Below are positions 1 through 64,000 of a stretch of 64,000 nt of DNA, piece by piece (within the stretch, counting starts at the first letter, position 1; each line of letters begins with the position of its first letter). The DNA lies in IMG/VR virus record IMGVR_UViG_3300009103_000017, positions 1 to 64,000 of that record; one strand, given 5' to 3'. The notes under the pieces are model-generated. The model ran no database searches. It saw only the letters and a program-made list of their open reading frames with translations, and was not told where the DNA came from. Origin of the DNA: a virus. A program made the position numbers and the translations under genes.

Positions 1-573
1 GCACGAAATATACAAGAAAGAATAAGAAAAATGCTGAAGAACAAGAGCCCCCTCAACGAGGGCGCCCTGACTCAGAAGCTCAACGACTGGCTGAATAAAT
101 CCAGCCCCCAACAAAAACAGGCACTTAATTATGTCATGCAGCGATCACGAGGCCTCTTCGGCGAAGCCGGCTCAATGTTTGTAATTTGGGACTTCTTGCA
201 ACACAACAAGCCCGATCCCGACCAGGTAGTGAACTTCGATAAAGTTAACAAATTTTTCCGAAGCCGCGGCATTAAAGCACCAAAGGACGACCCAAAAACA
301 AGATCAAATGAGGCGATAGAATACGAAAAGGCCGAGAAGGAAAGATTCAGGAAAGCCAAAATCGGCGCCAGCGGCGCCCATTTGAGTAAAGGCTTCGGCA
401 GCACCATAGCCCAAGGCCAAAGAGCTGCGGACATCCAGGCAGCAACAGTTGCTGCAAATGCCTTTGCTGACCAAGTAATACAAAAACTTCACGGTTTGGC
501 GCCCGCCGAAGTCAAATTGGTCTGTGTCAAAATGCTAGATCTCGCCTTGAAAGCGAAGTCGCAAACGACATGA
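1..573 (+). CDS. Hypothetical protein, probably virion-associated, 5' end outside window
   Basis: The frame is open to the first base of the window; the first in-window ATG is at 31 but has no convincing Shine-Dalgarno, so the gene probably starts upstream. The visible 180-190 residues are hydrophilic and helix-rich, with a charged middle (EKAEKERFRKAK) followed by an Ala/Gly-rich stretch and a helical C-terminus. I do not recognise the family. A virion role is inferred only from the baseplate-like genes immediately downstream. Confidence 0.6.
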   Translation, partial: ARNIQERIRKMLKNKSPLNEGALTQKLNDWLNKSSPQQKQALNYVMQRSRGLFGEAGSMFVIWDFLQHNKPDPDQVVNFDKVNKFFRSRGIKAPKDDPKTRSNEAIEYEKAEKERFRKAKIGASGAHLSKGFGSTIAQGQRAADIQAATVAANAFADQVIQKLHGLAPAEVKLVCVKMLDLALKAKSQTT

Positions 574-605
574 TGTTGTACAATCTAAAATACGGAGGAG
601 AATAG

Positions 606-1289
606 ATGACATTTGTAAACTTTGCCGATATTTCTAAGGGAAGTAACATGAATATACAAATAGTTCATGTCGCTTCTGGAATCTATGTTGAATTTCCAGC
701 ATTTTTGACAGAATTTTCAGATCAGTTTTCGGTCTCGTGGGGCTCTGAGCAGGTTTATGGCCGCATGGATCCGATTAAACCCTATCAGGGCACACAGAGA
801 ACTTTGAGCGTAGCATTCGATGTTGTTTCTTATAATATTGAAAATGCAAAAGATAATTTCTACAAATACAACAAGTTAATACAGATGTTGTATCCGGTGT
901 ATGATGAGCCCCTTTCGCAAGATGGCAAAAAGGGGAGAACACTGAAGGCGCCCCCAATACTTAGGGTTAAATTTGCAAATTTAATTGCCAATTTTGCTCA
1001 ATCGAGCGCAGATAAGGGACTTCTTGGGTGCATTAGTGGGTTTACTTTTAACCCAAATCGAGAGGCCGGCTTTTTTTTAGAAAAGAACGAAGTTTTGCCG
1101 AAAGTTTTTAATATTAGTTTTAAGTTTGATCCACAACACGAACACACCATTGGGTGGGAGAAAAACAACTTTTTAGCTGATGGGTTCCCATATGGAAGAA
1201 CCGCCACCGCAGCCGGCGAGCAATATGACGCTAAAGTGGGTATTGATGATGTACGCGCAGCCCGAGAAGGAAAGGTAACAGGAGGATAA
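606..1289 (+). CDS. Putative baseplate / tail-tube-associated protein
   Basis: 227 residues starting at an ATG preceded by a strong GGAGGAG ribosome site. The N-terminal half has a beta-rich pattern ending in an invariant-looking segment (WGSEQVYGRMDPI, then TQRTLSVAFDV), and the middle contains a tyrosine-rich helix (KYNKLIQMLYPVYDE). It sits directly upstream of a LysM-like small protein and a very large hub-like protein, an order resembling T4-type baseplate/tail-tube junction clusters (gp48/gp54/gp53). The baseplate role is inferred from context; I cannot assign a specific T4 gene number. Confidence 0.55.
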   Translation: MTFVNFADISKGSNMNIQIVHVASGIYVEFPAFLTEFSDQFSVSWGSEQVYGRMDPIKPYQGTQRTLSVAFDVVSYNIENAKDNFYKYNKLIQMLYPVYDEPLSQDGKKGRTLKAPPILRVKFANLIANFAQSSADKGLLGCISGFTFNPNREAGFFLEKNEVLPKVFNISFKFDPQHEHTIGWEKNNFLADGFPYGRTATAAGEQYDAKVGIDDVRAAREGKVTGG

Positions 1290-1292
1290 GCT

Positions 1293-1637
1293 ATGTTGGA
1301 TCGCAATGAACCGAGAGAAATTTTCTTAAATGACCACCCCCTATATAAGAGATTTATAGAATCGCGCGGCCGCAAAAACATTCGTCATTATGGTAAGATT
1401 AAGTTTGGAACCATTTCAAGCGAAGAAATGCGAAACTTAACCATTGTTGATCACATGTGGAAGACTGGCGATTCACTGTTAAAACTATCTTACAAATATT
1501 ATGATGATCAACGCTATTGGTGGATTTTGGGGTGGTTTAATAAAAAACCGATTGACAATTTTTATAAAACTGGTACAATAGTACACATTCCTATGCCACT
1601 AGAGGAGGTTCTTTATTATTTTGGAAGGGAGAGTTAA
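1293..1637 (+). CDS. LysM-like baseplate wedge protein (gp53-type)
   Basis: 114 residues with an AGGAGG ribosome site 7-8 nt before the ATG. The C-terminal half carries a LysM-like fold signature: KTGDSLLKLSYKYYDD, a WWILGWFN core, then a final strand around GTIVHIPMP. T4 gp53 and many phage baseplate proteins use a LysM-like domain in this short single-domain form. The stop and the next start overlap (TAATG), so it is translationally coupled to the large hub-like gene. The role is inferred from fold and context. Confidence 0.6.
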   Translation: MLDRNEPREIFLNDHPLYKRFIESRGRKNIRHYGKIKFGTISSEEMRNLTIVDHMWKTGDSLLKLSYKYYDDQRYWWILGWFNKKPIDNFYKTGTIVHIPMPLEEVLYYFGRES

Positions 1638-4276
1638 TGAGCAGCAAGTTTAATAACCATGCAACCTCTTATAACGAGCAAGCCTTTTTAATGTGGAAGA
1701 AATTTTATCATTTTGGGAGTGCTGCTCTACAAGATCCGGGCCAAGCAAAGATTGGAAATAAATTTGAGGGTGTGAAGATACCTATAAAAGTGGTCAAGGG
1801 GCGCTACGAACCTACTGATGTGGTGTCTCAGCTTGTTAAAAATAAGAAAATAGACGTTTATAAAAACTTTTTAAATCTTGAAACCTATAAGATAAGTTCT
1901 CTTGTTCCTCAAATTAAATTATACAAGATTCAAAATAAAAAATACGTCCCATTTTATTTTCCAACTTCGACGGAATCCAGCAGCATCAAATCACTTCTAT
2001 CGGGCTTTGGCGGCGGCGCCTCCGGTGTAGGGGTGAAAAGTTTTAATGTAAATTTTGTTGGTAGTGACCTGTTTACGAGTGACAAAAATATAAATTGTAG
2101 CTTATCCATATTTGTTGAAAATTTAGATTTAATATTTAAAGATCCGCCAACTGGCCATGCCCGCTTAGCGGACTTGTTTACTATATCAAACCGGCCAGCC
2201 AACTCCGTAAAAGAGGGGGAGAGCAAGGCAGTGGACATCGATCAGGTATACGAACCATCTAATTTCGAAATTGTCGCTGTTATGGGATATTCTGGCCCTG
2301 CTTCAAAAGAGATATTCACCTCTGACGAAATGGCCGCAATTGAGAACACACATATAACACTGAGGATGACACTTACGGATCATTCCATAAATGTAAATCA
2401 GGATGGGACAGCCAGCATAGATATTTCGTATATCGGCCGCATCGCCGGACTTTTGAATGATTCCAAGTACGATGTCATGTCGTCTCCTTTGCATTTGTTT
2501 GAATACACCAAGGTTAAATCTCATATTAATGCGAAAAAAAAAGCGGCAAGCCCCGGTAATCCGAAGGGTAAAAAAGCTGCATCGGAAGCAAGAACACTAA
2601 GGCAAGTAACATTATTACAATTTCAGAAAATAATGACTTATCTTGTGGAAAACAAAAATGATAAAAGAGTGTATCATTATGAAATCTCCGACTTAGATTT
2701 AAACTTATTCAGAAGACAACAGGAGGAATGGGAAGATGAAAGTATAGACGAGGAAAACAAGACTAAGAAGGCCCCGAAGGACAAGAAAGATAAACGTTCC
2801 GAAGCCCAAGGCCGCGGCCGCATGAAAAAAGGTAAAGCTCCATCTGGCAGCATCGGCACCCGCGATTGCCCCGAGAAGAACACCTCTATGAAATCTATCT
2901 CTATAAATTACTTTTACTTAGGGGACATGCTAGAAGCGCTTTTTAAAGTATTGATTAAGAAAATTAAGGATACGGAAACTGGAATTAAACAGATACCTAA
3001 GAGAGAAAAAGCTTTGAAGATTAGAATGCAAAAATACATCACTTCGGCGAAAAAAGAATTAGAAACTTTCATGTTAATATTGACAGATATTCCATTGCGA
3101 ATATCTAATAAAAATATTCAAAAAGTAAATTTAGCAGACCTGCCGGTATCCCTAAGTCTTTGGTCTCGTTTTGTATTTGAGGAGGTGACTCAAACTGGTG
3201 TCTCTAAATATAGTTTGGAGAGATTTTTAAAGGGATTAGTTAACAACCTTATTCCAAATCTTCTTGCCGGCCACTCTTTTAAGGATGCCAAGTTTCTTCA
3301 TTCTTCAACTTCCATCAAGGCGCTAAGCCTAACTGGTGGAAATATAAAGAAAAAGGACGTTAGGGTCACTATAAAAGATCTTCCTAGTTTTCTGATGAGG
3401 ATTCCCTCTAAGAACCTTAAAGATGAAACAGATTACATAGTTATCTATCCAAATATCGATAAAACTTCAGAAGCATCAAAAAAAGGAGACCTCAACAAAG
3501 ACAAAGATAATGGTATATATCATTTTTATTTAGCAAAAGACAGGGGTATGGTTAAAAATATATCTTTTTCTCGTTTCGATGTACCGGGTAAGAAAGAATC
3601 CCTAATGGTCAATTCTGTTAGTTTGTATGATGAGTTGAGAATGCCTTATCACGCTAGTATAGACATGGTTGGTAATAATTTATTCTTCCCGGGCTCAATT
3701 ATATATATCAACACATCCAATATGGGCTTTGGAGATCCTAGGAACAGAAGATCTCCGGCTGCTCGTCTTGGTTTGGGTGGGTATTACCAGGTCCTGTCGG
3801 TATCAACATCCTTTGATCTCACACAAATAAGTACAAACTTGAAAACATCGTATCTTTCTTGGGCAGACGATGCGTTGAGTCTTTTTAGTGAGATGCGGAC
3901 TGAGGGCCACGTATCAGATGCCACAAAGGTAGGCAAAGCGGAAGTCAACCCTTCAAGTGGAAATTCTGCAGATGCACAGGGCCCCCGTCCAGATATCGCA
4001 AGGTCGACTGCAGTCGGTGATGACTTAGGGTTTATCTTTTCTGATGAAAATTTATCAAAAGAGGAGAAGCTTGCGATAAGGAACCTGATAGTGCACGGAG
4101 AGGAGAGTCATTCATACAGAAGGTCGTCTCAAGACCTTCCAGAAAACACTGAGTTGACTTCTGTGAAGAATGACAAAAGCAAGAAGGAGTTTGTCATTCG
4201 ACTCGCGCGAGGAGAAGATATATATATGATTGAGCGCAAAGGTAGAAGCTCTTCCATAAAGAAGAAGTTGGATTAA
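1637..4276 (+). CDS. Large baseplate-hub-like structural protein
   Basis: 879 residues, coupled by TAATG to the LysM-like gene. The protein is mosaic: an N-terminal beta-rich part, a charged Lys/Glu linker around residues 365-410 (KAPKDKKDKRSEAQGRGR), then an ordered domain beginning near ISINYFYLGDMLEALF and ending with a beta domain (PFHASI-like, GYYQVLSVSTSFDLTQ) typical of the late strands of tail hub or late-control-D-like proteins. The C-terminus is low-complexity and basic. Position within the tail cluster supports a structural role; the exact hub identity is inference. Confidence 0.5.
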   Translation: MSSKFNNHATSYNEQAFLMWKKFYHFGSAALQDPGQAKIGNKFEGVKIPIKVVKGRYEPTDVVSQLVKNKKIDVYKNFLNLETYKISSLVPQIKLYKIQNKKYVPFYFPTSTESSSIKSLLSGFGGGASGVGVKSFNVNFVGSDLFTSDKNINCSLSIFVENLDLIFKDPPTGHARLADLFTISNRPANSVKEGESKAVDIDQVYEPSNFEIVAVMGYSGPASKEIFTSDEMAAIENTHITLRMTLTDHSINVNQDGTASIDISYIGRIAGLLNDSKYDVMSSPLHLFEYTKVKSHINAKKKAASPGNPKGKKAASEARTLRQVTLLQFQKIMTYLVENKNDKRVYHYEISDLDLNLFRRQQEEWEDESIDEENKTKKAPKDKKDKRSEAQGRGRMKKGKAPSGSIGTRDCPEKNTSMKSISINYFYLGDMLEALFKVLIKKIKDTETGIKQIPKREKALKIRMQKYITSAKKELETFMLILTDIPLRISNKNIQKVNLADLPVSLSLWSRFVFEEVTQTGVSKYSLERFLKGLVNNLIPNLLAGHSFKDAKFLHSSTSIKALSLTGGNIKKKDVRVTIKDLPSFLMRIPSKNLKDETDYIVIYPNIDKTSEASKKGDLNKDKDNGIYHFYLAKDRGMVKNISFSRFDVPGKKESLMVNSVSLYDELRMPYHASIDMVGNNLFFPGSIIYINTSNMGFGDPRNRRSPAARLGLGGYYQVLSVSTSFDLTQISTNLKTSYLSWADDALSLFSEMRTEGHVSDATKVGKAEVNPSSGNSADAQGPRPDIARSTAVGDDLGFIFSDENLSKEEKLAIRNLIVHGEESHSYRRSSQDLPENTELTSVKNDKSKKEFVIRLARGEDIYMIERKGRSSSIKKKLD

Positions 4277-4294
4277 AAACAGAGAGGTTGTGTG

Positions 4295-5557
4295 ATGGTT
4301 GACTATGAGGGGAGAAATTTTTTAAGTTCTGCATATGCCTATAGGCAGAGAAAAAAATACAAAGAGAATGCAACTAGTGATTTACCGGAAGGCAGCACAA
4401 TAGACTTGTGGTATGAAAAGCCAAATTATGGGTTGATAAATCAAGATTTTGAACCAGTGGTTTTATCGGTTGAAAATGACTCTTCGTTAAGGTATTTTGA
4501 AAAAATCTCAGATTCAGTCAAGGCTGCGAATTTTGTAACTGATGCTTTTATAGATTTTCGAAAGGAGTATATGGAATTGATCCAAAATTCACCCATCAAT
4601 ACTCCTCCCTTTGTAGGTGGGGTAACACCCATAAAAGGATACGAGGAATTCGGTTCCAGTTATGCTGCATATATGGAGACGACAATCGACTTTTATGTTG
4701 AAGAACTAAATTTAATGAACCCTGCAGCATCTTATATGGATTTTGAGCAGGCATTTCTTAAGATTGCTGCACCCACGGTGTATAATTTCCCTGTGACTAG
4801 AAGTGGTTTTGTACTTTCACCACATTGCTCTGTTAATGTATCTGGCCTCTATGTAGAGCTTAGTGAATTAGAATATGACGACGATTTTCATAAGGGTAAA
4901 ATTTTAAATTCTTTAGATTTCTTTTGTTTTTTGGAGAATGCCAACAAGTTTGGGTTCGCGATAGATAAAAATGCGCCCTGGAGACTGATAGCGGATTTAT
5001 CATCTCCAGTGATGCAGCAATATATAAAAAATTATGAACCCAACAAAGATTATGATGAGATTTTAGAAAACCTTTACAGAGAGAAAACGCAAGAAGACGA
5101 CTTATATAGCTTGACAAATATGGTTCTTAGTGTGTATAATAGATTTGTTGAAAAAAACCCGATAGCCTTTAGTAAAGTTCACAATCCGACAACAAGCGAA
5201 ACTACAACGATTGGCGAAATTCGAACTGCAGTCAATTTTACCAGAGATGGATTGAATGTGGAATATTGGTTATCTCTCTTATTGAAGGTTAGATTGATGG
5301 AGTTAGGAAAACTAGAACACTTTTCCGAAAAAGAATATAGGGTGCTGGAGGTGCACCGCACGTATGGAATGCCAATATTGGAAAGAAACAACCGCCGCGG
5401 CACGGGAGGTATCCACCGCGACAACACTCCAGAAAATTATTTGAAACCAGCGATAAATGCAATTGGAAAGATATGTTCTGAATATATTAGAGAAATATAC
5501 ACTCGTAACATTGATAGCGACACCAAAACCACACTAGGCGATTATTACGATTTTTAA
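4295..5557 (+). CDS. Hypothetical structural protein
   Basis: 420 residues. A GTG three bases upstream is possible, but ATG 4295 has better spacing from the AGAGAGG ribosome site. The sequence is mixed alpha/beta with many aromatic residues (YEKPNYGLINQDFEP, FPVTRSGFVLSP, LNSLDFFCFLENANKF) and an Arg/Gly-rich patch near the C-terminus (NNRRGTGGIHRDN). It ends at TAATG, overlapping the polymerase gene. No recognisable enzyme motif. A tail or neck protein is a guess from position. Confidence 0.5.
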   Translation: MVDYEGRNFLSSAYAYRQRKKYKENATSDLPEGSTIDLWYEKPNYGLINQDFEPVVLSVENDSSLRYFEKISDSVKAANFVTDAFIDFRKEYMELIQNSPINTPPFVGGVTPIKGYEEFGSSYAAYMETTIDFYVEELNLMNPAASYMDFEQAFLKIAAPTVYNFPVTRSGFVLSPHCSVNVSGLYVELSELEYDDDFHKGKILNSLDFFCFLENANKFGFAIDKNAPWRLIADLSSPVMQQYIKNYEPNKDYDEILENLYREKTQEDDLYSLTNMVLSVYNRFVEKNPIAFSKVHNPTTSETTTIGEIRTAVNFTRDGLNVEYWLSLLLKVRLMELGKLEHFSEKEYRVLEVHRTYGMPILERNNRRGTGGIHRDNTPENYLKPAINAIGKICSEYIREIYTRNIDSDTKTTLGDYYDF

Positions 5558-6681
5558 TGATATTACAAACAGTAGATTATAAAAACAAATGCAAGGCTCT
5601 CTACAGTTCGGGCCAGCTGTATTTTGATAATTTTGAAGAAATTATTAAAAATTCCAAATATGTTTGGAAACATGCTGATTATTTAAAGCCGGATAGTCAT
5701 GAATACCTCTGTGTTTTACTTCGAGAACATAACATTGGTAAATATAGTGGTGACAGAGAAAGATATGATTCTTCAATGAAGAAAATACAGTCTCATATTA
5801 AGGCCGCTTCGATTGCAAAAATCAATATGGAAGAAGTGTGCTTGTTTGAGTTGGTGCCTGAGTTTGATTTGGTAAATTATTTTTCACTTAGAGAGGAAGC
5901 GTTGGGGAATCTTTTGAAAAAAGTCGATTATCGTGAAGACAGGGAAATATTAAAAAAAGCACATATAGTCGCTTCTGATATTTCTTCTCGCAAAATTAAT
6001 GCACAGAATTCCCTCCCAGAAAGAATTAAATATGATATATTTGGCACCAAGACAGGCAGATTTTCAACAGAAAAAGGCAGTCTACCAATTTTAACGATAA
6101 AGAAGGAAGAAAGAAGGTTTATTGAACCGAATTCAGATCTTTTTTTAGAGTTAGATTTTAACGCTGCTGAGGTGAGAACCTTGCTATCCCTATCGGGCAC
6201 ACCTCAGCCCGAACAGGATGTGCATGCTTGGAACATGACTCAGATGCCACCATGGGTATCTAGAGAGGAAGCAAAAGATAAATTTTTTGCTTGGCTATAT
6301 AATCCCTCTGCCCAAGATGCCGACTTATCTAAATTCTATGATAAGGGTGTTTACAAAAAATATTGGGACGGTAATAAAATTACGACACCTTTCGGCCGCA
6401 GCATTGAGGTGGATGAGAGGAGAGCTTTAAATTATTTGTTGCAATCAACCACTAGTGACTTGGTAGTTGAGGCCGCCTACAAAATCTACTGTTATTTGAA
6501 AGATAAAAAAAGCAAGATTAGTTTCACCATGCATGATTCTATTGTGTTAGATTTTGACAAAAGTGAGCATTTTTTGGTACCTGAGATAAAAAAGGCTTTC
6601 AATAATACACGCCTCGGTCAATTTGTGTCTTCGGCTAGTGTTGGTAAAAATTATGGCACCATGAGGGCACTGGAAATATGA
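5557..6681 (+). CDS. polA-like: Family A DNA polymerase, polymerase domain only
   Basis: 374 residues corresponding to the palm/fingers of DNA polymerase I without a recognisable exonuclease domain. Motif A reads DFNAAEVR near residue 198 (DYSQIELR in Pol I). Motif B is intact in spacing: R-EEA-K-DKF-F-AWL-Y matches R754/K758/F762/Y766 of E. coli Pol I. The QSTTSD segment equals the QGTAAD region. Motif C reads MHDSIVL, with Ser replacing the Glu of HDE. Full-length phage enzymes are usually 550-700 residues, so this is a minimal form. It accompanies a family C polymerase at 17.9 kb, suggesting a repair, primer-removal or recombination role. Confidence 0.85.
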   Translation: MILQTVDYKNKCKALYSSGQLYFDNFEEIIKNSKYVWKHADYLKPDSHEYLCVLLREHNIGKYSGDRERYDSSMKKIQSHIKAASIAKINMEEVCLFELVPEFDLVNYFSLREEALGNLLKKVDYREDREILKKAHIVASDISSRKINAQNSLPERIKYDIFGTKTGRFSTEKGSLPILTIKKEERRFIEPNSDLFLELDFNAAEVRTLLSLSGTPQPEQDVHAWNMTQMPPWVSREEAKDKFFAWLYNPSAQDADLSKFYDKGVYKKYWDGNKITTPFGRSIEVDERRALNYLLQSTTSDLVVEAAYKIYCYLKDKKSKISFTMHDSIVLDFDKSEHFLVPEIKKAFNNTRLGQFVSSASVGKNYGTMRALEI

Positions 6682-7529
6682 GAAATTTTCTCGCCATTGG
6701 TACGGCAGCCACAAATGCAGTATCTCACATTAAGAAGTATAGTAAAAAATATCGCATATACAGTATCAGCAACCAAAACGAGAAAAACACTAAATATAAT
6801 TTTAAAATTGAAAAAATTCTTCATCCCGAAGAGTGTGAAAAGAAAAATCTTGATGCTGTTGATAAATTCCTTTCAGGTATAAAGAATAATCTTACTGTGT
6901 TTGTCTCGGGAGCAAGCTTCACCAGTGGGATTACGTTAAGAGCCTTAAAGCCGCTTTACGATAGGGGTGTAAAAATAGATGTTGCATATATTATGCCCGA
7001 ACGTGATATATTGAGCGACACCGCGCTGTTGCAAGAAAACGCAGTAAGGGGAATTTTGCAGGAATATGCTCGCTCTGGTATTTTTGAAAAGATACACTTA
7101 TTTTCGGTTTCTGAAATTGAGACCATGGTCGGGGAGACATCTATTATGGATAGATATTCTGAAATTGATTCTGCGATGATGTCAACCATTTATATGATCG
7201 ATGTACTAAAAGGCATACAACCTGTGTCTAATACAATTTCTAGAGTTGGAGAGTCGTGTCGCATTGGGACACTAGGGATTGTGAATCTCGACACAGGCGA
7301 AGAAAAGATGTTTTTTCCCCTTAAAGAGGAAGTAGAGTTGTTGTATCATTTTGGTATCAACGAGCAAAAATTGAAAACAGAGAAGAATTTATTTCGCAAG
7401 ATCACAGATATAGTAAAATCACGGAAAACTGAAAACAGAAAGATTTCGTTTGCGATATATCCTACTGAATATCCAGACGATTATGTTTACGTCGAATATT
7501 ACACACCTAAAACACAAAATTTTAATTGA
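6678..7529 (+). CDS. Divergent FtsZ/tubulin-like protein
   Basis: 283 residues, overlapping the polymerase stop by 4 nt (ATGA). The start resembles the FtsZ nucleotide-binding strand and helix (FLAIGTAATNAVSHIKKY versus IGVGGAGGNAVN). At residues 73-84 it reads TVFVSGASFTSG where FtsZ has the GGGTGTG tubulin signature, followed by a helix and strand (LRALKPLYDRGVKIDVAYIMP) matching the segment after the signature loop. A later helix (MMSTIYMIDVLKG) fits the core. The glycine loop is degenerate, so GTP binding may be altered. Family assignment is by eye from order and spacing; alternatives are another Rossmann-fold ATPase. Confidence 0.5.
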   Translation: MRNFLAIGTAATNAVSHIKKYSKKYRIYSISNQNEKNTKYNFKIEKILHPEECEKKNLDAVDKFLSGIKNNLTVFVSGASFTSGITLRALKPLYDRGVKIDVAYIMPERDILSDTALLQENAVRGILQEYARSGIFEKIHLFSVSEIETMVGETSIMDRYSEIDSAMMSTIYMIDVLKGIQPVSNTISRVGESCRIGTLGIVNLDTGEEKMFFPLKEEVELLYHFGINEQKLKTEKNLFRKITDIVKSRKTENRKISFAIYPTEYPDDYVYVEYYTPKTQNFN

Positions 7530-7554
7530 CAAATAGAAGAATATTTAGTATAGT
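7526..7554 (+). promoter_or_regulatory. Sigma70-type promoter for the ssDNA-binding protein gene
   Basis: TTGACA (7526-7531), 17 bp spacer, TATAGT (7549-7554). The predicted transcript has a leader of about 60 nt containing GGTCGCGACATTTGGCGACC, whose arms GGTCGC/GCGACC can form a hairpin, then AAAAGGAG before the ATG at 7620. Confidence 0.75.
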
Positions 7555-7619
7555 ATTCATAGTTGGTCGCGACATTTGGCGACCTGCTTTAGCCACGATG
7601 CAAAAAAAGGAGATATATT

Positions 7620-8375
7620 ATGGCACTAAATTTAGATAAAATGAAAGCTAAGTTGGAAGCACTTAGCGGAAAGGACTCTTCCAAGAAGCAGTTCTGGCGC
7701 CCAGACGACGGCGAAAGCAACATCAGAATCGTACCGACACCCGACGGCGACCCCTTCAAGCCATTTCATTTTCACTATAACGTAGGGACATCAGGATTCT
7801 TATGTCCAAAAAGAAATTTCGGTGATGACTGCCCTGTTTGCAATTTTGCAAACAAACTTTGGAATGAGGGGACGGAAGAGAGCAAAAGACAAGCCAAAGA
7901 CTTGTTTGCAAAGCAGAGATTCTTTTCGCCAGTACTAGTCAGGGGAGAAGAGAATGAAGGAGTTCGTATTTGGGGCTATGGGAAAATGGCATACGAAAAA
8001 TTACTGACGATTGTGTTAGATCCTGATTATGGGGATATCACAGATGCAGAAGACGGTAATGATCTTAAGATTATGTATGGTAAGCCGCCAGGAGCTTCGT
8101 TTCCTAGAACTGACATTCGCGCGCGCCCACGCAAAACACCCCTTTGTGATGATGCCGTCGGCGGTGACGATAGGTGCGCCGAACTTTTGGATACAATTCC
8201 GAACTTTGATACCCTCTTTGAGAGGAAGACAACCGAAGAAGTGCACTCAATTATGGAGCAGTTTTTAGCTACCGATAATGGTGAAGATGGGCTGGAGAGA
8301 TTTGGTACGAATGATAACACTGAAAATTCAACATCAGCTATTGAAAATGCTTTCAACGACTTGTTGAATTCCTAG
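7620..8375 (+). CDS. gp32-like: gp32-like single-stranded DNA-binding protein
   Basis: 251 residues. The layout matches T4 gp32: a basic N-terminus, an OB-fold core containing a zinc ribbon (H-Y-N-V..C-P-K, then D-C-P-V-C), and an acidic C-terminal tail (DNGEDGLERFGTNDNTEN) of the kind used to recruit replication partners. The His, Cys and CxxC ligands are visible between residues 57 and 75. It has its own promoter and strong ribosome site, in keeping with a highly expressed protein, and heads the recombination/replication block (RecA, exonuclease, helicase). Confidence 0.88.
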   Translation: MALNLDKMKAKLEALSGKDSSKKQFWRPDDGESNIRIVPTPDGDPFKPFHFHYNVGTSGFLCPKRNFGDDCPVCNFANKLWNEGTEESKRQAKDLFAKQRFFSPVLVRGEENEGVRIWGYGKMAYEKLLTIVLDPDYGDITDAEDGNDLKIMYGKPPGASFPRTDIRARPRKTPLCDDAVGGDDRCAELLDTIPNFDTLFERKTTEEVHSIMEQFLATDNGEDGLERFGTNDNTENSTSAIENAFNDLLNS

Positions 8376-8386
8376 GGGTCGATAAC

Positions 8387-9505
8387 ATGCCAAAAGTTAC
8401 TAAACTCAAGAAAGGTGCCTTAGATCTTGAAGCTGTTAGGGGTATTATTAATAAAAAGGCCGGCCGCCCAGTTGCGCATTCTCTAAAGGATGAAAATCCC
8501 ACAGAAGTAAAGGAATGGATCCCTACGGGGTCTAGGTGGCTTGATTCAATTGTCTGCAAGGGGCAATTGGCAGGCATCCCGGTAGGTAAAATCACAGAGA
8601 TCGCCGGCCTAGAATCTACAGGGAAGTCGTTCATGGCGGCACAAGTAGCTGCGAATGCTCAAAAACAGGGAATCGATGTTGTTTATTTCGATTCTGAATC
8701 AGCGATCGATCCTGACTTTCTGCATCGCGCCGGCTGCGATTTGGAGAGATTAATGTATATCCAAGCTGAATCTGTTGAATTTGTTTTAGAAACAATAGAG
8801 GAACTTTTAAGCACAGGAAACAAGTGGCTTTTTGTATGGGACTCATTAGCATTGACCCCCTCCATATCTGATGTGGAGGGGGATTTTAACCCCCAATCAT
8901 CCATGGCTATGAAGCCTAGAATTTTATCTAAAGGTATGGCAAAGTTAGTGGTACCTATCGCCAACAAACAGGCAACTTTATTGGTTTTAAACCAATTGAA
9001 GACAAACATCACAAGACTTCCCGCCGAAGCCATGGTAACTCCATGGATTACTCCAGGTGGCAAGGCTATGCACTATGCTTATTCGTTACGAATATGGCTG
9101 ACCGGCCGGAAAGCAAAGGCAGCATTTACGTTGGACGAAAATGGATTCAGAATAGGGTCTGAAGTTAAAGCGAGATTAGAGAAGTCTCGCTTTGGAACTC
9201 AAGGGCGCCATTGTGTTTTCAGAATTCTGTGGGGAAATGTTGAGAATATTGGAGTTCAAGATGAGGAAAGTTGGTTTGAAGCAATTCAAATTTCTGACAA
9301 GTTAAAACAATCAGGAGCTTGGTTCTCGCTGGTGCACGAAGATGATACAGAAGAGAAGTTTCAGAGAAAAAATTGGGTAGAAAAGCTAAAAACCGACAAG
9401 TTTCGCAAAAGAGTACTACAGATTATGGATGAGGATGTTATAAAAAAGTTTAGCGACAGAACCGGAAACGCTTCTGCTTACTATGAAGAGGAAGCAGATG
9501 TCTAA
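8387..9505 (+). CDS. uvsX-like: RecA/UvsX recombinase
   Basis: 372 residues. The RecA core is clear: Walker A GLESTGKSF near residue 75, the catalytic-Glu strand VVYFDSESA, Walker B WLFVWDSLAL, loop region FNPQSSMAMKPRIL, and the LVLNQLKTNI strand with downstream TPGGKAMHYAYSLRIWL. These features are shared by UvsX and bacterial RecA; the phage setting and gp32 neighbour favour UvsX. It forms filaments on ssDNA for strand exchange and recombination-dependent replication. The 3' end overlaps the exonuclease start. Confidence 0.9.
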   Translation: MPKVTKLKKGALDLEAVRGIINKKAGRPVAHSLKDENPTEVKEWIPTGSRWLDSIVCKGQLAGIPVGKITEIAGLESTGKSFMAAQVAANAQKQGIDVVYFDSESAIDPDFLHRAGCDLERLMYIQAESVEFVLETIEELLSTGNKWLFVWDSLALTPSISDVEGDFNPQSSMAMKPRILSKGMAKLVVPIANKQATLLVLNQLKTNITRLPAEAMVTPWITPGGKAMHYAYSLRIWLTGRKAKAAFTLDENGFRIGSEVKARLEKSRFGTQGRHCVFRILWGNVENIGVQDEESWFEAIQISDKLKQSGAWFSLVHEDDTEEKFQRKNWVEKLKTDKFRKRVLQIMDEDVIKKFSDRTGNASAYYEEEADV

Positions 9506-10499
9506 AGCACAAGAAGAAGCCCTCCCTCAACCGCGGTTAATGATCATCGATGCACATAATCAATTTTTAAGGTCTTATATTGTTGATCCCAGTATGTCTT
9601 CAAAGGGTTTTCCCATTGGGGGGACCAAGGGGTTTATGAAAATTTTAAATAAACTGACGAGAGAAGTAAAACCAGATCTGCTAGTAGTTGTCTGGGACGG
9701 CGAAGGCGGCTCCGCCAAGCGTAGAAGCAAGCACAAGGGTTACAAAGCAGGTCGCAAGCCCTTGCGTCTCAACCGCGGCGATTTAATGCTTTCAGATCAG
9801 GAGCAGGAGGAAAACAAGATCTGGCAACAGTTGCGCGCAATAGAGTATTTGAATCAAACCCCGGCAATACAATTTATGGAAAGGGGTATGGAGGCAGATG
9901 ATGTTATCTCCTATGTCAGAAGCTTGCCCGCGTTTAGGGAATGGCAAAAAGTGATCGTTTCAAGTGATAAAGATTTTTTTCAATTACTTGATGACAACAC
10001 TGTTTTATACCGACCTACTCAGGGAGAGGTGTTGAACAAAAATAATATTGTAGAAAAGTATGGAATTCATCCAAATAACTTCGCTCTGGCGCGGGCAATT
10101 GCTGGTGATGTTAGTGACAACATTGATGGCCTTAGGGGAGTGGGTTTGAGCACCGTTGCTAAGAGATTTCCATTCTTATGTGAGTCTGAAGGATATTTTG
10201 TAGATTCCCTAATCAACTACAGTGAATCGCAGCTAGAAAATTCTTCATTAAAAATATATAAAACAGTTATAGAAGAGGTCCTGCTCTTAAAAAGAAATTA
10301 TGAGATAATGCAATTATCTAGTCCCTCAATGTCCATACAAACAAAACAACGCATCGACTCGGTGATAGAGAATTATAATCCAGAGTATAACAAGACGGGC
10401 TTATTAACTATGATGCTCAAGGATGGCGTGGGTGAAATCCGCCTAGATTCCTTGGAACAAACTTTTAACAAAATTAAAATTACTTTCCCCCTTTCCTAG
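9498..10499 (+). CDS. rnh-like: 5'-3' exonuclease / RNase H (FEN-like)
   Basis: About 333 residues. ATG 9498 is preferred over 9483 because GAAGAGGAAG sits upstream at good spacing. Catalytic acidic residues of the FEN/PIN fold are visible: MIIDAHN near the start, VVVWDGEG, the basic arch (KRRSKHKGYKAGRKP), MEADDVIS, and VSSDKDFFQLL. A helix-hairpin-helix follows (AGDVSDNIDGLRGVG). This matches T4 RNase H and the Pol I 5' nuclease family, which removes RNA primers and flaps. It sits between recombinase and helicase and could partner the exonuclease-less family A polymerase. Confidence 0.9.
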   Translation: MSKAQEEALPQPRLMIIDAHNQFLRSYIVDPSMSSKGFPIGGTKGFMKILNKLTREVKPDLLVVVWDGEGGSAKRRSKHKGYKAGRKPLRLNRGDLMLSDQEQEENKIWQQLRAIEYLNQTPAIQFMERGMEADDVISYVRSLPAFREWQKVIVSSDKDFFQLLDDNTVLYRPTQGEVLNKNNIVEKYGIHPNNFALARAIAGDVSDNIDGLRGVGLSTVAKRFPFLCESEGYFVDSLINYSESQLENSSLKIYKTVIEEVLLLKRNYEIMQLSSPSMSIQTKQRIDSVIENYNPEYNKTGLLTMMLKDGVGEIRLDSLEQTFNKIKITFPLS

Positions 10500-10529
10500 G
10501 GGAGGAAAGTGTGATAGTATTTAAAAATA

Positions 10530-11903
10530 ATGAAAAATCAGGAAAACTTTGCCAAATTCGGCAAATCGTTCCAAGAAGATTTATGTCACCTTTTATTGGC
10601 TGACCGGCCTTTTGCCGATCAAATGTTTGAAGTATTGGACTTAAATTTTTTGGAACTCAAACATTTGAGAGTGTTCATACAAAAGATAAAATCTTATAGA
10701 AGCAAATACGGCGTACATCCGACTCAAAAAATAATGAGTTCGGTTATAAGGACAGAACTCAGAGAACACTCAGAGTCTATTCGTATCCGAATTCGAGATT
10801 ACTATGCAAGAGTATTAGCTACAAATGGTCTTCCTGATAGTGCAGAGTATACAAAAGATGTGGCGTTAGATTTCTGTAAAAGACAGAAGCTAAAAGAGGC
10901 GCTCATCACTTCGGTAGATTTGATAGAGAGGTCCTCTTATGACGAGGTGTCTAAAGTTATAGATGAGGCTTTAAAGCTTGGAAATGATAACAATTTAGGT
11001 TACGACTATATCATGGATTTCGAAGAAAGATTCCAGCTTAAGGCGCGCAACCCAATTTCCACTGGTTGGAAGCACATCGATGACGCGTCACTCGGCGGCT
11101 TGGGTAAAGGTGAGCTTGGGGTGGTGATTGCTCCAACTGGAGCAGGTAAATCAATGGTACTGGTGCATTTGGGTGCCAGTGCACTCATGGCTGGTAAAAA
11201 TGTTCTTCACTATACTTTAGAGCTGGCTGATACAGTCGTAGCGGCCAGATATGATAGTGCTATTACTGGAGTGGAATTAAACAATCTGAGAACCTTTAAA
11301 GAGAAAGTGTACGAAGAAGTGAAAGACATCTCAGGAAGGCTCCTCGTCAAGGAGTATCCGACTAGATCTGCCACTGTGCAAACTATCAAAAATCACCTTG
11401 ATAAGCTGAAAAGAAGAGGCTTTGTACCGGACTTAATTATAGTGGATTATGGCGATCTAATAAAGCCAGAGTTTTCGAGAAAAGACGAGAAAAGACACCA
11501 GTTGGAGACTATTTATGAAGAGTTGAGAGGCATGGCTCAAATGAGTGAATGTCCGATATGGACTGCTTCGCAAACAAATCGATCTGGGTTGAATGCGGAA
11601 GTAATAACGATGGAATCTATTTCGGAAGCTTTTAATAAGTGTTTTGTCGCAGATTTTATTTTTACTGTTTCGAGAACGATAGATGATAAAAATACCAACA
11701 CTGGTAGGATCTTTTTAGCGAAAAATAGAAACGGACCCGACGGAGTAATTTATCCTATCTTTATGGATACCGGATGTGTTAAAATAAAGGTATTGGACCC
11801 AACAAGCGAATCTATGGAAGACATAATCAGCAAATCTTCGAAAGAAAGGCTTGAAAATTTAAAACAAAAGTATGCTGATTTCAAGAAAGATAAGAAGGAG
11901 TAG
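10530..11903 (+). CDS. gp41-like: DnaB-type replicative helicase (gp41-like)
   Basis: 457 residues. An N-terminal helical domain is followed by a RecA-like motor: Walker A APTGAGKSM near residue 203, HYTLELADTVVAARYDS (motif 1a), Walker B LIIVDYGDL near 305, and motif 3 IWTASQTNRSG. This is the replicative hexameric helicase family. The conserved tail VLAKNRNGPDG-like signature appears as FLAKNRNGPDG. It sits just upstream of the ribonucleotide reductase with 4 nt spacing. No separate primase was seen in this window. Confidence 0.9.
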   Translation: MKNQENFAKFGKSFQEDLCHLLLADRPFADQMFEVLDLNFLELKHLRVFIQKIKSYRSKYGVHPTQKIMSSVIRTELREHSESIRIRIRDYYARVLATNGLPDSAEYTKDVALDFCKRQKLKEALITSVDLIERSSYDEVSKVIDEALKLGNDNNLGYDYIMDFEERFQLKARNPISTGWKHIDDASLGGLGKGELGVVIAPTGAGKSMVLVHLGASALMAGKNVLHYTLELADTVVAARYDSAITGVELNNLRTFKEKVYEEVKDISGRLLVKEYPTRSATVQTIKNHLDKLKRRGFVPDLIIVDYGDLIKPEFSRKDEKRHQLETIYEELRGMAQMSECPIWTASQTNRSGLNAEVITMESISEAFNKCFVADFIFTVSRTIDDKNTNTGRIFLAKNRNGPDGVIYPIFMDTGCVKIKVLDPTSESMEDIISKSSKERLENLKQKYADFKKDKKE

Positions 11904-11907
11904 TTAG

Positions 11908-13770
11908 ATGGAGGTGTCGAGTAAAATTCTGTCAGATATAACAGTGCACATGAAGTATGCCAGGTTTTTGCCTAATGAAAATCGTAGAGAAAGTTGGGAT
12001 GAGCTGGTGTCACGAAATATGAAGATGCATTTAAAGAAGTTTCCGAATTTAGAAATGGAAATTTATAAAGCGTACAAACTTGTGCATGACAAAAAAGTTC
12101 TTCCGTCTATGAGATCTATGCAATTTGGGGGTAAACCAATCGAAGTTGCCCCAAACAGGATTTTTAATTGCGCCTATATGCCTATTAATGATTGGCGCTC
12201 ATTTGGCGAATCTATGTTCTTGCTGCTAGGCGGAACCGGTGTTGGATACAGTGTCCAAAAACATCACGTAGAGGAACTACCAGAAATACAGCTGCCAAAT
12301 CTAAAGCGCACCCGCCGATTTTTGGTAAATGACTCAATCGAAGGTTGGGCTGATGCAGTAAAGGCTCTTATGAGGTCTTATTTTTATGGAGGGTCACGCC
12401 TTCGATTTGATTATTCGGATATACGGCCCAAAGGGGCGCGCCTTATAACGTCTGGAGGTAAGGCTCCAGGCCCCCAGCCGCTTAGGGAATGTTTGGTTAA
12501 GATCGAGGGTATGCTATCGGAGAAAGATAGCGGGGACAAACTAAGCACTATTGAAGTTCATGATATAATTTGCCACATTGCAGACGCTGTGCTTGCTGGT
12601 GGAATCCGTCGCGCCGCCCTGATCTCTCTTTTTTCGGCAGACGATCAAGAGATGATATCTTGTAAAACGGGAAATTGGTGGGAAGCTAATCCCCAGCGCG
12701 GCCGCGCAAACAATTCTGTTGTCTTATTGCGCCACAAGATAGAGAAAGAATACTTTATGGATCTTTGGGAGCGTGTGCGCGCCTCCAACGCCGGCGAGCC
12801 CGGGTTTTATTTCTCCAACGATAAGGACTGGGGGACTAATCCGTGTTGCGAGATAGGTCTTCGACCGTACCAATTTTGCAACTTAACAGAAGTGAATGTT
12901 TCGAATGTTACAAGTCAGGAGGATCTGGAAGAGAGAGTGCGAGCAGCCGCATTTATTGGAACACTGCAGGCTAGCTATACAGATTTCCATTATTTGCGTG
13001 ACGTTTGGCGCCGCACCACAGAGAGGGATGCCCTGATTGGTGTGTCCATGACGGGGATTGCTTCTGGCAGTGTTTTAGAGCTTGACATGCAAGCAGCTGC
13101 TTTGGAGGTGAAGAAGGAAAACAGGAGAGTCGCATTCCAGATCGGAATAAGACCCGCAGCTAGGACCACTTGTGTTAAGCCTGCTGGCACTACTAGCTTG
13201 GTTTTAGGTACATCATCTGGGATCCATGCATGGCATAGTGAGTATTATATTCGCCGTCTTCGAGTTGGAAAGAATGAAGCGATATATGAATATCTTTCAA
13301 AGCATCATCCCGATCTTGTGGAGGATGAGTATTTTACCCCACACACGACGGCTGTAATATCTGTGCCGCAAAGAGCTCCAGAGGGTGCCATATTGAGGTC
13401 GGAATCATCCCTTCAGCTTCTGAAGAGGGTGAAAAATGTTTCTGAGCACTGGGTCCGTTCTGGTTTTTCTAAGGGACAAAACACACACAACGTTTCGGCA
13501 ACCATATCAATAAAAGATGCAGAATGGCAAGATGTGGGAGAGTGGATGTGGGAGAATAGGAATAGTTATAACGGCTTGTCAGTTCTCCCTTTTGACGGGG
13601 GAACCTATGTTCAATCACCGTTTGAGGAGTGTTCAAAAGAGACATACGAAGTTATGATGTCGGCTTTGAATGATGTGGACCTTTTTATGGTAAGTGAAGA
13701 TGAGGATAATACAGATCTTGCAGGTGAAGCCGCGTGTGCAGGGGGAGCATGCGAAGTTAAATTTGTTTAA
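11908..13770 (+). CDS. nrdJ: Class II (B12-dependent) ribonucleoside-triphosphate reductase
   Basis: 620 residues, consistent with the monomeric adenosylcobalamin-dependent family. Visible features: LPSMRSMQFGG, first redox cysteine in IFNCAYMPI, GGTGVGYSVQ, the active-site finger NPCCEIGL (N, C and E retained; the usual NPCGE glycine is Cys), partner cysteine in QFCNLTEVN, KPAGTTSLVLG, and a C-terminal redox pair in CAGGACEV. It makes dNTPs for phage replication and needs no separate radical-generating subunit, only cobalamin. The glutaredoxin at 29.7 kb could be a reductant. Confidence 0.92.
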   Translation: MEVSSKILSDITVHMKYARFLPNENRRESWDELVSRNMKMHLKKFPNLEMEIYKAYKLVHDKKVLPSMRSMQFGGKPIEVAPNRIFNCAYMPINDWRSFGESMFLLLGGTGVGYSVQKHHVEELPEIQLPNLKRTRRFLVNDSIEGWADAVKALMRSYFYGGSRLRFDYSDIRPKGARLITSGGKAPGPQPLRECLVKIEGMLSEKDSGDKLSTIEVHDIICHIADAVLAGGIRRAALISLFSADDQEMISCKTGNWWEANPQRGRANNSVVLLRHKIEKEYFMDLWERVRASNAGEPGFYFSNDKDWGTNPCCEIGLRPYQFCNLTEVNVSNVTSQEDLEERVRAAAFIGTLQASYTDFHYLRDVWRRTTERDALIGVSMTGIASGSVLELDMQAAALEVKKENRRVAFQIGIRPAARTTCVKPAGTTSLVLGTSSGIHAWHSEYYIRRLRVGKNEAIYEYLSKHHPDLVEDEYFTPHTTAVISVPQRAPEGAILRSESSLQLLKRVKNVSEHWVRSGFSKGQNTHNVSATISIKDAEWQDVGEWMWENRNSYNGLSVLPFDGGTYVQSPFEECSKETYEVMMSALNDVDLFMVSEDEDNTDLAGEAACAGGACEVKFV

Positions 13771-13778
13771 TTTTTTTC

Positions 13779-13807
13779 TTGATTAAAGGACAAGAATCAG
13801 ATATAAT
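13779..13807 (+). promoter_or_regulatory. Sigma70-type promoter for groES
   Basis: TTGATT (13779-13784), 17 bp spacer, perfect TATAAT (13802-13807), then TTAGGAG before the ATG at 13839. It follows a T-rich run right after the reductase stop. Confidence 0.7.
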
Positions 13808-13838
13808 GTTATTATCTAGTTAGAGTTAGGAGTTTTAA

Positions 13839-14162
13839 ATGTCTAAAATATTGCCGGAAACCTTAAAGCCGGTTAATCGTCACCTTTTAGTTATACCACA
13901 CAGAGCAGAGAAGAAGACTGAATCGGGAGTTCTGCTGCCAGAAGATTTTAAGCCACAAGAGGACAGGTATGTTGTTGCGACCGTAATGGACGTTGCATCT
14001 GATTGCAATTCTGTATTTAGATGTGTCAGGTCAGCACCCAATACTAGAGTTGTTATAGATAACACTATGGTTGAGGAAGTAAGGGTGAGAAATAAGGTAC
14101 ATTATTTAATTTTGGAAAACTATGTGGTTGGGCTTTTGAGGAGGCTTGGAAATGAAGATTAG
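13839..14162 (+). CDS. groES-like: GroES-like co-chaperonin
   Basis: 107 residues with the GroES beta-barrel signature LKPVNRHLLVIPHRAEKKTESGVLLPE (the mobile loop lies around KKTESGVLLP), a central insertion, and the closing strand VHYLILENYVVGLL. Length is close to T4 gp31 (111) and somewhat above bacterial GroES (about 97). A GroEL is encoded at 27.5 kb, so the phage may carry a complete folding chamber for its own capsid or enzymes. The 3' end overlaps the lipoprotein start. Confidence 0.85.
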   Translation: MSKILPETLKPVNRHLLVIPHRAEKKTESGVLLPEDFKPQEDRYVVATVMDVASDCNSVFRCVRSAPNTRVVIDNTMVEEVRVRNKVHYLILENYVVGLLRRLGNED

Positions 14163-16302
14163 AATAACACCTCTATTGTTTCTTTTAGTGCTTTCTTGCC
14201 AAGATCAAATGGCAGTACCATTCGCTGATGACGCGTCCACAAGTGATTTTTCCCCACAGATTGCAGCCACTGATTTATCCCAGTCCGACGCCACGCCAGA
14301 TATTGCCATAATTCAAGCTTGGGACGCGTCCACAACCTTAGACGTGCAGGTGGATTCATCTCCCCCTGTTGTGTGCGAGAGATATGGCTCTAGAGAGTCG
14401 TGCCCGATAGAGGGTTTGTTGGGTCCCTGTGCACAGGGGCAGAAGACGTGCTTTACTACAAGTTGGTCACAATGCACTCCGGTAAACTTTCCACGCGAAG
14501 AGGTGTGTGATGCCGTTGACAATGACTGTGATGGTAGAGTAAATGAATCCCCGCCGCATCTTGATTCTCAAAATAACATTTTAACTCGTAGTTGTTATGA
14601 GGGAGCACCCGCGACGTCTAAAAACGGCGTTTGTATGCCTGGAATTTCTATCTGTATGGAGATGTTTCGAGATTCAGACGCCGGCGTCGAATCGTACTAT
14701 GCTTATGGTTCTTGCGAACAGCAGGTCCTCCCATCAGAAGAAGTTTGTGATTCGCTCGATAACGACTGCGATGGAACTACAGACGAGGGGACTCTGAATG
14801 TTTGTAACGAATGTGGCCCCGACCCTGTTGAAATTTGTGATGGTTTGCAAGTCGACGAAGATTGCGACGGCCAAATTGATGAAAATCTTTTAAACGTCTG
14901 CGGTACCTGCGGCCCCGACCCTGTCGAAGTTTGTGATACTGTCGACAATGACTGCGATGGCCAGACCGATGAGGGCTTGCTTAACGCATGTGGTGCATGC
15001 GGCGAGCTCCCCCGCGAACTGTGTGACTTTGTCGACAATGATTGCGATGGATTGGTGGATGAGGACTTTGCTGAAGAGGTATGCGCTTGTGAACATCCGG
15101 ACTATGTACCTCAGCCAGAGATCTGCGACGGCGCAGATCAAGATTGTGATGGGTTTATAGATGAGGGCCCCGACGGAGGTCCCCTGTCTAAGTTGTGCTC
15201 AACTGATCTGATTACAAACGAGGTTATAACTTACGACCGACGCGAGGATGGCCCGCAGTATGTCGCTGGTGAGTGCCGCCTTGGGGCCGCTTTCTGTGAG
15301 CAGAGGAGAGATGCTCAAGGTGAATTAAAATATGATTATTTTGAGTGCCAACAGGAAATTCGACCGGGCGTGGAAAGATGCAATGATCAAGACGACGACT
15401 GCGATGGTCTTTCCGATGAGGATTTTCTTCAAGGAAGCGTAGCTGTGATGATGATTGTGGACGTTTCTGGCTCAATGGATGCGGGAGAGTTGAATGCTGC
15501 TTTTGATGCAACGAGAAATTCAGTGCAGAGGTTGTTCAACGATGGTGTTGTCGATGTCTGTTATATGCTAGCGGTGGTAGGAAATGATGATATGCCTGAC
15601 CCATATCTCTTTTATCCTGGCGACACATGCGTCCCGGGCGTGGAAGACCCACCACAGGTTCCAATAGAAGATATGTTTAATGCGGTCAATACTTTAAGAT
15701 TGAACCTTCAGGCGGGAACTGTTAATCAAGGCGGAGCCACGGAAAATACTCTTGATGCCCTCGGGCGCTTTTTCACTGATGACCGAATAGACTGGGACCG
15801 CGACGGAGTAAATGACAATATCCTTTGGAGCACAAATCGCCCTCAAGCTCAAATACAGGGTATTGAGGATTCTTGGGACATCGATTTGAGCCAATACACC
15901 CATCGCATAGCAATCGTTATTGGAGACGAGCCTGCACAGGGAGCCGAATGGAATAATCATGCAGCTGCATCTGCAATGGCGCATGCTAATGCCATGGCAT
16001 TTATAATAGGGACCCCACAAAATGCCCATAGTTATCAGCCACTTATTGACTTCGGCGCCGTCCATTCAGGCGGCCTGCAGGGGTTTGGCAACCAGAATGA
16101 GCAACAGATTATAGACTCAGTGGTGGAGGCCATTGATGAGGCAGCGTGTATAAACGGCAGGCAAGGTGAGCCACCGGATGATGAAGAGGAAGAACCAGAG
16201 CCAGAGGAACAACAGGGAGCTAACTTACATAACCGCCTTAATGGCGGTTATGCTTTGGTGTCTTATGGGGTATACGATTCTGGGCGCCTAATGTGTTTGT
16301 AA
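14152..16302 (+). CDS. MopE-repeat / von Willebrand A lipoprotein
   Basis: About 716 residues; ATG 14152 has a GAGGAGG ribosome site and gives a lipoprotein signal (MKIRITPLLFLLVLSC, lipobox LVLSC). Residues 105-430 hold seven Cys-rich calcium/metal-binding repeats of the form C-D-x3-D-N-D-C-D-G-x3-D-E. A von Willebrand A domain follows with the MIDAS motif DVSGSMD and a second half with ATENTLDALG and IVIGDEP. A Glu/Pro-rich stretch (DDEEEEPEPEE) precedes the C-terminus. Such repeats are common in Myxococcota and Bradymonadota surface proteins, so this gene looks host-derived. Surface display in infected cells is inferred. Confidence 0.75.
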   Translation: MKIRITPLLFLLVLSCQDQMAVPFADDASTSDFSPQIAATDLSQSDATPDIAIIQAWDASTTLDVQVDSSPPVVCERYGSRESCPIEGLLGPCAQGQKTCFTTSWSQCTPVNFPREEVCDAVDNDCDGRVNESPPHLDSQNNILTRSCYEGAPATSKNGVCMPGISICMEMFRDSDAGVESYYAYGSCEQQVLPSEEVCDSLDNDCDGTTDEGTLNVCNECGPDPVEICDGLQVDEDCDGQIDENLLNVCGTCGPDPVEVCDTVDNDCDGQTDEGLLNACGACGELPRELCDFVDNDCDGLVDEDFAEEVCACEHPDYVPQPEICDGADQDCDGFIDEGPDGGPLSKLCSTDLITNEVITYDRREDGPQYVAGECRLGAAFCEQRRDAQGELKYDYFECQQEIRPGVERCNDQDDDCDGLSDEDFLQGSVAVMMIVDVSGSMDAGELNAAFDATRNSVQRLFNDGVVDVCYMLAVVGNDDMPDPYLFYPGDTCVPGVEDPPQVPIEDMFNAVNTLRLNLQAGTVNQGGATENTLDALGRFFTDDRIDWDRDGVNDNILWSTNRPQAQIQGIEDSWDIDLSQYTHRIAIVIGDEPAQGAEWNNHAAASAMAHANAMAFIIGTPQNAHSYQPLIDFGAVHSGGLQGFGNQNEQQIIDSVVEAIDEAACINGRQGEPPDDEEEEPEPEEQQGANLHNRLNGGYALVSYGVYDSGRLMCL
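16228..16252 (+). repeat. Perfect 10-bp hairpin near the 3' end of the MopE-like gene
   Basis: CATAACCGCC, 5-nt loop TTAAT, GGCGGTTATG. It lies inside the reading frame just after the Glu/Pro-rich linker and is followed only by a weak T stretch, so it is either an embedded terminator-like element or an incidental palindrome. The last 18 residues of the protein lie beyond it. Confidence 0.6.
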
Positions 16303-17078
16303 AAGATCTGGTAATTGGGAATTCAATTGAGTCACTATTTTTTTCTTTTATAAATGGCTATTTTCATTTGCGCTCATCACCCATGGGGCCCCTGTTTTAT
16401 GAGACGTCCGACTATTCTATTTTTGGAACAAGAAACAAGAGGGAGATTTGGAATAAATTGCTATTTTATTTAGCTTTATTGGGCAGGAGCGCTTCACACG
16501 AACATCAGGAAAGGATAGACGTTACCAACAATCAATGCCGAGTCGCATCGAGGGGGTCTGTTGAGATCTATGGATTTGAGAATTGTCACATATTTGATAC
16601 TTCTGGTATATCTGTTGAGAATGAGGTAGATAGAATGAATGAGACAAAATTTAGGGTTATAGATGACCTTGAGATAAGAAATATGAGTAGGGATGTGCGT
16701 GAGATAAAATCATTTAGTTTCAGTACAGATTTTGTAAAAGAAGTGCATTTTTATACATCTGGCAGAATTGATGGCGCAAAGCATGTCACAGATTGTGTAT
16801 CTGAATCAGTTTTATCCAAAGAACAGATATATGAATTCGACTATTCGGATACTATGGTTAAATTTAAAATACAGAAAGCTTTAATTGCACATGGATTCAA
16901 CGGCCGTATCGCTGGCGTTCTTAAAAATGGAAAGAATAAGTTTTTAAAACCGGAACTCACCCACACTAGACGTATCGTTCAAGAGGTGCCAGATATATCT
17001 TATAGAGATTCAGAAAATATAAGGTTCTTAAGTAAGAATCTAGGACAGATTATTGATGAAGCCACCACCCAAAGGTAG
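16293..17078 (+). CDS. Hypothetical protein
   Basis: 261 residues from a GTG that overlaps the upstream stop by 10 nt; no strong ribosome site, so translation is probably coupled. The N-terminus (VIGNSIESLFFSFINGYFHL) recalls the first strand and helix of a nucleotide-binding fold, but no diagnostic motif follows. Its 3' end overlaps the nucleotidyltransferase-like gene by 23 nt, so the two are probably expressed together and may share a pathway. Confidence 0.6.
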   Translation: MFVKDLVIGNSIESLFFSFINGYFHLRSSPMGPLFYETSDYSIFGTRNKREIWNKLLFYLALLGRSASHEHQERIDVTNNQCRVASRGSVEIYGFENCHIFDTSGISVENEVDRMNETKFRVIDDLEIRNMSRDVREIKSFSFSTDFVKEVHFYTSGRIDGAKHVTDCVSESVLSKEQIYEFDYSDTMVKFKIQKALIAHGFNGRIAGVLKNGKNKFLKPELTHTRRIVQEVPDISYRDSENIRFLSKNLGQIIDEATTQR

Positions 17079-17907
17079 GACACTAGCGGGTATCATACCT
17101 CTTGTTGGTCAAGAAAGTTCATATGGCATGCCATGGCCGGATTATTTGCAGCCCATTAACAAGAATTATACCGCAGTAGAGAGAAGCGTCTACGAATGTG
17201 CTATTGCTGGGTGTGACAGTATTTGGATTGTCTGCAATGACGATGTGGCTCCTCTGGTGAAAGACAGGGTGGGTGACTATGTTATGGACCCTGTGATATT
17301 TGAGCGGTGGGACTTCATAAGAAATCAGCAGGATCATAAAAAAAATATACCAATTTTTTTCACCCCTGTGCACCAAAAAGATCGCGACAGGAGAGATAGC
17401 TTGGGGTGGTCAGTGATACACGGGGCCCTGATGGCTTTTAAGATTTCTTCGCGCATAAGTAGTTGGTTTTCTCCGAATAAGTATTTCGTCTCTTTTCCTC
17501 AGGGAATATACGACCCACAAATACTGAAGGGAAACAGGGAACTCATCCGCGGCCGCAACAACTTCTATCTTTCTCACAGATCAGAAACAGTGAGAAATAA
17601 TAAATTTTTATCATTCACTTTCACGCCATCAGATTGGCTTTTATATAAACGAAAAGTTAAAAGCAGCTGTACTGGTGGTTCTCCTGCACTTCCAGCTCAT
17701 AAAAGATGGTCTTCTAAGGATTTTACTCTTGACAAAATTTTTAATCATGATAAAATAACAATAGATAGCACAATTGAAACTGATTCCTATTACGCCCTTG
17801 ACAGTTGGGAGGGGCTGGAGCAGTATTATAGGTCAGCGTTGAGGATCAGCAGGCCCCCCAAAGCAGTTATAGGTCCTCATAAATTTAAAAAAAGATTGGA
17901 AGAATAA
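17056..17907 (+). CDS. Sugar-nucleotidyltransferase-like protein
   Basis: 283 residues from ATG 17056 (an in-frame TTG directly precedes it). The opening LAGIIPLVGQ, then MPWPDYLQPINKNYTAVERSV and CAIAGCDSIWIVCNDD, follow the layout of NTP_transferase enzymes (phosphate loop, then PL..I..KP-like segment, then the strand ending in acidic residues). Another conserved block is YFVSFPQGIYDPQI. The canonical G-x-G-T-R loop is not intact, so substrate and activity are uncertain. It overlaps by 1 nt the DNA polymerase gene downstream. Confidence 0.5.
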   Translation: MKPPPKGRTLAGIIPLVGQESSYGMPWPDYLQPINKNYTAVERSVYECAIAGCDSIWIVCNDDVAPLVKDRVGDYVMDPVIFERWDFIRNQQDHKKNIPIFFTPVHQKDRDRRDSLGWSVIHGALMAFKISSRISSWFSPNKYFVSFPQGIYDPQILKGNRELIRGRNNFYLSHRSETVRNNKFLSFTFTPSDWLLYKRKVKSSCTGGSPALPAHKRWSSKDFTLDKIFNHDKITIDSTIETDSYYALDSWEGLEQYYRSALRISRPPKAVIGPHKFKKRLEE

Positions 17908-20900
17908 TGGAAAGAACAGAAAATAGAATCCCCTTTGTGGGGCTGCATGCCCATTCGGTCGCGGGCTCCCCGTTTGATGCTCTCGGGTACCCGCAAGAAC
18001 ATATGGACTTCGCATACGAAAATGGAATGTCAGCTCTGGCCCTCACGGACCACGGTAATGCAAACGGCCTTGCATATCAGGTTTTGCACGCTAAAAAAAT
18101 GGCCTCAGAGGGAAAGAATTTCAAGCCAATTTTTGGCGTTGAGGCCTACTTCATACCCTCAGTCACTAATTGGAAAAAAGATTATGAGGAAGTCAAATCA
18201 AAGGCCAAGAGGAAATCAGAATACGAAGTTGGTTCTTCTGGCACAACAGTCGAAAACGAGGCCTCAAAAAAGAAAATTAAATCAACACTTAATCGCAGAA
18301 GGCATCTAATATTATTAGCGCAAAATCAGGAGGGCCTTCAAAACATATTTAAAATGATATCAACTTCATATGTGGGGGACAACTTTTACAGATACCCTAG
18401 GGTAGACTACTCATTGCTGAAGAAGTACAGCGAGGGTGTCATCGCCGCCTCAGCCTGCTTAGGTGGTGTATATGCTGGAGACTATTGGGAAAATCGCGAC
18501 GAAGGTTCTGATGCGGTTAAAGAGGCCATGCGAAAGACAACACAAAAAATGCAGTCAATCTTTGGAGACAGGTGGTACGGGGAGTTGCAGTGGAACTCAA
18601 TACCAGAACAGCATGAATTGAATAATTATATTATTGATATGCATTATGAGTTCGGAGTAGATTTGATCTCTACCGCCGATAGTCATTATTATTCTCCAGA
18701 AGTTTGGAAAGATCGCGAACTTTATAAGAGGCTAGGATGGCTCGGCCGCGGCCGGCCCGAATACCTCTCGGAAGAATTGCCGGTTTCTGTTGATGAAGTC
18801 GGGTATGAATTGTATCCAAAGAACGGCGAGCAGATGTGGGAGTCATACAAAAGATATTCTGATAAGTCTGGCATCGAATACGATGATGATTTAATCTTCT
18901 CCTCCATCATCAGAACCCACGAAATTGCTTTCAAGAGGATAGAAGATTTCATCCCAGATAACACTGTTAGGCTCCCTGATTTTGTGGTCCCAGAGGGTTC
19001 AACCCCAGGTCAAGCTTTGGCGGCATTGTGTGTTGAGGGCGCTCGCTCTCTTAAATTGGCCAACAACCCGGCTTACTCGGAGAGGTTGACGAAGGAGCTA
19101 GATGTAATAGAGAGCCGCGGCTTTTCGAAATATTTCTTAACGATGAAGGCAATATCCGACAGGGCCATAGAGACGCAACTAGTGGGTCCTGGCCGCGGCT
19201 CAGCTGCGGGATCGCTGGTATCGTATGTCCTTGGTATTACTCAGGTCGACCCACTAAAATACGGCCTTCAATTCGAGAGGTTCCTAACTAAAGGGGGCTC
19301 GGGATATCCAGATATAGATTATGACGTTTCAGACCCAATGGAACTTAAAGAGAAGCTAATTGAGGAGTGGGGTGACACTACGGTTGTTCCCATAACAAAT
19401 TGGAATACGTTGCAATTGCGATCCCTCATAAAGGACATTTCAAAATTTTATGGAGTTGAGTTTATGGAGGTGAACAACGTTACCAGTAAAATGGTGTATG
19501 AGGCTATGCCTCTAGCCAAAAAGGCCAACGGAATCACTGCAGGAGTATACAGTCCGACGTTTGAAGAGTTGATGAAATACTCTTCGACGCTTCAATCTTT
19601 TTTAGAAAAGTATCCAAAAATAAAAACCCACGTTGAGACAATTTATGGCCAAGTTCGTTCCGCATCTCGTCACGCCGGCGGCGTCGTGGTAGGGGAGAAC
19701 TTAGATAATTGGATGCCAATAATTAATAGCGGTGGTGTAAGACAAACTCCATGGTCTGAGGGTCAAAATGTCAGACATTTGGAGCCCATGGGGTTTATTA
19801 AGTTTGATATCCTCGGGCTCGCCTCTTTAAGAATGATGGAGGGTGCCATCACTCGTATTTTAAAAAGGCACCACAAAGTGGAAAATCCAACGTTTGCGGA
19901 AATAAAAGAATTTTATGACAATAATCTTCACCCAGAGGTGCTCAATCTGTCAGATGAAAAAGTTTGGAAAGAAGTATTTCACAAGGGCAAGTGGGCAGGT
20001 ATTTTTCAATTTACTGAAACGGGCGCCCAAGCATTTTGCAAGAATGCAAAACCGAATAACATTACGGATTTGGCTGCCATTACCAGCATCTATAGGCCTG
20101 GCCCACTTTCAGCTGGTGTAGATAAGATGTATTGTGCGGCGAAAAGCAATCCGGCTGATGTTCAATACATGAATGATTCTTTTCGTGAAGTCACAGAAGA
20201 GACTTATGGTTTCTTGATTTTTCAAGAACAAATAGCGATGCTTGCACATAAGTTTGGTAAGGATCTAACTCTAGATGAGGGCAACAAGCTGAGAAAACTA
20301 TTGACAAAGAAAGGTACAGGCTCAGTGCAGATTCAGAAAGATAGAATTTGGGAAAAGTTTCAAAAAGGGTGCACCGATAAGGATATTCCAAAGTGGCAAG
20401 CGAAAGAGATTTGGGATAAGTTTGAATACTTTTCGGGCTACGGGTTTAATAAATCTCACGCTGTCTCGTATTGTATACTCTCCTTCCAGTGTGCGTGGCT
20501 TTTACATTATTACACGTCTGAATGGCTAGCAGCATTTTTGGATAAGGAGCCAGAAAAAAGAAAAGAGCGCGCCATATCTACAGCAAAATCTTATGGGTAC
20601 AAGATTGAACCACTTAACGTAAATACATCTGGCGCCGTATGGGAAATAGGGGAAGAAAAGACACTGATACAACCCCTTGCCTCTATAAAGGGGCTGGGCG
20701 ATGCGGCTATCGCTCAGATCATTAATCATCGGCCATTCGACAATATAGAAGACTTTCTTTTCCATGATGAAGTGAGTTATTCAAAATTAAACAAAAAGGC
20801 TCTTGACGCGTTGGTTAGGGCAAGGGCTTTAAATTGTTTGATGGATGAACGATTTACTGGTATGAAGCATTTTTGGAGTGCTGTTGCGGTCGACCGCCCC

Positions 20901-21332
20901 AGAAAAGTGAAGAACTTAGAAGAAAACATAATTAAGTATGCACCAGAGGGAGACTTCACAGAAGAGGAGAAACTAGAATATCAAGTATCGTTGACAGGTG
21001 TCTTCCCCATTAATGCAGTGGTCACAGACGCCGTAAGACAAAAGCTGGACGAACTATATATTCCACCAATTTCAGAATTCGACATTGATCTGGGTGTTAC
21101 GTGGTTTATTCCTAGAGAATGTACCCTGAAAAAGACAAAAAATGGCAAAAACTTTTATGTTATCAAGGTGATAGATGACAATAGTGAGATGAATACGATA
21201 AGGTGTTGGGGAGTTAACCCAGAGAAGGACATAGTTCATATTAATCGGCCCTATATGGCTAAATTGAAATATGATCAACAGTGGGGCTTTTCAACATTTA
21301 ACGTGAGAAGAATGTTTAAACTTTTAGCTTAA
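17907..21332 (+). CDS. dnaE-like: Family C DNA polymerase (DnaE-like alpha subunit)
   Basis: 1141 residues, close to bacterial DnaE. N-terminal PHP domain: FVGLHAHSVAGSPFD, ALTDHGNANG, FGVEAYF. Palm: GPGRGSAAGSLVSYVLGI near residue 427, then catalytic YPDIDYD near 468-473, and the third carboxylate in IKFDILGL near 633. Fingers contain SIYRPGP and GYGFNKSHAVSY. A helix-hairpin-helix-like (IKGLGDAAIAQI) and an OB-like C-terminus complete it. This is probably the replicative polymerase; no separate 3'-5' exonuclease or sliding clamp is visible in the window. Confidence 0.92.
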   Translation: MERTENRIPFVGLHAHSVAGSPFDALGYPQEHMDFAYENGMSALALTDHGNANGLAYQVLHAKKMASEGKNFKPIFGVEAYFIPSVTNWKKDYEEVKSKAKRKSEYEVGSSGTTVENEASKKKIKSTLNRRRHLILLAQNQEGLQNIFKMISTSYVGDNFYRYPRVDYSLLKKYSEGVIAASACLGGVYAGDYWENRDEGSDAVKEAMRKTTQKMQSIFGDRWYGELQWNSIPEQHELNNYIIDMHYEFGVDLISTADSHYYSPEVWKDRELYKRLGWLGRGRPEYLSEELPVSVDEVGYELYPKNGEQMWESYKRYSDKSGIEYDDDLIFSSIIRTHEIAFKRIEDFIPDNTVRLPDFVVPEGSTPGQALAALCVEGARSLKLANNPAYSERLTKELDVIESRGFSKYFLTMKAISDRAIETQLVGPGRGSAAGSLVSYVLGITQVDPLKYGLQFERFLTKGGSGYPDIDYDVSDPMELKEKLIEEWGDTTVVPITNWNTLQLRSLIKDISKFYGVEFMEVNNVTSKMVYEAMPLAKKANGITAGVYSPTFEELMKYSSTLQSFLEKYPKIKTHVETIYGQVRSASRHAGGVVVGENLDNWMPIINSGGVRQTPWSEGQNVRHLEPMGFIKFDILGLASLRMMEGAITRILKRHHKVENPTFAEIKEFYDNNLHPEVLNLSDEKVWKEVFHKGKWAGIFQFTETGAQAFCKNAKPNNITDLAAITSIYRPGPLSAGVDKMYCAAKSNPADVQYMNDSFREVTEETYGFLIFQEQIAMLAHKFGKDLTLDEGNKLRKLLTKKGTGSVQIQKDRIWEKFQKGCTDKDIPKWQAKEIWDKFEYFSGYGFNKSHAVSYCILSFQCAWLLHYYTSEWLAAFLDKEPEKRKERAISTAKSYGYKIEPLNVNTSGAVWEIGEEKTLIQPLASIKGLGDAAIAQIINHRPFDNIEDFLFHDEVSYSKLNKKALDALVRARALNCLMDERFTGMKHFWSAVAVDRPRKVKNLEENIIKYAPEGDFTEEEKLEYQVSLTGVFPINAVVTDAVRQKLDELYIPPISEFDIDLGVTWFIPRECTLKKTKNGKNFYVIKVIDDNSEMNTIRCWGVNPEKDIVHINRPYMAKLKYDQQWGFSTFNVRRMFKLLA

Positions 21333-21346
21333 AAGAAGGAGTAGAA

Positions 21347-21799
21347 ATGAGATTGAGAGTTTTTAGAGTCAGAGAAACAGCAAAGCTGCCGAAAAGAGCA
21401 CATACGACCGATGCTGGCATGGATTTGTTTTATTGCCCTTCTGGCGATAAGGGGGATGTTGAATTTTTTCCGGGAGATTCCAATGTTTTGGAGACGGGCT
21501 TAAAGATTGAGGTCCCGACCGGGCACATGCTGCAAATAATGAATAAATCAGGAATAGCGTCAAAAAAGCAGCTTGTTACAGGGGCATGCGTGGTGGACAG
21601 TGGTTATGATGGGGAGGTATATGTGAATTTGCAGAATATCGGCCTCTCTATAGAATATTTAACCCCAGGCCAGAAGATCGCTCAAGCGGTTTTGGTGCCA
21701 ATCATTATCCCGGAAGTTGTTGAGATAAGAGAAGATAACGTATATGGTGGGAGAACCGATCGCGGCGACGGCGGATTTGGCTCTACGGGCGCCTCGTGA
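21347..21799 (+). CDS. dut: dUTPase
   Basis: 150 residues containing the trimeric dUTPase motifs in order: TTDAGMDLF (motif 1), MNKSGIASKK (2), VVDSGYDGEVYVNL (3), GQKIAQAVLVP (4) and RGDGGFGSTG (5). It hydrolyses dUTP to dUMP, limiting uracil incorporation and feeding dTMP synthesis. It lies directly after the replicative polymerase with an AAGGAG ribosome site. The start of the next gene overlaps its stop by 4 nt. Confidence 0.93.
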   Translation: MRLRVFRVRETAKLPKRAHTTDAGMDLFYCPSGDKGDVEFFPGDSNVLETGLKIEVPTGHMLQIMNKSGIASKKQLVTGACVVDSGYDGEVYVNLQNIGLSIEYLTPGQKIAQAVLVPIIIPEVVEIREDNVYGGRTDRGDGGFGSTGAS

Positions 21800-22008
21800 G
21801 TTCGTTTACAAGAAAAATAAAAAGAAAACAAGACTTGCAATTTAGAAAGGAATTCTCTAAATCTATGAAAAAGTTTAAAAAAATGGTTCGGTGTACGAAG
21901 TGCCTGAGAGAACCACGCACGGGGGAGAAGATAGATGAGTGGCATCTGGATAGATACAGTGAAAAAATTGACTTGATATGTGTTGAGTGCCATGAGGAGA
22001 TTTCATGA
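21796..22008 (+). CDS. Small zinc-ribbon-like protein
   Basis: 70 residues from a GTG overlapping the dUTPase stop (GTGA). A basic N-terminal half (KIKRKQDLQFRKEF) is followed by CTKCLREPRTGE and ICVECHEE, giving a Cys-x2-Cys / Cys-x2-Cys pair suited to zinc. Likely a nucleic-acid or protein-binding accessory factor; no specific function can be named. Its stop overlaps the IMPDH-like start by 4 nt. Confidence 0.65.
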   Translation: MSSFTRKIKRKQDLQFRKEFSKSMKKFKKMVRCTKCLREPRTGEKIDEWHLDRYSEKIDLICVECHEEIS

Positions 22009-23003
22009 GAAAAACATACGCTTTTGATGATGTTCTGTTAGTACCACAGAAAAGCGATATAGAAAGCAGAAAGGAAGTTGATTTATCTACATCTATTGGG
22101 CATATCAAGTTATCTATACCGATATTATCAAGTCCAATGGACACTGTGAGCGAGAGAGGCATGCTTAACTCTATAGCCCAGCTGGGTGGTATGGGTATAG
22201 CTCATCGCTATAACGAAATATGCAAACAAATACAAATGACTGAAGGAATTCAGCCAGCGGCCGCAGCCGTGGGTATATCCGGTGATTATCAAGAAAGAGT
22301 ATCGGCTTTATATGCGTCGGGAATTCACACTATCTGCCTAGACGTTGCACATGGTCACCATGTTTTAATGGAGCGTGCCCTTAAAACTCTTAGGGACAAA
22401 TATTGCGATGAATTAACAATAATCGCGGGCAACGTCGCAACCCCAGAAGGTTTTTCTGATTTGGCGTATTGGGGAGCAGACGCTATTCGAGTTGGTATCG
22501 GCGGCGGCTCAATTTGTAGTACTAGAATACAGACTGGTCATGGTGTTCCAACTCTTCAGTCGGTGGTTGACTGTAGACCTGCATCTGATGCTGTTTTAAT
22601 AGCGGATGGAGGCATCAAGTCCGCTGGTGATATAGTTAAATGTTTGGCCCTCGGAGCTGATGCAGTTATGTTGGGGTCTTTGTTGGCAGGCACCAAGGAA
22701 TCTCCCGGTCTAGTCCACGTCTCACAAGAGGGGTCAAAATATAAGGTTTATAGAGGTATGGCCTCACGCGAGGCCCAAAAGGATTGGAGAGGGCAGGCTT
22801 CCTCACTGGAAGGGGTGTCGACTACGATACCCTACAAGGGCTCAGTGACGCATATTGTACAAGATCTGATTCAAAACGTCCGATCTGGCTTTTCATATTC
22901 TGGCGCTCGAAATCTGAGAGAATTGCAGTTAAAAGTTAAATTTATTACGCAGAGTGCTGCTTCGCAGGTAGAGAGTAACACTCATATAATGGCGCTAAGG
23001 TAA
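22005..23003 (+). CDS. IMP dehydrogenase / GMP reductase family enzyme
   Basis: 332 residues: a TIM barrel without CBS domains. Visible: [15 protein letters not shown] at the start, [28 protein letters not shown], the catalytic-cysteine loop [23 protein letters not shown], and flap region [10 protein letters not shown] followed by [11 protein letters not shown]. The loop Cys forms the covalent purine intermediate. Length and lack of CBS fit either phage IMPDH or GMP reductase; the SICSTR loop alone does not decide. It would adjust the guanine nucleotide pool. Confidence 0.85.
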
Positions 23004-23317
23004 TGAAAAAAAAGAAGGTTGTTTTTTACGAGGATGAAAACAAGTTTGCAAATTTTAAAATACGCCTATCGTATGACAAAATTAAGCAGGGTGAGTTTTT
23101 CTGTTTCTTGTTGGATTGCTATATAAATAACGAGGCACCCATGTTGAAAATGATAGAGGAATATAAAATTAAAAATCACCGCATGGGCAAGACAAAAATT
23201 GCTAGCGCCGCCAAGGATTTCCTTGCATCTGAGGAACTTTTGAGAAAAATAGGTGTCACGAAATCAGATAAGGATAAAATTTTCGACATGATAGAAGAAG
23301 AAATAGGGGAGCTATGA
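23003..23317 (+). CDS. Hypothetical phage protein
   Basis: 104 residues coupled to the IMPDH-like gene (TAATG). A basic lysine start is followed by KIRLSYDKIKQGEFFCFLLDCYIN and a long charged helical tail ending in EEEIGEL. I recognise a general resemblance to small conserved phage proteins with the RLSYD..QG.FF pattern but know no function. It overlaps the sigma-like gene by 4 nt. Confidence 0.6.
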   Translation: MKKKKVVFYEDENKFANFKIRLSYDKIKQGEFFCFLLDCYINNEAPMLKMIEEYKIKNHRMGKTKIASAAKDFLASEELLRKIGVTKSDKDKIFDMIEEEIGEL

Positions 23318-23559
23318 GTTTAGAGAAATTGCCAAACTGCTCACGAGAATGCTTTAGTAGCGAGAAAGAGTGTGACTCCAAAGAGTGTAGATACTGGATA
23401 GATTTTAGCCCAGAGCAGAATTGCTCTTTGATAAGTGTTTATATTAATGGTTCGATGACCCTTAAACAAGTAGCTGAACGAATTGGCCTTAGTCTGGTTC
23501 GAATATCACAGATAGAAAAGAAAGCTATTCAAAAGCTTACTAAAAAGATAAAAATCTAG
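23314..23559 (+). CDS. Mini sigma factor, region-4-like HTH protein
   Basis: 81 residues. The N-terminal half is cysteine-rich (NCSRECFSSEKECDSKEC). The C-terminal half matches sigma70 region 4: MTLKQVAERIGLSLVRISQIEKKAIQKL, the helix-turn-helix that contacts the -35 element and the RNAP flap. No regions 2 or 3 are present, so it may act as a partial sigma or as a co-activator, like the split gp55/gp33 system of T4. Two TATAAATA late-promoter-like sites occur in the window, one 13 nt downstream of this gene. Confidence 0.75.
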   Translation: MSLEKLPNCSRECFSSEKECDSKECRYWIDFSPEQNCSLISVYINGSMTLKQVAERIGLSLVRISQIEKKAIQKLTKKIKI

Positions 23560-23571
23560 TGTTTTTGATAA

Positions 23572-23579
23572 TATAAATA
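23572..23579 (+). promoter_or_regulatory. T4-late-like promoter element TATAAATA
   Basis: An exact TATAAATA, the T4 late consensus, 48 nt before the ATG of the acidic protein gene at 23627; a second near copy (TATAAATG) lies about 10 nt downstream. Predicted leader contains AAGGAG. Could be chance in an AT-rich gap. Confidence 0.4.
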
Positions 23580-23626
23580 CTATTTATAAATGTACTGCAA
23601 CAAATTCGTTTTTAAGGAGAAAACTA

Positions 23627-24238
23627 ATGAGTAAAAAACAGCTACTTTCTGAGAATACAGTGAGGCGCTTCATGAAGTTGGCCTCCATCGGCACTTTAAC
23701 TGATCAGTTTATTACTGAAAGCGATGATATCGTGGATACGGATACGGATGATGAAGCCGCGACAGGTCCAAATTTCACTTCAGACGCCGACACCGCTGAC
23801 GGCAGCTTGGAAGAGGTAGAGATTGATCAGGATTTAGAAGATCTTTTTGAAGCTTTAGAGGAAGAATTACCCGACGAAGAGCCTGCTGGAGCCCCCGATT
23901 TGGGAGCAGTGGACGCAGAAGCAGAAATTGGTGCAGACGCTGACATGGATGCTACCGCCGAGCCCGCAATGGAGGAGGCCGACATGTCCCTGTCGCAGGA
24001 GGAAGCCGAGGTTCTCATAGAGCTTGGTCGCCGCCTAGAAGCCGCTATGGGAGAAGGTGACCCCGAAGCAGAAGAGCCAGTAGAAGAGCCAGTAGAAGAG
24101 CCAGCAGAGGCTCCCATTGGCGACGAGGCAGCACCCGAAGGTCCTGAAGAGGATGAAGCCCCCTTGCAAGAGAAGCTGGTAAACGAAGTGCTCCGTCGCG
24201 TCACCAAAAGAATCATAAGAGAAAAACTAAATAAATAA
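23627..24238 (+). CDS. Acidic virion/scaffold-like protein with tag-like N-terminus
   Basis: 203 residues with an AAGGAG ribosome site. The N-terminus (SKKQLLSENTVRRFMKLASI) is an amphipathic helix, the middle is strongly acidic (EEELPDEEPAGAPD and EPVEEP repeats), and the C-terminus is again basic and helical (VLRRVTKRIIREKLNK). This basic-acidic-basic layout with a short N-terminal helix resembles internal head or scaffold proteins of T4-like phages. It has its own putative late promoter and is followed by a strong terminator. Confidence 0.6.
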   Translation: MSKKQLLSENTVRRFMKLASIGTLTDQFITESDDIVDTDTDDEAATGPNFTSDADTADGSLEEVEIDQDLEDLFEALEEELPDEEPAGAPDLGAVDAEAEIGADADMDATAEPAMEEADMSLSQEEAEVLIELGRRLEAAMGEGDPEAEEPVEEPVEEPAEAPIGDEAAPEGPEEDEAPLQEKLVNEVLRRVTKRIIREKLNK

Positions 24239-24254
24239 AAAAGAAATAGGATTC

Positions 24255-24286
24255 TAAAAAACCCCTCGATCGAGGGGTTTTTTTAT
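24255..24286 (+). terminator. Rho-independent terminator
   Basis: Perfect palindrome ACCCCTCG/AT/CGAGGGGT core (24261-24278) followed by a run of eight T and preceded by A-rich sequence, so it could work in both directions. It closes the acidic protein gene. Confidence 0.92.
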
Positions 24287-24314
24287 TGACGCAGGCTTTC
24301 TAATATAGTATTAT
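24286..24314 (+). promoter_or_regulatory. Promoter directly after the terminator; possibly leaderless transcript
   Basis: TTGACG (24286-24291), 17 bp, TATTAT (24309-24314). The expected start site is at or next to the ATG at 24321, and no Shine-Dalgarno precedes that ATG, so the mRNA may be leaderless. Confidence 0.65.
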
Positions 24315-24320
24315 AATAAC

Positions 24321-24710
24321 ATGGAAAACGCAATGTTGGTATGTCTTTTCTGGACGATTATTGGTGCTTTACTGCACAAGCTATTAAATCATTTTTTGAT
24401 GAAAAGGGAGTCGCGACACGTCTATGATCGTATCTCATTATATAGCTTGAATATTCTATATAGGATCAAGAAGAGTCTGGATATTTTTGCTCAAATAAGA
24501 ACAAAACACCTTGCCGACACGCCCCTAACAGAAGCAGAAAAAGAAGCAAGCATTAAATACTATCAAGTTGTATCGACCATGGAGATGGAAATGATGTCTT
24601 CAGTAATATATAATTCTTTTCCCGAAAGTTATAAAAAATTTTCCTTGTACACTAATTGGAGTGAGGCAAAGGAGATTATTAACAAGATGGAAAAGAATAA
24701 AATATTATGA
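24321..24710 (+). CDS. Small membrane-anchored hypothetical protein
   Basis: 129 residues. The N-terminus (MLVCLFWTIIGALLHKLLNHFLM) is a single hydrophobic segment; the rest is a charged helical domain (QVVSTMEMEMMSSV, KEIINKMEKNKI). A signal anchor with a cytoplasmic or periplasmic coiled domain is likely. It is first in a three-gene overlapping set ending with ClpP (4-nt overlaps). Confidence 0.6.
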   Translation: MENAMLVCLFWTIIGALLHKLLNHFLMKRESRHVYDRISLYSLNILYRIKKSLDIFAQIRTKHLADTPLTEAEKEASIKYYQVVSTMEMEMMSSVIYNSFPESYKKFSLYTNWSEAKEIINKMEKNKIL

Positions 24711-24973
24711 CCATTGAAGCATCTTATTGGAAACAAAATTTTGAAGACAACTTTAGATATACAGTGCAGATCGAAGTACCCGCGACATTCATCAACATCG
24801 ACGAATTACATGAAATGTTTTGTTCGTGGAGTCAAAGTGGCACGGGCTTCAACCCCCACGTAGGATCAAAGATATATATTTTTTTTAAAGAGTACGATTC
24901 AGAAGAAACGTGGGCGACGTTCCGAAAAGATAAAAAGCTGGATGAACTATTGCAATTAAAAGAGGTCGAATGA
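24707..24973 (+). CDS. Hypothetical protein
   Basis: 88 residues, ATGA overlap with the upstream gene and 4-nt overlap with clpP. The fold looks alpha/beta (YTVQIEVPATFINIDELHEMF, KIYIFFKEYDSEETWATF). No known motif. Tight coupling suggests co-expression with the membrane protein and ClpP. Confidence 0.6.
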   Translation: MTIEASYWKQNFEDNFRYTVQIEVPATFINIDELHEMFCSWSQSGTGFNPHVGSKIYIFFKEYDSEETWATFRKDKKLDELLQLKEVE

Positions 24974-25602
24974 CGGAAAAGATAGATGAAAAGCAAGTTG
25001 TTATTATTAACAATATTCCCAACCGTGACGAACAGAGCGACTTTAGGTCAATTAGTCTATATGGGGACATAACGGAAGAGAAGTCAGCAGACATAGTGAC
25101 AGGTTTGCTGTACTTGGAAAACACTTCTCAAATTATGATACCAGAAGATACTGGCGATCCTGAATCTGATATTGTGGCTGTCAACAGAGATATCAAATTT
25201 ATTATTTCAACGCATGGGGGCGCCGCGACTGACATGTTTGCAATAGTGGATATTATGAGGATGATACAGAAGAACACTTGCGATATTGAGACCGTTGCGG
25301 TGGGCAAGGTGATGTCAGCGGGCGTGCCGATTCTTGCCGCGGGAACTCCAGGCAAAAGAAAGATTGGTCGCTCCTGCCGTGTTATGCTCCATAATGTAAA
25401 AGCCGGCTATTCTGGCACAATACTAAACATGGAAAACGAATTGGAAGAAATTCGCTGGATTGAGGAAAGATATATAGAGTGTTTGTCTAAAAGTACGAAA
25501 TTAACAAAGGCAAAAATTCGAAAAATGTTAAAGACACAGAACGACGTTTACCTCTCGGCCGAGGATGCAATTAAATATGGTATTGCTGATATTATAATCT
25601 AA
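24970..25602 (+). CDS. clpP-like: ClpP-like serine peptidase
   Basis: 210 residues with a complete ClpP triad: Ser116 in VGKVMSAGVP, His141 in VMLHNV and Asp192 in TQNDVYLSAEDA. The substrate-strand region ISTHGGAATDMFAIVDIM replaces the usual NSPGG. Standard ClpP is about 195-207 residues. It could act with host ClpX/ClpA in remodelling the cell, or as a prohead-type protease; no ATPase partner is adjacent. The 40-residue N-terminal extension is not recognisable. Confidence 0.85.
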   Translation: MTEKIDEKQVVIINNIPNRDEQSDFRSISLYGDITEEKSADIVTGLLYLENTSQIMIPEDTGDPESDIVAVNRDIKFIISTHGGAATDMFAIVDIMRMIQKNTCDIETVAVGKVMSAGVPILAAGTPGKRKIGRSCRVMLHNVKAGYSGTILNMENELEEIRWIEERYIECLSKSTKLTKAKIRKMLKTQNDVYLSAEDAIKYGIADIII

Positions 25603-25623
25603 TTATACTAAGGAGTTATGTTC

Positions 25624-27456
25624 ATGGATTGGTTAAAATATTATACAAGAAATAATATAGAGAGCATAGAATCGATCGATTCTCTTTATAAGATTATCGA
25701 GGAGGTACTTGAACTGGACCGCCCCCTCCTCAACTCACCACACCAAAGAGAGCCTTCACTAAAAGAAGAGTTTATGAAGGGTGAGAGAAAACTTGTTTTG
25801 ACGCTGGAAGCAATTCCGGAGATTGCAGTTTCAGAACTTGGCTGGACCGATGTGTCTGGCAAAGGTGAGGCAGAGATTCAGGGACCTGAGAGAAAAAGGT
25901 TGAGTCAGTTTTTAGAAAATATCGAAGGTAATGATTTTGTGGCAAAGGTCAATTCATTGGGAAAATTTTATGAGGATCCTGACACTGCCATGGCTTCTAT
26001 GTTTCCCGCCGGCGAAGCTCAAAATACTGCGGAACAGATAAGGGTTGCGCTGTCTTACATGGTCTTCTTCAAAACTTTAACAAAGGTTATATCAAATTTT
26101 AATGCCGCTTCAGCCGGCTTTAACTTTGAAGCTTTTCTGGCCGTTTTAGCAGGCGGCTTTCAGGTCCCTGCGAATAAAGGTACCATTGCTGATTTTGTAA
26201 GTAGATCAGAAGGTCACGATATGCCAATTAGCCTCAAATTGTATGGCGAGGGGCACCTGCATGTCGGTGGCAGCTTTACGGACCTTGTAAATGATTTGGT
26301 ATCTCCTCAATATGATGTCCCCATCATGCGTTATCTTGCGTGTACGAAAAAATTCGAAGATGATAAAAAAGCGGGCTTAGATATTAATGGCACAATCAAA
26401 TTTATGAGATTTGATTTTACATTAGCGAATGTAATGAATATCTTATCGATCTCCTCAAAGAGATCGAGAGATAATATTTTGCTCGCTAAACCCTTCATTG
26501 AGCGTTATGAGGCAGGGGAACAAGATTTAGACTACAGGGCAAGTTTACCGGGCATAAACCTCCCTTCGGTTGAAGAGCTAGAGTCTGAGTATATAGAGTT
26601 TTTAAAGGCGCGCCTTTCTAATTACCGGTACCTAGAAGAAGAAGAAATAGAGAATCTCATAAACCTTGTCCAGTGGGGCCACAATGACAGTCTTTTCTTA
26701 CCTGTTCAGGTTGTGGAATATGACGAACAGGGAGAAAAATTAGTTTTCTCACAGGTTTCCAGAGGGGTTTCGCCGATACCCTCCTCTGCTTCATCAAAGG
26801 GGGACTCTAAAAAAATATTCCAAGGAATTTTAGCTATGGTGGCCAACAGCATGCCAGAAAAACTTACGCCAGATGCAGCTGCTTCGCAATCGACTGTTAG
26901 CGCTTTCAGTAAAGACGTAAAAAAGATAGCAAACGAGATAGCAAAAGCAAACAGTGATATTTTGAGTAAATATAATGTCTCAGAATTAAACAAACAGCGC
27001 GCTTCGATGCTTGAAGGCGCCTTCGATGGAGTTACTCATGAGCGCTCACTGGAGATATACAACGAACTGGTCAATGACCCCGAGAAACAAAAAATAGCCT
27101 TGCAAAATTCTTTTGGATATCTGAATAGGAAGCAATTTAATCTAGTTCAGACTGCAGTCGAGGGCCTCAGGGGGCTGGTGGATCCCAAGACTCCAGTCGT
27201 TCCAGAGGGGCAAGAGGAGGTGGTCTTCGGCCGCATAGAGGTCGGTGCACGCAATACACAAAATATGCTAAACAGGATGACGTCTGTATTAAATGAAGCT
27301 ATTTTTGATATCTTCTTGAGTGTCAAGGCGATACAGGACAACACATATGCCTATGTCGCCGGCGGCATGAGGGAGGACGATAAAGCCGAAAATGCAATTA
27401 ATGCGTCCACAGAAGTGATTTCCAAGACAACAGAACTTAGAACAACAAATAAATAA
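25624..27456 (+). CDS. Large hypothetical protein, possibly with a PD-(D/E)XK-like core
   Basis: 610 residues; ATG 25624 is preferred over 25618 because the AGGAG at 25611-25615 then has 8-nt spacing. Around residues 165-205 it reads FNFEAFLAVLAGGFQ, then TIADFVSRS, then ISLKLYGE, an E...D...SxK arrangement like that of PD-(D/E)XK nucleases. The rest is helical, with a Ser-rich linker near 395 and a C-terminus rich in Asn/Thr. Immediately upstream of GroEL. Either a nuclease-fold protein or a virion protein; both remain possible. Confidence 0.5.
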   Translation: MDWLKYYTRNNIESIESIDSLYKIIEEVLELDRPLLNSPHQREPSLKEEFMKGERKLVLTLEAIPEIAVSELGWTDVSGKGEAEIQGPERKRLSQFLENIEGNDFVAKVNSLGKFYEDPDTAMASMFPAGEAQNTAEQIRVALSYMVFFKTLTKVISNFNAASAGFNFEAFLAVLAGGFQVPANKGTIADFVSRSEGHDMPISLKLYGEGHLHVGGSFTDLVNDLVSPQYDVPIMRYLACTKKFEDDKKAGLDINGTIKFMRFDFTLANVMNILSISSKRSRDNILLAKPFIERYEAGEQDLDYRASLPGINLPSVEELESEYIEFLKARLSNYRYLEEEEIENLINLVQWGHNDSLFLPVQVVEYDEQGEKLVFSQVSRGVSPIPSSASSKGDSKKIFQGILAMVANSMPEKLTPDAAASQSTVSAFSKDVKKIANEIAKANSDILSKYNVSELNKQRASMLEGAFDGVTHERSLEIYNELVNDPEKQKIALQNSFGYLNRKQFNLVQTAVEGLRGLVDPKTPVVPEGQEEVVFGRIEVGARNTQNMLNRMTSVLNEAIFDIFLSVKAIQDNTYAYVAGGMREDDKAENAINASTEVISKTTELRTTNK

Positions 27457-27466
27457 AAAAAACTAT

Positions 27467-27494
27467 TTGACATATCTCAAAAATACGTTATAAT
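27467..27494 (+). promoter_or_regulatory. Sigma70-type promoter for groEL
   Basis: TTGACA (27467-27472), 16 bp, TATAAT (27489-27494), then AAAAGGAG upstream of the ATG at 27528. A strong promoter fits a chaperonin needed in quantity. Confidence 0.78.
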
Positions 27495-27527
27495 AATATC
27501 ATATCATTTTAAAAGGAGTTAGTTGAA

Positions 27528-29099
27528 ATGACGAAAGTTGTTTTAGATAGTGGTTACCACCTTCGAGATAAGATTCTTGAGGGGGTTAATACTTTAGCAG
27601 ATTGTGTGGGATCAACTCTTGGCCCTAAGGGTCAAAATGTTCTTGTACACAAAAAGGGCCAAAGACCCTTCATCACAAAGGACGGAGTAACCGTCGCAAA
27701 GAGTGTCCAGTTTGAAGATCCTTTCGTCAATGCCGGCGCCGAAGTAGTAAAGCAGGTATCGGCAAAAACGAATCTAGAAGCTGGCGACGGCACAACTACT
27801 TCAACTGTGTTAGCGAGAGAAATAATGAATCAGGCACACAAATTTATTGGCTCCGGAGCCTCACCAATTGAGCTTAAGAGGGGCCTAGATCAGTGTCTGG
27901 AGGCCGCAACAACAGTCATCCAAGCCTTGGCAAAGCCCATCTCTTCTGCGTCCGATATAGAGCACATAGCGTCAATTTCTGCTAACAATGATGCTGATAT
28001 AGGAAAGCTGGTAGCCACAGCCGTGGACAAGGTTGGCAAAAATGGGTCAATTACGGTAGAAGAAGCCAGATCTCTGGAGACTAGCCTCAATCTTGTGGAA
28101 GGGTTCCGCTTTGATTCTGGCTATTGTGCCACCGCATTTGTTACCGATGAAAGGAAGGGGTCAGTCAGATATGATAACCCTCTATTTTTTATAACGGATT
28201 CGAAAATCGAGTTAGTCCAAGATATTTTGCCTGCATTAGAGATCGCGGCCCGAGAGAATAGACCTTTTGTAATTGTGGCGGATGACATCGAAGGCCAAGC
28301 TCTCGCCGCTCTGATAATGAATACAATTCGGGGCTCGATGAAAGTTGCAGCAATTAAGGCACCTCGCTATGGCGAGGAACGCAGAAATATTATGTCCGAC
28401 TTGTCTTTGGTCACTGGTGCAAAGTACTTCAAGCGGGAGTCTGGAGATAAAATCACGGAAGCATCTTTAAAGGATTTCGGTACCGCGAAGACCGTTGAGA
28501 TCAACAAAGGGAACACTGTCGTGGTTGATGGCGGCGGCACCGCATCTCTTATATCTGAAAGAATAGACACTCTAGTAGAAGAGATTCGCGAAACCGAAAA
28601 CACAAATCAAGCTCGACGTTTACAGGAAAGGGTAACAAGGCTTTCTAGCGGTATCGCGATTATTAGAGTTGGTGCCTCCACTGAGATTGAGATGATCGAA
28701 AAAAAACACAGAATTGAAGATGCTTTAGAAGCTGTGCGCTCTGCTCAACAAGAAGGGGTGGTTCCTGGCGGTGGCCTCGCTCTCTTTCAAGCTTCACAGG
28801 AGCTGTCAGTGGACTTTGAAAACGACGAGCGCGCTCCTGCGCTTAAGATTTTCAAGAGCGCGCTTGAAGCACCCCTCAGGACCATGGCTACCAACGCTGG
28901 CTTATCTGCGGATGTTGTTGTGGAAAAGCTCAAAACTCAAAAATCCTTTCATGGCATTGACTTTACTACGGGCAAATCGGTAAACATGGTGGAGAAAGGA
29001 ATTATTGATCCTGTTAAAGTTACCCGATGCGCACTAAAGAATGCAGTTTCGGTTGCTGGTACTCTTTTACTGACAAAGCACAGTATTATAGAAGTTTGA
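27528..29099 (+). CDS. groEL-like: GroEL-like chaperonin
   Basis: 523 residues, slightly shorter than bacterial GroEL (about 548). Signature segments: STLGPKGQNVLV, ITKDGVTVAKSV, the ATPase loop GDGTTTSTVLA, apical domain FDSGYCATAFVT, IKAPRYGEERRNIM, and VVPGGGLALF near the C-terminus. The Gly/Met-rich C-terminal tail of bacterial GroEL is absent; the protein ends in HSIIEV. Together with the GroES-like gene this forms a full phage chaperonin set, presumably for folding phage head or enzyme proteins. Confidence 0.93.
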   Translation: MTKVVLDSGYHLRDKILEGVNTLADCVGSTLGPKGQNVLVHKKGQRPFITKDGVTVAKSVQFEDPFVNAGAEVVKQVSAKTNLEAGDGTTTSTVLAREIMNQAHKFIGSGASPIELKRGLDQCLEAATTVIQALAKPISSASDIEHIASISANNDADIGKLVATAVDKVGKNGSITVEEARSLETSLNLVEGFRFDSGYCATAFVTDERKGSVRYDNPLFFITDSKIELVQDILPALEIAARENRPFVIVADDIEGQALAALIMNTIRGSMKVAAIKAPRYGEERRNIMSDLSLVTGAKYFKRESGDKITEASLKDFGTAKTVEINKGNTVVVDGGGTASLISERIDTLVEEIRETENTNQARRLQERVTRLSSGIAIIRVGASTEIEMIEKKHRIEDALEAVRSAQQEGVVPGGGLALFQASQELSVDFENDERAPALKIFKSALEAPLRTMATNAGLSADVVVEKLKTQKSFHGIDFTTGKSVNMVEKGIIDPVKVTRCALKNAVSVAGTLLLTKHSIIEV

Positions 29100-29133
29100 G
29101 CATAGATAGCCTACTTAAAATAGGAGGTGACAT

Positions 29134-29400
29134 ATGTCCAACAACAATCAGCAGATAATGATAGAAATTCAAAAGAGTTTAGATAAATTATGCAATAGTA
29201 TAGACACACTGAAGGACAAGCAGGAAGAGGCCAATTCAGCGATTGTTAAGATTAAAGAAGCAATTTTCAATCCAGATCAGGGTCTTTATGCACGCCTTCG
29301 AGAATTAGAAAGCTGGAAATCAACAAGTTCCAAAATGATTTGGACGTTGTTCACAACCATGATAGGTCTCATTTCAGCTTTTGTACTTAAGAGTTTTTAA
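29134..29400 (+). CDS. Coiled-coil protein with C-terminal membrane anchor
   Basis: 88 residues behind a near-perfect TAGGAGGTGA ribosome site. An N-terminal coiled coil (IQKSLDKLCNSIDTLKDKQE) leads to LYARLRELESWK, then one transmembrane helix (MIWTLFTTMIGLISAFVLKSF) at the end. This layout is shared by XhlA-type haemolysin/holin-associated proteins of phages. A lysis-related role is a hypothesis from topology only. Confidence 0.65.
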   Translation: MSNNNQQIMIEIQKSLDKLCNSIDTLKDKQEEANSAIVKIKEAIFNPDQGLYARLRELESWKSTSSKMIWTLFTTMIGLISAFVLKSF

Positions 29401-29408
29401 GGAAAAGA

Positions 29409-29696
29409 ATGTTAGTTAAATTTAAACAGTTGGTGATAGATAATCAAGGATACCAAAGGAAGATATTTTTTGAAGATATTTTTTTAAATCCAAATTCTAT
29501 TGTCTCCATAATGAATTATGATGGGGCAACAGAGTTTTTGATTTCAGAATCCTCTGAATATGCGAAAGAAGAGTTTTCTCTAATAAGGGTTTCTTATGGA
29601 CCCAAGGTGGAAGAAGTTATAGTTTCCGGCACCGCGACATCACTATCAGAAAAAATACAATCTAGCCAAAGAGCACGTCGAGTGCTACATGGGTAG
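29409..29696 (+). CDS. Hypothetical protein
   Basis: 95 residues, beta-rich at the start (VKFKQLVIDNQGYQRKIFF) with an acidic middle and a basic C-terminus (SSQRARRVLHG). The start has a GGAAAAG ribosome site, and the 3' end overlaps the glutaredoxin by 8 nt. No recognisable family. Confidence 0.6.
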   Translation: MLVKFKQLVIDNQGYQRKIFFEDIFLNPNSIVSIMNYDGATEFLISESSEYAKEEFSLIRVSYGPKVEEVIVSGTATSLSEKIQSSQRARRVLHG

Positions 29697-29934
29697 AAGG
29701 TATATTATTTATGGTCGTAGCAGTTGTGATTTTTGCCATATGGCGTGTGATTTTTTGAGTGCTTCTTCAGAAGAGTTTATTTTTTTAGATTTTGAAGAAG
29801 ACCAAGAATTTATAGAAGAAATAAAAGAATTTTATTCTTTTAAAACAGTGCCGGTCATTCTGGAGAATAGCCTTTCTTCCGGATCCGTTCAATTAATTGG
29901 CGGGTACACTGATTTATTAGATTTCTTAAAATAG
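29689..29934 (+). CDS. grx-like: Glutaredoxin-like protein
   Basis: 81 residues. Thioredoxin-fold glutaredoxin with active-site C-D-F-C (RSSCDFCHMA) and the cis-Pro segment KTVPVIL, followed by GGYTDL, which matches the G-G-x-x-D glutathione-binding end. Likely electron donor to the ribonucleotide reductase or to other thiol enzymes of the phage. Confidence 0.88.
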   Translation: MGRRYIIYGRSSCDFCHMACDFLSASSEEFIFLDFEEDQEFIEEIKEFYSFKTVPVILENSLSSGSVQLIGGYTDLLDFLK

Positions 29935-29947
29935 GGATCCCGATGCC

Positions 29948-30295
29948 ATGACTGAAGAATCCAATGATCACATGGAGGTTGATGTGTCAGTCCTCCGAGC
30001 TTTATCCCGTAGTGTGGCGCCGATACAACACAAGATAGCTTCAGTCATAGCTGATCATTATTCGTCCACCTACAGCTTGTCCGAGTCCCAGCTTATAACT
30101 TTTTTGGAAACACATCTATCTTGTTTGGTTCTTGTTCGCTCTGTGGAAGAACTGTCTCAACAGGCTAAGGATGCAAAAGTAAAAATAGTATTAATGAAAC
30201 CAGAGGAGATTGTGCTCATGAGCACGATGGTTACAAGCATTGATAATGTGAAAAATTATGCTTACGAGAGTGGTATAAGCCTATTGGAGCACTGA
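29948..30295 (+). CDS. Hypothetical protein
   Basis: 115 residues, mostly helical and acidic at both ends, with a central segment LETHLSCLVLVRSVEELSQQ. No known domain recognised. It follows the glutaredoxin by 13 nt and precedes a membrane protein by 1 nt. Confidence 0.55.
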   Translation: MTEESNDHMEVDVSVLRALSRSVAPIQHKIASVIADHYSSTYSLSESQLITFLETHLSCLVLVRSVEELSQQAKDAKVKIVLMKPEEIVLMSTMVTSIDNVKNYAYESGISLLEH

Positions 30296-30296
30296 T

Positions 30297-30629
30297 ATGT
30301 ATAGGGGCATTGCGCTCTTCTTGCTGGGTCAAATACTGGGGTGGTTTCAATTAAATTTACAATATATAAGTAAGTGGTGGAGCGACAAGCCTCTTCTTTC
30401 TGCAATTTTAATGGGGATCCCCACTAGTATTGCTTTTTGGTATGCTTGGAAATATACCTCTGATGCCACCGGATCTGTTTGGTCGTCTAGATTTATAGGA
30501 TCCAGTACTGGTATGCTTGTTTTTCCTATTTTAACTTGGTATTTATTAGGGGAAAGCATGTTTACCGTCAAGACTCTAGTGTGTTTAACATTGGCCGTCG
30601 TTATAATTTTAATACAACTCTATTGCTGA
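30297..30629 (+). CDS. Small multi-pass membrane protein
   Basis: 110 residues with three to four hydrophobic helices: IALFLLGQILGWFQL, LLSAILMGIPTSIAFWYAW, GSSTGMLVFPILTWYLLG and LVCLTLAVVIILIQLYC. The pattern resembles half of a drug/metabolite-type transporter and similar small phage membrane proteins. Holin or transporter function cannot be told apart from sequence. Confidence 0.65.
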   Translation: MYRGIALFLLGQILGWFQLNLQYISKWWSDKPLLSAILMGIPTSIAFWYAWKYTSDATGSVWSSRFIGSSTGMLVFPILTWYLLGESMFTVKTLVCLTLAVVIILIQLYC

Positions 30630-30686
30630 TATTAGATCTTTCTGGCGTGGTATACTAATTATAATATAACCAATTGGAGCTTAATA

Positions 30687-31091
30687 ATGTCATTACGTGC
30701 CCACAAAAAGTGGCGGAAATTTTTAGGTGACTCTAAAACGGAGTTGATAAACGAGGAGATTGGACGCTCCCGTCAAAGGGGAATATATAAATTTTACTGC
30801 ATGCTATCATACGGCATCACAAGTGACGAAAACCATGCCCGCGGCCTCGACGATATTTTGGCAGACCTTCGAGCACTTCCGAATGTTACAATCGTAACAG
30901 TGGTAATATCCAATCAGAAGATAGGAGAGGGGAGGTACATTGCGGGCCTAAGTATCAAATTTATACCCAGCGTCCCGGGTCAGTTTAATTCACCAGAAGA
31001 TGTTAAAGTTAGAATTCTTAGAGATGTGAAGAGGCTGGGAAATGTAAAAAATCTTTTCAAAGTTTCCTCCGGCGTTGAAAGGATAGAATGA
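30687..31091 (+). CDS. Hypothetical protein
   Basis: 134 residues with a TTGGAGC ribosome site. A basic N-terminus is followed by FYCMLSYGITSDE, a ferredoxin-like alpha/beta pattern (LDDILADLRALPNVTIVTVVIS, YIAGLSIKFIPSVPG) and a C-terminal helix. No catalytic motif. The betaalphabeta layout could mean a structural or ligand-binding protein. Confidence 0.6.
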   Translation: MSLRAHKKWRKFLGDSKTELINEEIGRSRQRGIYKFYCMLSYGITSDENHARGLDDILADLRALPNVTIVTVVISNQKIGEGRYIAGLSIKFIPSVPGQFNSPEDVKVRILRDVKRLGNVKNLFKVSSGVERIE

Positions 31092-31092
31092 A

Positions 31093-31686
31093 TTGTCCGC
31101 AACACCTGAAGAAATAAAAAGAAGACATCTTCAGGAGCTGTTTGATGAAGTTCTGAAGGAAAAAAAGATTTTTCTAATTCCAAAGTTTGTACGCTGCTTT
31201 GAGAGTACAGACCCTCCCAAGACTATAACTTCGTTTGGGTTTGAAGAGCGTTGCGGGTCGATAACAAAATCCTGTGAATTTGAAGAAGTTTCAGGAAAGG
31301 GGTTTGTAGATTGTATTTTTCGTACGTGTGTGAATTTCTATTCGGAAGAATACGAGAGCTTGAAAAATATTGAACTTGTTGATCTATTGATAACTCCTGT
31401 TTTTAGTTTTCGAGTTGCAACTCATGCATCCAAAGCAAATGTCTTACTTAAGATAAAGGTCGATTCGCGAGGTGAGTTTGAATTTAAAAATAAGTCAAAC
31501 TTTATAATATCTTCGAGTTATGCGAATATTCTTGCATCATTAGAATTTTTCATAAATTGTGAAAAAGCTTTTAGATTACTTAGGGACTTGACTTTAGATG
31601 CCAAAGAGAGAAACCGAGGAGATTTAGTTAGTGCATATTCATATAAATTATCAAGCTTAACAGAGATGAATACTTATGAAAAATAG
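31093..31686 (+). CDS. Hypothetical protein
   Basis: 197 residues from a TTG one base after the upstream stop. The N-terminus is a charged helix (PEEIKRRHLQELFDEVLKEK); the rest is beta-rich with several Cys (RCGSITKSCEFEE, FRTCVNFYSEEY). No known motif. Its end overlaps a small membrane ORF. Confidence 0.55.
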   Translation: MSATPEEIKRRHLQELFDEVLKEKKIFLIPKFVRCFESTDPPKTITSFGFEERCGSITKSCEFEEVSGKGFVDCIFRTCVNFYSEEYESLKNIELVDLLITPVFSFRVATHASKANVLLKIKVDSRGEFEFKNKSNFIISSSYANILASLEFFINCEKAFRLLRDLTLDAKERNRGDLVSAYSYKLSSLTEMNTYEK

Positions 31687-31753
31687 TCTGGTTGCTCTGG
31701 TCGCGTTCTTAATATCGGTGGTGCTTGTTAGTTGGAAGAGGGGTTTATTTTAA
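31676..31753 (+). CDS. 25-residue single-pass membrane peptide
   Basis: MKNSLVALVAFLISVVLVSW then KRGLF: one hydrophobic helix with positive ends, overlapping the upstream gene by 11 nt. Too short for comparison; listed because several similar one-helix peptides occur between genes in this window. Confidence 0.4.
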   Translation: MKNSLVALVAFLISVVLVSWKRGLF

Positions 31754-31755
31754 TT

Positions 31756-31878
31756 ATGCGAAATGTGTTATTAGTTTGTTGGATAGTTCTCTTGATAACT
31801 TTGGGAGTTGTAGCACATTATGCCCAGAAAGACATTGATAGACAAATTGGTGAGACCACCAGAACTAATCAAAGGTGA
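31756..31878 (+). CDS. 40-residue membrane peptide overlapping the next gene
   Basis: Begins MRNVLLVCWIVLLITLGVVA, then a soluble tail. Its last 59 nt overlap the start of the KGDLV-type gene in another frame. The pairing of two tiny membrane peptides with nested frames is reminiscent of spanin arrangements, but there is no lipobox in the second frame. Confidence 0.4.
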   Translation: MRNVLLVCWIVLLITLGVVAHYAQKDIDRQIGETTRTNQR

Positions 31879-32119
31879 TTTAGTATATCATATATTATAT
31901 GGGAGAGATTGGGTGGGAGTGTTCCTATCCTCAAAAGAGGAAACGCAAGGGCTTTCTACTCCGAGAGATATCGGCCTTGTTTGTATGCAGCCCGGAACAA
32001 AATATGAGTTTTTCTTCAAAAAATACTTGAAAAAATACTGGGTTGCTGATAATATGGGATATGTATCAATACATTGGCTCAGGAAACTTGAGGGCAACTT
32101 GGGTCCCAAAAAGAGATGA
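31820..32119 (+). CDS. KGDLV-family small protein
   Basis: 99 residues. After a short basic lead, LIKGDLVYHILYGRDWVGVFLS and a C-terminal SIHWLRKL match the small beta-barrel family seen as a tandem array at 43-48 kb (GDLV start, aromatic-rich strands, W-x-x-K/R-x-L end). Function unknown; single copy here. Confidence 0.6.
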   Translation: MPRKTLIDKLVRPPELIKGDLVYHILYGRDWVGVFLSSKEETQGLSTPRDIGLVCMQPGTKYEFFFKKYLKKYWVADNMGYVSIHWLRKLEGNLGPKKR

Positions 32120-32122
32120 AAA

Positions 32123-32551
32123 GTGATTGAGAAAAATTTAAAGGTTGGAGACGCACTAATAGTGAAAGGTAATCGCGTTGTCTTGCTAACTAAGAAAACT
32201 AAAAAATATTGGTATTATTACCTCGATGGCCATTCCGCCAGAATTAGCGATGAAAAACTGTGGAATTATATAGATTTTGGAGAAAACCACCGAAAGGTAC
32301 ATTACAACGGCACAACAAAAAACCGCCACCGAAAACGAAAAGGTAGAACACTAGATTTGCATGGAGTGAGCCATGCAAAAGCTGATGATCAGATTCGAAA
32401 GTATTTGAACTTTATCGAATTACCAACTAATATTATTACAGGGGAGTCGAAAAAGATGAAGGACGCCGTGCGCACGGTAGTGACAGAATATGGCTGGTCG
32501 TGCCATGAAGATCCAACCAATCCTGGGAAGATTATAATTGTTGAGAAGTAG
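32123..32551 (+). CDS. Smr-domain protein fused to a KVGD-like domain
   Basis: 142 residues from a GTG. The N-terminal 50 residues (LKVGDALIVKGNRVVLLTKK) look like the KVGDLV beta-barrel. A basic linker (KNRHRKRKGR) leads to an Smr domain with the TLDLHGVSHAKADDQIR motif and a later IITGESKKMKDAVR (the H-x-G/TGxG-like region). Smr domains bind or cut nucleic acids, including ribosome-associated RNA. This fusion is one of the best hints to what the KVGD domain may do. Confidence 0.75.
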   Translation: MIEKNLKVGDALIVKGNRVVLLTKKTKKYWYYYLDGHSARISDEKLWNYIDFGENHRKVHYNGTTKNRHRKRKGRTLDLHGVSHAKADDQIRKYLNFIELPTNIITGESKKMKDAVRTVVTEYGWSCHEDPTNPGKIIIVEK

Positions 32552-32563
32552 GAAAATCTTCGT

Positions 32564-33115
32564 TTGGTAGTTTTTTTAGCGACATTGCTTCTCCTGTCTC
32601 CGCCTGTGCCTCTTTCTTTGCCGTGGGGCGAAGAACACAGAGATCAGGTATATCTAAAGGATTATAGATATTTCTTTGGCGATCCCCAGTGGGGAACCGT
32701 TGTTTATTTGGGAAAGGAAGATCTGCTGGGTTTGGAAACTGAAATTCAGCTTGAATATGTTGATAGAAAACTTTCCTCAGCGCTACTGGTATTGGGACCC
32801 GCGGGCCTAAATGAAATTAACTGTATCAAGAGATATAAGAAGGTTATAGGCTTCTTGAATGAGAAGTATGGTCACTATCGGCACCAAAATATAACAAAAG
32901 ATCCACTGATAGAAGAGCTGGTGGCCTATCGGCCATGTCACCCCGTAAGAGCAGAACTTTATGAAATAAAAACAATTTGGGTTATACCAACATTTAGAAT
33001 AGAGGCCGAACTCGTAGGAGACGAAGAAGGCTTTTACATACAGATAGAATATATTTTTCTCAAAATTAAGAGAAAAATAAAACAAAGAAAAGAAAAGATA
33101 TTTAGGAGTTTATAA
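32564..33115 (+). CDS. Secreted or periplasmic hypothetical protein
   Basis: 183 residues from a TTG start. The first 20 residues (VVFLATLLLLSPPVPLSLPWG) form a signal peptide-like segment. The rest is beta-rich (GTVVYLGKEDLLGLETEIQLEY) with two Cys (EINCIKRYKK, YRPCHPV) and a basic lysine C-terminus (KIKRKIKQRKEK). Function unknown; export is inferred from the leader. Confidence 0.55.
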   Translation: MVVFLATLLLLSPPVPLSLPWGEEHRDQVYLKDYRYFFGDPQWGTVVYLGKEDLLGLETEIQLEYVDRKLSSALLVLGPAGLNEINCIKRYKKVIGFLNEKYGHYRHQNITKDPLIEELVAYRPCHPVRAELYEIKTIWVIPTFRIEAELVGDEEGFYIQIEYIFLKIKRKIKQRKEKIFRSL

Positions 33116-33116
33116 A

Positions 33117-33299
33117 ATGAAAAAAGTTTCAGTACATCTTGAACCACGCGAAAAAGTAATTAGGAAAAAATCACCAATGGATATGCTTATGAGTACAGCA
33201 TGTCTTGACGTGTATAGATCTTTGACGTTGCCTCAAAAAATTCTTTCTAGAATGAAGCACCTTTTTTGTTCCCGAGATAATTATATTGATAAATTTTAG
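33117..33299 (+). CDS. Small basic hypothetical protein
   Basis: 60 residues with ATTTAGGAG as ribosome site. Lysine/arginine-rich start (KKVSVHLEPREKVIRKK) and a helical second half with two Cys. No recognisable family. Lies just upstream of the IscA-like gene. Confidence 0.5.
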   Translation: MKKVSVHLEPREKVIRKKSPMDMLMSTACLDVYRSLTLPQKILSRMKHLFCSRDNYIDKF

Positions 33300-33316
33300 T
33301 ATAAGGGTTTTTCACA

Positions 33317-33637
33317 ATGATAGGTTTGACCAAAGCTGCATCAAAAAAAGTATTAGAATTATTATCTGAACGATCAGAAATGTTGGGTTTGAGAGTTGCC
33401 GTCCGCGGAGGCGGATGTTCGGGTTTTCAGTATGTGCTAGAATTCGAAGAAGCCTTCAAGGAAAGTGACAGAGAGATTTCCTCTCATGGCGTTAGACTCT
33501 TTATTGATCCGAAAAGTTATTTATATTTGATGGGAACAGAAATTGATTATGTGGATACACTTTCGGGTGCCGGCTTTAAATTTAATAACCCCACCGCTAG
33601 AAGGACGTGCGGCTGCGGGGAAAGTTTTAGCATTTAG
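33317..33637 (+). CDS. iscA-like: IscA/HesB-type iron-sulfur carrier
   Basis: 106 residues with all three A-type carrier cysteines: GGGCSGFQYVLEF near residue 34 and C-G-C-GESF at the C-terminus. The family holds or transfers Fe-S clusters. Here it is a lone gene without other isc/suf genes; it may support a phage or host Fe-S enzyme during infection. Confidence 0.92.
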   Translation: MIGLTKAASKKVLELLSERSEMLGLRVAVRGGGCSGFQYVLEFEEAFKESDREISSHGVRLFIDPKSYLYLMGTEIDYVDTLSGAGFKFNNPTARRTCGCGESFSI

Positions 33638-33640
33638 TGC

Positions 33641-33669
33641 TTGACATTTTTATAAATATCTGATAGTCT
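33641..33669 (+). promoter_or_regulatory. Promoter with overlapping TATAAATA element
   Basis: TTGACA (33641-33646), 17 bp, TAGTCT (33664-33669); inside the spacer lies TATAAATA (33651-33658), the T4 late consensus. Either use gives a very short leader before the ATG at 33678, with no clear ribosome site. Confidence 0.55.
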
Positions 33670-33677
33670 ATAACAAG

Positions 33678-33851
33678 ATGAGTAAGAAAAATATTTTAAA
33701 AACCATAGAGTCTGTATTAGCTAAGTACGCTAAAGAACAGACAAACTTAGTATCTGAGTCTGCCCGCAAGCAAATTGCGGCTGAAATTTTAGAACAGCTG
33801 TCGGGTAAATATTATATGACAGCTTTCAACACATATGATTTAAAGGAATAG
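33678..33851 (+). CDS. Small helical protein with tag-like N-terminus
   Basis: 57 residues: SKKNILKTIESVLAKYAKEQ, then helices to YDLKE. The lysine-rich amphipathic start resembles the short helical tags on other proteins in this genome (see 55.8-60.3 kb). Almost leaderless behind its promoter. Followed after 2 nt by a lipoprotein. Confidence 0.5.
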   Translation: MSKKNILKTIESVLAKYAKEQTNLVSESARKQIAAEILEQLSGKYYMTAFNTYDLKE

Positions 33852-33853
33852 AC

Positions 33854-34138
33854 ATGAAAATTGTTTTACTTTCGCTAGTCTTTCTATCAGGCTGTGCTAT
33901 AAATGAAAATATAGACAACGCCGATGCATCACTCCCTGATTGTGGCAAATCTGAAAGTATTTGGGTCTGCCACAATCCACAATCAGAATATCACGGTACC
34001 CGCTGCAATGAGGAGTGCTATTGGGTCGGTCATATGAGGAGTGAGAATTCTTACTGTTGGCTGCTGGACGAACAAGACTGCAGGCGGCCCCTTGATTTTG
34101 CATGGCAAAAAAATCATTGCCACTTGCTGGGAGAATGA
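33854..34138 (+). CDS. Small cysteine-rich lipoprotein
   Basis: 94 residues; MKIVLLSLVFLSGC gives a lipobox (LSGC). The mature part carries eight further Cys (DCGKSE, WVCHNP, CNEECYW, YCWLL, DCRRP, HCHLL), suggesting a disulfide-stabilised periplasmic or outer-membrane domain. Possible surface-exclusion role, as with many phage lipoproteins; not shown by sequence. Confidence 0.7.
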   Translation: MKIVLLSLVFLSGCAINENIDNADASLPDCGKSESIWVCHNPQSEYHGTRCNEECYWVGHMRSENSYCWLLDEQDCRRPLDFAWQKNHCHLLGE

Positions 34139-34141
34139 ATC

Positions 34142-34351
34142 CTGCATAAGAAGGGGGACATAGTATATATCAAGGATTATCCTTTTGGGAGATCTATGAG
34201 AATTTCAGGCGAAATAGTCGGCATCTTATCTGATGATCATTATAACGTCAAAATACTAACAGGCTTCAACAAGGGCAGTATAATAAAATACAAGTACTGG
34301 AAGTTGGATCCGCTCAAGCAAGAAGAAAATAAGAAAATTGTTTTTGAATAA
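34142..34351 (+). CDS. KGDIV-family small protein, unusual start
   Basis: Translation of this frame gives HKKGDIVYIKDYPFG, ISGEIVGIL, VKILTGFNKG, then YKYWKLDPL, matching the small GDLV family. The first usable codon is CTG 34142 (GGGAG upstream), in the same frame as, and directly after, the TGA of the lipoprotein. The first ATG (34196) would lose the conserved GDIV start. So either a CTG start, stop-codon readthrough, or a degraded copy. Confidence 0.4.
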   Translation: MHKKGDIVYIKDYPFGRSMRISGEIVGILSDDHYNVKILTGFNKGSIIKYKYWKLDPLKQEENKKIVFE

Positions 34352-34538
34352 AAAGGAATTTTATCTGGAAACTGTAACTGGTGATCTGCTTTTAGTTGAA
34401 GTGCAGGAGCATCACGGTTGTGTAGTTTTGACAATAGGAGATAAAAGATACGATTTAACACCGGACGCATCATTCGATTTGGTTGATGCTATAACCATGG
34501 TCGCGAACGGCGTAGAATCACACACAGGAGAAGAGTAA
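34338..34538 (+). CDS. Small hypothetical protein
   Basis: 66 residues from a TTG overlapping the previous frame by 14 nt. Beta-rich: FYLETVTGDLLLVEVQEHHG, VVLTIGDKRYDLTPD, then an acidic helix. No known family. Confidence 0.5.
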   Translation: MFLNKKEFYLETVTGDLLLVEVQEHHGCVVLTIGDKRYDLTPDASFDLVDAITMVANGVESHTGEE

Positions 34539-34817
34539 ATGGAAGAGAAACCCTATAGATATCGATTGGGTCCAGGAATAAAGTGGCAGGATGTTACATC
34601 TCGTAGTATAATATCTGGATACACTGTGGATAATTTAAATACAAAATCTTTAGAGGATACTGACAGCCCATTTGAAAAGTTGTTTGTCTTGATAAGAGAG
34701 GAGTTGTTGAAAAACGAATCTCGTTGTATGGATAGTGAAGAGGACAGGTTACATCTTTGTCAGGTTGTGAGTGACAAATTAGATAAGGAGCTTAAAAAGA
34801 ATGGCTCCTACCTATGA
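34539..34817 (+). CDS. Small hypothetical protein
   Basis: 92 residues with AGGAGAAGAG as ribosome site, one base after the upstream stop. Starts EEKPYRYRLGPGIKW; the second half is a charged helix (EKLFVLIREELLKNE, VVSDKLDKELKK). No motif. Ends with ATGA overlap into the next ORF. Confidence 0.55.
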   Translation: MEEKPYRYRLGPGIKWQDVTSRSIISGYTVDNLNTKSLEDTDSPFEKLFVLIREELLKNESRCMDSEEDRLHLCQVVSDKLDKELKKNGSYL

Positions 34818-34993
34818 AGGGTGTTGCCCTTAAGACGAGTACGATGTTATACTCCAAGCGGCACAAGTGTTATGGTCAGTGTATAGCAATCAAGGGGTAT
34901 TTTGCGTATATAATATTCGTAAACCACCAGAGTGGGTGGTACCATTCTGCTGAATTAGAAAAAAGTCACATCAATAAGAGAAATTATAGTTGA
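34814..34993 (+). CDS. 59-residue hypothetical protein
   Basis: Overlaps the upstream stop by 4 nt. Sequence reads KGVALKTSTMLYSKRHKCYG, QCIAIKGYFAYIIF, SGWYHSAELEKSH; the beta pattern with a final W-x-x-AELE recalls a shortened GDLV-type barrel. Weak evidence beyond coupling. Confidence 0.45.
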   Translation: MKGVALKTSTMLYSKRHKCYGQCIAIKGYFAYIIFVNHQSGWYHSAELEKSHINKRNYS

Positions 34994-35018
34994 CTTTTGT
35001 ATCCACATGTAGTAATCT
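34990..35018 (+). promoter_or_regulatory. Sigma70-type promoter
   Basis: TTGACT (34990-34995), 17 bp, TAATCT (35013-35018), with TATATATAGG just downstream and AAAAGGA before the ATG at 35052. Confidence 0.65.
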
Positions 35019-35051
35019 ATATATAGGTTAAAATAAAAAAAGGATTTACTC

Positions 35052-35297
35052 ATGAGAGTAATAAACAAGAAGGTTGCAAGCTCCTGGGCCAGTGGTGTCG
35101 CAACATCGTCACATACAGGTAATTTTTGGACTGATGGTGTGAAACTTTATTCATACCGGCTGCTTATTGGAGATACCTCCGCTACCGGCGAAAAGGTACT
35201 GAGGGATCATACGGCCAGGGGGAAATGGGGCTTTTCGTCTCAAACAACAAGCTGTCATGTTAATATGGCGAAGCCCTATGCGGATATGGTGGATTAA
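35052..35297 (+). CDS. Small conserved-looking phage protein
   Basis: 81 residues: RVINKKVASSWASGVATSS, FWTDGVKLYSYRLLIG, TSCHVNMAKPYADMV. The pattern of beta strands followed by SQTTS-C-HVN is one I associate with small uncharacterised phage proteins encoded in early operons. No function known. It heads an operon of GDLV-type genes. Confidence 0.6.
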   Translation: MRVINKKVASSWASGVATSSHTGNFWTDGVKLYSYRLLIGDTSATGEKVLRDHTARGKWGFSSQTTSCHVNMAKPYADMVD

Positions 35298-35299
35298 CG

Positions 35300-35488
35300 A
35301 TGCCATCATCGCCTTTGAACTTTAAGAAGGGGGATTTGGTGATTGACAGAAATGACAAGCACGGAATATTGATAAGTCTAGAAAAGATTCCTATTTTTTC
35401 TGAAGATTTTATATGTGAAGTCCTGTTTACGTCAGCAGCAAAGCCAGACAGAATAATGTTGTCGTCACTGAGAAAGGTCAATCCGTAG
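35300..35488 (+). CDS. KGDLV-family small protein
   Basis: 62 residues: NFKKGDLVIDRNDKHGILIS, FICEVLFTSAAKPDRI, then LSSLRKV. Same fold signature as the tandem array (GDLV, G-I-L strand, S-L-R-K-V end). The stop overlaps the next start. Confidence 0.6.
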   Translation: MPSSPLNFKKGDLVIDRNDKHGILISLEKIPIFSEDFICEVLFTSAAKPDRIMLSSLRKVNP

Positions 35489-36120
35489 TGTTAGAGAGAG
35501 TTGATCTACTTTTATTACGCGCCCAGCTTTACCTTTCTGATCGTGAAAAAGAATTTTTACAGTCTATTCGATCACATTTTATTAGAAAGGGGCTCCTATC
35601 CACGGGTCAGGAATCATGGCTTTCAACTCTTGAGGAAAAATATTCAGAAGAAAGTATTCAAAACCAAAAGCTTTGGGACCAGAGATGGTCTTCTGACCAT
35701 CGAGAGGTGGCTCTTCGAGTAGCTAAATATTACGAAGCTAATCCCCCGTATTTTAGCAAAACTGTTTCAAAAGTACTTAATAGTCCTGAGACATTTCTTT
35801 TATCCGAAAGCGAGTGGAACAAATTTTGCGGCAACAAGTATGCAAAAAGAATTATTTCCGAATATAGTGAAGACCCAAAATTTACCGAGGGGGAGTGTGT
35901 ACAAATTCGCAAGCGAAATAAGGTTGTAACTGCTAATTATAACAGTGGTATGCCTACTTTGTCACTTGCTGATAAGACTGGCTTTGTTTTAAAGGTCAAC
36001 GCGCGCCCAATAATAAGGGCAGCAAAGGGTTCTAAAATTTATCAAGTTTTACTTGCGGGTTTCAGTGTGCCTATTTATGCTCACGAATCAGATCTCAAGA
36101 AGAGGAGAAATACGAAATGA
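35488..36120 (+). CDS. Helical protein with C-terminal GDLV-like barrel
   Basis: 210 residues from a GTG. The N-terminal part is helical (LSDREKEFLQSIRSHFIRKG, STGQESWLSTLEEKY). Residues 135-210 read FTEGECVQIRKRNK, TGFVLKVNARPI, KIYQVLLAG, PIYAHESDLKK, which follows the small-barrel pattern of the array proteins. A further example of that domain attached to another module. Confidence 0.55.
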   Translation: MLERVDLLLLRAQLYLSDREKEFLQSIRSHFIRKGLLSTGQESWLSTLEEKYSEESIQNQKLWDQRWSSDHREVALRVAKYYEANPPYFSKTVSKVLNSPETFLLSESEWNKFCGNKYAKRIISEYSEDPKFTEGECVQIRKRNKVVTANYNSGMPTLSLADKTGFVLKVNARPIIRAAKGSKIYQVLLAGFSVPIYAHESDLKKRRNTK

Positions 36121-36485
36121 AAATAAAATCTATTTCTTTTTTATTTGTCAATGAGCGTGTTGTATTGAAGCCAAACTATCGCGGCCGCTTCGAGTTGCCT
36201 TACGATAGTAAAGTAAGGGGATCCCACAAGACATCTTATCGTGAAACCAAAGTAAAAGATATAGTGAGCCATAGCGAGATTAGAACTCAAGATCCTGTAA
36301 TCACTCTGGAGAATGGGGAAAAGGTTAGAGTCTTCCAAGCTGGAGAGGGAAGTTATATGCTGACTTATGCAGCAAGCATAATCGAAAAGTTTGATAAGAG
36401 TACATGGTCAAGGGGGGTTTCTTTTTCCACGAAAAAATCAGAACAAATAGAGTTTCCTTGGCCCGATGATGAAATTGACTGGTAG
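36117..36485 (+). CDS. Hypothetical protein
   Basis: 122 residues, ATGA overlap with upstream. Beta-rich: ISFLFVNERVVLKPNYRG, SEIRTQDPVITLENGEKVRV, YMLTYAASIIEKFDKS. No recognisable family. Overlaps the next gene by 20 nt. Confidence 0.55.
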   Translation: MKIKSISFLFVNERVVLKPNYRGRFELPYDSKVRGSHKTSYRETKVKDIVSHSEIRTQDPVITLENGEKVRVFQAGEGSYMLTYAASIIEKFDKSTWSRGVSFSTKKSEQIEFPWPDDEIDW

Positions 36486-36735
36486 AAATATACTTCCCGT
36501 AGAAGTCGGTGATTTGGTTATATGTACTTTTATGGGGACCACTGAATATGAAAAGGTGGGCCTAGTTCTGGATCGCATTCACTATGTGGAGGAGAAGAAG
36601 CAACGATCCCACCCCGATGAATATAGTTGCTTGGTTCTGTTCGAAAACGGAGAAAGGATGGTCAGAGCAAAATGGCTACAGGTTCTTTCGAAAAATCTAG
36701 AAAAGGAGGGAATTTGTGACAACACATCATTATGA
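36466..36735 (+). CDS. VGDLV-family small protein
   Basis: 89 residues: VEVGDLVICTFMGT, YEKVGLVLDRIHYVEE, YSCLVLFENGERMVRAKWLQ. Clear relative of the array proteins: GDLV start, GLVL strand, W-L-x-V-L-S end. Overlaps both neighbours. Confidence 0.65.
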   Translation: MMKLTGRNILPVEVGDLVICTFMGTTEYEKVGLVLDRIHYVEEKKQRSHPDEYSCLVLFENGERMVRAKWLQVLSKNLEKEGICDNTSL

Positions 36736-36959
36736 GACAGAAGTTTGACATCGGCGATTTGGTTAAGGTCGAATATCCCGTAGATAAAACAGGCGTAGTG
36801 CTAGAAACAAAGCTTATCAACTCGATCGTCCAAATGGATACAGAGCCATGGACATGGCATCCTGATGAATACAGGTGCAAAATTAAATTTTTAAACTCAC
36901 CAGAAACAAAGTGGGTGAGAGCGAAAATGCTCTCCCATCTATCAAAAATAAATGAATAA
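36732..36959 (+). CDS. IGDLV-family small protein
   Basis: 75 residues: FDIGDLVKVEYPVDKTGVVL, YRCKIKFLNSPETKWVRAKM. Close to the preceding gene (both share HPDEY and WVRAK/MVRAK), so the two look like a local duplication. Overlaps upstream stop by 4 nt. Confidence 0.68.
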   Translation: MRQKFDIGDLVKVEYPVDKTGVVLETKLINSIVQMDTEPWTWHPDEYRCKIKFLNSPETKWVRAKMLSHLSKINE

Positions 36960-36964
36960 TTTCA

Positions 36965-36993
36965 TTGACTTACAGAACTAATTCTGTTAATAT
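36965..36993 (+). promoter_or_regulatory. Promoter with palindromic spacer
   Basis: TTGACT (36965-36970), 17 bp, TAATAT (36988-36993). The spacer holds ACAGAA-CTAA-TTCTGT, an inverted repeat suited to an operator. Leader ends AAAGGAG before the ATG at 37026. Confidence 0.72.
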
Positions 36994-37025
36994 ATATATA
37001 CAACAATTAAAGAAAGGAGTTTTCT

Positions 37026-37862
37026 ATGAGTTACAGCGGAACAGTTCGTTGCGGTTATTGCTACACTTCGGGTCACAACAGGCTTGGTTGTCCCGATCGA
37101 AGAAAGTTTGCACTAGAAAATCCAGAAAGTTATGAATCCCGCCGATGGCACCGAGAACAGGAAGAAAGAAAGAGGCAAGTTGAGAATCGAGTGTGCTCTT
37201 ACTGCAAGGAACCCAAGCACAATCGGAGAGGCTGCAAATTACTCAAAGAAGACCGGAGCCTCGTTGTACAAAGGCAAGATGAATATCGTAAAGAGTTTTA
37301 TCATGCGACCTCTTCGGCCGGCCTAGGCCCGGGATCTCTGGTCAGGGTTCCCTTGGGAAGTCGCAACGATGAGGATGGCATCTGGTCAAAGGGTTATGTC
37401 GCCATGGTCACGCGCGTTCATTGGCATAATGTGGATTTTCTTTTGAAGGACACAGATTTAACTCGCGGTTGGAGGGAGCGTGACAGAGCATTGTTTCAGG
37501 CGCGCGTAGTGTCGCCCTTCGGATACACAGAAGAAGACGAGTCTTACTATCGAAGCCCGCCGCGGTTTAATGAAGTTAAAAATTTAAGTGTGCTGCATGT
37601 ACACAAGTTGCTGTCACCAGCCATCAATGAATCTGACTTTGGAGTTGACGGCGATCTTGTTGCTGAGCTTGTCGGGCCTGTAAAAGAGGTCCCACTACCG
37701 CCACAAGATTCTCCCGATTTTACACCGGAATTAAATAGCAGGTTTCATTTTGACCCGGGCCCGCGATCCGATGAATATGATAAGAAGAGGCCGCATCTTT
37801 CCGGAGAACAGTGGAGTCGTGTTCGGCCCGAGGAACACAGAGACCTTCTGCCAAAGGAATAG
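37026..37862 (+). CDS. Double CCHC zinc-knuckle protein with GDLV-like domain
   Basis: 278 residues. Two zinc knuckles of form C-x2-C-x4-H-x4-C: CGYCYTSGHNRLGC (residues 9-22) and CSYCKEPKHNRRGC (about 57-70), like retroviral nucleocapsid. Then LGPGSLVRVPLGSRN, GYVAMVTRVHWHNV and DFLLKD match the small GDLV barrel. The C-terminal 80 residues are Pro-rich and charged. Knuckles bind single-stranded RNA or DNA, so a nucleic-acid-binding role is likely. Has its own strong promoter. Confidence 0.75.
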   Translation: MSYSGTVRCGYCYTSGHNRLGCPDRRKFALENPESYESRRWHREQEERKRQVENRVCSYCKEPKHNRRGCKLLKEDRSLVVQRQDEYRKEFYHATSSAGLGPGSLVRVPLGSRNDEDGIWSKGYVAMVTRVHWHNVDFLLKDTDLTRGWRERDRALFQARVVSPFGYTEEDESYYRSPPRFNEVKNLSVLHVHKLLSPAINESDFGVDGDLVAELVGPVKEVPLPPQDSPDFTPELNSRFHFDPGPRSDEYDKKRPHLSGEQWSRVRPEEHRDLLPKE

Positions 37863-37866
37863 TAGA

Positions 37867-38085
37867 ATGAAGATTAACCCGTTTGAGGCCCACCCAGAGT
37901 CTTCGCCACCTCAAAAAAAACCTAATAATATCTTGACCTTAGAACAAATTCGTGATATTATAAGCAATAGAATAATTGAGGTCGGAACAGAGCAGGAACC
38001 AAAATGGGGATGGGACCGACATTCCATCTGTGCACTGCTTAACAATATAATGATAGAATTGGAAGAAGAATGTCACAACAACTAG
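37867..38085 (+). CDS. Small hypothetical protein
   Basis: 72 residues from ATG 37867, 4 nt after the zinc-knuckle stop. Pro-rich start (AHPESSPPQKKPNN) and a helical end (LLNNIMIELEEECHNN). Overlaps the next gene by 16 nt. No family recognised. Confidence 0.5.
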   Translation: MKINPFEAHPESSPPQKKPNNILTLEQIRDIISNRIIEVGTEQEPKWGWDRHSICALLNNIMIELEEECHNN

Positions 38086-38654
38086 AAGATAATGTATATC
38101 GAATGAGCAACCCCGAGCTTATTGGACTGGCAAAGAACCGATGGCTACCGGCAAATGTTCAGATGGCCATAGCGAAAAATCATTATGCCCGGGCCAAGTG
38201 GTATCTGGCAGAAAACGATGGTCTCGACAAGAGAGTGAGAGATTATCTGTGGTCCGATGAGTGTAACAGGGGATATTCTCTCAAGACGCTAATGATTTCT
38301 CATGGCCAATATTTAGACGAACCAGAGAAATATCGCGAGCTTTACGATAAATATCCTTCTGCGTGGTTTCGTTCTAGCTGGAGAATGTCAAGTGCCTTTT
38401 TTGGGCACTACTGGTATCGGAATAAGAACGGCTCCGCGGCAACGCCATCAGATCTTTTGAACCGAATTTATGATGAAAAGTACGACCCGAGAACCGTCGA
38501 TCTGAAAGCAGCCAGCTATTATAGCCCACGTTATGAGTTGGAGAGGCTTGCCAAACACAATAATGTGGATCTTGAGTTGGCGATTAAACTATCTCAGTGT
38601 GGCATTGATACAGTTCAGAAGATGGGATTTGACAAAATCGTCGAATTATCTTGA
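38070..38654 (+). CDS. HEAT-like repeat protein
   Basis: 194 residues with GGAAGAAG ribosome site. The N-terminal part has short helical units (NPELIGLAKNRWLP, NVQMAIAKNHYARAKWYLAEN, KRVRDYLW) like the leucine-rich-variant/HEAT repeats often found in phage and bacterial proteins of unknown role. The C-terminus repeats the idea (YELERLAKHNNVDLELAIKL). Probably a protein-interaction scaffold. Confidence 0.55.
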   Translation: MSQQLEDNVYRMSNPELIGLAKNRWLPANVQMAIAKNHYARAKWYLAENDGLDKRVRDYLWSDECNRGYSLKTLMISHGQYLDEPEKYRELYDKYPSAWFRSSWRMSSAFFGHYWYRNKNGSAATPSDLLNRIYDEKYDPRTVDLKAASYYSPRYELERLAKHNNVDLELAIKLSQCGIDTVQKMGFDKIVELS

Positions 38655-38686
38655 TAAAATTTCTTTAAAACTATTAAAATTATATC

Positions 38687-38715
38687 TTGACTTTGGACCC
38701 AAGATGTGACATACT
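38687..38715 (+). promoter_or_regulatory. Sigma70-type promoter for the MoxR-VWA operon
   Basis: TTGACT (38687-38692), 17 bp, CATACT (38710-38715), then AAAGGAG upstream of the ATG at 38764. Confidence 0.65.
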
Positions 38716-38763
38716 TATTAAAGATGGAAAAACAAAAACTGCTCAAATAAAGGAGAAATATCA

Positions 38764-39834
38764 ATGGCAGTTGATTTCAAGACTTTTTCAAATATCGTTG
38801 GATTCGTAACGAATGTACGAAAACCAGTACTGCTACGGGGCCGTCATGGTATCGGCAAATCTACTGTTGTTTACCAGTATGCCGAAGCAATTGAAATGCC
38901 AGTTGTTGAACGTAGAGCTTCACAAATGACAGAAGGCGATTTGGTTGGCCTACCGGTGATTTCAGGTAATTCCACCAAATTTAATCCACCAGATTGGTTT
39001 AAGCATGCTTGCGACTTTCCTGTTGTGTTGTTTCTGGACGAAGTAGACAGGGCAACATTGGAAGTCCGACAGGGAATTTTTGAATTGACCGACAGCCGAA
39101 AGCTTAACGGCCACGAACTTCACCCTGAAACGGTAGTTTTTGCAGCAATTAATGGCGGCGACCACGGCTCTCAATATCAGGTAGGTGAGATGGATCCAGC
39201 CGAATTGGATCGTTGGACTGTGTTTGATATTGAGCCTTCAGTAGAAGACTGGTTATCGTGGGCAAAGGATTCAAATCTTTCTGAAATTACGTGGGATTTT
39301 ATTAATCAAAACCGCGTTCACTTAGAGCACAAAGACGATTATGAGCCTAACAAAGTTTACCCATCTCGTCGATCATGGGAGCGTTTGGACAACTGCTTGA
39401 CCGAGGGTTCTCTGTTGGAGGAATCAAGTCCGACCCTATACAACTTGACTGCTGCATTTGTCGGGTTTGAAGCTGCGGTGGCCTTTAATGATTTTGTTGC
39501 CAATTATGATCGACAGGTGACTGTTGAGGATATTTTGATTAAGGGGGACTTTAGCAAAGTCGGTGACTTCGGAATTAACGACCACACTGCTCTTATAGAC
39601 AAGTTCGAGGGTGCTGAATCCTTTAAAAAAGAGTTGCCTCAAGATCAGGTTGACAATCTGGCACGCTACTTTGTGATGCTTCCGTCAGAGGTTGCTATGA
39701 AATTGTGGTCTGTTTTGGGCACCGGCGCCTTGAACAATACCATTAAACTACACCAGTCTGAGGTAGACGGAAACTCTGTCTCTGAGTTTCTGGTTAAGAT
39801 TCTCGCTGGAGACCAGTCAGATGAGTCAAAGTAA
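38764..39834 (+). CDS. moxR-like: MoxR-type AAA+ ATPase
   Basis: 356 residues. Walker A GRHGIGKST at residues 26-34, Walker B VVLFLDEVDRA near 87-97, sensor-1-like VVFAAINGG, and an arginine region DRWTVFDIEPS. The protein fits MoxR/RavA-type AAA+ chaperones that work with VWA-domain partners. The next gene, overlapping by 14 nt, encodes exactly such a partner. Could remodel a host or virion complex. Confidence 0.85.
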   Translation: MAVDFKTFSNIVGFVTNVRKPVLLRGRHGIGKSTVVYQYAEAIEMPVVERRASQMTEGDLVGLPVISGNSTKFNPPDWFKHACDFPVVLFLDEVDRATLEVRQGIFELTDSRKLNGHELHPETVVFAAINGGDHGSQYQVGEMDPAELDRWTVFDIEPSVEDWLSWAKDSNLSEITWDFINQNRVHLEHKDDYEPNKVYPSRRSWERLDNCLTEGSLLEESSPTLYNLTAAFVGFEAAVAFNDFVANYDRQVTVEDILIKGDFSKVGDFGINDHTALIDKFEGAESFKKELPQDQVDNLARYFVMLPSEVAMKLWSVLGTGALNNTIKLHQSEVDGNSVSEFLVKILAGDQSDESK

Positions 39835-41062
39835 TTTTGATTTGAACATGCACACGGCTCGTCTACTGATGGACGAGCCGTTCTTCGCAGCAATTTCTAG
39901 AAGAATTGATAAGCGCGCCTCCAACGCTGTACCTACAGCGGGTGTCCTCGTCAACCCCGACAGTGCACAGTTCGAGATGTTGTATAATCCTGATTTTTTC
40001 GCTGGCTTGACTGATCTTGAAAGAGCGGACGTATTAAAGCATGAGTTTTATCACATAACTTTTCTTCACGTCACAGATAGGATGCCGGAGGGGATTAATC
40101 CAAAGCTATGGAACATTGCGACCGATTTAGCCATTAATTCACATTTGCATAATTTGCCAAAGGGCGGCTTGATTCCCGGAGAAGCTGGCACACCTTTTGA
40201 AAACTTACCAAGAGGAATGTCAGCTGAGTGGTATTTGGCTAATCTCCCTGACTTCAATACACCCCAATCTCAGCCGAATGGGAAGGAGCCGTCAGAAGAG
40301 GGTCAATCTTCTGGTGAGAAATCGGAAGGCAAGGGGGAGGGTGATTCAAAGGAGGACGGGTCCGGCGACGGGATCCCTGATAGTCTTGATGACCATAGCG
40401 GCTGGGGCGCATGCGCTCAGGAAGTAAGGGACATGGCACGCGAACGACTCAAAGATATTGTTAAGAAGGCTGCAGATGAATGTTCCAAGAATAGTTCCTG
40501 GGGATCCGTCGGGGCCTCAACGAGACAAAAAATCATGAAGATTTTTGAATCTAAAATTGATTGGAGAAAGGTCTTGCGCTTTTTTGTGAAGGCAAGTCAA
40601 AAAGCAAACCGGACATCATCCATCAAGCGAATTAACCGAAGGTACGCCTATATTCACCCCGGCAAGAAAGCAAACCGAGTAGCAAAGGTAGCTATTTCTA
40701 TTGACCAATCCGGTTCGGTTAGTAACGATATGTTGGGCAAGTTTTTTGCAGAGTTGAATAAGTTAGCTGAAATTGCAGAGTTCACTGTAGTTCCTTTTGA
40801 TACACACGTAGACGAGGAGAAGGTATACATTTGGAGGAAGGGTCAGCGAAAGGAGCAAGAGCGCGTCCTGTGTGGTGGTACTAATTTCGACGCGCCAACG
40901 GAATATGTTAATCAAAGACAGTTTGACGGTCACATTATTTTGACAGATCTGGAAGCACCGAAACCCAAACCCAGTAAGTGCCAGAGGATGTGGATGACCA
41001 CACCCAAGTATGCAACGCGCCCCTATTTTGAAACCAAAGAAAGGGTTGTAGCCATTGAGTAA
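39821..41062 (+). CDS. VWA-like / putative metallopeptidase partner of MoxR
   Basis: 413 residues. N-terminal zinc-peptidase-like segment with HEFYH (HExxH) near residue 73 and a downstream LWNIATDLAINSHL. A Ser/Gly/Glu-rich linker spans about 150-190. The C-terminal VWA-like domain has the metal-site motif SIDQSGSVS near 294 and later GTNFDAP and ILTDLEAP. This matches the DUF2201 type of VWA-like protein, regularly coupled with MoxR ATPases. The tight overlap with the ATPase gene supports a two-component machine. Confidence 0.82.
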   Translation: MSQSNFDLNMHTARLLMDEPFFAAISRRIDKRASNAVPTAGVLVNPDSAQFEMLYNPDFFAGLTDLERADVLKHEFYHITFLHVTDRMPEGINPKLWNIATDLAINSHLHNLPKGGLIPGEAGTPFENLPRGMSAEWYLANLPDFNTPQSQPNGKEPSEEGQSSGEKSEGKGEGDSKEDGSGDGIPDSLDDHSGWGACAQEVRDMARERLKDIVKKAADECSKNSSWGSVGASTRQKIMKIFESKIDWRKVLRFFVKASQKANRTSSIKRINRRYAYIHPGKKANRVAKVAISIDQSGSVSNDMLGKFFAELNKLAEIAEFTVVPFDTHVDEEKVYIWRKGQRKEQERVLCGGTNFDAPTEYVNQRQFDGHIILTDLEAPKPKPSKCQRMWMTTPKYATRPYFETKERVVAIE

Positions 41063-41153
41063 GAAAGAGATTTTTGTAACGACCGTGGCCATCGCGTCGG
41101 CGGTTTCATTTTTGTTGTGGTGTGTGTTTCCCAGTGAAATATATTGGCTCTAA
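41055..41153 (+). CDS. 32-residue membrane peptide
   Basis: From a TTG overlapping the upstream stop: SKKEIFVTTVAIASAVSFLL then WCVFPSEIYWL. One hydrophobic helix. Listed with low confidence because of its size. Confidence 0.35.
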   Translation: MSKKEIFVTTVAIASAVSFLLWCVFPSEIYWL

Positions 41154-41301
41154 ATCCGTCAGCATAAAATAGCGTGCTGCCGGTGTCGGATGGTCATGAC
41201 CGCAAGTAACGGTTATCCGACGAGTTCTTGGATAATATATTAAAATATAGCGCGATTGTCTATAACCGCGTTCACGTTCTGGTTGTGCCTACGGGCATCG
41301 A
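41154..41301 (+). other. Structured intergenic segment
   Basis: About 150 nt without a supported gene. It can form consecutive hairpins: CAGCA/TGCTG (41160-41179), and GTCGGAT/ATCCGAC (41185-41221) enclosing GGTCATGACC and CCG/CGG. Could be a small RNA, an untranslated leader for the short ORFs downstream, or a former gene. Confidence 0.45.
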
Positions 41302-41379
41302 ATGAAAGCCCAGAGAAAGAAAATAAAATTAGACATAGACTGGCGCAAGGCAAGGCGGCGAGGACAGCCTGCCCCTTGA
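41302..41379 (+). CDS. 25-residue basic peptide ORF
   Basis: KAQRKKIKLDIDWRKARRRG then QPAP. Highly basic, no ribosome site of note. Possible but weakly supported. Confidence 0.25.
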   Translation: MKAQRKKIKLDIDWRKARRRGQPAP

Positions 41380-41395
41380 ACTCAAGAGAGGGGTG

Positions 41396-41497
41396 ATGGA
41401 AAGTTTGCTTAAAGCAGTGGATTATTGGGATTTGTTACTCGGCGCTTTGATTTTTTTTGGCTTTGCGTTGATATTATTGGTTTCTGATCCTAGTTAA
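41396..41497 (+). CDS. 33-residue membrane peptide
   Basis: MESLLKAVDYWDLLLGALIF then FGFALILLVSDPS; one transmembrane helix with an acidic end and GAGAGGGG as ribosome site 6 nt upstream. More credible than the neighbouring mini-ORF. Confidence 0.45.
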   Translation: MESLLKAVDYWDLLLGALIFFGFALILLVSDPS

Positions 41498-41570
41498 CTT
41501 AGGTGTGTAAAAACTTGCGCACCTTTCACAAACATGAGGGTGCCAGCTTGGGGTAATAATCGCCACATTA

Positions 41571-41996
41571 TTGGGTTTTATGTATGCGAATTTCCTTGAT
41601 TGGGGGGTTCACATATTGCTGCACAAGCCGAGAGGCAAATCACGATTTAAGTTTCACTGGAAGCACCACAAGATAGCACGAAAAAACGGAAACCACGATC
41701 CTGATTACAAGACAAAGATCTGGCAAAACGAAACAAAGATAGGAGTAGTAGCGATGCTTCTCCACTCGCCATTACTCTTACTTTTTCCAGCTTTTACAGC
41801 GACTGTCCTCGCTTATGCTTCTGTTTATTTGGTCCTCCATCGTAAATCCCACCAGCATGTTGAATTTTTTAAAAAATGGCTACCATGGCACTATGAGCAC
41901 CACATGGGCCGAAATCAGAACGCGAATTGGTGTGTCATATGTCCGCTTATGGACTATTTGATGGGAACAAGGGAGAAATGGCTAAATAAGTCATAA
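41571..41996 (+). CDS. Fatty-acid-hydroxylase/sterol-desaturase-like membrane enzyme
   Basis: 141 residues from TTG 41571 (no better upstream start in frame). Histidine boxes of the di-iron hydroxylase superfamily are visible: FHWKHHK, then HRKSHQH and HYEHHMG, with closing NANW and PLMDYLMGT. One or two membrane segments (VVAMLLHSPLLLLFPAF). At 141 residues it is short for the family (usually 200-300), the N-terminal helices being missing. Might modify membrane lipids or carotenoids of the host. Confidence 0.7.
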   Translation: MGFMYANFLDWGVHILLHKPRGKSRFKFHWKHHKIARKNGNHDPDYKTKIWQNETKIGVVAMLLHSPLLLLFPAFTATVLAYASVYLVLHRKSHQHVEFFKKWLPWHYEHHMGRNQNANWCVICPLMDYLMGTREKWLNKS

Positions 41997-42003
41997 TTAC
42001 TAC

Positions 42004-42228
42004 ATGGCTTTGGAAGTAGGTGATCTTGTCGCATGTTATATCACAAATAGTGAAGAATACGAGTCGCTTATGAGTTGGGGCGTAGTTCTTGATATCAATC
42101 CTGCCGTCGAGGATGTGCTTGTGGTTGATAATGCGGGTCACACCCGCTGGTGGCCAGCAAAACGTTGGCGAATACTAAATAGAAAAAAACCTAATAATTT
42201 TCTTGACTTACCAGTCAAAACAGTGTAA
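42004..42228 (+). CDS. VGDLV-family small protein
   Basis: 74 residues: LEVGDLVACYITNS, SWGVVLDINPAVEDVLVVDN, HTRWWPAKRWRIL. Typical member of the small-barrel family, solitary upstream of the array. Confidence 0.65.
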   Translation: MALEVGDLVACYITNSEEYESLMSWGVVLDINPAVEDVLVVDNAGHTRWWPAKRWRILNRKKPNNFLDLPVKTV

Positions 42229-42231
42229 TAT
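42203..42231 (+). promoter_or_regulatory. Promoter with -35 palindrome
   Basis: TTGACT (42203-42208), 17 bp, TAATAT (42226-42231). The -35 is one arm of an inverted repeat TTGACT-TACC-AGTCAA. Leader AATAAGAAAGG precedes the ATG at 42260. The promoter overlaps the 3' end of the upstream gene. Confidence 0.72.
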
Positions 42232-42259
42232 AGTTATATAACAATAAGAAAGGCTTTTC

Positions 42260-42634
42260 ATGGGCTACAGATCTCAAGTCTGCATCGGAATGACAGATGA
42301 TGCAATGAGACTTTTTAGAACAATACTGGACCACCTCCCGGAATCACAAGGGGTTCATTCCTTAATAAAAGATGCACAAACTTCCCGTGCTTATCACCCA
42401 TGGGGAGATCAACACAAGGACCCAGAGAAGGACTGCGAAGATAAATTATATTGGGATTCTATCAAGTGGTATGAGGACTATGATGACATAGACTTCATTG
42501 AGACTTTCCTATCGGATTGTATCCCCGAAGAAGACTATAGGTTGGTTCGCGTCGGGGAAGAAAGTAGCGACGTTGAAGAGCGCGGCGACTATTGGGACTC
42601 TGAAATCTTCGTTGAGAGGAACATCTCATGGTAG
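42260..42634 (+). CDS. MGYRS-family hypothetical phage protein
   Basis: 124 residues beginning MGYRSQVCIGMTDDAM, an opening I associate with small uncharacterised phage proteins, followed by an aromatic/acidic region (YWDSIKWYEDYDD, FIETFLSDCIPEEDYRLVRVG). Function unknown. First gene of the operon that leads to the array. Confidence 0.6.
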   Translation: MGYRSQVCIGMTDDAMRLFRTILDHLPESQGVHSLIKDAQTSRAYHPWGDQHKDPEKDCEDKLYWDSIKWYEDYDDIDFIETFLSDCIPEEDYRLVRVGEESSDVEERGDYWDSEIFVERNISW

Positions 42635-42951
42635 CTCAGGGTAAGCTGGTTAAGGAGGATTGCAGCGTTGAGTCTAAAGCACGCATGGGTACAATCGTGA
42701 AGGTTACGGATATTGTGCTGCACAAGTCTTCGCAATGGAAGCAAGAAGTGGATCGTTGGCTATCCTACAATAGCAACAATGGTAACAAAGAACCGGACCT
42801 GAATATGTGTCATGTTATTCGCCCAGGCAAAGTGGTAAGCGTCCGATGGCAAGATGACCCAACGAAGTTAACTGTTCATGTGTTCTACGATGACGCTGGG
42901 CCCTGCTCTTTCTATAGTTATGGCAGCAATTCTGTAGAGATTGTGAATTAG
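42628..42951 (+). CDS. Hypothetical protein related to the GDLV fold
   Basis: 107 residues, overlapping upstream by 7 nt. Contains IRPGKVVSVRWQDDP, KLTVHVFYDDAG and YGSNSVEIV, matching the later strands of the GDLV barrel although the GDLV start is replaced by an insertion. Probably a distant relative of the array proteins. Confidence 0.5.
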   Translation: MVAQGKLVKEDCSVESKARMGTIVKVTDIVLHKSSQWKQEVDRWLSYNSNNGNKEPDLNMCHVIRPGKVVSVRWQDDPTKLTVHVFYDDAGPCSFYSYGSNSVEIVN

Positions 42952-42999
42952 TCGCTGTTTGTGGCACCGGTATTATAAATTTATTTAAAAGGAGAAGAG

Positions 43000-43113
43000 A
43001 TGTTATCTTGTGGAGATTTGAGTGATTTTTTGTGGCTGCTTGATCATGGGTACCAAACTGTTTGGCCAACCGAGATGATTAACCTTTGGTATCAGTGTAT
43101 GATGCTTGCTTAG
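43000..43113 (+). CDS. 37-residue hypothetical protein
   Basis: MLSCGDLSDFLWLLDHGYQT, then ..VWPTEMINLWYQCMMLA, with AAAGGAGAAG as a good ribosome site. CGDLSDF could be a degraded GDLV start. Small but well-initiated. Confidence 0.45.
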   Translation: MLSCGDLSDFLWLLDHGYQTVWPTEMINLWYQCMMLA

Positions 43114-43122
43114 GATTTGAAG

Positions 43123-43345
43123 ATGAAGATAGGTGATTTGGTTAAGCTTTCTGCGTATGGAAAGCGGCGTAAAAGGGCTGGATGGATCGAGAAAGATGAC
43201 ATAGGTCTCATTGTTAAGTTGATAAAGTACAAGGGCGGAACCGGCTGGCCAGACGATTATGAAGTTCGCTGGGTCAAGAGTGACTGGGCAAACACCCCTA
43301 GACGCTGGACACACGAACGCCACAACACCAGAAGAGACTTGGCGT

Positions 43346-43356
<11 letters not shown>
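43123..43356 (+). CDS. KIGDLV-family small protein (array member)
   Basis: About 77 residues from ATG 43123 (MKIGDLVKLSAYGKRRKRAG), IGLIVKLIKYKG, YEVRWVKSDW. Shares KLSAYG with the member at 47658, implying recent duplication across the array. It ends in RRDLAYVR and overlaps the next start. Confidence 0.7.
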
Positions 43357-43642
<286 letters not shown>

Positions 43643-43647
43643 CATAT

Positions 43648-43721
<74 letters not shown>

Positions 43722-43729
43722 CAGTATGA

Positions 43730-43813
43730 GGCTGGGTGGTTGGAACTGGTATACACAGCAGACTTAAAATCTGCCGGTCTTAGACCTTGCGGGTTCGAGT
43801 CCCGCCCCAGCTA
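43730..43813 (+). tRNA. tRNA-Leu (TAA)
   Basis: Acceptor GGCTGGG/CCCAGCT, anticodon stem GCAGA/TCTGC with loop CTTAAAA, a long variable arm (GGTCTTAGACC) typical of tRNA-Leu, T-arm CGGGTTCGAGTCCCG. Its 3' end lies 15 nt before the ATG of the first array gene. Confidence 0.93.
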
Positions 43814-43827
43814 TAAAGGATATATAT

Positions 43828-43992
43828 ATGAAAGTCGGTGACTTGGTTAGAACACCCCGATACGGAACATGTTATATTATTGTGGGAAGGAGGCGAGATC
43901 TTCGTGATGCGTTTCTTGTCTACTCTCTTGATGGAAAGATAAGACAAACATTGAACAAACACCTATTGGAGGTTATCAGTGAAAGTCGGTGA
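43828..43992 (+). CDS. KVGDLV array member 1
   Basis: 54 residues: MKVGDLVRTPRYGTCYIIVG, then YSLDGKIRQTL, ending EVISESR. ATG start just after the tRNA-Leu. Its last 14 nt are also the first 14 nt of the next gene. Predicted small five-strand SH3-like barrel; function unknown for the whole family. Confidence 0.7.
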   Translation: MKVGDLVRTPRYGTCYIIVGRRRDLRDAFLVYSLDGKIRQTLNKHLLEVISESR

Positions 43993-44146
43993 CTTGGTGA
44001 AGAACAAGAGGTCAGACTGGCGAGGAATTGTTCTTAAAATTAAGAATCAACGGCATACCGTCCCGCATATTTTGATTCTTGATACAGAGAGCAGCATTTA
44101 TTGGGAGTGGATGAGCGAATACGAGGTTATCAGTGAAAGTCGGTGA
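43979..44146 (+). CDS. KVGDLV array member 2
   Basis: 55 residues from GTG (VKVGDLVKNKRSDWRGIVLK), then HTVPHILILDTESSIYW, ending EVISESR. 14-nt overlaps at both ends. The central strands differ strongly from member 1 while both ends are near identical. Confidence 0.68.
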   Translation: MKVGDLVKNKRSDWRGIVLKIKNQRHTVPHILILDTESSIYWEWMSEYEVISESR

Positions 44147-44303
44147 CTTGGTGAGATTCAAACACCCTGACTTTCAAGAATCGTATGGCGCAGGATTGGT
44201 ATCGGGGTTCTGCGAAGAGCACTTTTCAGTCATTGCCTTCTTCGTGGACGAACTTATTCACGCAACCGAAGATGAACTGGAGGTCATCAGTGAAGGTCGG
44301 TGA
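44133..44303 (+). CDS. KVGDLV array member 3
   Basis: 56 residues from GTG: VKVGDLVRFKHPDFQESYGA, then GLVSGFCEEHFSVIAFFVDE, ending LEVISEGR. Ser to Gly at the penultimate codon comes from a single change in the junction repeat. Confidence 0.68.
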   Translation: MKVGDLVRFKHPDFQESYGAGLVSGFCEEHFSVIAFFVDELIHATEDELEVISEGR

Positions 44304-44481
44304 CTTGGTGAGACATTACGACGGCGACAAAGGCATTGTAATAGGGTATGCCCCATCGAGCAACTATCCGTATAGGGTGTGGTTTTTTACTAGCAGTAGA
44401 AGTCCTGATTTTCACCATATGTTGCCACAAGCAGATTGGTTTGTAAAGAGCGTGTTTAGGGTTATCAGTGAAAGTCGGTGA
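44290..44481 (+). CDS. KVGDLV array member 4
   Basis: 63 residues from GTG: VKVGDLVRHYDGDKGIVIGY, then YPYRVWFFTSSRSPDF, ending FRVISESR. Confidence 0.68.
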   Translation: MKVGDLVRHYDGDKGIVIGYAPSSNYPYRVWFFTSSRSPDFHHMLPQADWFVKSVFRVISESR

Positions 44482-44653
44482 CGTAATAAAAGTAAGTTCA
44501 GTTCTGGATGGTGTCCATCCGGTTGGAATTGTAATGAAGGTTGTCGAGGAGTCAGAAGACCAGCCTCGCCACATGATGTGTCTTTACCTCGATGGCGACT
44601 ATGAGCCGCTAAATTACGACACGGATTTCGAGGTTATCAGTGAAAGTCGGTGA
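44468..44653 (+). CDS. KVGDLV array member 5
   Basis: 61 residues from GTG: VKVGDVIKVSSVLDGVHPVG, then IVMKVVEESEDQPRHMMCLY, ending FEVISESR. First member where L-V is replaced by V-I after GD. Confidence 0.68.
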   Translation: MKVGDVIKVSSVLDGVHPVGIVMKVVEESEDQPRHMMCLYLDGDYEPLNYDTDFEVISESR

Positions 44654-44840
44654 CTTGATAAGGTTATCTCGCGGTGTTGGCAATCACTTTGAGTTGAAAA
44701 GTTATGTTGCCACCTTAGTCAAGAAGCTGCCAAGAGATGATTCTTATGAATACGACTGGCTCGTTATGACAGACGGCAGATATATTGCACTAGGCAGACA
44801 AATAGAACAAAACGCGAGGATTCTCAGTGAAAGTCGGTGA
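44640..44840 (+). CDS. KVGDLV array member 6
   Basis: 66 residues from GTG: VKVGDLIRLSRGVGNHFELK, then SYVATLVKKLPRDD, YDWLVMTDGRYIALG, ending RILSESR. Confidence 0.68.
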   Translation: MKVGDLIRLSRGVGNHFELKSYVATLVKKLPRDDSYEYDWLVMTDGRYIALGRQIEQNARILSESR

Positions 44841-45039
44841 TTTGGTGAGGCTACCAAAAGATGATCACTATTGGTGGGGCAGCAAGGTGGGCCTTGTAAC
44901 TGCTCTAGAGGATAATCATTTAAATCCTGAACTGAGTACTCTCAGAATCATGGTTGCCGTTCCCAGTCCAGAATACAGCTATGTTATGTTTGGTGCTAAT
45001 TTTGTGGAGTTAGTAAGTGAAAGTCGGCGATCTCGTTAG
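44827..45039 (+). CDS. KVGDLV array member 7, extended by lost stop
   Basis: 70 residues from GTG: VKVGDLVRLPKDDHYWWGSK, VGLVTALEDNHLN, ending LVSESRRSR. The junction here reads GTCGGCGATC instead of GTCGGTGACT, which removes the usual TGA, so this protein runs three codons further to a TAG. Confidence 0.66.
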   Translation: MKVGDLVRLPKDDHYWWGSKVGLVTALEDNHLNPELSTLRIMVAVPSPEYSYVMFGANFVELVSESRRSR

Positions 45040-45220
45040 GTGGACGGAAATTGAACAAGTTTATCATATTGCGTGTGCTATCGGGTTTGAAGATCTTGTC
45101 GAAGTCCGCCAACGTGGCGTGATTCTCGACAAGAATCCAAAATATTTCTTTGTATTTTGGGAGAACGGAGATTACCGGGCACAGCCCAGCTCTGATTTGG
45201 AGGTTATAAGTGAAGCTTAA
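45017..45220 (+). CDS. KVGDLV array member 8
   Basis: 67 residues from GTG: VKVGDLVRWTEIEQVYHIAC, then VRQRGVILDKNPKYFFVFWE, ending LEVISEA. The next junction is shorter and diverged. Confidence 0.66.
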   Translation: MKVGDLVRWTEIEQVYHIACAIGFEDLVEVRQRGVILDKNPKYFFVFWENGDYRAQPSSDLEVISEA

Positions 45221-45437
45221 CCCAGGGGATAGTCTTTATTATGAGCCACACTCTGCCTTTGCGGTGTTAATTGAGAGGTTTCCGGATGACCAGGGAAATT
45301 ATCGTTGGAGTTACGCGCTTCGCAGTCCCAGATCGCGCGATAACCCAAAGATAGTGGTGGCCATCCGAGAGGACTGTGAGACAAAACTTTTAGGGGCCGT
45401 GGAATCGGGAGAACTAGTGCATTATGAAAGTCGGTGA
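45210..45437 (+). CDS. Array member 9 (LNPGD type)
   Basis: 75 residues: VKLNPGDSLYYEPHSAFAVL, NYRWSYALRSPRSRD, ending ELVHYESR. The conserved start is relaxed to K-L-N-P-G-D, but the YESR end again supplies the start of the next gene (ATG this time). Confidence 0.62.
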   Translation: MKLNPGDSLYYEPHSAFAVLIERFPDDQGNYRWSYALRSPRSRDNPKIVVAIREDCETKLLGAVESGELVHYESR

Positions 45438-45624
45438 TTTAGTGTTTGTAGACGGCTATGAGGTGGGTATTGTTTTGTCAGAGCCTAGGCTCTCGGAAGA
45501 TTGCTTACCGGGCGGCGAAGCTTACCCATACGAACACTATTACCTCGTTGATGTGTTAACTCAGAGCGGCGACCTGGATTGTTTTGAACCAGAGGACTTG
45601 GAGCTTGTCGGTGAAGCAAGGTGA
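45424..45624 (+). CDS. KVGDLV array member 10
   Basis: 66 residues from ATG: MKVGDLVFVDGYEVGIVLSE, then YEHYYLVDVLTQSGDLD, ending LELVGEAR. Confidence 0.66.
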   Translation: MKVGDLVFVDGYEVGIVLSEPRLSEDCLPGGEAYPYEHYYLVDVLTQSGDLDCFEPEDLELVGEAR

Positions 45625-45868
45625 CCTCATAAGATATAGACTGGATCTTTGGAAGGCGAAGGCCAAGTGTATGGTGAGTAAAAGAATCTTTATTGTGCGC
45701 TGGGTTGAAGAAGAGAACGACTGGGTTTGCGTGTATGGCGTCGAGCCGCCAATACAAATGAGGATGATGGAGATCGTAAGTGAAAGTCGGTGTTTGCTAA
45801 ATGGAGAGACAAAAGGTAACCACTTAGAGTCAAGTGGAGTAAGTTTGTCACAGGACAAAAAAGAATGA
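45611..45868 (+). CDS. Array member 11 (KQGDLI), C-terminally extended
   Basis: 85 residues from GTG: VKQGDLIRYRLDLWKAKAKC, IFIVRWVEEENDWVCVYGVE, EIVSESR followed by an extra tail CLLNGETKGNHLES... The junction after ESR reads CGGTGTTTG, so both the stop and the next start were lost; translation continues about 27 codons to the next TGA. It looks like a decayed junction. Confidence 0.6.
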   Translation: MKQGDLIRYRLDLWKAKAKCMVSKRIFIVRWVEEENDWVCVYGVEPPIQMRMMEIVSESRCLLNGETKGNHLESSGVSLSQDKKE

Positions 45869-46056
45869 AAGTCGGTGACTTTGTGAGAGACAATCACCCA
45901 ACTCGTTCTAGTATCAACAAGGTTGGTGTAATACTAGAACGAACGCGCCTAGGCACATCGTGCTTAAACAAGTGCTTCAAGATCCTGTGGTGCAACGGCA
46001 CCATTGGAAACAACGTGTGGGACTATGACCTGAAGGTAATCAATGAAAGTCGGTGA
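45865..46056 (+). CDS. KVGDFV array member 12
   Basis: 63 residues from ATG: MKVGDFVRDNHPTRSSINKV, GVILERTRLG, FKILWCNGTIG, ending LKVINESR. Confidence 0.68.
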   Translation: MKVGDFVRDNHPTRSSINKVGVILERTRLGTSCLNKCFKILWCNGTIGNNVWDYDLKVINESR

Positions 46057-46243
46057 CTTGGTAAGAACGCAGACCGGCTTTCGGACTCACGGCTTTGTGG
46101 TGGCTGTTGGGTATTCGCAAGAATATACGTGTGTGACCCAAAGCCCGGACTTACATCCTGATCTTTGGGTCATCAACGCTCGTAATGGTGAGAAAGAGAG
46201 ATGGTCATCCTATTATGTGGAGGTAATCAGTGAAAGTCGGTGA
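46043..46243 (+). CDS. KVGDLV array member 13
   Basis: 66 residues from ATG: MKVGDLVRTQTGFRTHGFVV, AVGYSQEYTCVTQ, LWVINARNGEKERW, ending EVISESR. Confidence 0.68.
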   Translation: MKVGDLVRTQTGFRTHGFVVAVGYSQEYTCVTQSPDLHPDLWVINARNGEKERWSSYYVEVISESR

Positions 46244-46406
46244 TTTGGTTCGATATTGTATCCCCAGTGGGGGCCGCACACCCATCGGGCTGGTGGTTGA
46301 AACTGACCACGACATAAATCCTAAGTTACCGTACAAGGTCCGATGGACAGACCACACAAGCTCAGAGAGAGACTGGTATGGGAAACGTGAATTGGTGAAA
46401 TTGTGA
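46230..46406 (+). CDS. KVGDLV array member 14
   Basis: 58 residues from GTG: VKVGDLVRYCIPSGGRTPIG, LVVETDHDINPKL, YKVRWTDHTSSERDW, ending ELVKL. The downstream overlap is only 4 nt (GTGA). Confidence 0.66.
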   Translation: MKVGDLVRYCIPSGGRTPIGLVVETDHDINPKLPYKVRWTDHTSSERDWYGKRELVKL

Positions 46407-46615
46407 ATCCCGGAGATCTGATCATGGTTAACGGAGGATTTCATGCTTTGGTGACGGATGTGGAGATGCTTTATCCTGGCAACCCACACTCTCCACCGAG
46501 GACACTCAGCGTTATTTGGGTGAATGGTTCCCCGGCTTGGGCGTTTGGCCCCAAGAGAGAAAAGATTGACGCAATGACAGTAGTAAGGATCTATAGGAAA
46601 GAAAGGAGGAAATGA
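46403..46615 (+). CDS. Array member 15 (NPGDLI type)
   Basis: 70 residues from GTG: VNPGDLIMVNGGFHALVTDV, then LSVIWVNGSPAWAFG, ending VVRIYRKERRK. Last member of the first block. Confidence 0.62.
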   Translation: MNPGDLIMVNGGFHALVTDVEMLYPGNPHSPPRTLSVIWVNGSPAWAFGPKREKIDAMTVVRIYRKERRK

Positions 46616-46698
46616 TGGAGTTTCTAGCGACAGTTTTAGCCATTGCTTGTGGTTTGTTTGTTGGGCAAATCGTTATCGACTGGTGGCGACAAGAGTGA
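46612..46698 (+). CDS. 28-residue membrane peptide
   Basis: MMEFLATVLAIACGLFVGQI then VIDWWRQE: one transmembrane helix with an amphipathic end; AAAGGAGG ribosome site directly upstream. Terminates inside a hairpin. Confidence 0.45.
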   Translation: MMEFLATVLAIACGLFVGQIVIDWWRQE

Positions 46699-46720
46699 GA
46701 CATCAGTGTCTCACAAAAAA
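46695..46720 (+). terminator. Hairpin closing the first array block
   Basis: GTGAGACA-TCAG-TGTCTCAC (46695-46714), a perfect 8-bp stem followed by an A run on this strand rather than T, so termination efficiency on the plus strand is uncertain; it would be a proper terminator for minus-strand transcription. Confidence 0.5.
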
Positions 46721-46731
46721 GAAAAATATCC

Positions 46732-46760
46732 TTGACTTACAACATTAAGTATGATATTCT
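46732..46760 (+). promoter_or_regulatory. Sigma70-type promoter for the second array block
   Basis: TTGACT (46732-46737), 17 bp, TATTCT (46755-46760), with ATATATACAC downstream and AAGGAGAG before the GTG at 46792. The spacer contains ACTTA...TAAGT as an inverted repeat. Confidence 0.7.
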
Positions 46761-46791
46761 ATATATACACTGAGAAATTAAGGAGAGTTTT

Positions 46792-47106
46792 GTGTCCGGT
46801 GTCTATGAGTCTGAGTTTATATCCGCGAAAAAGAATTTAAATCGTCAAGGTACGAAGGTATTGCACGACATTGCGAACGCTTATGAGACAGGCATCTTCG
46901 ATGATCCGAAATCATCGGCGATGTTTTGCTCGCTGCTTGCGTGCATTTGTGAAGGAAAGGTGCAGGGAGTCTTTGACGAAGAGTCTGGTAATATCAAGTG
47001 GTCACTGACTTCTGAGTATTCCGCAGAACTCGAAGCCCTTCGAGAAGCAATGATACAATCAGGTCTCGCATCCGGGAATGTAGTGCAGGGTCCATGGACC
47101 CAGTGA
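46792..47106 (+). CDS. Hypothetical protein heading the second array block
   Basis: 104 residues from a GTG. Helical (FISAKKNLNRQGTKVLHDIA, SAELEALREAMIQSGL) with two Cys in SLLACICEGKVQG. Not related to the KVGD family. Overlaps the next gene by 13 nt. Confidence 0.58.
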   Translation: MSGVYESEFISAKKNLNRQGTKVLHDIANAYETGIFDDPKSSAMFCSLLACICEGKVQGVFDEESGNIKWSLTSEYSAELEALREAMIQSGLASGNVVQGPWTQ

Positions 47107-47336
47107 AGGGCCCTGTCTTTACCACCGGCGTTCTGGTGCACTTCGTTGACACGAGGAAAACTCAGTACGATTCTCTTGGCATGGTGAGAAAAATCATCAA
47201 TGGTGCACCCAACACATTATATGAGGTGGAGTGGTATGACGTCGATGACGTGGGAATCGAGACATACACTAGAGAAGACTTGGAGCTAGTGCATGAAGAT
47301 TGGCGATTTAGTTCAAAAGCGTATGGGCAGGATTGA
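47094..47336 (+). CDS. Divergent array member
   Basis: 80 residues: MDPVKGPVFTTGVLVHFVDT, SLGMVRKIINGAP, YEVEWYDVDDVG, ending ELVHEDWRFSSKAYGQD. The middle strands (G-x-V-x-x-I, Y-E-V-E-W) match the barrel, while the start has drifted. Confidence 0.55.
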   Translation: MDPVKGPVFTTGVLVHFVDTRKTQYDSLGMVRKIINGAPNTLYEVEWYDVDDVGIETYTREDLELVHEDWRFSSKAYGQD

Positions 47337-47505
47337 TCCATACCAGCAGGGAACTATTGGGGTTGTTGTGGGCAAAGAGAGAGAGGATCGAGGATTTAAC
47401 CCAGCGTTTTATGGCTATTGGCTTGTGGTTTTGTATGTTGGTTCCGGCCGACCTGCTTACAGGTATAGACCAAGTGAGTTTGAGGTGATCAGTGAAAGTC
47501 GGTGA
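47293..47505 (+). CDS. KIGDLV array member (second block, 1)
   Basis: 70 residues: MKIGDLVQKRMGRIDPYQQG, TIGVVVGKERED, YWLVVLYVGSG, ending FEVISESR. Overlaps upstream by 44 nt, the longest overlap in the array. Confidence 0.66.
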   Translation: MKIGDLVQKRMGRIDPYQQGTIGVVVGKEREDRGFNPAFYGYWLVVLYVGSGRPAYRYRPSEFEVISESR

Positions 47506-47671
47506 TCTGGTGAGATTAAGACAGAAGCGTAACCGAGCCGGCCCAACGGGTATCATCGTAAAGACCCTGTTGTTCTATCCTGGCGTACGCGCCAAGCACC
47601 TAGTCCTTGTTGGCGATAGTTGTTATAAACTCTGCGCTTCAGATTTGGAGGTTATAGGTGAAAGTCGGTGA
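47492..47671 (+). CDS. KVGDLV array member (second block, 2)
   Basis: 59 residues from GTG: VKVGDLVRLRQKRNRAGPTG, IIVKTLLFYPG, HLVLVGDSCYKL, ending LEVIGESR. 14-nt overlaps on both sides. Confidence 0.66.
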   Translation: MKVGDLVRLRQKRNRAGPTGIIVKTLLFYPGVRAKHLVLVGDSCYKLCASDLEVIGESR

Positions 47672-47888
47672 TTTGGTAAAATTATCAGCGTATGGTGAAG
47701 CGCGCCAGTATAATGCTTGGTTGGTGGCCAGCGGTGAGCGCAGCAATGTGGGTTTGATAATAAAAGTGAACAAGAATTATAATTATCCTTATGTTGTTAG
47801 GTGGGCGGATACCCACGGGATTAGAACAGTGAATGGTTTTGGAGGCCCCACCCATTCACGACTGGAGTTGAAATATGCACATCGGTGA
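47658..47888 (+). CDS. KVGDLV array member (second block, 3)
   Basis: 76 residues from GTG: VKVGDLVKLSAYGEARQYNA, NVGLIIKVNKNYNYPYVVRW, ending LELKYAHR. Shares VKLSAYG and a C-terminal L-x-Y-x-R with the member at 43123, so these two are closest relatives. Confidence 0.66.
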   Translation: MKVGDLVKLSAYGEARQYNAWLVASGERSNVGLIIKVNKNYNYPYVVRWADTHGIRTVNGFGGPTHSRLELKYAHR

Positions 47889-48051
47889 TCTGGTGATACT
47901 CCGCCCCCATTGTCGCGACTCCAGCCGGCAAGCGTTAGTCGTCGATGAATTGGCGCATTGTCCCCGCCATGTAGAAATTAAATTCCTAGATAATGGAGAG
48001 AGAACATTGGCATCAAAGAATAATCTGGATGTTATCAGTGAAAATCGGTGA
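47875..48051 (+). CDS. HIGDLV array member (second block, 4)
   Basis: 58 residues from ATG: MHIGDLVILRPHCRDSSRQA, LVVDELAHCPRHVEIKFLDN, ending LDVISENR. Confidence 0.64.
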   Translation: MHIGDLVILRPHCRDSSRQALVVDELAHCPRHVEIKFLDNGERTLASKNNLDVISENR

Positions 48052-48238
48052 TTTAGTTAGAATGCGATCTCGCTCATTAGAGGGAATATATGGCTTCGGG
48101 ATTATTGTTAGGCAACTTCGCAGCACTGCAGAAAGTCCAGGGGCCCCAGCATTCCAAGTTTTTTGGTCCAAGTATGGATTGGGCCGCCGCGTTGCTGCTC
48201 ATAGTTTGGAGAAAGTAAGTGAATTTAAAGAGGGGTGA
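48038..48238 (+). CDS. KIGDLV array member (second block, 5)
   Basis: 66 residues from GTG 48038 (a longer in-frame ATG at 47993 is rejected because the family start lies here): VKIGDLVRMRSRSLEGIYGF, GIIVRQLRSTAE, FQVFWSKYGLG, ending EKVSEFKEG. Confidence 0.66.
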   Translation: MKIGDLVRMRSRSLEGIYGFGIIVRQLRSTAESPGAPAFQVFWSKYGLGRRVAAHSLEKVSEFKEG

Positions 48239-48404
48239 TCAAGTAAGGATCACGAACAAAAACAACATCGAGGGTGAGATCGTGGGGTTCTACGCCCATA
48301 CAATGGATGCGGTAGTTAAGACGAAGACAGGGAACGAGTGGATCGTTAGTCCTGTACATTTAGAATTGGTGGAAAACAAGTGGTGGAAAAGGAAGATAAG
48401 ATGA
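48219..48404 (+). CDS. KRGDQV array member (second block, 6)
   Basis: 61 residues from GTG: VNLKRGDQVRITNKNNIEGE, IVGFYAHTMDAVVKTKTG, then HLELVENKWWKRKIR. 20-nt overlap upstream. Last recognisable member. Confidence 0.62.
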   Translation: MNLKRGDQVRITNKNNIEGEIVGFYAHTMDAVVKTKTGNEWIVSPVHLELVENKWWKRKIR

Positions 48405-48544
48405 TTTATCATTTGACATATAGGATCAACAAGGGCCCAAAACAACACATTTACGCAATTAAGAAGATTTGCCAAAAAAAGAAAAAAGATCTTCTTAAAG
48501 AGTATGGTGATAAAATCAAATTTTCTCGTATAGAGAGGGCCTAA
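48401..48544 (+). CDS. Small basic protein
   Basis: 47 residues, ATGA overlap. MIYHLTYRINKGPKQHIYAI then a lysine-rich helix (KKICQKKKKDLLKEYG). Basic enough to bind nucleic acid; family unknown. Confidence 0.5.
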   Translation: MIYHLTYRINKGPKQHIYAIKKICQKKKKDLLKEYGDKIKFSRIERA

Positions 48545-48550
48545 GTCGAT

Positions 48551-48623
48551 GGAGCACTGGCGCAAATGGTAGCGCATCGGACTTTTAATCCGCTGGTTCC
48601 GAGTTCGAGTCTCGGGTGCTCCA
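48551..48623 (+). tRNA. tRNA-Lys (TTT)
   Basis: Acceptor GGAGCAC/GTGCTCC, D-arm GGCGCAAATGGTAGCGC, anticodon loop CTTTTAA in stem TCGGA/TCCG-type, T-arm CGAGTTCGAGTCTCG. CCA not encoded in full. Confidence 0.94.
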
Positions 48624-48639
48624 CAAAAGGATGGTTTTA

Positions 48640-49281
48640 ATGAAAAATAAAATAAACGTGCCAGTTCGTGATGGGGATGATGGATACTATGGGAGAGTTT
48701 TTGAATCTTCCTACGGTGTTGTAGAGAATAACAAGAGTTCCGTTGATTGCCCCTCTCTGGAATTGGAATTAAAGACAAAGAAAAGAAAATCAAATGCGAG
48801 AACGACACTTTTTTGCATGGAGCCTAAGTGGGGGTCTAGTTCGGTAATTCCGAACCTTGCAACGGCTCTAGCTCTGTTTAAGAACAGCACTGGGCGATTG
48901 AATACGTGTATTTCGACCACCGATAGGAACAATCTCAATCTTCAGTTAAAGTTGGTGGGATCACAGTTGTGGCTGAACTACGGAAGTCACGCTATTTGTT
49001 ATTGGAACCTGCCCTCTCTTTTAGAGAGGGCAGAAAGCAAGTTGAAAAATCTGCTGCTGTGTGAACATGACGGCTCCATCGACGAGACCAATAGCTTGGT
49101 GGAATTTAGTTCTTTTGACAAAAGTGGATTTGTTGATCTGTTGGCAAGAGGAAAACTGGTAGTGGAATTTAGACTGAAAGAAAGCGGGACATCGTCCCCT
49201 CGTAACCGTGGTACGGCCTTCCGCATGTTATCTAAATATATCACAGATCTGTATTCGACGTCGAAGGTGTTCAAGAAATGA
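48640..49281 (+). CDS. MvaI/BcnI-like type II restriction endonuclease
   Basis: About 213 residues from ATG 48640 (AAAAGGATGG upstream; starts at 48616 or 48631 are less likely, the first lying inside the tRNA). The N-terminal half has the nuclease core: YYGRVFESSYGVVEN, then DCPSLELELKTKKRK, a D...E-x-K arrangement of the PD-(D/E)XK type. The C-terminus RNRGTAFRMLSKYITDLY resembles the closing motif of the MvaI/BcnI family (CCWGG or CCSGG cutters). It overlaps a DNA methyltransferase by 4 nt, the normal arrangement of an R-M pair. Confidence 0.6.
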   Translation: MKNKINVPVRDGDDGYYGRVFESSYGVVENNKSSVDCPSLELELKTKKRKSNARTTLFCMEPKWGSSSVIPNLATALALFKNSTGRLNTCISTTDRNNLNLQLKLVGSQLWLNYGSHAICYWNLPSLLERAESKLKNLLLCEHDGSIDETNSLVEFSSFDKSGFVDLLARGKLVVEFRLKESGTSSPRNRGTAFRMLSKYITDLYSTSKVFKK

Positions 49282-50057
49282 AAGAAGAATTTGAACTAGG
49301 AACAGTCTATTTGGGAGATTGCAACGAAATACTTCAAAGTCTGGACAAGAACAGTGCTGAGGTCTGCGTAACTTCTCCTCCTTACAATTTGTGCAAGAGA
49401 TATTCAAATTACAAGAACTCAAAAACATCTCAGTCAATGACGGAGAAATATGATAGATGGTACTTCGATGAAATGCCCGAGTGGGAATATCAAGGTTGGC
49501 AGCAGTCTGTTATTCATTCTTTGATCAGGGTTTGTAATAGTAGTATATTTTACAATCACAAGGTGCGATTTGCTTGGCATAACAGGAATATTTTTAGGTC
49601 GGAAAGCAACTTACATCATCCTATGGATTGGTTACACAAATTTCCAATTTGGTGCGAGATCATATGGGATAGATGTGGAATCGGCAATCCTTCTAGGCGA
49701 TATCACACACAGGAGGAGAGAGTATATCAGATTGGGAAGCCAAAGAAGTGGAGCAACGAAATGGGTTTGACTAATATATGGAAAATTCCGCCATCTCGCA
49801 ACGACGGCCATGTATGTACTTTCCCAGCTAAGTTGGTTGAGAACTGCATTCTTCCCACCACATCGACTGGTGACATAATTATTGATCCATTTTTGGGGTC
49901 AGGCACCACAGCCACCGTTGCTGTTACCCATGGTCGCAGATTTATTGGGATTGAAAAAGATCAAAAATATTTTGATTTAGCTTGCAGAAACATCGAAGCC
50001 GCAATTAAAGCTAGTTCATCGCGAGACGTTAATTTTGTAGCCCTAACAGAAACATAA
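49278..50057 (+). CDS. DNA methyltransferase, SPPY type (m4C or m6A)
   Basis: 259 residues, beta-class order: catalytic VTSPPYNLC near residue 35, then target recognition region, then AdoMet motif DPFLGSGTT near residue 200 with FIGIEKDQKYFDLA. SPPY is common in N4-cytosine enzymes, consistent with the MvaI/BcnI-like nuclease upstream (M.MvaI is an m4C enzyme). It protects phage DNA from the partner nuclease or from host enzymes. Confidence 0.85.
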   Translation: MKEEFELGTVYLGDCNEILQSLDKNSAEVCVTSPPYNLCKRYSNYKNSKTSQSMTEKYDRWYFDEMPEWEYQGWQQSVIHSLIRVCNSSIFYNHKVRFAWHNRNIFRSESNLHHPMDWLHKFPIWCEIIWDRCGIGNPSRRYHTQEERVYQIGKPKKWSNEMGLTNIWKIPPSRNDGHVCTFPAKLVENCILPTTSTGDIIIDPFLGSGTTATVAVTHGRRFIGIEKDQKYFDLACRNIEAAIKASSSRDVNFVALTET

Positions 50058-50072
50058 ACCATGAGGAAAGAA

Positions 50073-50303
50073 ATGAGTAATTTTACCAATGCCAGCGCGC
50101 GACGACTGGCACGTCAGCTTTTTGACTTAGAGCAGAAGAAAAGAAAAGATATATTAGATGCGCTAGATTCAGATTTCAGAGCACAGGTGCTGGAAGCAAT
50201 GGCTATATTGAACAGCGATATGCCACTAGAAAAGAGAGACACGGCCCCGATGAGGCCAATCCCACCACTTTATCCTGGTCATCACGACAACGAAGAATAC
50301 TGA
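50073..50303 (+). CDS. Small hypothetical protein
   Basis: About 76 residues; ATG 50073 has GAGGAAAG at proper spacing (50061 lies before it). Helical and charged (RRLARQLFDLEQKKRKDILD, FRAQVLEAMAIL), then a Pro-rich tail. Overlaps the membrane peptide start by 1 nt. Confidence 0.55.
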   Translation: MSNFTNASARRLARQLFDLEQKKRKDILDALDSDFRAQVLEAMAILNSDMPLEKRDTAPMRPIPPLYPGHHDNEEY

Positions 50304-50377
50304 TGCTGGGATTGATTTTTTCAACAATCGGCTGGATCGCGGTGGTTATGTTTATATCATACCTTATAGAGGGATGA
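50303..50377 (+). CDS. 24-residue membrane peptide
   Basis: MLGLIFSTIGWIAVVMFISY then LIEG. One transmembrane helix, coupled by TGATG to the upstream gene. Confidence 0.4.
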   Translation: MLGLIFSTIGWIAVVMFISYLIEG

Positions 50378-50393
50378 GATACCAAGATTTTAC

Positions 50394-50434
50394 ATCAGAT
50401 TTTTCTTGACATAAGCATAAAAATCTGATAATGT
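50394..50434 (+). promoter_or_regulatory. Promoter bracketed by an 11-bp inverted repeat
   Basis: TTGACA (50406-50411), 17 bp, TAATGT (50429-50434). The arms ATCAGATTTTT (50394-50404) and AAAAATCTGAT (50419-50429) flank the -35, suggesting an operator or an overlapping terminator. Leader: ACACAATGAAGAAAGG, nearly identical to that at 52.9 kb. Confidence 0.7.
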
Positions 50435-50465
50435 ATATATACACACAATGAAGAAAGGCATATTT

Positions 50466-50726
50466 ATGTCACCAGAACAAGCACAGGAATTACTCGCCCG
50501 CCTCAACGTACTTGAGGCGGAAAACGCCAATCTCAAGTCAGCACAAAAGAGAAATGGCTTAAAGATGAAGGTTTCGCAAAAGGGGGCTGTCAGCGTTTAT
50601 GGCATGGGACGCTTTCCGGTCACTTTGTATGCAGACCAGTGGAAGCGCATCGACGACGAGCTAATTCAAACCGGCGATCTTGAAAATTTTATCGAGGATA
50701 ACCGCTCTCAGTTGACTTTCAAGTGA
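50466..50726 (+). CDS. Conserved-looking phage protein
   Basis: About 86 residues from ATG 50466 (AAGAAAGG upstream; the in-frame ATG 50448 lies within the leader repeat). Coiled N-terminus (QAQELLARLNVLEAENANLK) and a domain KVSQKGAVSVYGMGRFPVTL, YADQWKRIDDEL. I associate the SVYG.GRFPVTLY pattern with small phage proteins of unknown function. Confidence 0.62.
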   Translation: MSPEQAQELLARLNVLEAENANLKSAQKRNGLKMKVSQKGAVSVYGMGRFPVTLYADQWKRIDDELIQTGDLENFIEDNRSQLTFK

Positions 50727-50730
50727 TCTT

Positions 50731-50797
50731 CTCGCAGTTGGGCCAGTGCCAGGGGGAACATCATAAACCGGCCCCGTGCCCGTTGCCCAACTGCGAG
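50731..50797 (+). terminator. Long GC-rich hairpin element
   Basis: CTCGCAGTTGGGC (50731-50743) pairs perfectly with GCCCAACTGCGAG (50785-50797); the 41-nt loop can pair further (GTGCC..GGGG with CCCCGTGCC-type arms). Very stable, followed by ATTTAATT rather than a T run, so it could be a processed RNA element as well as a terminator. Confidence 0.75.
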
Positions 50798-50821
50798 ATT
50801 TAATTGATTAATAGGGGAAAA

Positions 50822-51031
50822 ATGTTTAATCAAGATACCGCTGATGATATTTTTGATGATTTTATGACAAATCGCGTTGCACAAGGTGCATTATTTGCTG
50901 ACTTCGTGTCGCTATTAAACATGAAAGCAGCAGAAAACGTAGAAAATACAGAAAAAATGGAACTTCTCACAGAAATTCTCAACGATTTGAAGCTTTTTAC
51001 CAATCCAGCAGCCAACCAACTGGCTCATTAG
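50822..51031 (+). CDS. Small acidic hypothetical protein
   Basis: 69 residues, AGGGGAAA ribosome site. Helical: DTADDIFDDFMTNRVAQGAL, ENTEKMELLTEILNDLKLF. No family recognised. One base before the next start. Confidence 0.58.
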   Translation: MFNQDTADDIFDDFMTNRVAQGALFADFVSLLNMKAAENVENTEKMELLTEILNDLKLFTNPAANQLAH

Positions 51032-51196
51032 ATGATGGTTGGCGACCTGATCCGATGTAACGGCGCGTATGAAACCAATATCGGAGTAGTATTGCATGAT
51101 AATCCCGATGGCGGCACGGTCAAAATCTTTGATCAAGAGAAGTGTATCGCTTTTTGGGTTATTAGAAGTCAATGCAGGGTGATTTCAAAGAAGTGA
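51032..51196 (+). CDS. VGDLI-family small protein
   Basis: 54 residues from ATG 51032 (or 51035): MMVGDLIRCNGAYETNIGVV, VKIFDQEKCIAFWV, ending CRVISKK. The end VISKK and the overlap with a following M-x-GD start repeat the architecture of the array 3 kb upstream. Confidence 0.62.
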   Translation: MMVGDLIRCNGAYETNIGVVLHDNPDGGTVKIFDQEKCIAFWVIRSQCRVISKK

Positions 51197-51423
51197 TCAG
51201 GTCAAAAAAAGAGAAGCCCATGGGAATTATTGAAATTGACTTAACTGGGCCAGAGGGCAACGCCTTTGCCTTGTGTTCTGCCGCTCGAACCATCGGCCGG
51301 GATCTGGGATACTCAGAAAACCGAATTGCTGCAATCTGCAAAGTAATGATGATGGGCGATTACGACGGCTTGATTAAGGTGTTTGATAGAGAATTTGGCC
51401 AAATTGTGACGCTATGGAGGTGA
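51172..51423 (+). CDS. Conserved-looking phage protein (IDLTGPEGNAF)
   Basis: Up to 83 residues; ATG 51220 (MGIIEIDLTGPEGNAF) is the conserved-looking start while ATG 51172 would overlap the upstream gene by 25 nt. Then ALCSAARTIGRDLGYSENRI and a helix ending in VTLWR. I recall the IDLTGPEGNAF opening in small phage proteins but know no function. Confidence 0.58.
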   Translation: MQGDFKEVIRSKKEKPMGIIEIDLTGPEGNAFALCSAARTIGRDLGYSENRIAAICKVMMMGDYDGLIKVFDREFGQIVTLWR

Positions 51424-51424
51424 C

Positions 51425-51556
51425 GTGTTTACATTAATCGAAGCTACAGATCCAGAAGGTTTCAACGCCATCAGTCTTGCCCTAAATGTATTGGCGGACT
51501 TGATTTTTATGGGTGCTTTGTATTGGTCCTGTCGCAACTCACCCGGTGATCGGTGA
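51425..51556 (+). CDS. 43-residue membrane-type peptide
   Basis: From GTG, one base after the upstream stop. EATDPEGFNAISLALNVLAD then LIFMGALYWSC: one hydrophobic helix. The end (RNSPGDR) overlaps the next GDLV-type start by 11 nt. DPEGFNAISLAL echoes the upstream protein's GPEGNAFALCSA, hinting at duplication. Confidence 0.45.
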   Translation: MFTLIEATDPEGFNAISLALNVLADLIFMGALYWSCRNSPGDR

Positions 51557-51743
51557 AATGGTCCTGATTAGATATCAGGGTGAACAACTTTGCGGAATCG
51601 TCTTAGAAAAATTCAAGAGGCATGGCTATGGGAATCACCATGAATTGTGGCTAAAGTGTTTGTGGTGTGACGGGGAGATTGAAAGTATCAGGTACAATCC
51701 AGACCTGCACTTCATCCCGCGAAAAAAAGAACAAAAAGACTAA
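51546..51743 (+). CDS. IGEMV-family small protein
   Basis: 65 residues from GTG 51546: VIGEMVLIRYQGEQLCGIVL, ELWLKCLWCDGEIES, ending FIPRKKEQKD. Barrel pattern of the array family with GEMV for GDLV. Confidence 0.58.
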   Translation: MIGEMVLIRYQGEQLCGIVLEKFKRHGYGNHHELWLKCLWCDGEIESIRYNPDLHFIPRKKEQKD

Positions 51744-51751
51744 AATAGTTC

Positions 51752-51780
51752 TTGACAAATCCTAGAAATTCGGGTAATAT
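51752..51780 (+). promoter_or_regulatory. Promoter of the large structured RNA
   Basis: TTGACA (51752-51757), 17 bp, TAATAT (51775-51780). Predicted start near 51787. No protein gene follows for about 600 nt; the transcript is the structured RNA described next. Confidence 0.75.
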
Positions 51781-51786
51781 ATACAT

Positions 51787-52322
51787 ATAAACAATCGAGA
51801 TGCGCCTTGAGGATTGGCCGTGATAAAGGAATCCTTGTAACTGTGGTTAGCGACCCGTATAGCTTGAAAGTGTAGGGTAAGCGGCGAGAATCCGCGATGG
51901 CCCCAAAAATAGAAAGATTCTTTAAACATAATCAATACTTGAGTGAAGGATTTTAGCGTCCGATCAGCGCGAAGGTTCTTCAGTGTAGAGCAGTAATACC
52001 AAGAGGCATGTTCAAATCGTGTCCACGCAGGAAAAAGTACTGCGTGCCGCGACGCGCACTAGGTAGAAAGGCGTCGTAGGGTCCGGCCTTGGGTTGTGTG
52101 GTGAGTTGTTGTGCACGACAGCAAGCCTTCCACAAGCTCAAGTATTGTTTAGGTTTAATGATTCACCCGTGGGGGACATAGGCCAGATGGTTCTTACCAG
52201 TGGTTGCGTAAGCGAGGGAGTGATTCCCAGGGTAGGCTATGTCCAGTTGTGGAAAGTTGGGAATCCACGACAATTTTGTCAATGCCAATCGCGCGATTTT
52301 TTTCCGTTTCGCGCCAATTTTT
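51787..52322 (+). ncRNA. Candidate ~500-nt structured non-coding RNA
   Basis: No credible protein frame. Strong pairing is visible by eye: ends closed by GATTGGC (51812-51818) with GCCAATC (52284-52290), and GCGC (51802) with GCGC (52291); a 10-bp long-range helix CAATACTTGA (51933-51942) with TCAAGTATTG (52138-52147), extended by TAAAC/GTTTA and GTGAAGG/CCTTCCAC; local hairpins ACCC/GGGT (51853/51875), GCGG/CCGC (51881/51892), CACGCAG/CTGCGTG (52024/52040), CGACGC/GCGTCG (52050/52071), GGACATAG/CTATGTCC (52174/52237) with an inner GGGA/TCCC. A weak stem plus T run (GCGCGA..TCGCGC) ends it. Size, promoter and tRNA-bearing phage setting resemble the GOLLD/ROOL ornate RNAs; identity unproven. 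Confidence 0.7.
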
Positions 52323-52324
52323 TC

Positions 52325-52354
52325 CTTGACCTAGCGGTCAAGACGTGATAAGAT
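52325..52354 (+). promoter_or_regulatory. Promoter with perfect -35 palindrome
   Basis: TTGACC (52326-52331), 17 bp, TAAGAT (52349-52354). The -35 lies in CTTGACC-TAGC-GGTCAAG, a perfect 7-bp inverted repeat. Leader has GAGAAGGG before the ATG at 52386. Confidence 0.72.
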
Positions 52355-52385
52355 ATAGTATATCAACAATCGAGAAGGGCAAAAA

Positions 52386-52559
52386 ATGAGTTTCCTTTAT
52401 CGTAACTGGACAGTCCACAACCTAATTGGGCACCCTTTGAGTGAATTGGTTTTCTGGCTTGTGCGCCCGTTCGTGGGCTTGGCAAAGGCAGAAAGACTAT
52501 CAGGCGAGTTTCACGACTTGACCATCCCTGTGCATGAGCCGGGCACCGGAAGGGGTTAA
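52386..52559 (+). CDS. Small conserved-looking phage protein
   Basis: 57 residues: MSFLYRNWTVHNLIGHPLSE, LVFWLVRPFVG, FHDLTIPVHEPGTGRG. I associate the NWTVHNLIGHP opening and the P-G-T-G-R-G end with a small conserved phage family of unknown role. One hydrophobic stretch may touch the membrane. Confidence 0.68.
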   Translation: MSFLYRNWTVHNLIGHPLSELVFWLVRPFVGLAKAERLSGEFHDLTIPVHEPGTGRG

Positions 52560-52560
52560 A

Positions 52561-52746
52561 ATGCTATTAGAGACGATCAATGGTAGCTATTTTGCGGTCA
52601 CACGCGAATTTATTCGACGTATGACCCGCGCAGAGCTAGAGAGACACCTAGAGGCCCGAGGCTTTGCGGTGTATGACGATGAATCTACGGCTGAGTTGCG
52701 AGCATGTGCATTAGCCGACTACGACAATGAGGACACAACATCATGA
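52561..52746 (+). CDS. Small hypothetical protein
   Basis: 61 residues from ATG 52561 (GGAAGGGG upstream; a GTG at 52534 is less likely). LLETINGSYFAVTREFIRRM, RAELERHLEARGFAVYDDES. A basic helix followed by an alpha/beta end. Overlaps the next ORF by 4 nt. Confidence 0.55.
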   Translation: MLLETINGSYFAVTREFIRRMTRAELERHLEARGFAVYDDESTAELRACALADYDNEDTTS

Positions 52747-52844
52747 TCATGAGCTTGCTTTCGGGCGCACTTGCCACCGCCTTGTTTATTGCTACCCTGA
52801 ACATCGGCGAACCCACCGATAAAGACAGTCAAATTAATTTGTAA
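52743..52844 (+). CDS. 33-residue secreted/membrane peptide
   Basis: MIMSLLSGALATALFIATLN then IGEPTDKDSQINL: an N-terminal hydrophobic helix and a short polar tail. Coupled to the upstream gene. Confidence 0.4.
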   Translation: MIMSLLSGALATALFIATLNIGEPTDKDSQINL

Positions 52845-52861
52845 ATAGGGTCACTTTTTCC

Positions 52862-52890
52862 TTGACTTTAGCTTAAATTTCCGGTAGTAT
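52862..52890 (+). promoter_or_regulatory. Sigma70-type promoter
   Basis: TTGACT (52862-52867), 17 bp, TAGTAT (52885-52890), then ATATATACACACAATGAAGAAAGG, the same leader as at 50.4 kb. Confidence 0.75.
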
Positions 52891-52925
52891 TATATATACA
52901 CACAATGAAGAAAGGGCTTTTTGCC

Positions 52926-53261
52926 ATGACCGAATCGACACGTTGGTATTATCGCTTAGGAAATCAGGACGGACACGAGTTCCTGTGGTCTGGTGCCGTA
53001 ACTGTCAATCAGAAGATCGACAAAGCACAGGCGCGGCGGGTGGTCGCCAAGCATGAGCGGCTCAAACGTCTGCCCGCGCATACTGTCGTTGTCTCTTGCC
53101 GGGAGTTGGCACAGCGCAAGTGGACCGAAGCCAAGATCCGGCAGGCCACGACGGGAAGTGCACAGCCGACACCGGTTGCCGTCGCACCAAAGGCGTTCGA
53201 GGACGTTGGCCCGTCCATGGACGACATTCAGGCAATGCTCAAGAAGCACGGCCTAGCCTAA
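52926..53261 (+). CDS. Hypothetical protein
   Basis: 111 residues from ATG 52926 (AAGAAAGGG upstream; the in-frame ATG at 52905 belongs to the shared leader). RWYYRLGNQDGHEFLWSGAV, then a basic helix (KAQARRVVAKHERLKRLP), an Ala/Pro/Thr linker and a C-terminal helix (MDDIQAMLKKHGLA). The GC-richer codon use differs from the flanking AT-rich genes. Confidence 0.58.
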   Translation: MTESTRWYYRLGNQDGHEFLWSGAVTVNQKIDKAQARRVVAKHERLKRLPAHTVVVSCRELAQRKWTEAKIRQATTGSAQPTPVAVAPKAFEDVGPSMDDIQAMLKKHGLA

Positions 53262-53458
53262 TGGGCTTTTGGTGCACGTCAAAAGGTCAAATAGCGTTGA
53301 CCTATCCCAAAACGTCGTTTCTTGGCTTGTCGACGTTTTGGGGCATGAGTTACAAGCGATATAATCTGGTGTTGAGTGAAGACACGACAACACCATATGG
53401 CATTTTACACTTTGGCCCGTTTGAGTTCTTCATCCGGCCCAGAGCAGTATTTCTTTAG
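53261..53458 (+). CDS. Hypothetical protein
   Basis: 65 residues coupled by TAATG. GFWCTSKGQIALTYPKTSFL, FWGMSYKRYNLVL, LHFGPFEFFIRPRAVFL. Aromatic, beta-like; no known family. Confidence 0.55.
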   Translation: MGFWCTSKGQIALTYPKTSFLGLSTFWGMSYKRYNLVLSEDTTTPYGILHFGPFEFFIRPRAVFL

Positions 53459-53469
53459 GCGAGGACATT

Positions 53470-53679
53470 ATGAATAGTTATAGTAAATTTCCAATCGTTT
53501 CAATCCCATTTGCAGGGGGTTATTATATGTGTGTTGAGGGTTCAGCCCGTCATGACGCATTGAACCGCGCCGCACACGCCTTCAACATGGGCTATAGGGA
53601 CTTGGCCGAAGACCTCAAGCAAGAGGCATTGACCAAGCCAGGCTGTGCATTTGAGGCACGCGAGAACGCTAACCACTAA
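53470..53679 (+). CDS. Hypothetical protein
   Basis: 69 residues: FPIVSIPFAGGYYMCVEGSA, RHDALNRAAHAFNMGYRDLA, EDLKQEAL. An initial beta hairpin and two helices; resembles small DNA-mimic or regulatory proteins only vaguely. Confidence 0.52.
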   Translation: MNSYSKFPIVSIPFAGGYYMCVEGSARHDALNRAAHAFNMGYRDLAEDLKQEALTKPGCAFEARENANH

Positions 53680-53733
53680 CCAAAACATCCCCGAGGGCAC
53701 TAAATTTAATTTGTAAATGAGGTCAAATAGTTC

Positions 53734-53762
53734 TTGACTTCAGGTGTGACTTAGGGTATAAT
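53734..53762 (+). promoter_or_regulatory. Sigma70-type promoter
   Basis: TTGACT (53734-53739), 17 bp, perfect TATAAT (53757-53762). Long leader (about 65 nt) before the ATG at 53835. Confidence 0.78.
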
Positions 53763-53834
53763 ATATATATATTGAGAATCGGAAAAGGTCCGAATCCAAT
53801 ATCACCACACACTGTCTTTGAAAGGACAAACATT

Positions 53835-54104
53835 ATGAAGCGCGTACAAAGCAACATCGTCAACATCGGTTTCACCATCATGAAGGCTCAACAGGACGTT
53901 AAAGACGGACAGGGCCGCACAAAGAAGACCAAAGCACAGGGCATTGAAATCAATCAAGCCGTAGTTAACGGCACATCAGCCGGTTGCACTTTCCGCACTA
54001 TCAACGGTGCACAGAAGTCCGCTGCAATCAATCTGGACACCGAAGCCTTGCAGGACCTCCTGACGGCTGTTACTGAGGTGTTGGCTGTTAACGAGGACAA
54101 CTAA
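53835..54104 (+). CDS. KRVQSNI-family protein, copy 1
   Basis: 89 residues from ATG 53835. MKRVQSNIVNIGFTIMKAQQ, a Lys-rich insert (GQGRTKKTKAQG), EINQAVVNGTSAGCTFRTIN, then a helix (LQDLLTAVTEVLA). A paralogue lies at 55080 without the insert. Each copy has its own promoter. Function unknown. Confidence 0.6.
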   Translation: MKRVQSNIVNIGFTIMKAQQDVKDGQGRTKKTKAQGIEINQAVVNGTSAGCTFRTINGAQKSAAINLDTEALQDLLTAVTEVLAVNEDN

Positions 54105-54108
54105 TATC

Positions 54109-54228
54109 ATGTTCAAGACTCCAGCACGTCAACGATCACGAGACGTTTCATTCATTGCAGGCCGCCGTGCACGACGCATCAAGGGCACCATTAACCGACC
54201 AATCCGACTAAATGAGGATCTAAAGTAG
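54109..54228 (+). CDS. Small basic protein
   Basis: 39 residues: MFKTPARQRSRDVSFIAGRR, ARRIKGTINRPIRLNEDLK. Strongly basic, nucleic-acid-binding potential. Short distance to both neighbours. Confidence 0.45.
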   Translation: MFKTPARQRSRDVSFIAGRRARRIKGTINRPIRLNEDLK

Positions 54229-54231
54229 AAT

Positions 54232-54420
54232 ATGTTCGTACAATCTAAAGTAAACACAGTACATAGGCAAAAGAACGGCGTAGCCATTAGGCAACGTCGA
54301 GGAGAACGCGAGACACTGGTACAGTGGGAAAATGGCGTTCAGCGTTGGGTAGATACTGACGACCTATCCGGCACCATCCGACTCGTCGGCTCAGAAGTCG
54401 AGGAGTATTACAATGAGTAG
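54232..54420 (+). CDS. Small SH3-like protein
   Basis: 62 residues: MFVQSKVNTVHRQKNGVAIR, ETLVQWENGVQRWVDTDDL, ending VEEYYNE. The strand pattern (G-V-A-I, V-Q-W-x-N-G, W-V-x-T-D-D-L) is the same as in the GDLV barrel family although the GDLV start is absent. Confidence 0.55.
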   Translation: MFVQSKVNTVHRQKNGVAIRQRRGERETLVQWENGVQRWVDTDDLSGTIRLVGSEVEEYYNE

Positions 54421-54469
54421 AAGAAAATCAGTTGCACGCGCATGGTCCAAAACAAAAAGAAAAGGTTAA
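54413..54469 (+). CDS. 18-residue basic ORF
   Basis: MSRRKSVARAWSKTKRKG, overlapping upstream by 8 nt. Too short to be sure; could be a real basic peptide or noise. Confidence 0.25.
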   Translation: MSRRKSVARAWSKTKRKG

Positions 54470-54960
54470 GTAATTAACGGTCAGCCCAAAAACACTTCAA
54501 AAGAGTTATTTATTTAACACTGACTCTTTAAAGGGGCGTTAGGAAGCTGACGGCTATAACGCGACTTAGTACATACCACAGCCACACACACGCTGTCAAC
54601 GTTCATTTGTTAACGGTGAACGCGTCAAGGCTTTGACGGGCGCGCATATATCACCGCTCCTCATCCGGCGTTAGTTAATTAACACGGGAACCTTGCAGAT
54701 GTATGGCAAGGTAGGTGGAAGACCTACACCGGTTCCAACGTATGGCGGTGTAGGCAACGAACACATGTGTGTGTGCATGTGTGGTGATAGCCCACAGGTA
54801 GGGAAGTGTAGGTGTTCAGCATGCTTGACTAGTCACCGAGCACGTACCTTCTCCTACCTGTGGGCCGATGTGGGTTTAACACCTACATATGCCAGTTGAT
54901 TTTCACGGGCACGGGACAGCAAAACAGGCCAATTTCTAAGTGCTTAGAATCATTGACCTT
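54470..54960. other. Non-coding region with dense inverted repeats
   Basis: No supported gene in about 490 nt. Perfect or near-perfect arms include GCGTTA/TAACGC with AGC/GCT inside (near 54535-54562), CGTTCA/TGAACG (near 54600-54620), CGTCAA/TTGACG (54623-54638), GCCCACAGGTAGG (54790-54802) with CCTACCTGTGGGC (54853-54865), and TGTAGGTGTT (54807-54816) with AACACCTACA (54878-54887). The last two pairs interleave, so they would form a pseudoknot as RNA or alternative cruciforms as DNA. Origin, packaging site or structured RNA are all possible. Confidence 0.6.
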
Positions 54961-54971
54961 TTACGATTTAA

Positions 54972-55000
54972 TTGTTTTTTTCTCTTTTTTATGAGATAAT
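54972..55000 (+). promoter_or_regulatory. Putative promoter
   Basis: TTGTTT (54972-54977), 17 bp, GATAAT (54995-55000), ATATATACG downstream. Weaker -35 than the others. Drives the gene at 55080 through an 80-nt leader. Confidence 0.5.
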
Positions 55001-55079
55001 ATATATACGAAATGAGGGAATCACTACCCCTCGAAACACACAACCCCGGACAGCACCGGGAAAACGAAAGGGCCTAAAC

Positions 55080-55313
55080 ATGGCTATCAAGCGCGTACAG
55101 AGCAACATTATCAACCTAGCATTTACCGTCACAACCGAGGACGGCAAAGCAGGCGTACAGGTCAATCAGGCCATCGTCAACGGCGTTTCTGCCGGTGTGC
55201 AGCTCCGCACCATGAACGGGGCGCGCAAGTCGGCGCAAATCAACCTCGACACCGCAGCCCTTGAAGACCTGCGTGAGGCACTGACCGAAATCCTCGGAGG
55301 TGAGGAAGGGTAG
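55080..55313 (+). CDS. KRVQSNI-family protein, copy 2
   Basis: 77 residues: MAIKRVQSNIINLAFTVTTE, VQVNQAIVNGVSAGVQLRTM, then helix LEDLREALTEILGG. Paralogue of the gene at 53835, lacking the Lys-rich insert. Its leader and setting between TGTAGG repeats suggest a link to the putative origin region, but this is only positional. Confidence 0.62.
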   Translation: MAIKRVQSNIINLAFTVTTEDGKAGVQVNQAIVNGVSAGVQLRTMNGARKSAQINLDTAALEDLREALTEILGGEEG

Positions 55314-55816
55314 GCCCAGCACCTACATTGTGCCCCTATGTCAGATAAGGTCGCTGATGTAGGATAAACGCCCATTCGACCTTACAGTATCCTACCATGT
55401 CGCACAGTGTCGACAACCTGACTACCCTTGACTACACACAACCACCTTGTAGTCAAGGGTATTCTTTTACCTACCTTACCTACATCACCATACACTCCCA
55501 CACAATGTGGTCGAGGGTAATAAAATAAATACATTAACATACCAGTAGTACAACAGCATACGTACACCCACGTCACCATACGTGTAGGTCTACAGTATAC
55601 ACAGTAGTACATGTAAGAAAAGAAAACACATTGTAAGCAAAAGTATTATATGTAGGTGTATGTGGGGAGAGGTGCCCCCTCCCCCCCTATGTGCCGGAAT
55701 GTAAGTCGCATACCTACATGTAGGGTAATGTAGGCCTAATACACGCTTTCAACGCGTAGAAAAATTTACCAGATTCGAAATATCAGACTAATTAAAAGTG
55801 TAAAAGGAGACCCACC
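55314..55816. other. Non-coding region with dispersed TGTAGG/CCTACA words
   Basis: About 500 nt without a gene. From 54.7 to 55.75 kb I count about 17 GTAGG or CCTAC pentamers in both orientations, many as ACCTACAT/ATGTAGGT, avoiding only the coding gene between. Together with the terminator at 55423 and the absence of genes this suggests an iteron-like replication or regulatory region. Confidence 0.55.
55423..55467 (+). terminator. Strong terminator-like hairpin
   Basis: TACCCTTGACTACA (55423-55436) pairs perfectly over 14 bp with TGTAGTCAAGGGTA (55448-55461), 11-nt loop, followed by TTCTTTT. Ends transcription from the 55080 gene. The arms include TTGACT and the loop flank contains CTACA words. 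Confidence 0.85.
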
Positions 55817-56395
55817 ATGAAAATCACCAAAAAATATTTGCAGAAGTTAATAAGAGAAGAAACAACCAAGCAGCTACGAAAAAGAGCAAAGACAAATGAA
55901 AATAAGGTTCCAAGCGTCAGAAGGCCGGGATATATGATTGACCAGGCCGGGGCGGCCCAAGAAACGGCGAAAATACATGGATCATTGGCTAAGGATTTGG
56001 ATAATAACCTTTCTGTGGATCAAATCACCGCGATCTCCGGTGCAGGAGGATTCATCGAAACTCACAGAAGGGATTTGGAGAAGATAATGGCCCTTTCGCC
56101 GGCCGAGCGAGGGCCAAAGAACCCGGCATATAATGCATGGGCCAGTTGGGTGAAGAAACTCGACGAGAAATCGATGAAAGCGCTTTTTCGAATCGGACAA
56201 TGGGTCTCCGAGCGCGGATGGGACGGAAGTCCACACACTAACTTTGCGGACGTATTTCATTATATTGCATATGAATTAGCGACGGAAAATATGGGTGCAC
56301 GCGTTCGGTCAATCCCTGTAAGAGAAGGAAGAAACATTTCAGAACAACTTAAGTGGCGAAGAGGAATTCACCCGATCGCGAAGAAGAATTATTGA
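55817..56395 (+). CDS. Tagged virion-type protein (MKITKKYL...)
   Basis: 192 residues, AAGGAG ribosome site. N-terminal tag MKITKKYLQKLIREE shared almost word for word with the next two genes, then a basic linker and a helical domain (LEKIMALSPAERGPKNPAYN, KALFRIGQWVSERGWDG). No family recognised. The short tag, as in T4 capsid-targeted internal proteins, suggests packaging into the head. Confidence 0.6.
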   Translation: MKITKKYLQKLIREETTKQLRKRAKTNENKVPSVRRPGYMIDQAGAAQETAKIHGSLAKDLDNNLSVDQITAISGAGGFIETHRRDLEKIMALSPAERGPKNPAYNAWASWVKKLDEKSMKALFRIGQWVSERGWDGSPHTNFADVFHYIAYELATENMGARVRSIPVREGRNISEQLKWRRGIHPIAKKNY

Positions 56396-56413
56396 TATAT
56401 TATTGATATTGAC

Positions 56414-56662
56414 ATGAAAATCACCAAAAAATATTTGCAGGGATTAATAGAGGAAGAGGTGCAGAAGGTTCTGTTAAAAGAACAGCTCAGTCGCAGAAAA
56501 TCTGATCTTAACGATCTTTACAAGCGTATACGGCGCCTCCAAAAGCAGGTTCCTTGGACTGATGACGTAAATCACACTTGGGGTACCGATCTGACAACTG
56601 CTTTAATGAGTATTCATACAATGTTGGATCATGATCTTAAGAAATCAAAGGAGGCGCCATGA
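56414..56662 (+). CDS. Tagged small helical protein
   Basis: 82 residues with the same start (MKITKKYLQGLIEEEVQKVL), then a helical, charged body (RRKSDLNDLYKRIRRLQKQV). Overlaps the next gene by 4 nt. The DNA around both starts (ATGAAAATCACCAAAAAATA) is identical, so the tag was duplicated recently or is under strong selection. Confidence 0.58.
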   Translation: MKITKKYLQGLIEEEVQKVLLKEQLSRRKSDLNDLYKRIRRLQKQVPWTDDVNHTWGTDLTTALMSIHTMLDHDLKKSKEAP

Positions 56663-57075
56663 AAATTACCAAGAAAAAACTAATTGCATTGATTGCTGAA
56701 GAATTAAGCGTGCTTTTGGAAGAGCAATCTTCTGATGAAGATGAAGATGAAGATGAAACTGAAGAAGAAGACGGGAAAGGTGGATATGAATCACCTAGAG
56801 ATGCGCACGTTAAGGGCTCGAAGTATGCAGGCGCCGGCAAGTTTATTGGCAAAGGTGGTAAGAAAGCTTTCCGGAAAGTACAGTGCAGGAAATCATGGAA
56901 AATACATGGTCAATGGGTTCATGGTATGCAAGATTGCGCCAAATTGCTAGCTAGCGACGACGGTGAGGAGAAAGGCAACTCTTCAGGTAGCGCTAACAGC
57001 TCTAATCAAAGCGAGCTCAACTCTCAGCGCTTAGATACAATTGAAAGGCGCCTTAGAAACGCCAATATTGCATAG
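56659..57075 (+). CDS. Tagged acidic/basic protein
   Basis: 138 residues: tag MKITKKKLIALIAEELSVLL, a very acidic run (SSDEDEDEDETEEEDG), then Gly/Lys-rich GKFIGKGGKKAFRKVQCRK and a Ser/Asn tail. Acidic-then-basic composition is typical of internal virion proteins. Cys in VQCRKSW and MQDCAKLL. Confidence 0.58.
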   Translation: MKITKKKLIALIAEELSVLLEEQSSDEDEDEDETEEEDGKGGYESPRDAHVKGSKYAGAGKFIGKGGKKAFRKVQCRKSWKIHGQWVHGMQDCAKLLASDDGEEKGNSSGSANSSNQSELNSQRLDTIERRLRNANIA

Positions 57076-57661
57076 CCCTAGGGGCGTTCTTAATTTGCTG
57101 GCTTCACTCTACCCCTAAGCATGGCCATGAAACCCGTTAAAACCCCATTACAGGCCTTCTAGGGTGCATTTTGGCGTAAATTTGGCGATGAATTCAATAG
57201 CTAGCTACAATACTCACTCAATATAAGAAGAAATTGATACATATATTGTAGTTGATGTTCAAATTTTTGATTTTTAGGCGCTCAGTGATTGTTCTGATGG
57301 TGTAAATTGGTGTAAATTGAACATAAAAGTCGATTTTTAATCAATAAATTTTCTTATAGGAGGTAAAAGGCCGCAAAATACTCTATTTTTCGCGAAAAAG
57401 GTCGTTTCTTGTTATATAGCGCTTTGAAGTGCATGATGCAGTGGCGTTAAATAACGATTTGACCTAATATCGCGATGGGATTTTAAGAATTTTAGCAGTA
57501 CTGTAAAAAAATTCGTGCAAAAATTGCCGCTTTTCGGGGATTTGACTTTGGAAAAAAATTTCGTCGCGAATTGCGGGCATTTTTTATTTAAAATAAATCC
57601 GAAACATGGCCTGCGAAGAGGCCTTTATCACCTTTTCTTTTATTGAGGGCTATTTACTAGT
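57076..57661. other. AT-rich non-coding region
   Basis: About 585 nt with no supported gene on either strand. Contains a direct repeat GGTGTAAATT (near 57300-57315), a palindromic TTTTTCGCGAAAAA (near 57388-57402), and near its end GGCCT-GCGAAG-AGGCC followed by TTTATC, a weak terminator. Function unknown; candidates are a regulatory spacer or remnant of a lost gene. Confidence 0.45.
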
Positions 57662-58429
57662 ATGAAACTTATAATGGAAAATTGGAAACAATTTCTTCTT
57701 AAGGAAAATGAATCCCCCCTGCAGGTTATGGTGTGTGGAGACAGTATTATGAATCACGCCTTTCCGCCATACAATAGTCGCAAAATATTGAAGAATTTGG
57801 GCCTATCTTCTAAAAACTCATATATTATGAGGTATGCCATACCAGGCAATACAGTGGGAATGATATCGAGAAAACAAATTCCGAATGCTCTGAGTCAAGC
57901 GAAGCGGCGCGCCGGGGGATCTGGCGTGGTCGTGGTCGTCAATGGTGGCATAAATAATGCTCCGGGCTGTGGAATCGACTCATACGTAGATCGCCGCGGC
58001 AAAATCAAACCTCTCCCCGAATATAAATACAAATATCATAAAGTATCTGAAGTTAAGAAAGTGTGGGGAGAGATTGCTTCTAAGGTTATTGCTAGTGGTC
58101 AGAATACTTTAGTAATAGTTCCCATTTTCAAAACTGTAGAAAAACCAAATATTTATCGTTCAAAATTTTATGGAAATCCAGCTTGGTACAGAAGGCGCGC
58201 CCAAAAGCGTATTGGATCTAAAAAGAGGCCGTATTCAATAGATGAGGCAATAAATGAAATAAATGCTTACCTTAAAACTTTAGCTGATAATAAGAGGGTA
58301 TTTTATGTGGACGAATTAGAAAACACAACAGCTGATCATGAAGATGGCCTACATTATACGAGATCTACGTCATTTAAAATTGCGCAAACTATAATTAATT
58401 TCGTAAAAGAAAAAATACACAGTAACTAA
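57662..58429 (+). CDS. SGNH-hydrolase-like protein with MKLIMENW tag
   Basis: 255 residues. Tag MKLIMENWKQFLLKEN, then the SGNH/GDSL blocks: VMVCGDSIM (nucleophile Ser), IPGNTVGM (Gly block), VVVNGGINN (Asn block) and DGLHYTRS (Asp-His) near the C-terminus. Such esterases deacetylate or cleave surface polysaccharides. With the tag it may be carried in the virion and act on the host envelope. No signal peptide. Confidence 0.68.
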   Translation: MKLIMENWKQFLLKENESPLQVMVCGDSIMNHAFPPYNSRKILKNLGLSSKNSYIMRYAIPGNTVGMISRKQIPNALSQAKRRAGGSGVVVVVNGGINNAPGCGIDSYVDRRGKIKPLPEYKYKYHKVSEVKKVWGEIASKVIASGQNTLVIVPIFKTVEKPNIYRSKFYGNPAWYRRRAQKRIGSKKRPYSIDEAINEINAYLKTLADNKRVFYVDELENTTADHEDGLHYTRSTSFKIAQTIINFVKEKIHSN

Positions 58430-58480
58430 TGTGTGATATTGCGTGTTTTCAATTCTATTTATAGCAAAAGGAGTGACCTT

Positions 58481-59308
58481 ATGTCAAGCATGAAGCTTAT
58501 AATGGAAAATTGGAGAAAACTCATAAAAGAGACTCCAAAAATTAAAAAGAAAAAATTCAAAGACCCATATGGATTCAAAGACCCATATGGTAGATATGGA
58601 CTTTTTTCACATGGAAACTTTGTCAAAAGAGTGAGACCAAAGAAAAAGATCACGTGTATAGTTATTCATGAATCCGGTAACCCACGCATAGGGGGCCTTT
58701 TGTCCACGCTGAATAGCCGCGGCTATAGTGTAAACTGGGCCGTTACAAGCGGCAAAAAAGAAGAATTAATTCCTTCTTACTACCAAACTAAGCATGCCGC
58801 GGGCTACAACAAGTCTTCAATTGGAATAGAAGTGAACCACGCCTATCACAAGGGTAAAGGCGGAGAGGCGCCGATTCCCGCCCCGTTCATAGCTAAGTAC
58901 AATGTCTATGGAGTACCAACTGAAAGGACACTCGAAGCCACATACGAACTTTGCAAAGACTTGTGTAAAGAGTGGCAAATAGAATTCAAGATTGCAAATT
59001 TAGATGGTAATGAATTTGCAGTAGTCGGTCAAAAGAGGGCCCAAATCGGAATTATTGCCCACGGTGCAGTCGGGGTAAAATCTGATGGTCTTTTCCCATG
59101 CCTTTATATGGTTCTAAGAGAAAAAGGCTATTCTCCGTCACAAGCTCGACAGCAAGCAACTTCTTTGATGACTGGTATCGACAAAAGGAAGACGGCAACA
59201 ATTGTGTTACCCGAAGGCCCCGAAGGCGATCCGAAGCCAAAACCCACGCCCATTGTTCATGATCGACATCCAAAGCGGGCCGCCGTATCCGGCAAAAAAC
59301 TGCAATAA
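58481..59308 (+). CDS. N-acetylmuramoyl-L-alanine amidase (PGRP/T7 lysozyme type) with tag
   Basis: About 275 residues from ATG 58481 (AAGGAG upstream). Tag SSMKLIMENWRKLIKE, duplicated FKDPYG segment, then the amidase: ITCIVIHESGNP (first zinc His), the AAGYNKSSIGIEVNH segment, and IIAHGAVGVKSDGLFPC (second His and Cys/Asp ligand). Cleaves peptidoglycan stem peptides. The C-terminus is Pro/Lys-rich. Either the endolysin or a virion-borne lysin. Confidence 0.8.
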   Translation: MSSMKLIMENWRKLIKETPKIKKKKFKDPYGFKDPYGRYGLFSHGNFVKRVRPKKKITCIVIHESGNPRIGGLLSTLNSRGYSVNWAVTSGKKEELIPSYYQTKHAAGYNKSSIGIEVNHAYHKGKGGEAPIPAPFIAKYNVYGVPTERTLEATYELCKDLCKEWQIEFKIANLDGNEFAVVGQKRAQIGIIAHGAVGVKSDGLFPCLYMVLREKGYSPSQARQQATSLMTGIDKRKTATIVLPEGPEGDPKPKPTPIVHDRHPKRAAVSGKKLQ

Positions 59309-59355
59309 AATTACTTAAGTGAGTATTCTAAATCTAGTAGCACCTACTTAATAAT

Positions 59356-59808
59356 ATGAAGTTAATATTTTCTATTCTTGCCATTTTTATATTTGCTTGC
59401 GGTTCGGGCCCTCAACAGGTTGAAAAAAGAAACGCAGAACTTATAGTAACATATCAAGGCAAAGAGGTTCATAGGGCAGGCTCTAGATATAAAAGCTTTG
59501 ATGAATTAAAAGAAATCTCAGAAAGAGTTCAAAAAAAATACATAATTTTTAGTGCACGGTGGTGCAAGTCTTGTACATTCTTAAACAAGGCTTTAGAACA
59601 GAGTGGTCACGCCCCCTTAGTGTCCCAAATAGATGTAGAGGAATTATGGGTTCAGGGTTTAGCTAAGTTTTTTAAAATAACAGGTGTCCCAACTTTATTG
59701 GTGGTAGATGAAAAAGACCGAATTATTAAAAGGTCGGCCGGCCCATCGGAAATAGTAATGTACCTGCTTATAAATGTCAAAACGGAAGATGAGGGAATTA
59801 TCCCGTGA
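59356..59808 (+). CDS. Thioredoxin-like lipoprotein
   Basis: 150 residues. Lipobox in MKLIFSILAIFIFACG. Thioredoxin fold with active site W-C-K-S-C (SARWCKSCTFL) and cis-Pro in TGVPTLLVVDE. A periplasmic membrane-tethered disulfide reductase or isomerase is likely. Overlaps the next gene by 4 nt. Confidence 0.82.
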   Translation: MKLIFSILAIFIFACGSGPQQVEKRNAELIVTYQGKEVHRAGSRYKSFDELKEISERVQKKYIIFSARWCKSCTFLNKALEQSGHAPLVSQIDVEELWVQGLAKFFKITGVPTLLVVDEKDRIIKRSAGPSEIVMYLLINVKTEDEGIIP

Positions 59809-60038
59809 AGTATAATGAAAAGAAAAGAAAAGCATATTTCTTACTAAAAGAAGAAGTTAACAATTGGATCCATAGTAATTTTGATGAGATGTCTGAAAAG
59901 GATGTTCGGGGCCTCCTAGATTTTATCCACAAACAGTGGTGGCATTTAAACGATTTAGTTATGGATATCAATGATAGAACTACTGAAATTATTAAGAAGT
60001 TCAATATTGTAAGACCCTATGAGGATAAAAGGAGATAA
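59805..60038 (+). CDS. Small helical hypothetical protein
   Basis: 77 residues from GTG, coupled to the lipoprotein. KRKAYFLLKEEVNNWIHSNF, LLDFIHKQWWHLNDLVMDIN. All-helical, no motif. Confidence 0.55.
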   Translation: MKYNEKKRKAYFLLKEEVNNWIHSNFDEMSEKDVRGLLDFIHKQWWHLNDLVMDINDRTTEIIKKFNIVRPYEDKRR

Positions 60039-60039
60039 A

Positions 60040-60345
60040 ATGAAAATTAAAAATGATTACTTATTGAAACTTATAAAACAAGAGGTATCTGAAATTCTCA
60101 GCGAACAAGCTGCAGGGCCTGGCCAGCTAGGTCAAACAATTTCTGATGAAAGAAGGGAAATAGAAGAGGATGCGGTAACGCGCGCAAAAAATGCTTTAAC
60201 TGCAGGCGATATGATGGCCGCACTCGAAGCGGTTATAGAAGCTGTCAGAAAGTTGTCACCGGAATCCTCCGAAAGCGAAGACCCAAGTTACGGAAAACAA
60301 CTTCCCCCTCCAGGACACCCAGCTTACGAAAGTGATCCTCCGTAA
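60040..60345 (+). CDS. Tagged small protein (MKIKNDYLLKLI...)
   Basis: 101 residues from ATG 60040 (AAAGGAG). Tag MKIKNDYLLKLIKQEVSEIL matches the MKITKKYL..LI.EE pattern, then a helical acidic body and a Pro-rich end (PPPGHPAYESDPP). Probable internal virion protein by analogy. Confidence 0.55.
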   Translation: MKIKNDYLLKLIKQEVSEILSEQAAGPGQLGQTISDERREIEEDAVTRAKNALTAGDMMAALEAVIEAVRKLSPESSESEDPSYGKQLPPPGHPAYESDPP

Positions 60346-60527
60346 TGTGTATAATTTGTATTGATCTGGATAATAAAAAACTTACCCCATGGGAAGCAGC
60401 AAGAAATAGACTTGAAATGTTAGAGCAATTTGATGAGGAACACCTAGTTACTTTAAATGAGAAGATAGAGAGATCTTTATTAGAATATTTAAACAATTTG
60501 GATTCTGAAAATGAAAATAAATCTTAA
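60345..60527 (+). CDS. Small hypothetical protein
   Basis: 60 residues overlapping upstream by 1 nt: MCIICIDLDNKKLTPWEAAR, RLEMLEQFDEEHLVTLNEKI. Charged helix with an N-terminal CxxC. Overlaps the next gene by 17 nt. Confidence 0.5.
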   Translation: MCIICIDLDNKKLTPWEAARNRLEMLEQFDEEHLVTLNEKIERSLLEYLNNLDSENENKS

Positions 60528-60825
60528 AATAAATCAGGGGCCCCATCCTGGTCAAACCTGCGAAGAAGCACACCCGGGTGAACCGTGTAGTGATTGTGCA
60601 CACATGAAAGAAAATTTAAATTTTGAAAATGCAGAAAATATTCAGGATCCCATTGGTGGAACAATAAGGCCAGATCAGCTGAGAGGTTTAATAGAGGACG
60701 ATTTAAAACAATGCCTTTATTTTGTACAAAATGAACAATGGTCTTTCCAGTCTTTATTGAGAAACGTTGCTTTAAGAGTTAAAGTTTATTCAGAGTTTCA
60801 TAATAGGAGTGATATGGAGGGCTGA
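60511..60825 (+). CDS. Hypothetical protein with CxxC-like clusters
   Basis: 104 residues: GPHPGQTCEEAHPGEPCSDC then AHMKENL near the start offers Cys/His ligands for zinc or a cluster; the rest is helical (GGTIRPDQLRGLIEDDLKQC). No family recognised. Confidence 0.5.
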   Translation: MKINLKINQGPHPGQTCEEAHPGEPCSDCAHMKENLNFENAENIQDPIGGTIRPDQLRGLIEDDLKQCLYFVQNEQWSFQSLLRNVALRVKVYSEFHNRSDMEG

Positions 60826-60827
60826 CT

Positions 60828-61079
60828 GTGATACAACGTTTTGCGGCAATTGTGATTATTATTATATTTTTTGCCATGCAAGCTTTCGGCCAGCCAAATA
60901 TATCAAAGAAAGTAAAATTTTATAATTTTGATGACCTATTAATAGACGGCAAAGTTAAAAAGCCGCAAATTCTCTGGACTGATGCTAGGCAAAAAGTTAA
61001 GTTTGAGCGTTTAATGAAGCTAAGAAAAGATTTTACACCCAAGTTGCGGGCAACAAAAAAAGATCCTACTTTAAGATAA
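60828..61079 (+). CDS. Small secreted hypothetical protein
   Basis: 83 residues from GTG. Signal peptide-like IQRFAAIVIIIIFFAMQAFG, cleavage expected after AFG, and a basic mature part (KVKKPQILWTDARQKVKFER). Function unknown. Confidence 0.55.
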   Translation: MIQRFAAIVIIIIFFAMQAFGQPNISKKVKFYNFDDLLIDGKVKKPQILWTDARQKVKFERLMKLRKDFTPKLRATKKDPTLR

Positions 61080-61120
61080 AAAACTACTTATATATGATAT
61101 TGTATAATAGGGTCACTTAA

Positions 61121-64000
61121 TTGCAAACAGAAACCACAAATAAAGAAACAACACTTCAAGAAATCGGGCCCGCCGAGCGGCCCGCGCCCGGGACCATAAA
61201 GCCAGCTGCTGTTCGGACGTGGGCCCATATAAAAAAGTTTTTTAAGTTCATTGGCATGGCCACCAAAGAAACATTTGGCGCTGATGGCAGTTTAGCTAAG
61301 GTACAGGATAGATGGGGCAAGGGCCAGTTTAATGAAAGTGGAATCTATAATTATATTATAGAAAATTATGGTGCCAGTAGTGGATATAAATATTGTGATG
61401 ATAAGACGGAGGTGTGCAAACCAACTGAAGCCTTTGATAAAGCGGAATCTATTTTCTTAAAATTAACTGGTCCAGTTAATTTTAATTTTAAAAGGGCTAT
61501 AGTCCTTGATCCCAAAATGAAAAAACCGCTTAGAACTCAGTATTCAGCAAGACTTGAAATATTTCAAGATATTGCGAGAATAAGGGATACGCTGCATGCA
61601 AAAGTGCAGGCAGCAATCATGAAAGAAATAGCCCTTTTGCTCAAAAAAGCAATTGAGACGCCGAGAGCAAGAGAGGTACGAATAAGATTCCCCACTATAA
61701 ATTTAAAGAATACAGAAGACAGAAAGTCTAATAAATTTCGTCTTCCGGCGATAGAAACTGAAGATCAGGATTGCCCAGACTGTCACGAACAGCCTTCTCA
61801 AAAAAACAAACCCAAAGATTATAATCAAATGGGGGCCCTTGAGAGTATTTTTTTTGGACCTAATGTGACATCAAATATTAAATCCCGCATAATAAAAAAT
61901 ATTCAAAATGAAGTTTTCTTTTCTTTGGGAAACAAAATCAAATCCCTTAGAATTTTAGAAAAAGATGAAATCAAAGAAGGACTGATGTATGTTAAGTGGG
62001 ACAATAATAAAATTCTCTCTAAGGAAGAAAAGGGTGCTTTAAGGTGGTGGGCGATCGAAAGGAAAGTACACTCCTATATTGATAATAGCTTGAAGAAGGT
62101 TTACGAAATAATTTCTCAAGGAGCAAGAGAAGGGGGGGTCTCCAACAAGCACATTAGTGCATCTGGCATGTCAAAACAGCAAATAACCGCTCAAAGAATT
62201 TTTGAAAGAATGACTCTCGGAGGAAAACCATATGAACTGCAGAGTTTCAACAAAGAGGGAGATGTATTTCAGCTTGAATATTATTGGAATTTTATAAAAC
62301 TACAAACTAAACCTTCTCTTGCCGGCTGGGTTCCGAAAAGAGATCGTATAAAGAAGTTAGCAAGAGCTCAAGCTCGAATTATGAAAGCACTCAACATAGC
62401 GGAAGACGCCTCATCGAATATGATTGGAATCCTCAACAACCTTTATATGTTAGTGTTTCTTTTCACTGGGAGTGTCGTTTGGCTGCAGGGTCCTAGGGTC
62501 GGCGCGACTTATCATGTTGGAAGACATGCAATCCGCGGCGCTGGGCGCCCAGGCTTTCAAATGCTTGTAAAACCAACAAGCAGGTTTGATGTCGCGATGT
62601 CTCCAATGTCATGGCTTTTCGGCCCTCGCGCGACACTCATCAAATTAAATGATAGCTGGAAGGCCATTATGTTAGCTGATTTTGTATTCGGCGGCGCGGC
62701 TTATAGTTTTTGGACGGATTTTGATAAAGTTCTTCCTAACTTTGAATTTTTAGTCCGTAGTTTTGAGAAAAATGCAAGAAATTTTTATCAAAGTTGCAAT
62801 AAAGATAAATGCGATGAAAATCTTAAAAATTTATTAAGATCTGATCATAGAAAAATTTTACAAACACAAAAAAGATTGCTAGAGATTGTTATAGCAGAAA
62901 AATTATCTGATATTGATTTCAAGCCTTTGCCTTCTGGGACCGGATTGGGTAGTGTGGACTCAATCGATGAGCTTGTACGCCTCCGCGGCCCAGATGAAAT
63001 TATAGGAAAATTGAAAGAAACACTAACATTGTGGAGAAAGCTACGAAAAATGGGCGCTGATCAATTAAAGCTTCCTAAATCAAAATACCGCGGTGGCGTT
63101 CATGATAGTAAATTTGAAAAACCAATGAAAGAAAGCAATTGCCCCAAATATATTGGAAATCTCGATGACATACCTGCGGAAATTAAAGTCGATTTAAAAA
63201 AAACTGGCCATTGCCCACACGAATATCGTAAAACTCTGGCTAATGCAGGTGAAAATTACATTTCCTCTTTGTATGGAAAAGGCACTCTAGAAATATACCC
63301 TAATCAGCCCGGGCGCTGGGGTACTATAATGAACTCTTTTAGACTGACGTCAGCAGATGACCGCTCGGTGACTTCCTATAAATCTGGAGATTTGAGATTC
63401 ATGTTTATTAATTTTGATTTTATAGCTAAGTCATTCACCCAACATTATTTACTCGATGAACGATGGCATATTCTAGTATTAAATGAAAAAAACGGCAGAT
63501 TTTTGATGATAGCAGGTGAGGAGGGCGACGCCGTTGTTATTCCTAAGCGAACTCAAGAGATGTTAGAGGCGGCCATGAAATTGCCCGACGCGGCTTTCGA
63601 CAAAATAAAGAATACTCTAGATAGATCTGAACATGTAAACAGGTCCATTTTAGGGGCCATCGGTAGCCGGCTAAAGAAGTTTAGAGATGACATCGGTAAA
63701 TTATCGGCATTGTCACCGACTAGTCGCTCGATTATAGAAGCAGTGAATTGGTCTGATCAACAGTTTAAGTTGAATGCAAATGCCATTGTAGCTTTAAATT
63801 ATTTGAGAAGAAACAAGGGAAATGAGGAAAATTTTAGAAGCGTATCTTATTTACATGATTTTAGCTGGAAGATGGGTCGCGAATGGGGTATTTATCGCCC
63901 AGGTAGACCCGGAGGGCCCGGAGCCGGCGGCAGTACGCAAGGAACAGGGGGGCGCGCCTCCACTGGCAGCAATATAACCGGGATGGATCTGATCCAGAAG
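61121..64000 (+). CDS. Very large protein, incomplete at the window end
   Basis: Open without a stop from TTG 61121 to the last base (960 codons visible); an internal ATG at 61255 is an alternative start. Visible: an initial Pro-rich segment, CPDCHEQ (about residue 220) offering a CxxC, helical charged regions, one hydrophobic stretch (NNLYMLVFLFTGSVVWL) near residue 440, and a Gly-rich end of the visible part (GRPGGPGAGGSTQGTGG). No enzyme motif recognised. Likely a giant virion protein. Confidence 0.6.
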   Translation, partial: MQTETTNKETTLQEIGPAERPAPGTIKPAAVRTWAHIKKFFKFIGMATKETFGADGSLAKVQDRWGKGQFNESGIYNYIIENYGASSGYKYCDDKTEVCKPTEAFDKAESIFLKLTGPVNFNFKRAIVLDPKMKKPLRTQYSARLEIFQDIARIRDTLHAKVQAAIMKEIALLLKKAIETPRAREVRIRFPTINLKNTEDRKSNKFRLPAIETEDQDCPDCHEQPSQKNKPKDYNQMGALESIFFGPNVTSNIKSRIIKNIQNEVFFSLGNKIKSLRILEKDEIKEGLMYVKWDNNKILSKEEKGALRWWAIERKVHSYIDNSLKKVYEIISQGAREGGVSNKHISASGMSKQQITAQRIFERMTLGGKPYELQSFNKEGDVFQLEYYWNFIKLQTKPSLAGWVPKRDRIKKLARAQARIMKALNIAEDASSNMIGILNNLYMLVFLFTGSVVWLQGPRVGATYHVGRHAIRGAGRPGFQMLVKPTSRFDVAMSPMSWLFGPRATLIKLNDSWKAIMLADFVFGGAAYSFWTDFDKVLPNFEFLVRSFEKNARNFYQSCNKDKCDENLKNLLRSDHRKILQTQKRLLEIVIAEKLSDIDFKPLPSGTGLGSVDSIDELVRLRGPDEIIGKLKETLTLWRKLRKMGADQLKLPKSKYRGGVHDSKFEKPMKESNCPKYIGNLDDIPAEIKVDLKKTGHCPHEYRKTLANAGENYISSLYGKGTLEIYPNQPGRWGTIMNSFRLTSADDRSVTSYKSGDLRFMFINFDFIAKSFTQHYLLDERWHILVLNEKNGRFLMIAGEEGDAVVIPKRTQEMLEAAMKLPDAAFDKIKNTLDRSEHVNRSILGAIGSRLKKFRDDIGKLSALSPTSRSIIEAVNWSDQQFKLNANAIVALNYLRRNKGNEENFRSVSYLHDFSWKMGREWGIYRPGRPGGPGAGGSTQGTGGRASTGSNITGMDLIQK

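Follow-up and report, generated by a model that had tools for sequence, protein, structure and literature searches.

GOLLD is a large structured RNA borne by phages and prophages, often near tRNA islands, with a conserved 3′ region and a variable 5′ region, and ROOL is a phage-borne structured RNA that likewise lies near tRNA islands and whose function is unknown; the ROOL studied measures 659 nt, and many GOLLD RNAs are longer than 800 nt (PMC12286853). Phage T4 encodes the small stable RNAs rnaC and rnaD, the functions of which are also unknown (PMC3014915, PMC9697503). In T4 (L229, 1409-1748), tRNA-Arg is followed 1 nt later by rnaD and then by rnaC.

The locus described here lies in a 64,000-nt stretch (the window) of a 73.9-kb IMG/VR record from an uncultivated marine phage, which encodes a phage DNA polymerase, a UvsX-like recombinase, a DnaB-like helicase, a ribonucleotide reductase and four tRNAs; small ORFs surround the RNA locus. 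The initial annotation had read about 500 nt of it as gene-free and as a structured non-coding RNA, driven by a promoter of its own, that might represent a new class. Indeed, the sole ORF of at least 60 aa that starts inside (52094-52348, with a TTG start) is not credible, and the RNA reading is supported by the fold, the promoter, covariation and negative Rfam searches. The 536-nt region 51787-52322 folds with a z of −3.64 relative to shuffles, and the structure is unevenly spread, with z values of +0.4 for the leader (51787-51930), −4.1 for the middle domain (scored over 51934-52147) and −2.6 for the 3′ domain. We predict that the transcript from the promoter consists of three parts, a leader, a middle domain and a conserved 3′ domain; the last (52166-52275), which had not been singled out before, is the phylogenetically conserved part. 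The features are as follows.

51752-51780, + strand: sigma-70-type promoter TTGACA-17-TAATAT, matching the consensus at 10 of 12 positions
51787-51930, + strand: 5′ leader, unstructured (z +0.4)
51916-51928, + strand: boxA-like sequence GATTCTTTAAACA from a pattern scan, a lead only
51933-52147, + strand: middle domain with internal hairpins, closed by an 11-bp helix (z −4.1)
51948-51961, + strand: hairpin GGA-UUUUAGCG-UCC, with a suggestive resemblance to the conserved GGAUUUAGCGGUCC of a second RNA, element U
52006-52022, + strand: hairpin GCATG-TTCAAAT-CGTGT, resembling a tRNA T arm (sequence reading and MFE fold)
52166-52275, + strand: conserved 3′ domain (P1, P2, P3, P4, P5), a new family by covariance model R1
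52174-52181, + strand: P1 5′ strand GGACATAG (covariation, 29 sequences)
52237-52244, + strand: P1 3′ strand CTATGTCC (covariation, 29 sequences)
52182-52204, + strand: P2, with base GCCA/TGGT (52182-52185/52201-52204) and a variable P2b hairpin (52188-52199)
52205-52214, + strand: P3, TGC-GTAA-GCG with a GNRA tetraloop, invariant in the 29-sequence alignment
52216-52228, + strand: P4, GGGA-GTGAT-TCCC, a variable helix with one pair compensated (11 sequences)
52246-52271, + strand: P5, an 8-bp hairpin with the near-invariant 10-nt loop AAGTTGGGAA and 7 of 8 pairs compensated (11 sequences)
52291-52324, + strand: probable terminator, GCGCGA...TCGCGC and then a T-run, read from sequence

The promoter claimed earlier is thus present, and promoter-like sequences, read from sequence, lie immediately upstream of the RNA in a matching layout in L111, L116, L212, L217, L219 and L226. 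The leader has no blastn homologue in deposited phages or related records. Sequences similar to its boxA-like GATTCTTTAAACA, namely CTCTTTGA/TTCTTTGA, occur immediately upstream of the RNA in L212, L217 and L219, and upstream of element U in L200; all of these resemble the boxA of rRNA. At the other end, the candidate terminator scored below the threshold of a simple terminator scan, and a similar terminator-like arrangement is found in L103 and G047. Two further signals were noted here. The intergenic motif GCCAATCGCSGSTATTTTTTT, at 52284-52303 in the window and also in G043, G044, G046, G047 and L116, occurs once in most of the related phages searched, near the RNA, and may be a terminator or another signal. 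The palindrome CTTGACCTAGCGGTCAAG, at 52325-52342 in the window and also in L103 and G047, overlaps a promoter −35 box and is likely an operator.

Two long-range helices had been proposed. The outer one, GATTGGC/GCCAATC, which was thought to close the ends, is rejected: a 7-bp match at such a distance arises in 29% of shuffles, which is the chance level, and its 3′ arm, GCCAATCG, belongs to a different intergenic motif that related phages also carry. The inner one, CAATACTTGA/TCAAGTATTG, claimed as 10 bp, proved to have 11 (51933-51943 with 52137-52147), and an equally long helix at that distance appears in 1.2% of shuffles. Blastn of related records gave no homologue of the middle domain that it closes, and the structure of that domain is predicted from folding energy. 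The middle domain occupies the position where element U would be, and its GGAUUUUAGCGUCC hairpin has a 14-nt likeness to GGAUUUAGCGGUCC of U; a pattern scan for U-like hairpins was positive in the window and the three U-bearing loci only. The U model, R2, detects nothing in the middle domain, and homology to U is therefore not claimed. No tRNA was called at the hairpin resembling a T arm.

By blastn, neither the region itself against deposited phages nor five family members against 50,697 deposited phage records gave a significant match. Relatives of the window phage’s polymerase and methyltransferase were fetched and their whole records searched, IMG/VR and, in one run, GTDB contigs were searched with degenerate DNA patterns from shared blocks, and the covariance model R1 was applied. 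G002 carries 78 nt at 91% identity to the 3′ part, with tRNA-Arg upstream. The family, drawn from IMG/VR phages and a single MAG contig, comprises 29 distinct sequences; its non-seed members match R1 with E-values of 1e-10 to 1e-36, and the window copy, itself part of the model, matches with 1.5e-34 in G000. The model searches found a single credible copy in each carrier record, which is a minimum statement because many carriers are fragments. The RNA was found in none of the remaining records fetched for their related polymerase or methyltransferase, many of which are fragments, and of 59 genomes chosen around the Dehalococcoidia MAG only the MAG itself has a copy. Several pattern hits without model support over R1’s length were set aside as chance (L105, L107, L108, L110, L147-L150, L205, L214, L218, L220, L222, L224, L227 and L228; L222 was scored over the searched pattern only).

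Rfam searches, whether run at the gathering threshold or under E-value cut-offs, returned nothing beyond tRNAs, a pair of group I introns in L197 and weak hits below threshold, and a text search of papers for the core sequence found no match. The locus is almost certainly a real RNA of a new family, absent from Rfam 15. Structured phage RNAs beside tRNAs are a known kind; the family is new. The carriers G042, G048 and G049 overlap little with the window phage in gene content, the shared genes being mostly at 30–55% identity, and yet keep the core. As 33 positions of it are invariant across the 29 distinct sequences, from phages that in part share few genes, the core must be strongly selected.

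In the family fold, P1 has 8 bp, P2a (ACCA/UGGU) is stacked on P1, P3 is UGC-GUAA-GCG, P5 is a 7–8-bp hairpin with the near-invariant 10-nt loop AAGUUGGGAA, and J4/1 terminates in AGG. Comparison of the sequences shows that P1 closes a multi-way junction of P2, the GNRA-capped P3 and an optional P4, with P5 following. The positions invariant across the 29 distinct sequences are located in the junction strands, P3 and the P5 loop. The variable parts are P2, P4 and the 5′ part. Thus, P4 is enlarged in L215 and L223 and missing in L221, and the P2b site takes at least three unrelated modules, the 4-bp hairpin of the window being replaced by larger ones in other phages. To the 3′ domain the window phage adds a folded 5′ domain of about 215 nt. 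The size likeness to GOLLD and ROOL noted initially accordingly holds for the window phage, but not for most relatives, which have only the 3′ domain of about 110–200 nt. The P2 module of L111, L112, L113, L116 and L211 has two exact copies of AUUGUUGUCAA around an inner hairpin that differs; the copies might lie opposite one another in a symmetric internal loop, and the arrangement resembles a protein-binding or antisense site. A pseudoknot between CCC at the 5′ end and GGG in J4/1 is plausible in the window clade and is not claimed, because it is lost in the tRNA-adjacent group.

Covariation supports this fold. In a MAFFT alignment of the 29 sequences, made without structure and independently of an earlier 11-sequence one, 231 of 232 cells of P1 are paired and 6 of its 8 pairs are compensated; for P1, P2a and P3 together, 99.8% of cells are paired, with 42 double-changed cells. 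P1 appears as GACAUAG/CUAUGUC, GACACAG/CUGUGUC, GCUGUAG/CUACAGU, GGUACAG/CUGUACC and AGUGCAG/CUGCACU, and the P5 stem changes at nearly every base between members while its loop is kept. In the 11-sequence alignment, 97.4% of cells are paired and double changes occur at 16 of the 29 pairs, either value being reached by none of 500 shuffles; sliding the partners by 1–3 columns lowers the pairing to 34–42%. The window copy has both the P1-P2-P3-P5 fold and the invariant blocks. A protein-coding gene is rejected, the conserved blocks falling in different frames in different relatives. At most 12 of the 29 members keep any one frame open across the core, the P1-to-P3 spacing and that between P3 and the P5 loop take all three values modulo 3, and an invariant TAA closes the frame across P3 in one phase.

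tRNA genes lie within about 450 nt of the RNA in 8 of the 29 copies, and in six of these the gene is tRNA-Arg(UCU), a common phage tRNA. The 3′ domain begins a few nucleotides after tRNA-Arg(UCU) in L199, L203 and L208 (the L203 anticodon was read by eye), about 118 nt after it in L103 and about 420–450 nt after it in L200 and L202; L200 also has tRNA-Lys just downstream. In L216, the RNA is preceded by tRNA-Leu and followed by tRNA-Lys, as read from sequence, and in L197 it stands behind a tRNA half and a group I intron. Group I introns at 12982-13172 and 13592-13790 flank the RNA in L197, the first apparently splitting the upstream tRNA gene. The tRNA island suggested initially was thus a good lead, as several relatives abut tRNA genes, although in the window the nearest tRNA is more than 3 kb away. 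Because no tRNA was seen within about 450 nt of the other 21 of 29 copies, the window’s included, the link to translation is drawn from a subset. The RNA is often co-located, and in several members apparently co-transcribed, with phage tRNAs; it differs from them in fold, and neither ARAGORN nor Rfam calls it a tRNA. Within the window clade, the genes flanking the RNA are found on either side in different phages, and it therefore behaves as an independent gene.

We propose, with a probability of about one half, that this phage locus encodes a structured, untranslated and trans-acting RNA of a new family that docks on a host component of translation or RNA processing. The RNA would be transcribed from its own promoter or jointly with phage tRNAs, and tRNA 3′-end processing would, in some phages, release its 5′ end. 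It would act in trans as a scaffold whose invariant junction strands and P5 loop dock on a single conserved component of the host, most likely one from the translation or tRNA/RNA-processing machinery, with the variable arms bringing phage-specific extras. We predict a stable RNA acting in trans rather than in cis because there is one copy per record and the neighbouring genes change sides. Invariant junction strands, P3 and P5 loop are what would be expected of surface docking on one conserved partner, which would have to occur in the hosts of little-related phages. The co-location with tRNAs in a subset and the boxA-like sequences (L212, L217, L219 and, for U, L200) point towards the translation or stable-RNA machinery; assigning the partner to translation or tRNA/RNA processing is tentative, and we hold it to be less likely than not. 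The alignment and structure allow the core of about 110 nt and its partner to be tested directly.

The described RNAs themselves offer two alternatives. A divergent GOLLD or ROOL forming a multimeric cage, a 14-mer in GOLLD, would also be phage-borne and possibly close to tRNAs, and GOLLD likewise is conserved in its 3′ part and variable in its 5′ part (PMC12286853). However, the Rfam models of both gave no match at E≤10 in the window or L202, or at E≤1 in the other members, so this reading, for which a covariance search had been suggested as the check, is not supported. Furthermore, the conserved unit of about 110 nt often stands alone, against 659 nt for the ROOL studied and more than 800 nt for many GOLLD RNAs (PMC12286853); we regard such kinship as scarcely credible. 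An extremely divergent rnaC or rnaD would fit the position of the RNA in L199, L203 and L208, right after tRNA-Arg as in T4, although the window copy is not directly downstream of that tRNA. In the T4 tRNA region, however, R1 found nothing credible (its best score, 8.9 bits, lies elsewhere in the region than rnaC/rnaD), and models R2 and R3 have no match over the T4 genome. Homology to the T4 RNAs is rejected in so far as these models detect none, and we consider it very improbable. Adjacency to tRNAs in some phages nevertheless gives a new comparative handle on the role of the T4 stable RNAs.

Other alternatives concern the mode of action. An antisense regulator that pairs through its loops with phage or host messages could have its own promoter, the terminator-like end of many members and an exposed, near-invariant P5 loop, and the exact AUUGUUGUCAA repeats of L111-L113, L116 and L211 could serve it too. 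Yet conservation follows the pattern of a folded junction, and a target kept across dissimilar phages would need to be universal; we think this unlikely. Rather unlikely, too, is a cis-acting leader or attenuator of the next gene with P5 as its terminator. A T-run does follow P5 in many members, and a ribosome site and ORF lie shortly downstream in L103, L104 and L106, but P5 has no T-run in L200, L202 and L216. Moreover, what comes next varies from promoters (L111, L114, L116) and tRNAs (L200, L216) to the probable terminator of the window, and, with gene order around the core changing, no consistent downstream gene was found. A decoy function against host defence or a tRNA-cleaving enzyme would suit a phage-borne RNA with a fixed core and variable arms that stands beside tRNA-Arg(UCU) in some phages. 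The core, however, is near-constant across dissimilar phages, unlike the typical parts of an arms race, and a decoy seems improbable to us.

Upstream of the core in L200, L202 and L216 lies element U, a second conserved structured RNA of about 180 nt that is also unlisted. With R2, U was also located immediately downstream of the core in L217 (E 8e-32) and, by a weak match, in L210 (E 1e-8); no further carriers emerged among those searched, giving five phages in total. In each of the following, U adjoins the core RNA.

L202:2239-2418, + strand: U
L200:9138-9319, − strand: U
L216:2056-2236, + strand: U
L217:236-414, − strand: U, by R2 match
L210:7220-7399, + strand: U, by weak R2 match

The closing helix of U, GGUGGGAGUC/GACUCCCACC, has compensated pairs, as judged from only three sequences. 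The core RNA and U might together be the environmental-phage counterpart of T4 rnaC/rnaD, that is, modular stable RNAs that are expressed with phage tRNAs and that bind and reprogram the host translation machinery during infection; we offer this as a doubtful extension of the proposed trans-acting role. Elsewhere in the window, at 44640-46243, there is a run of overlapping ORFs of about 66 aa, each starting before the previous one ends, which are apparently translationally coupled.
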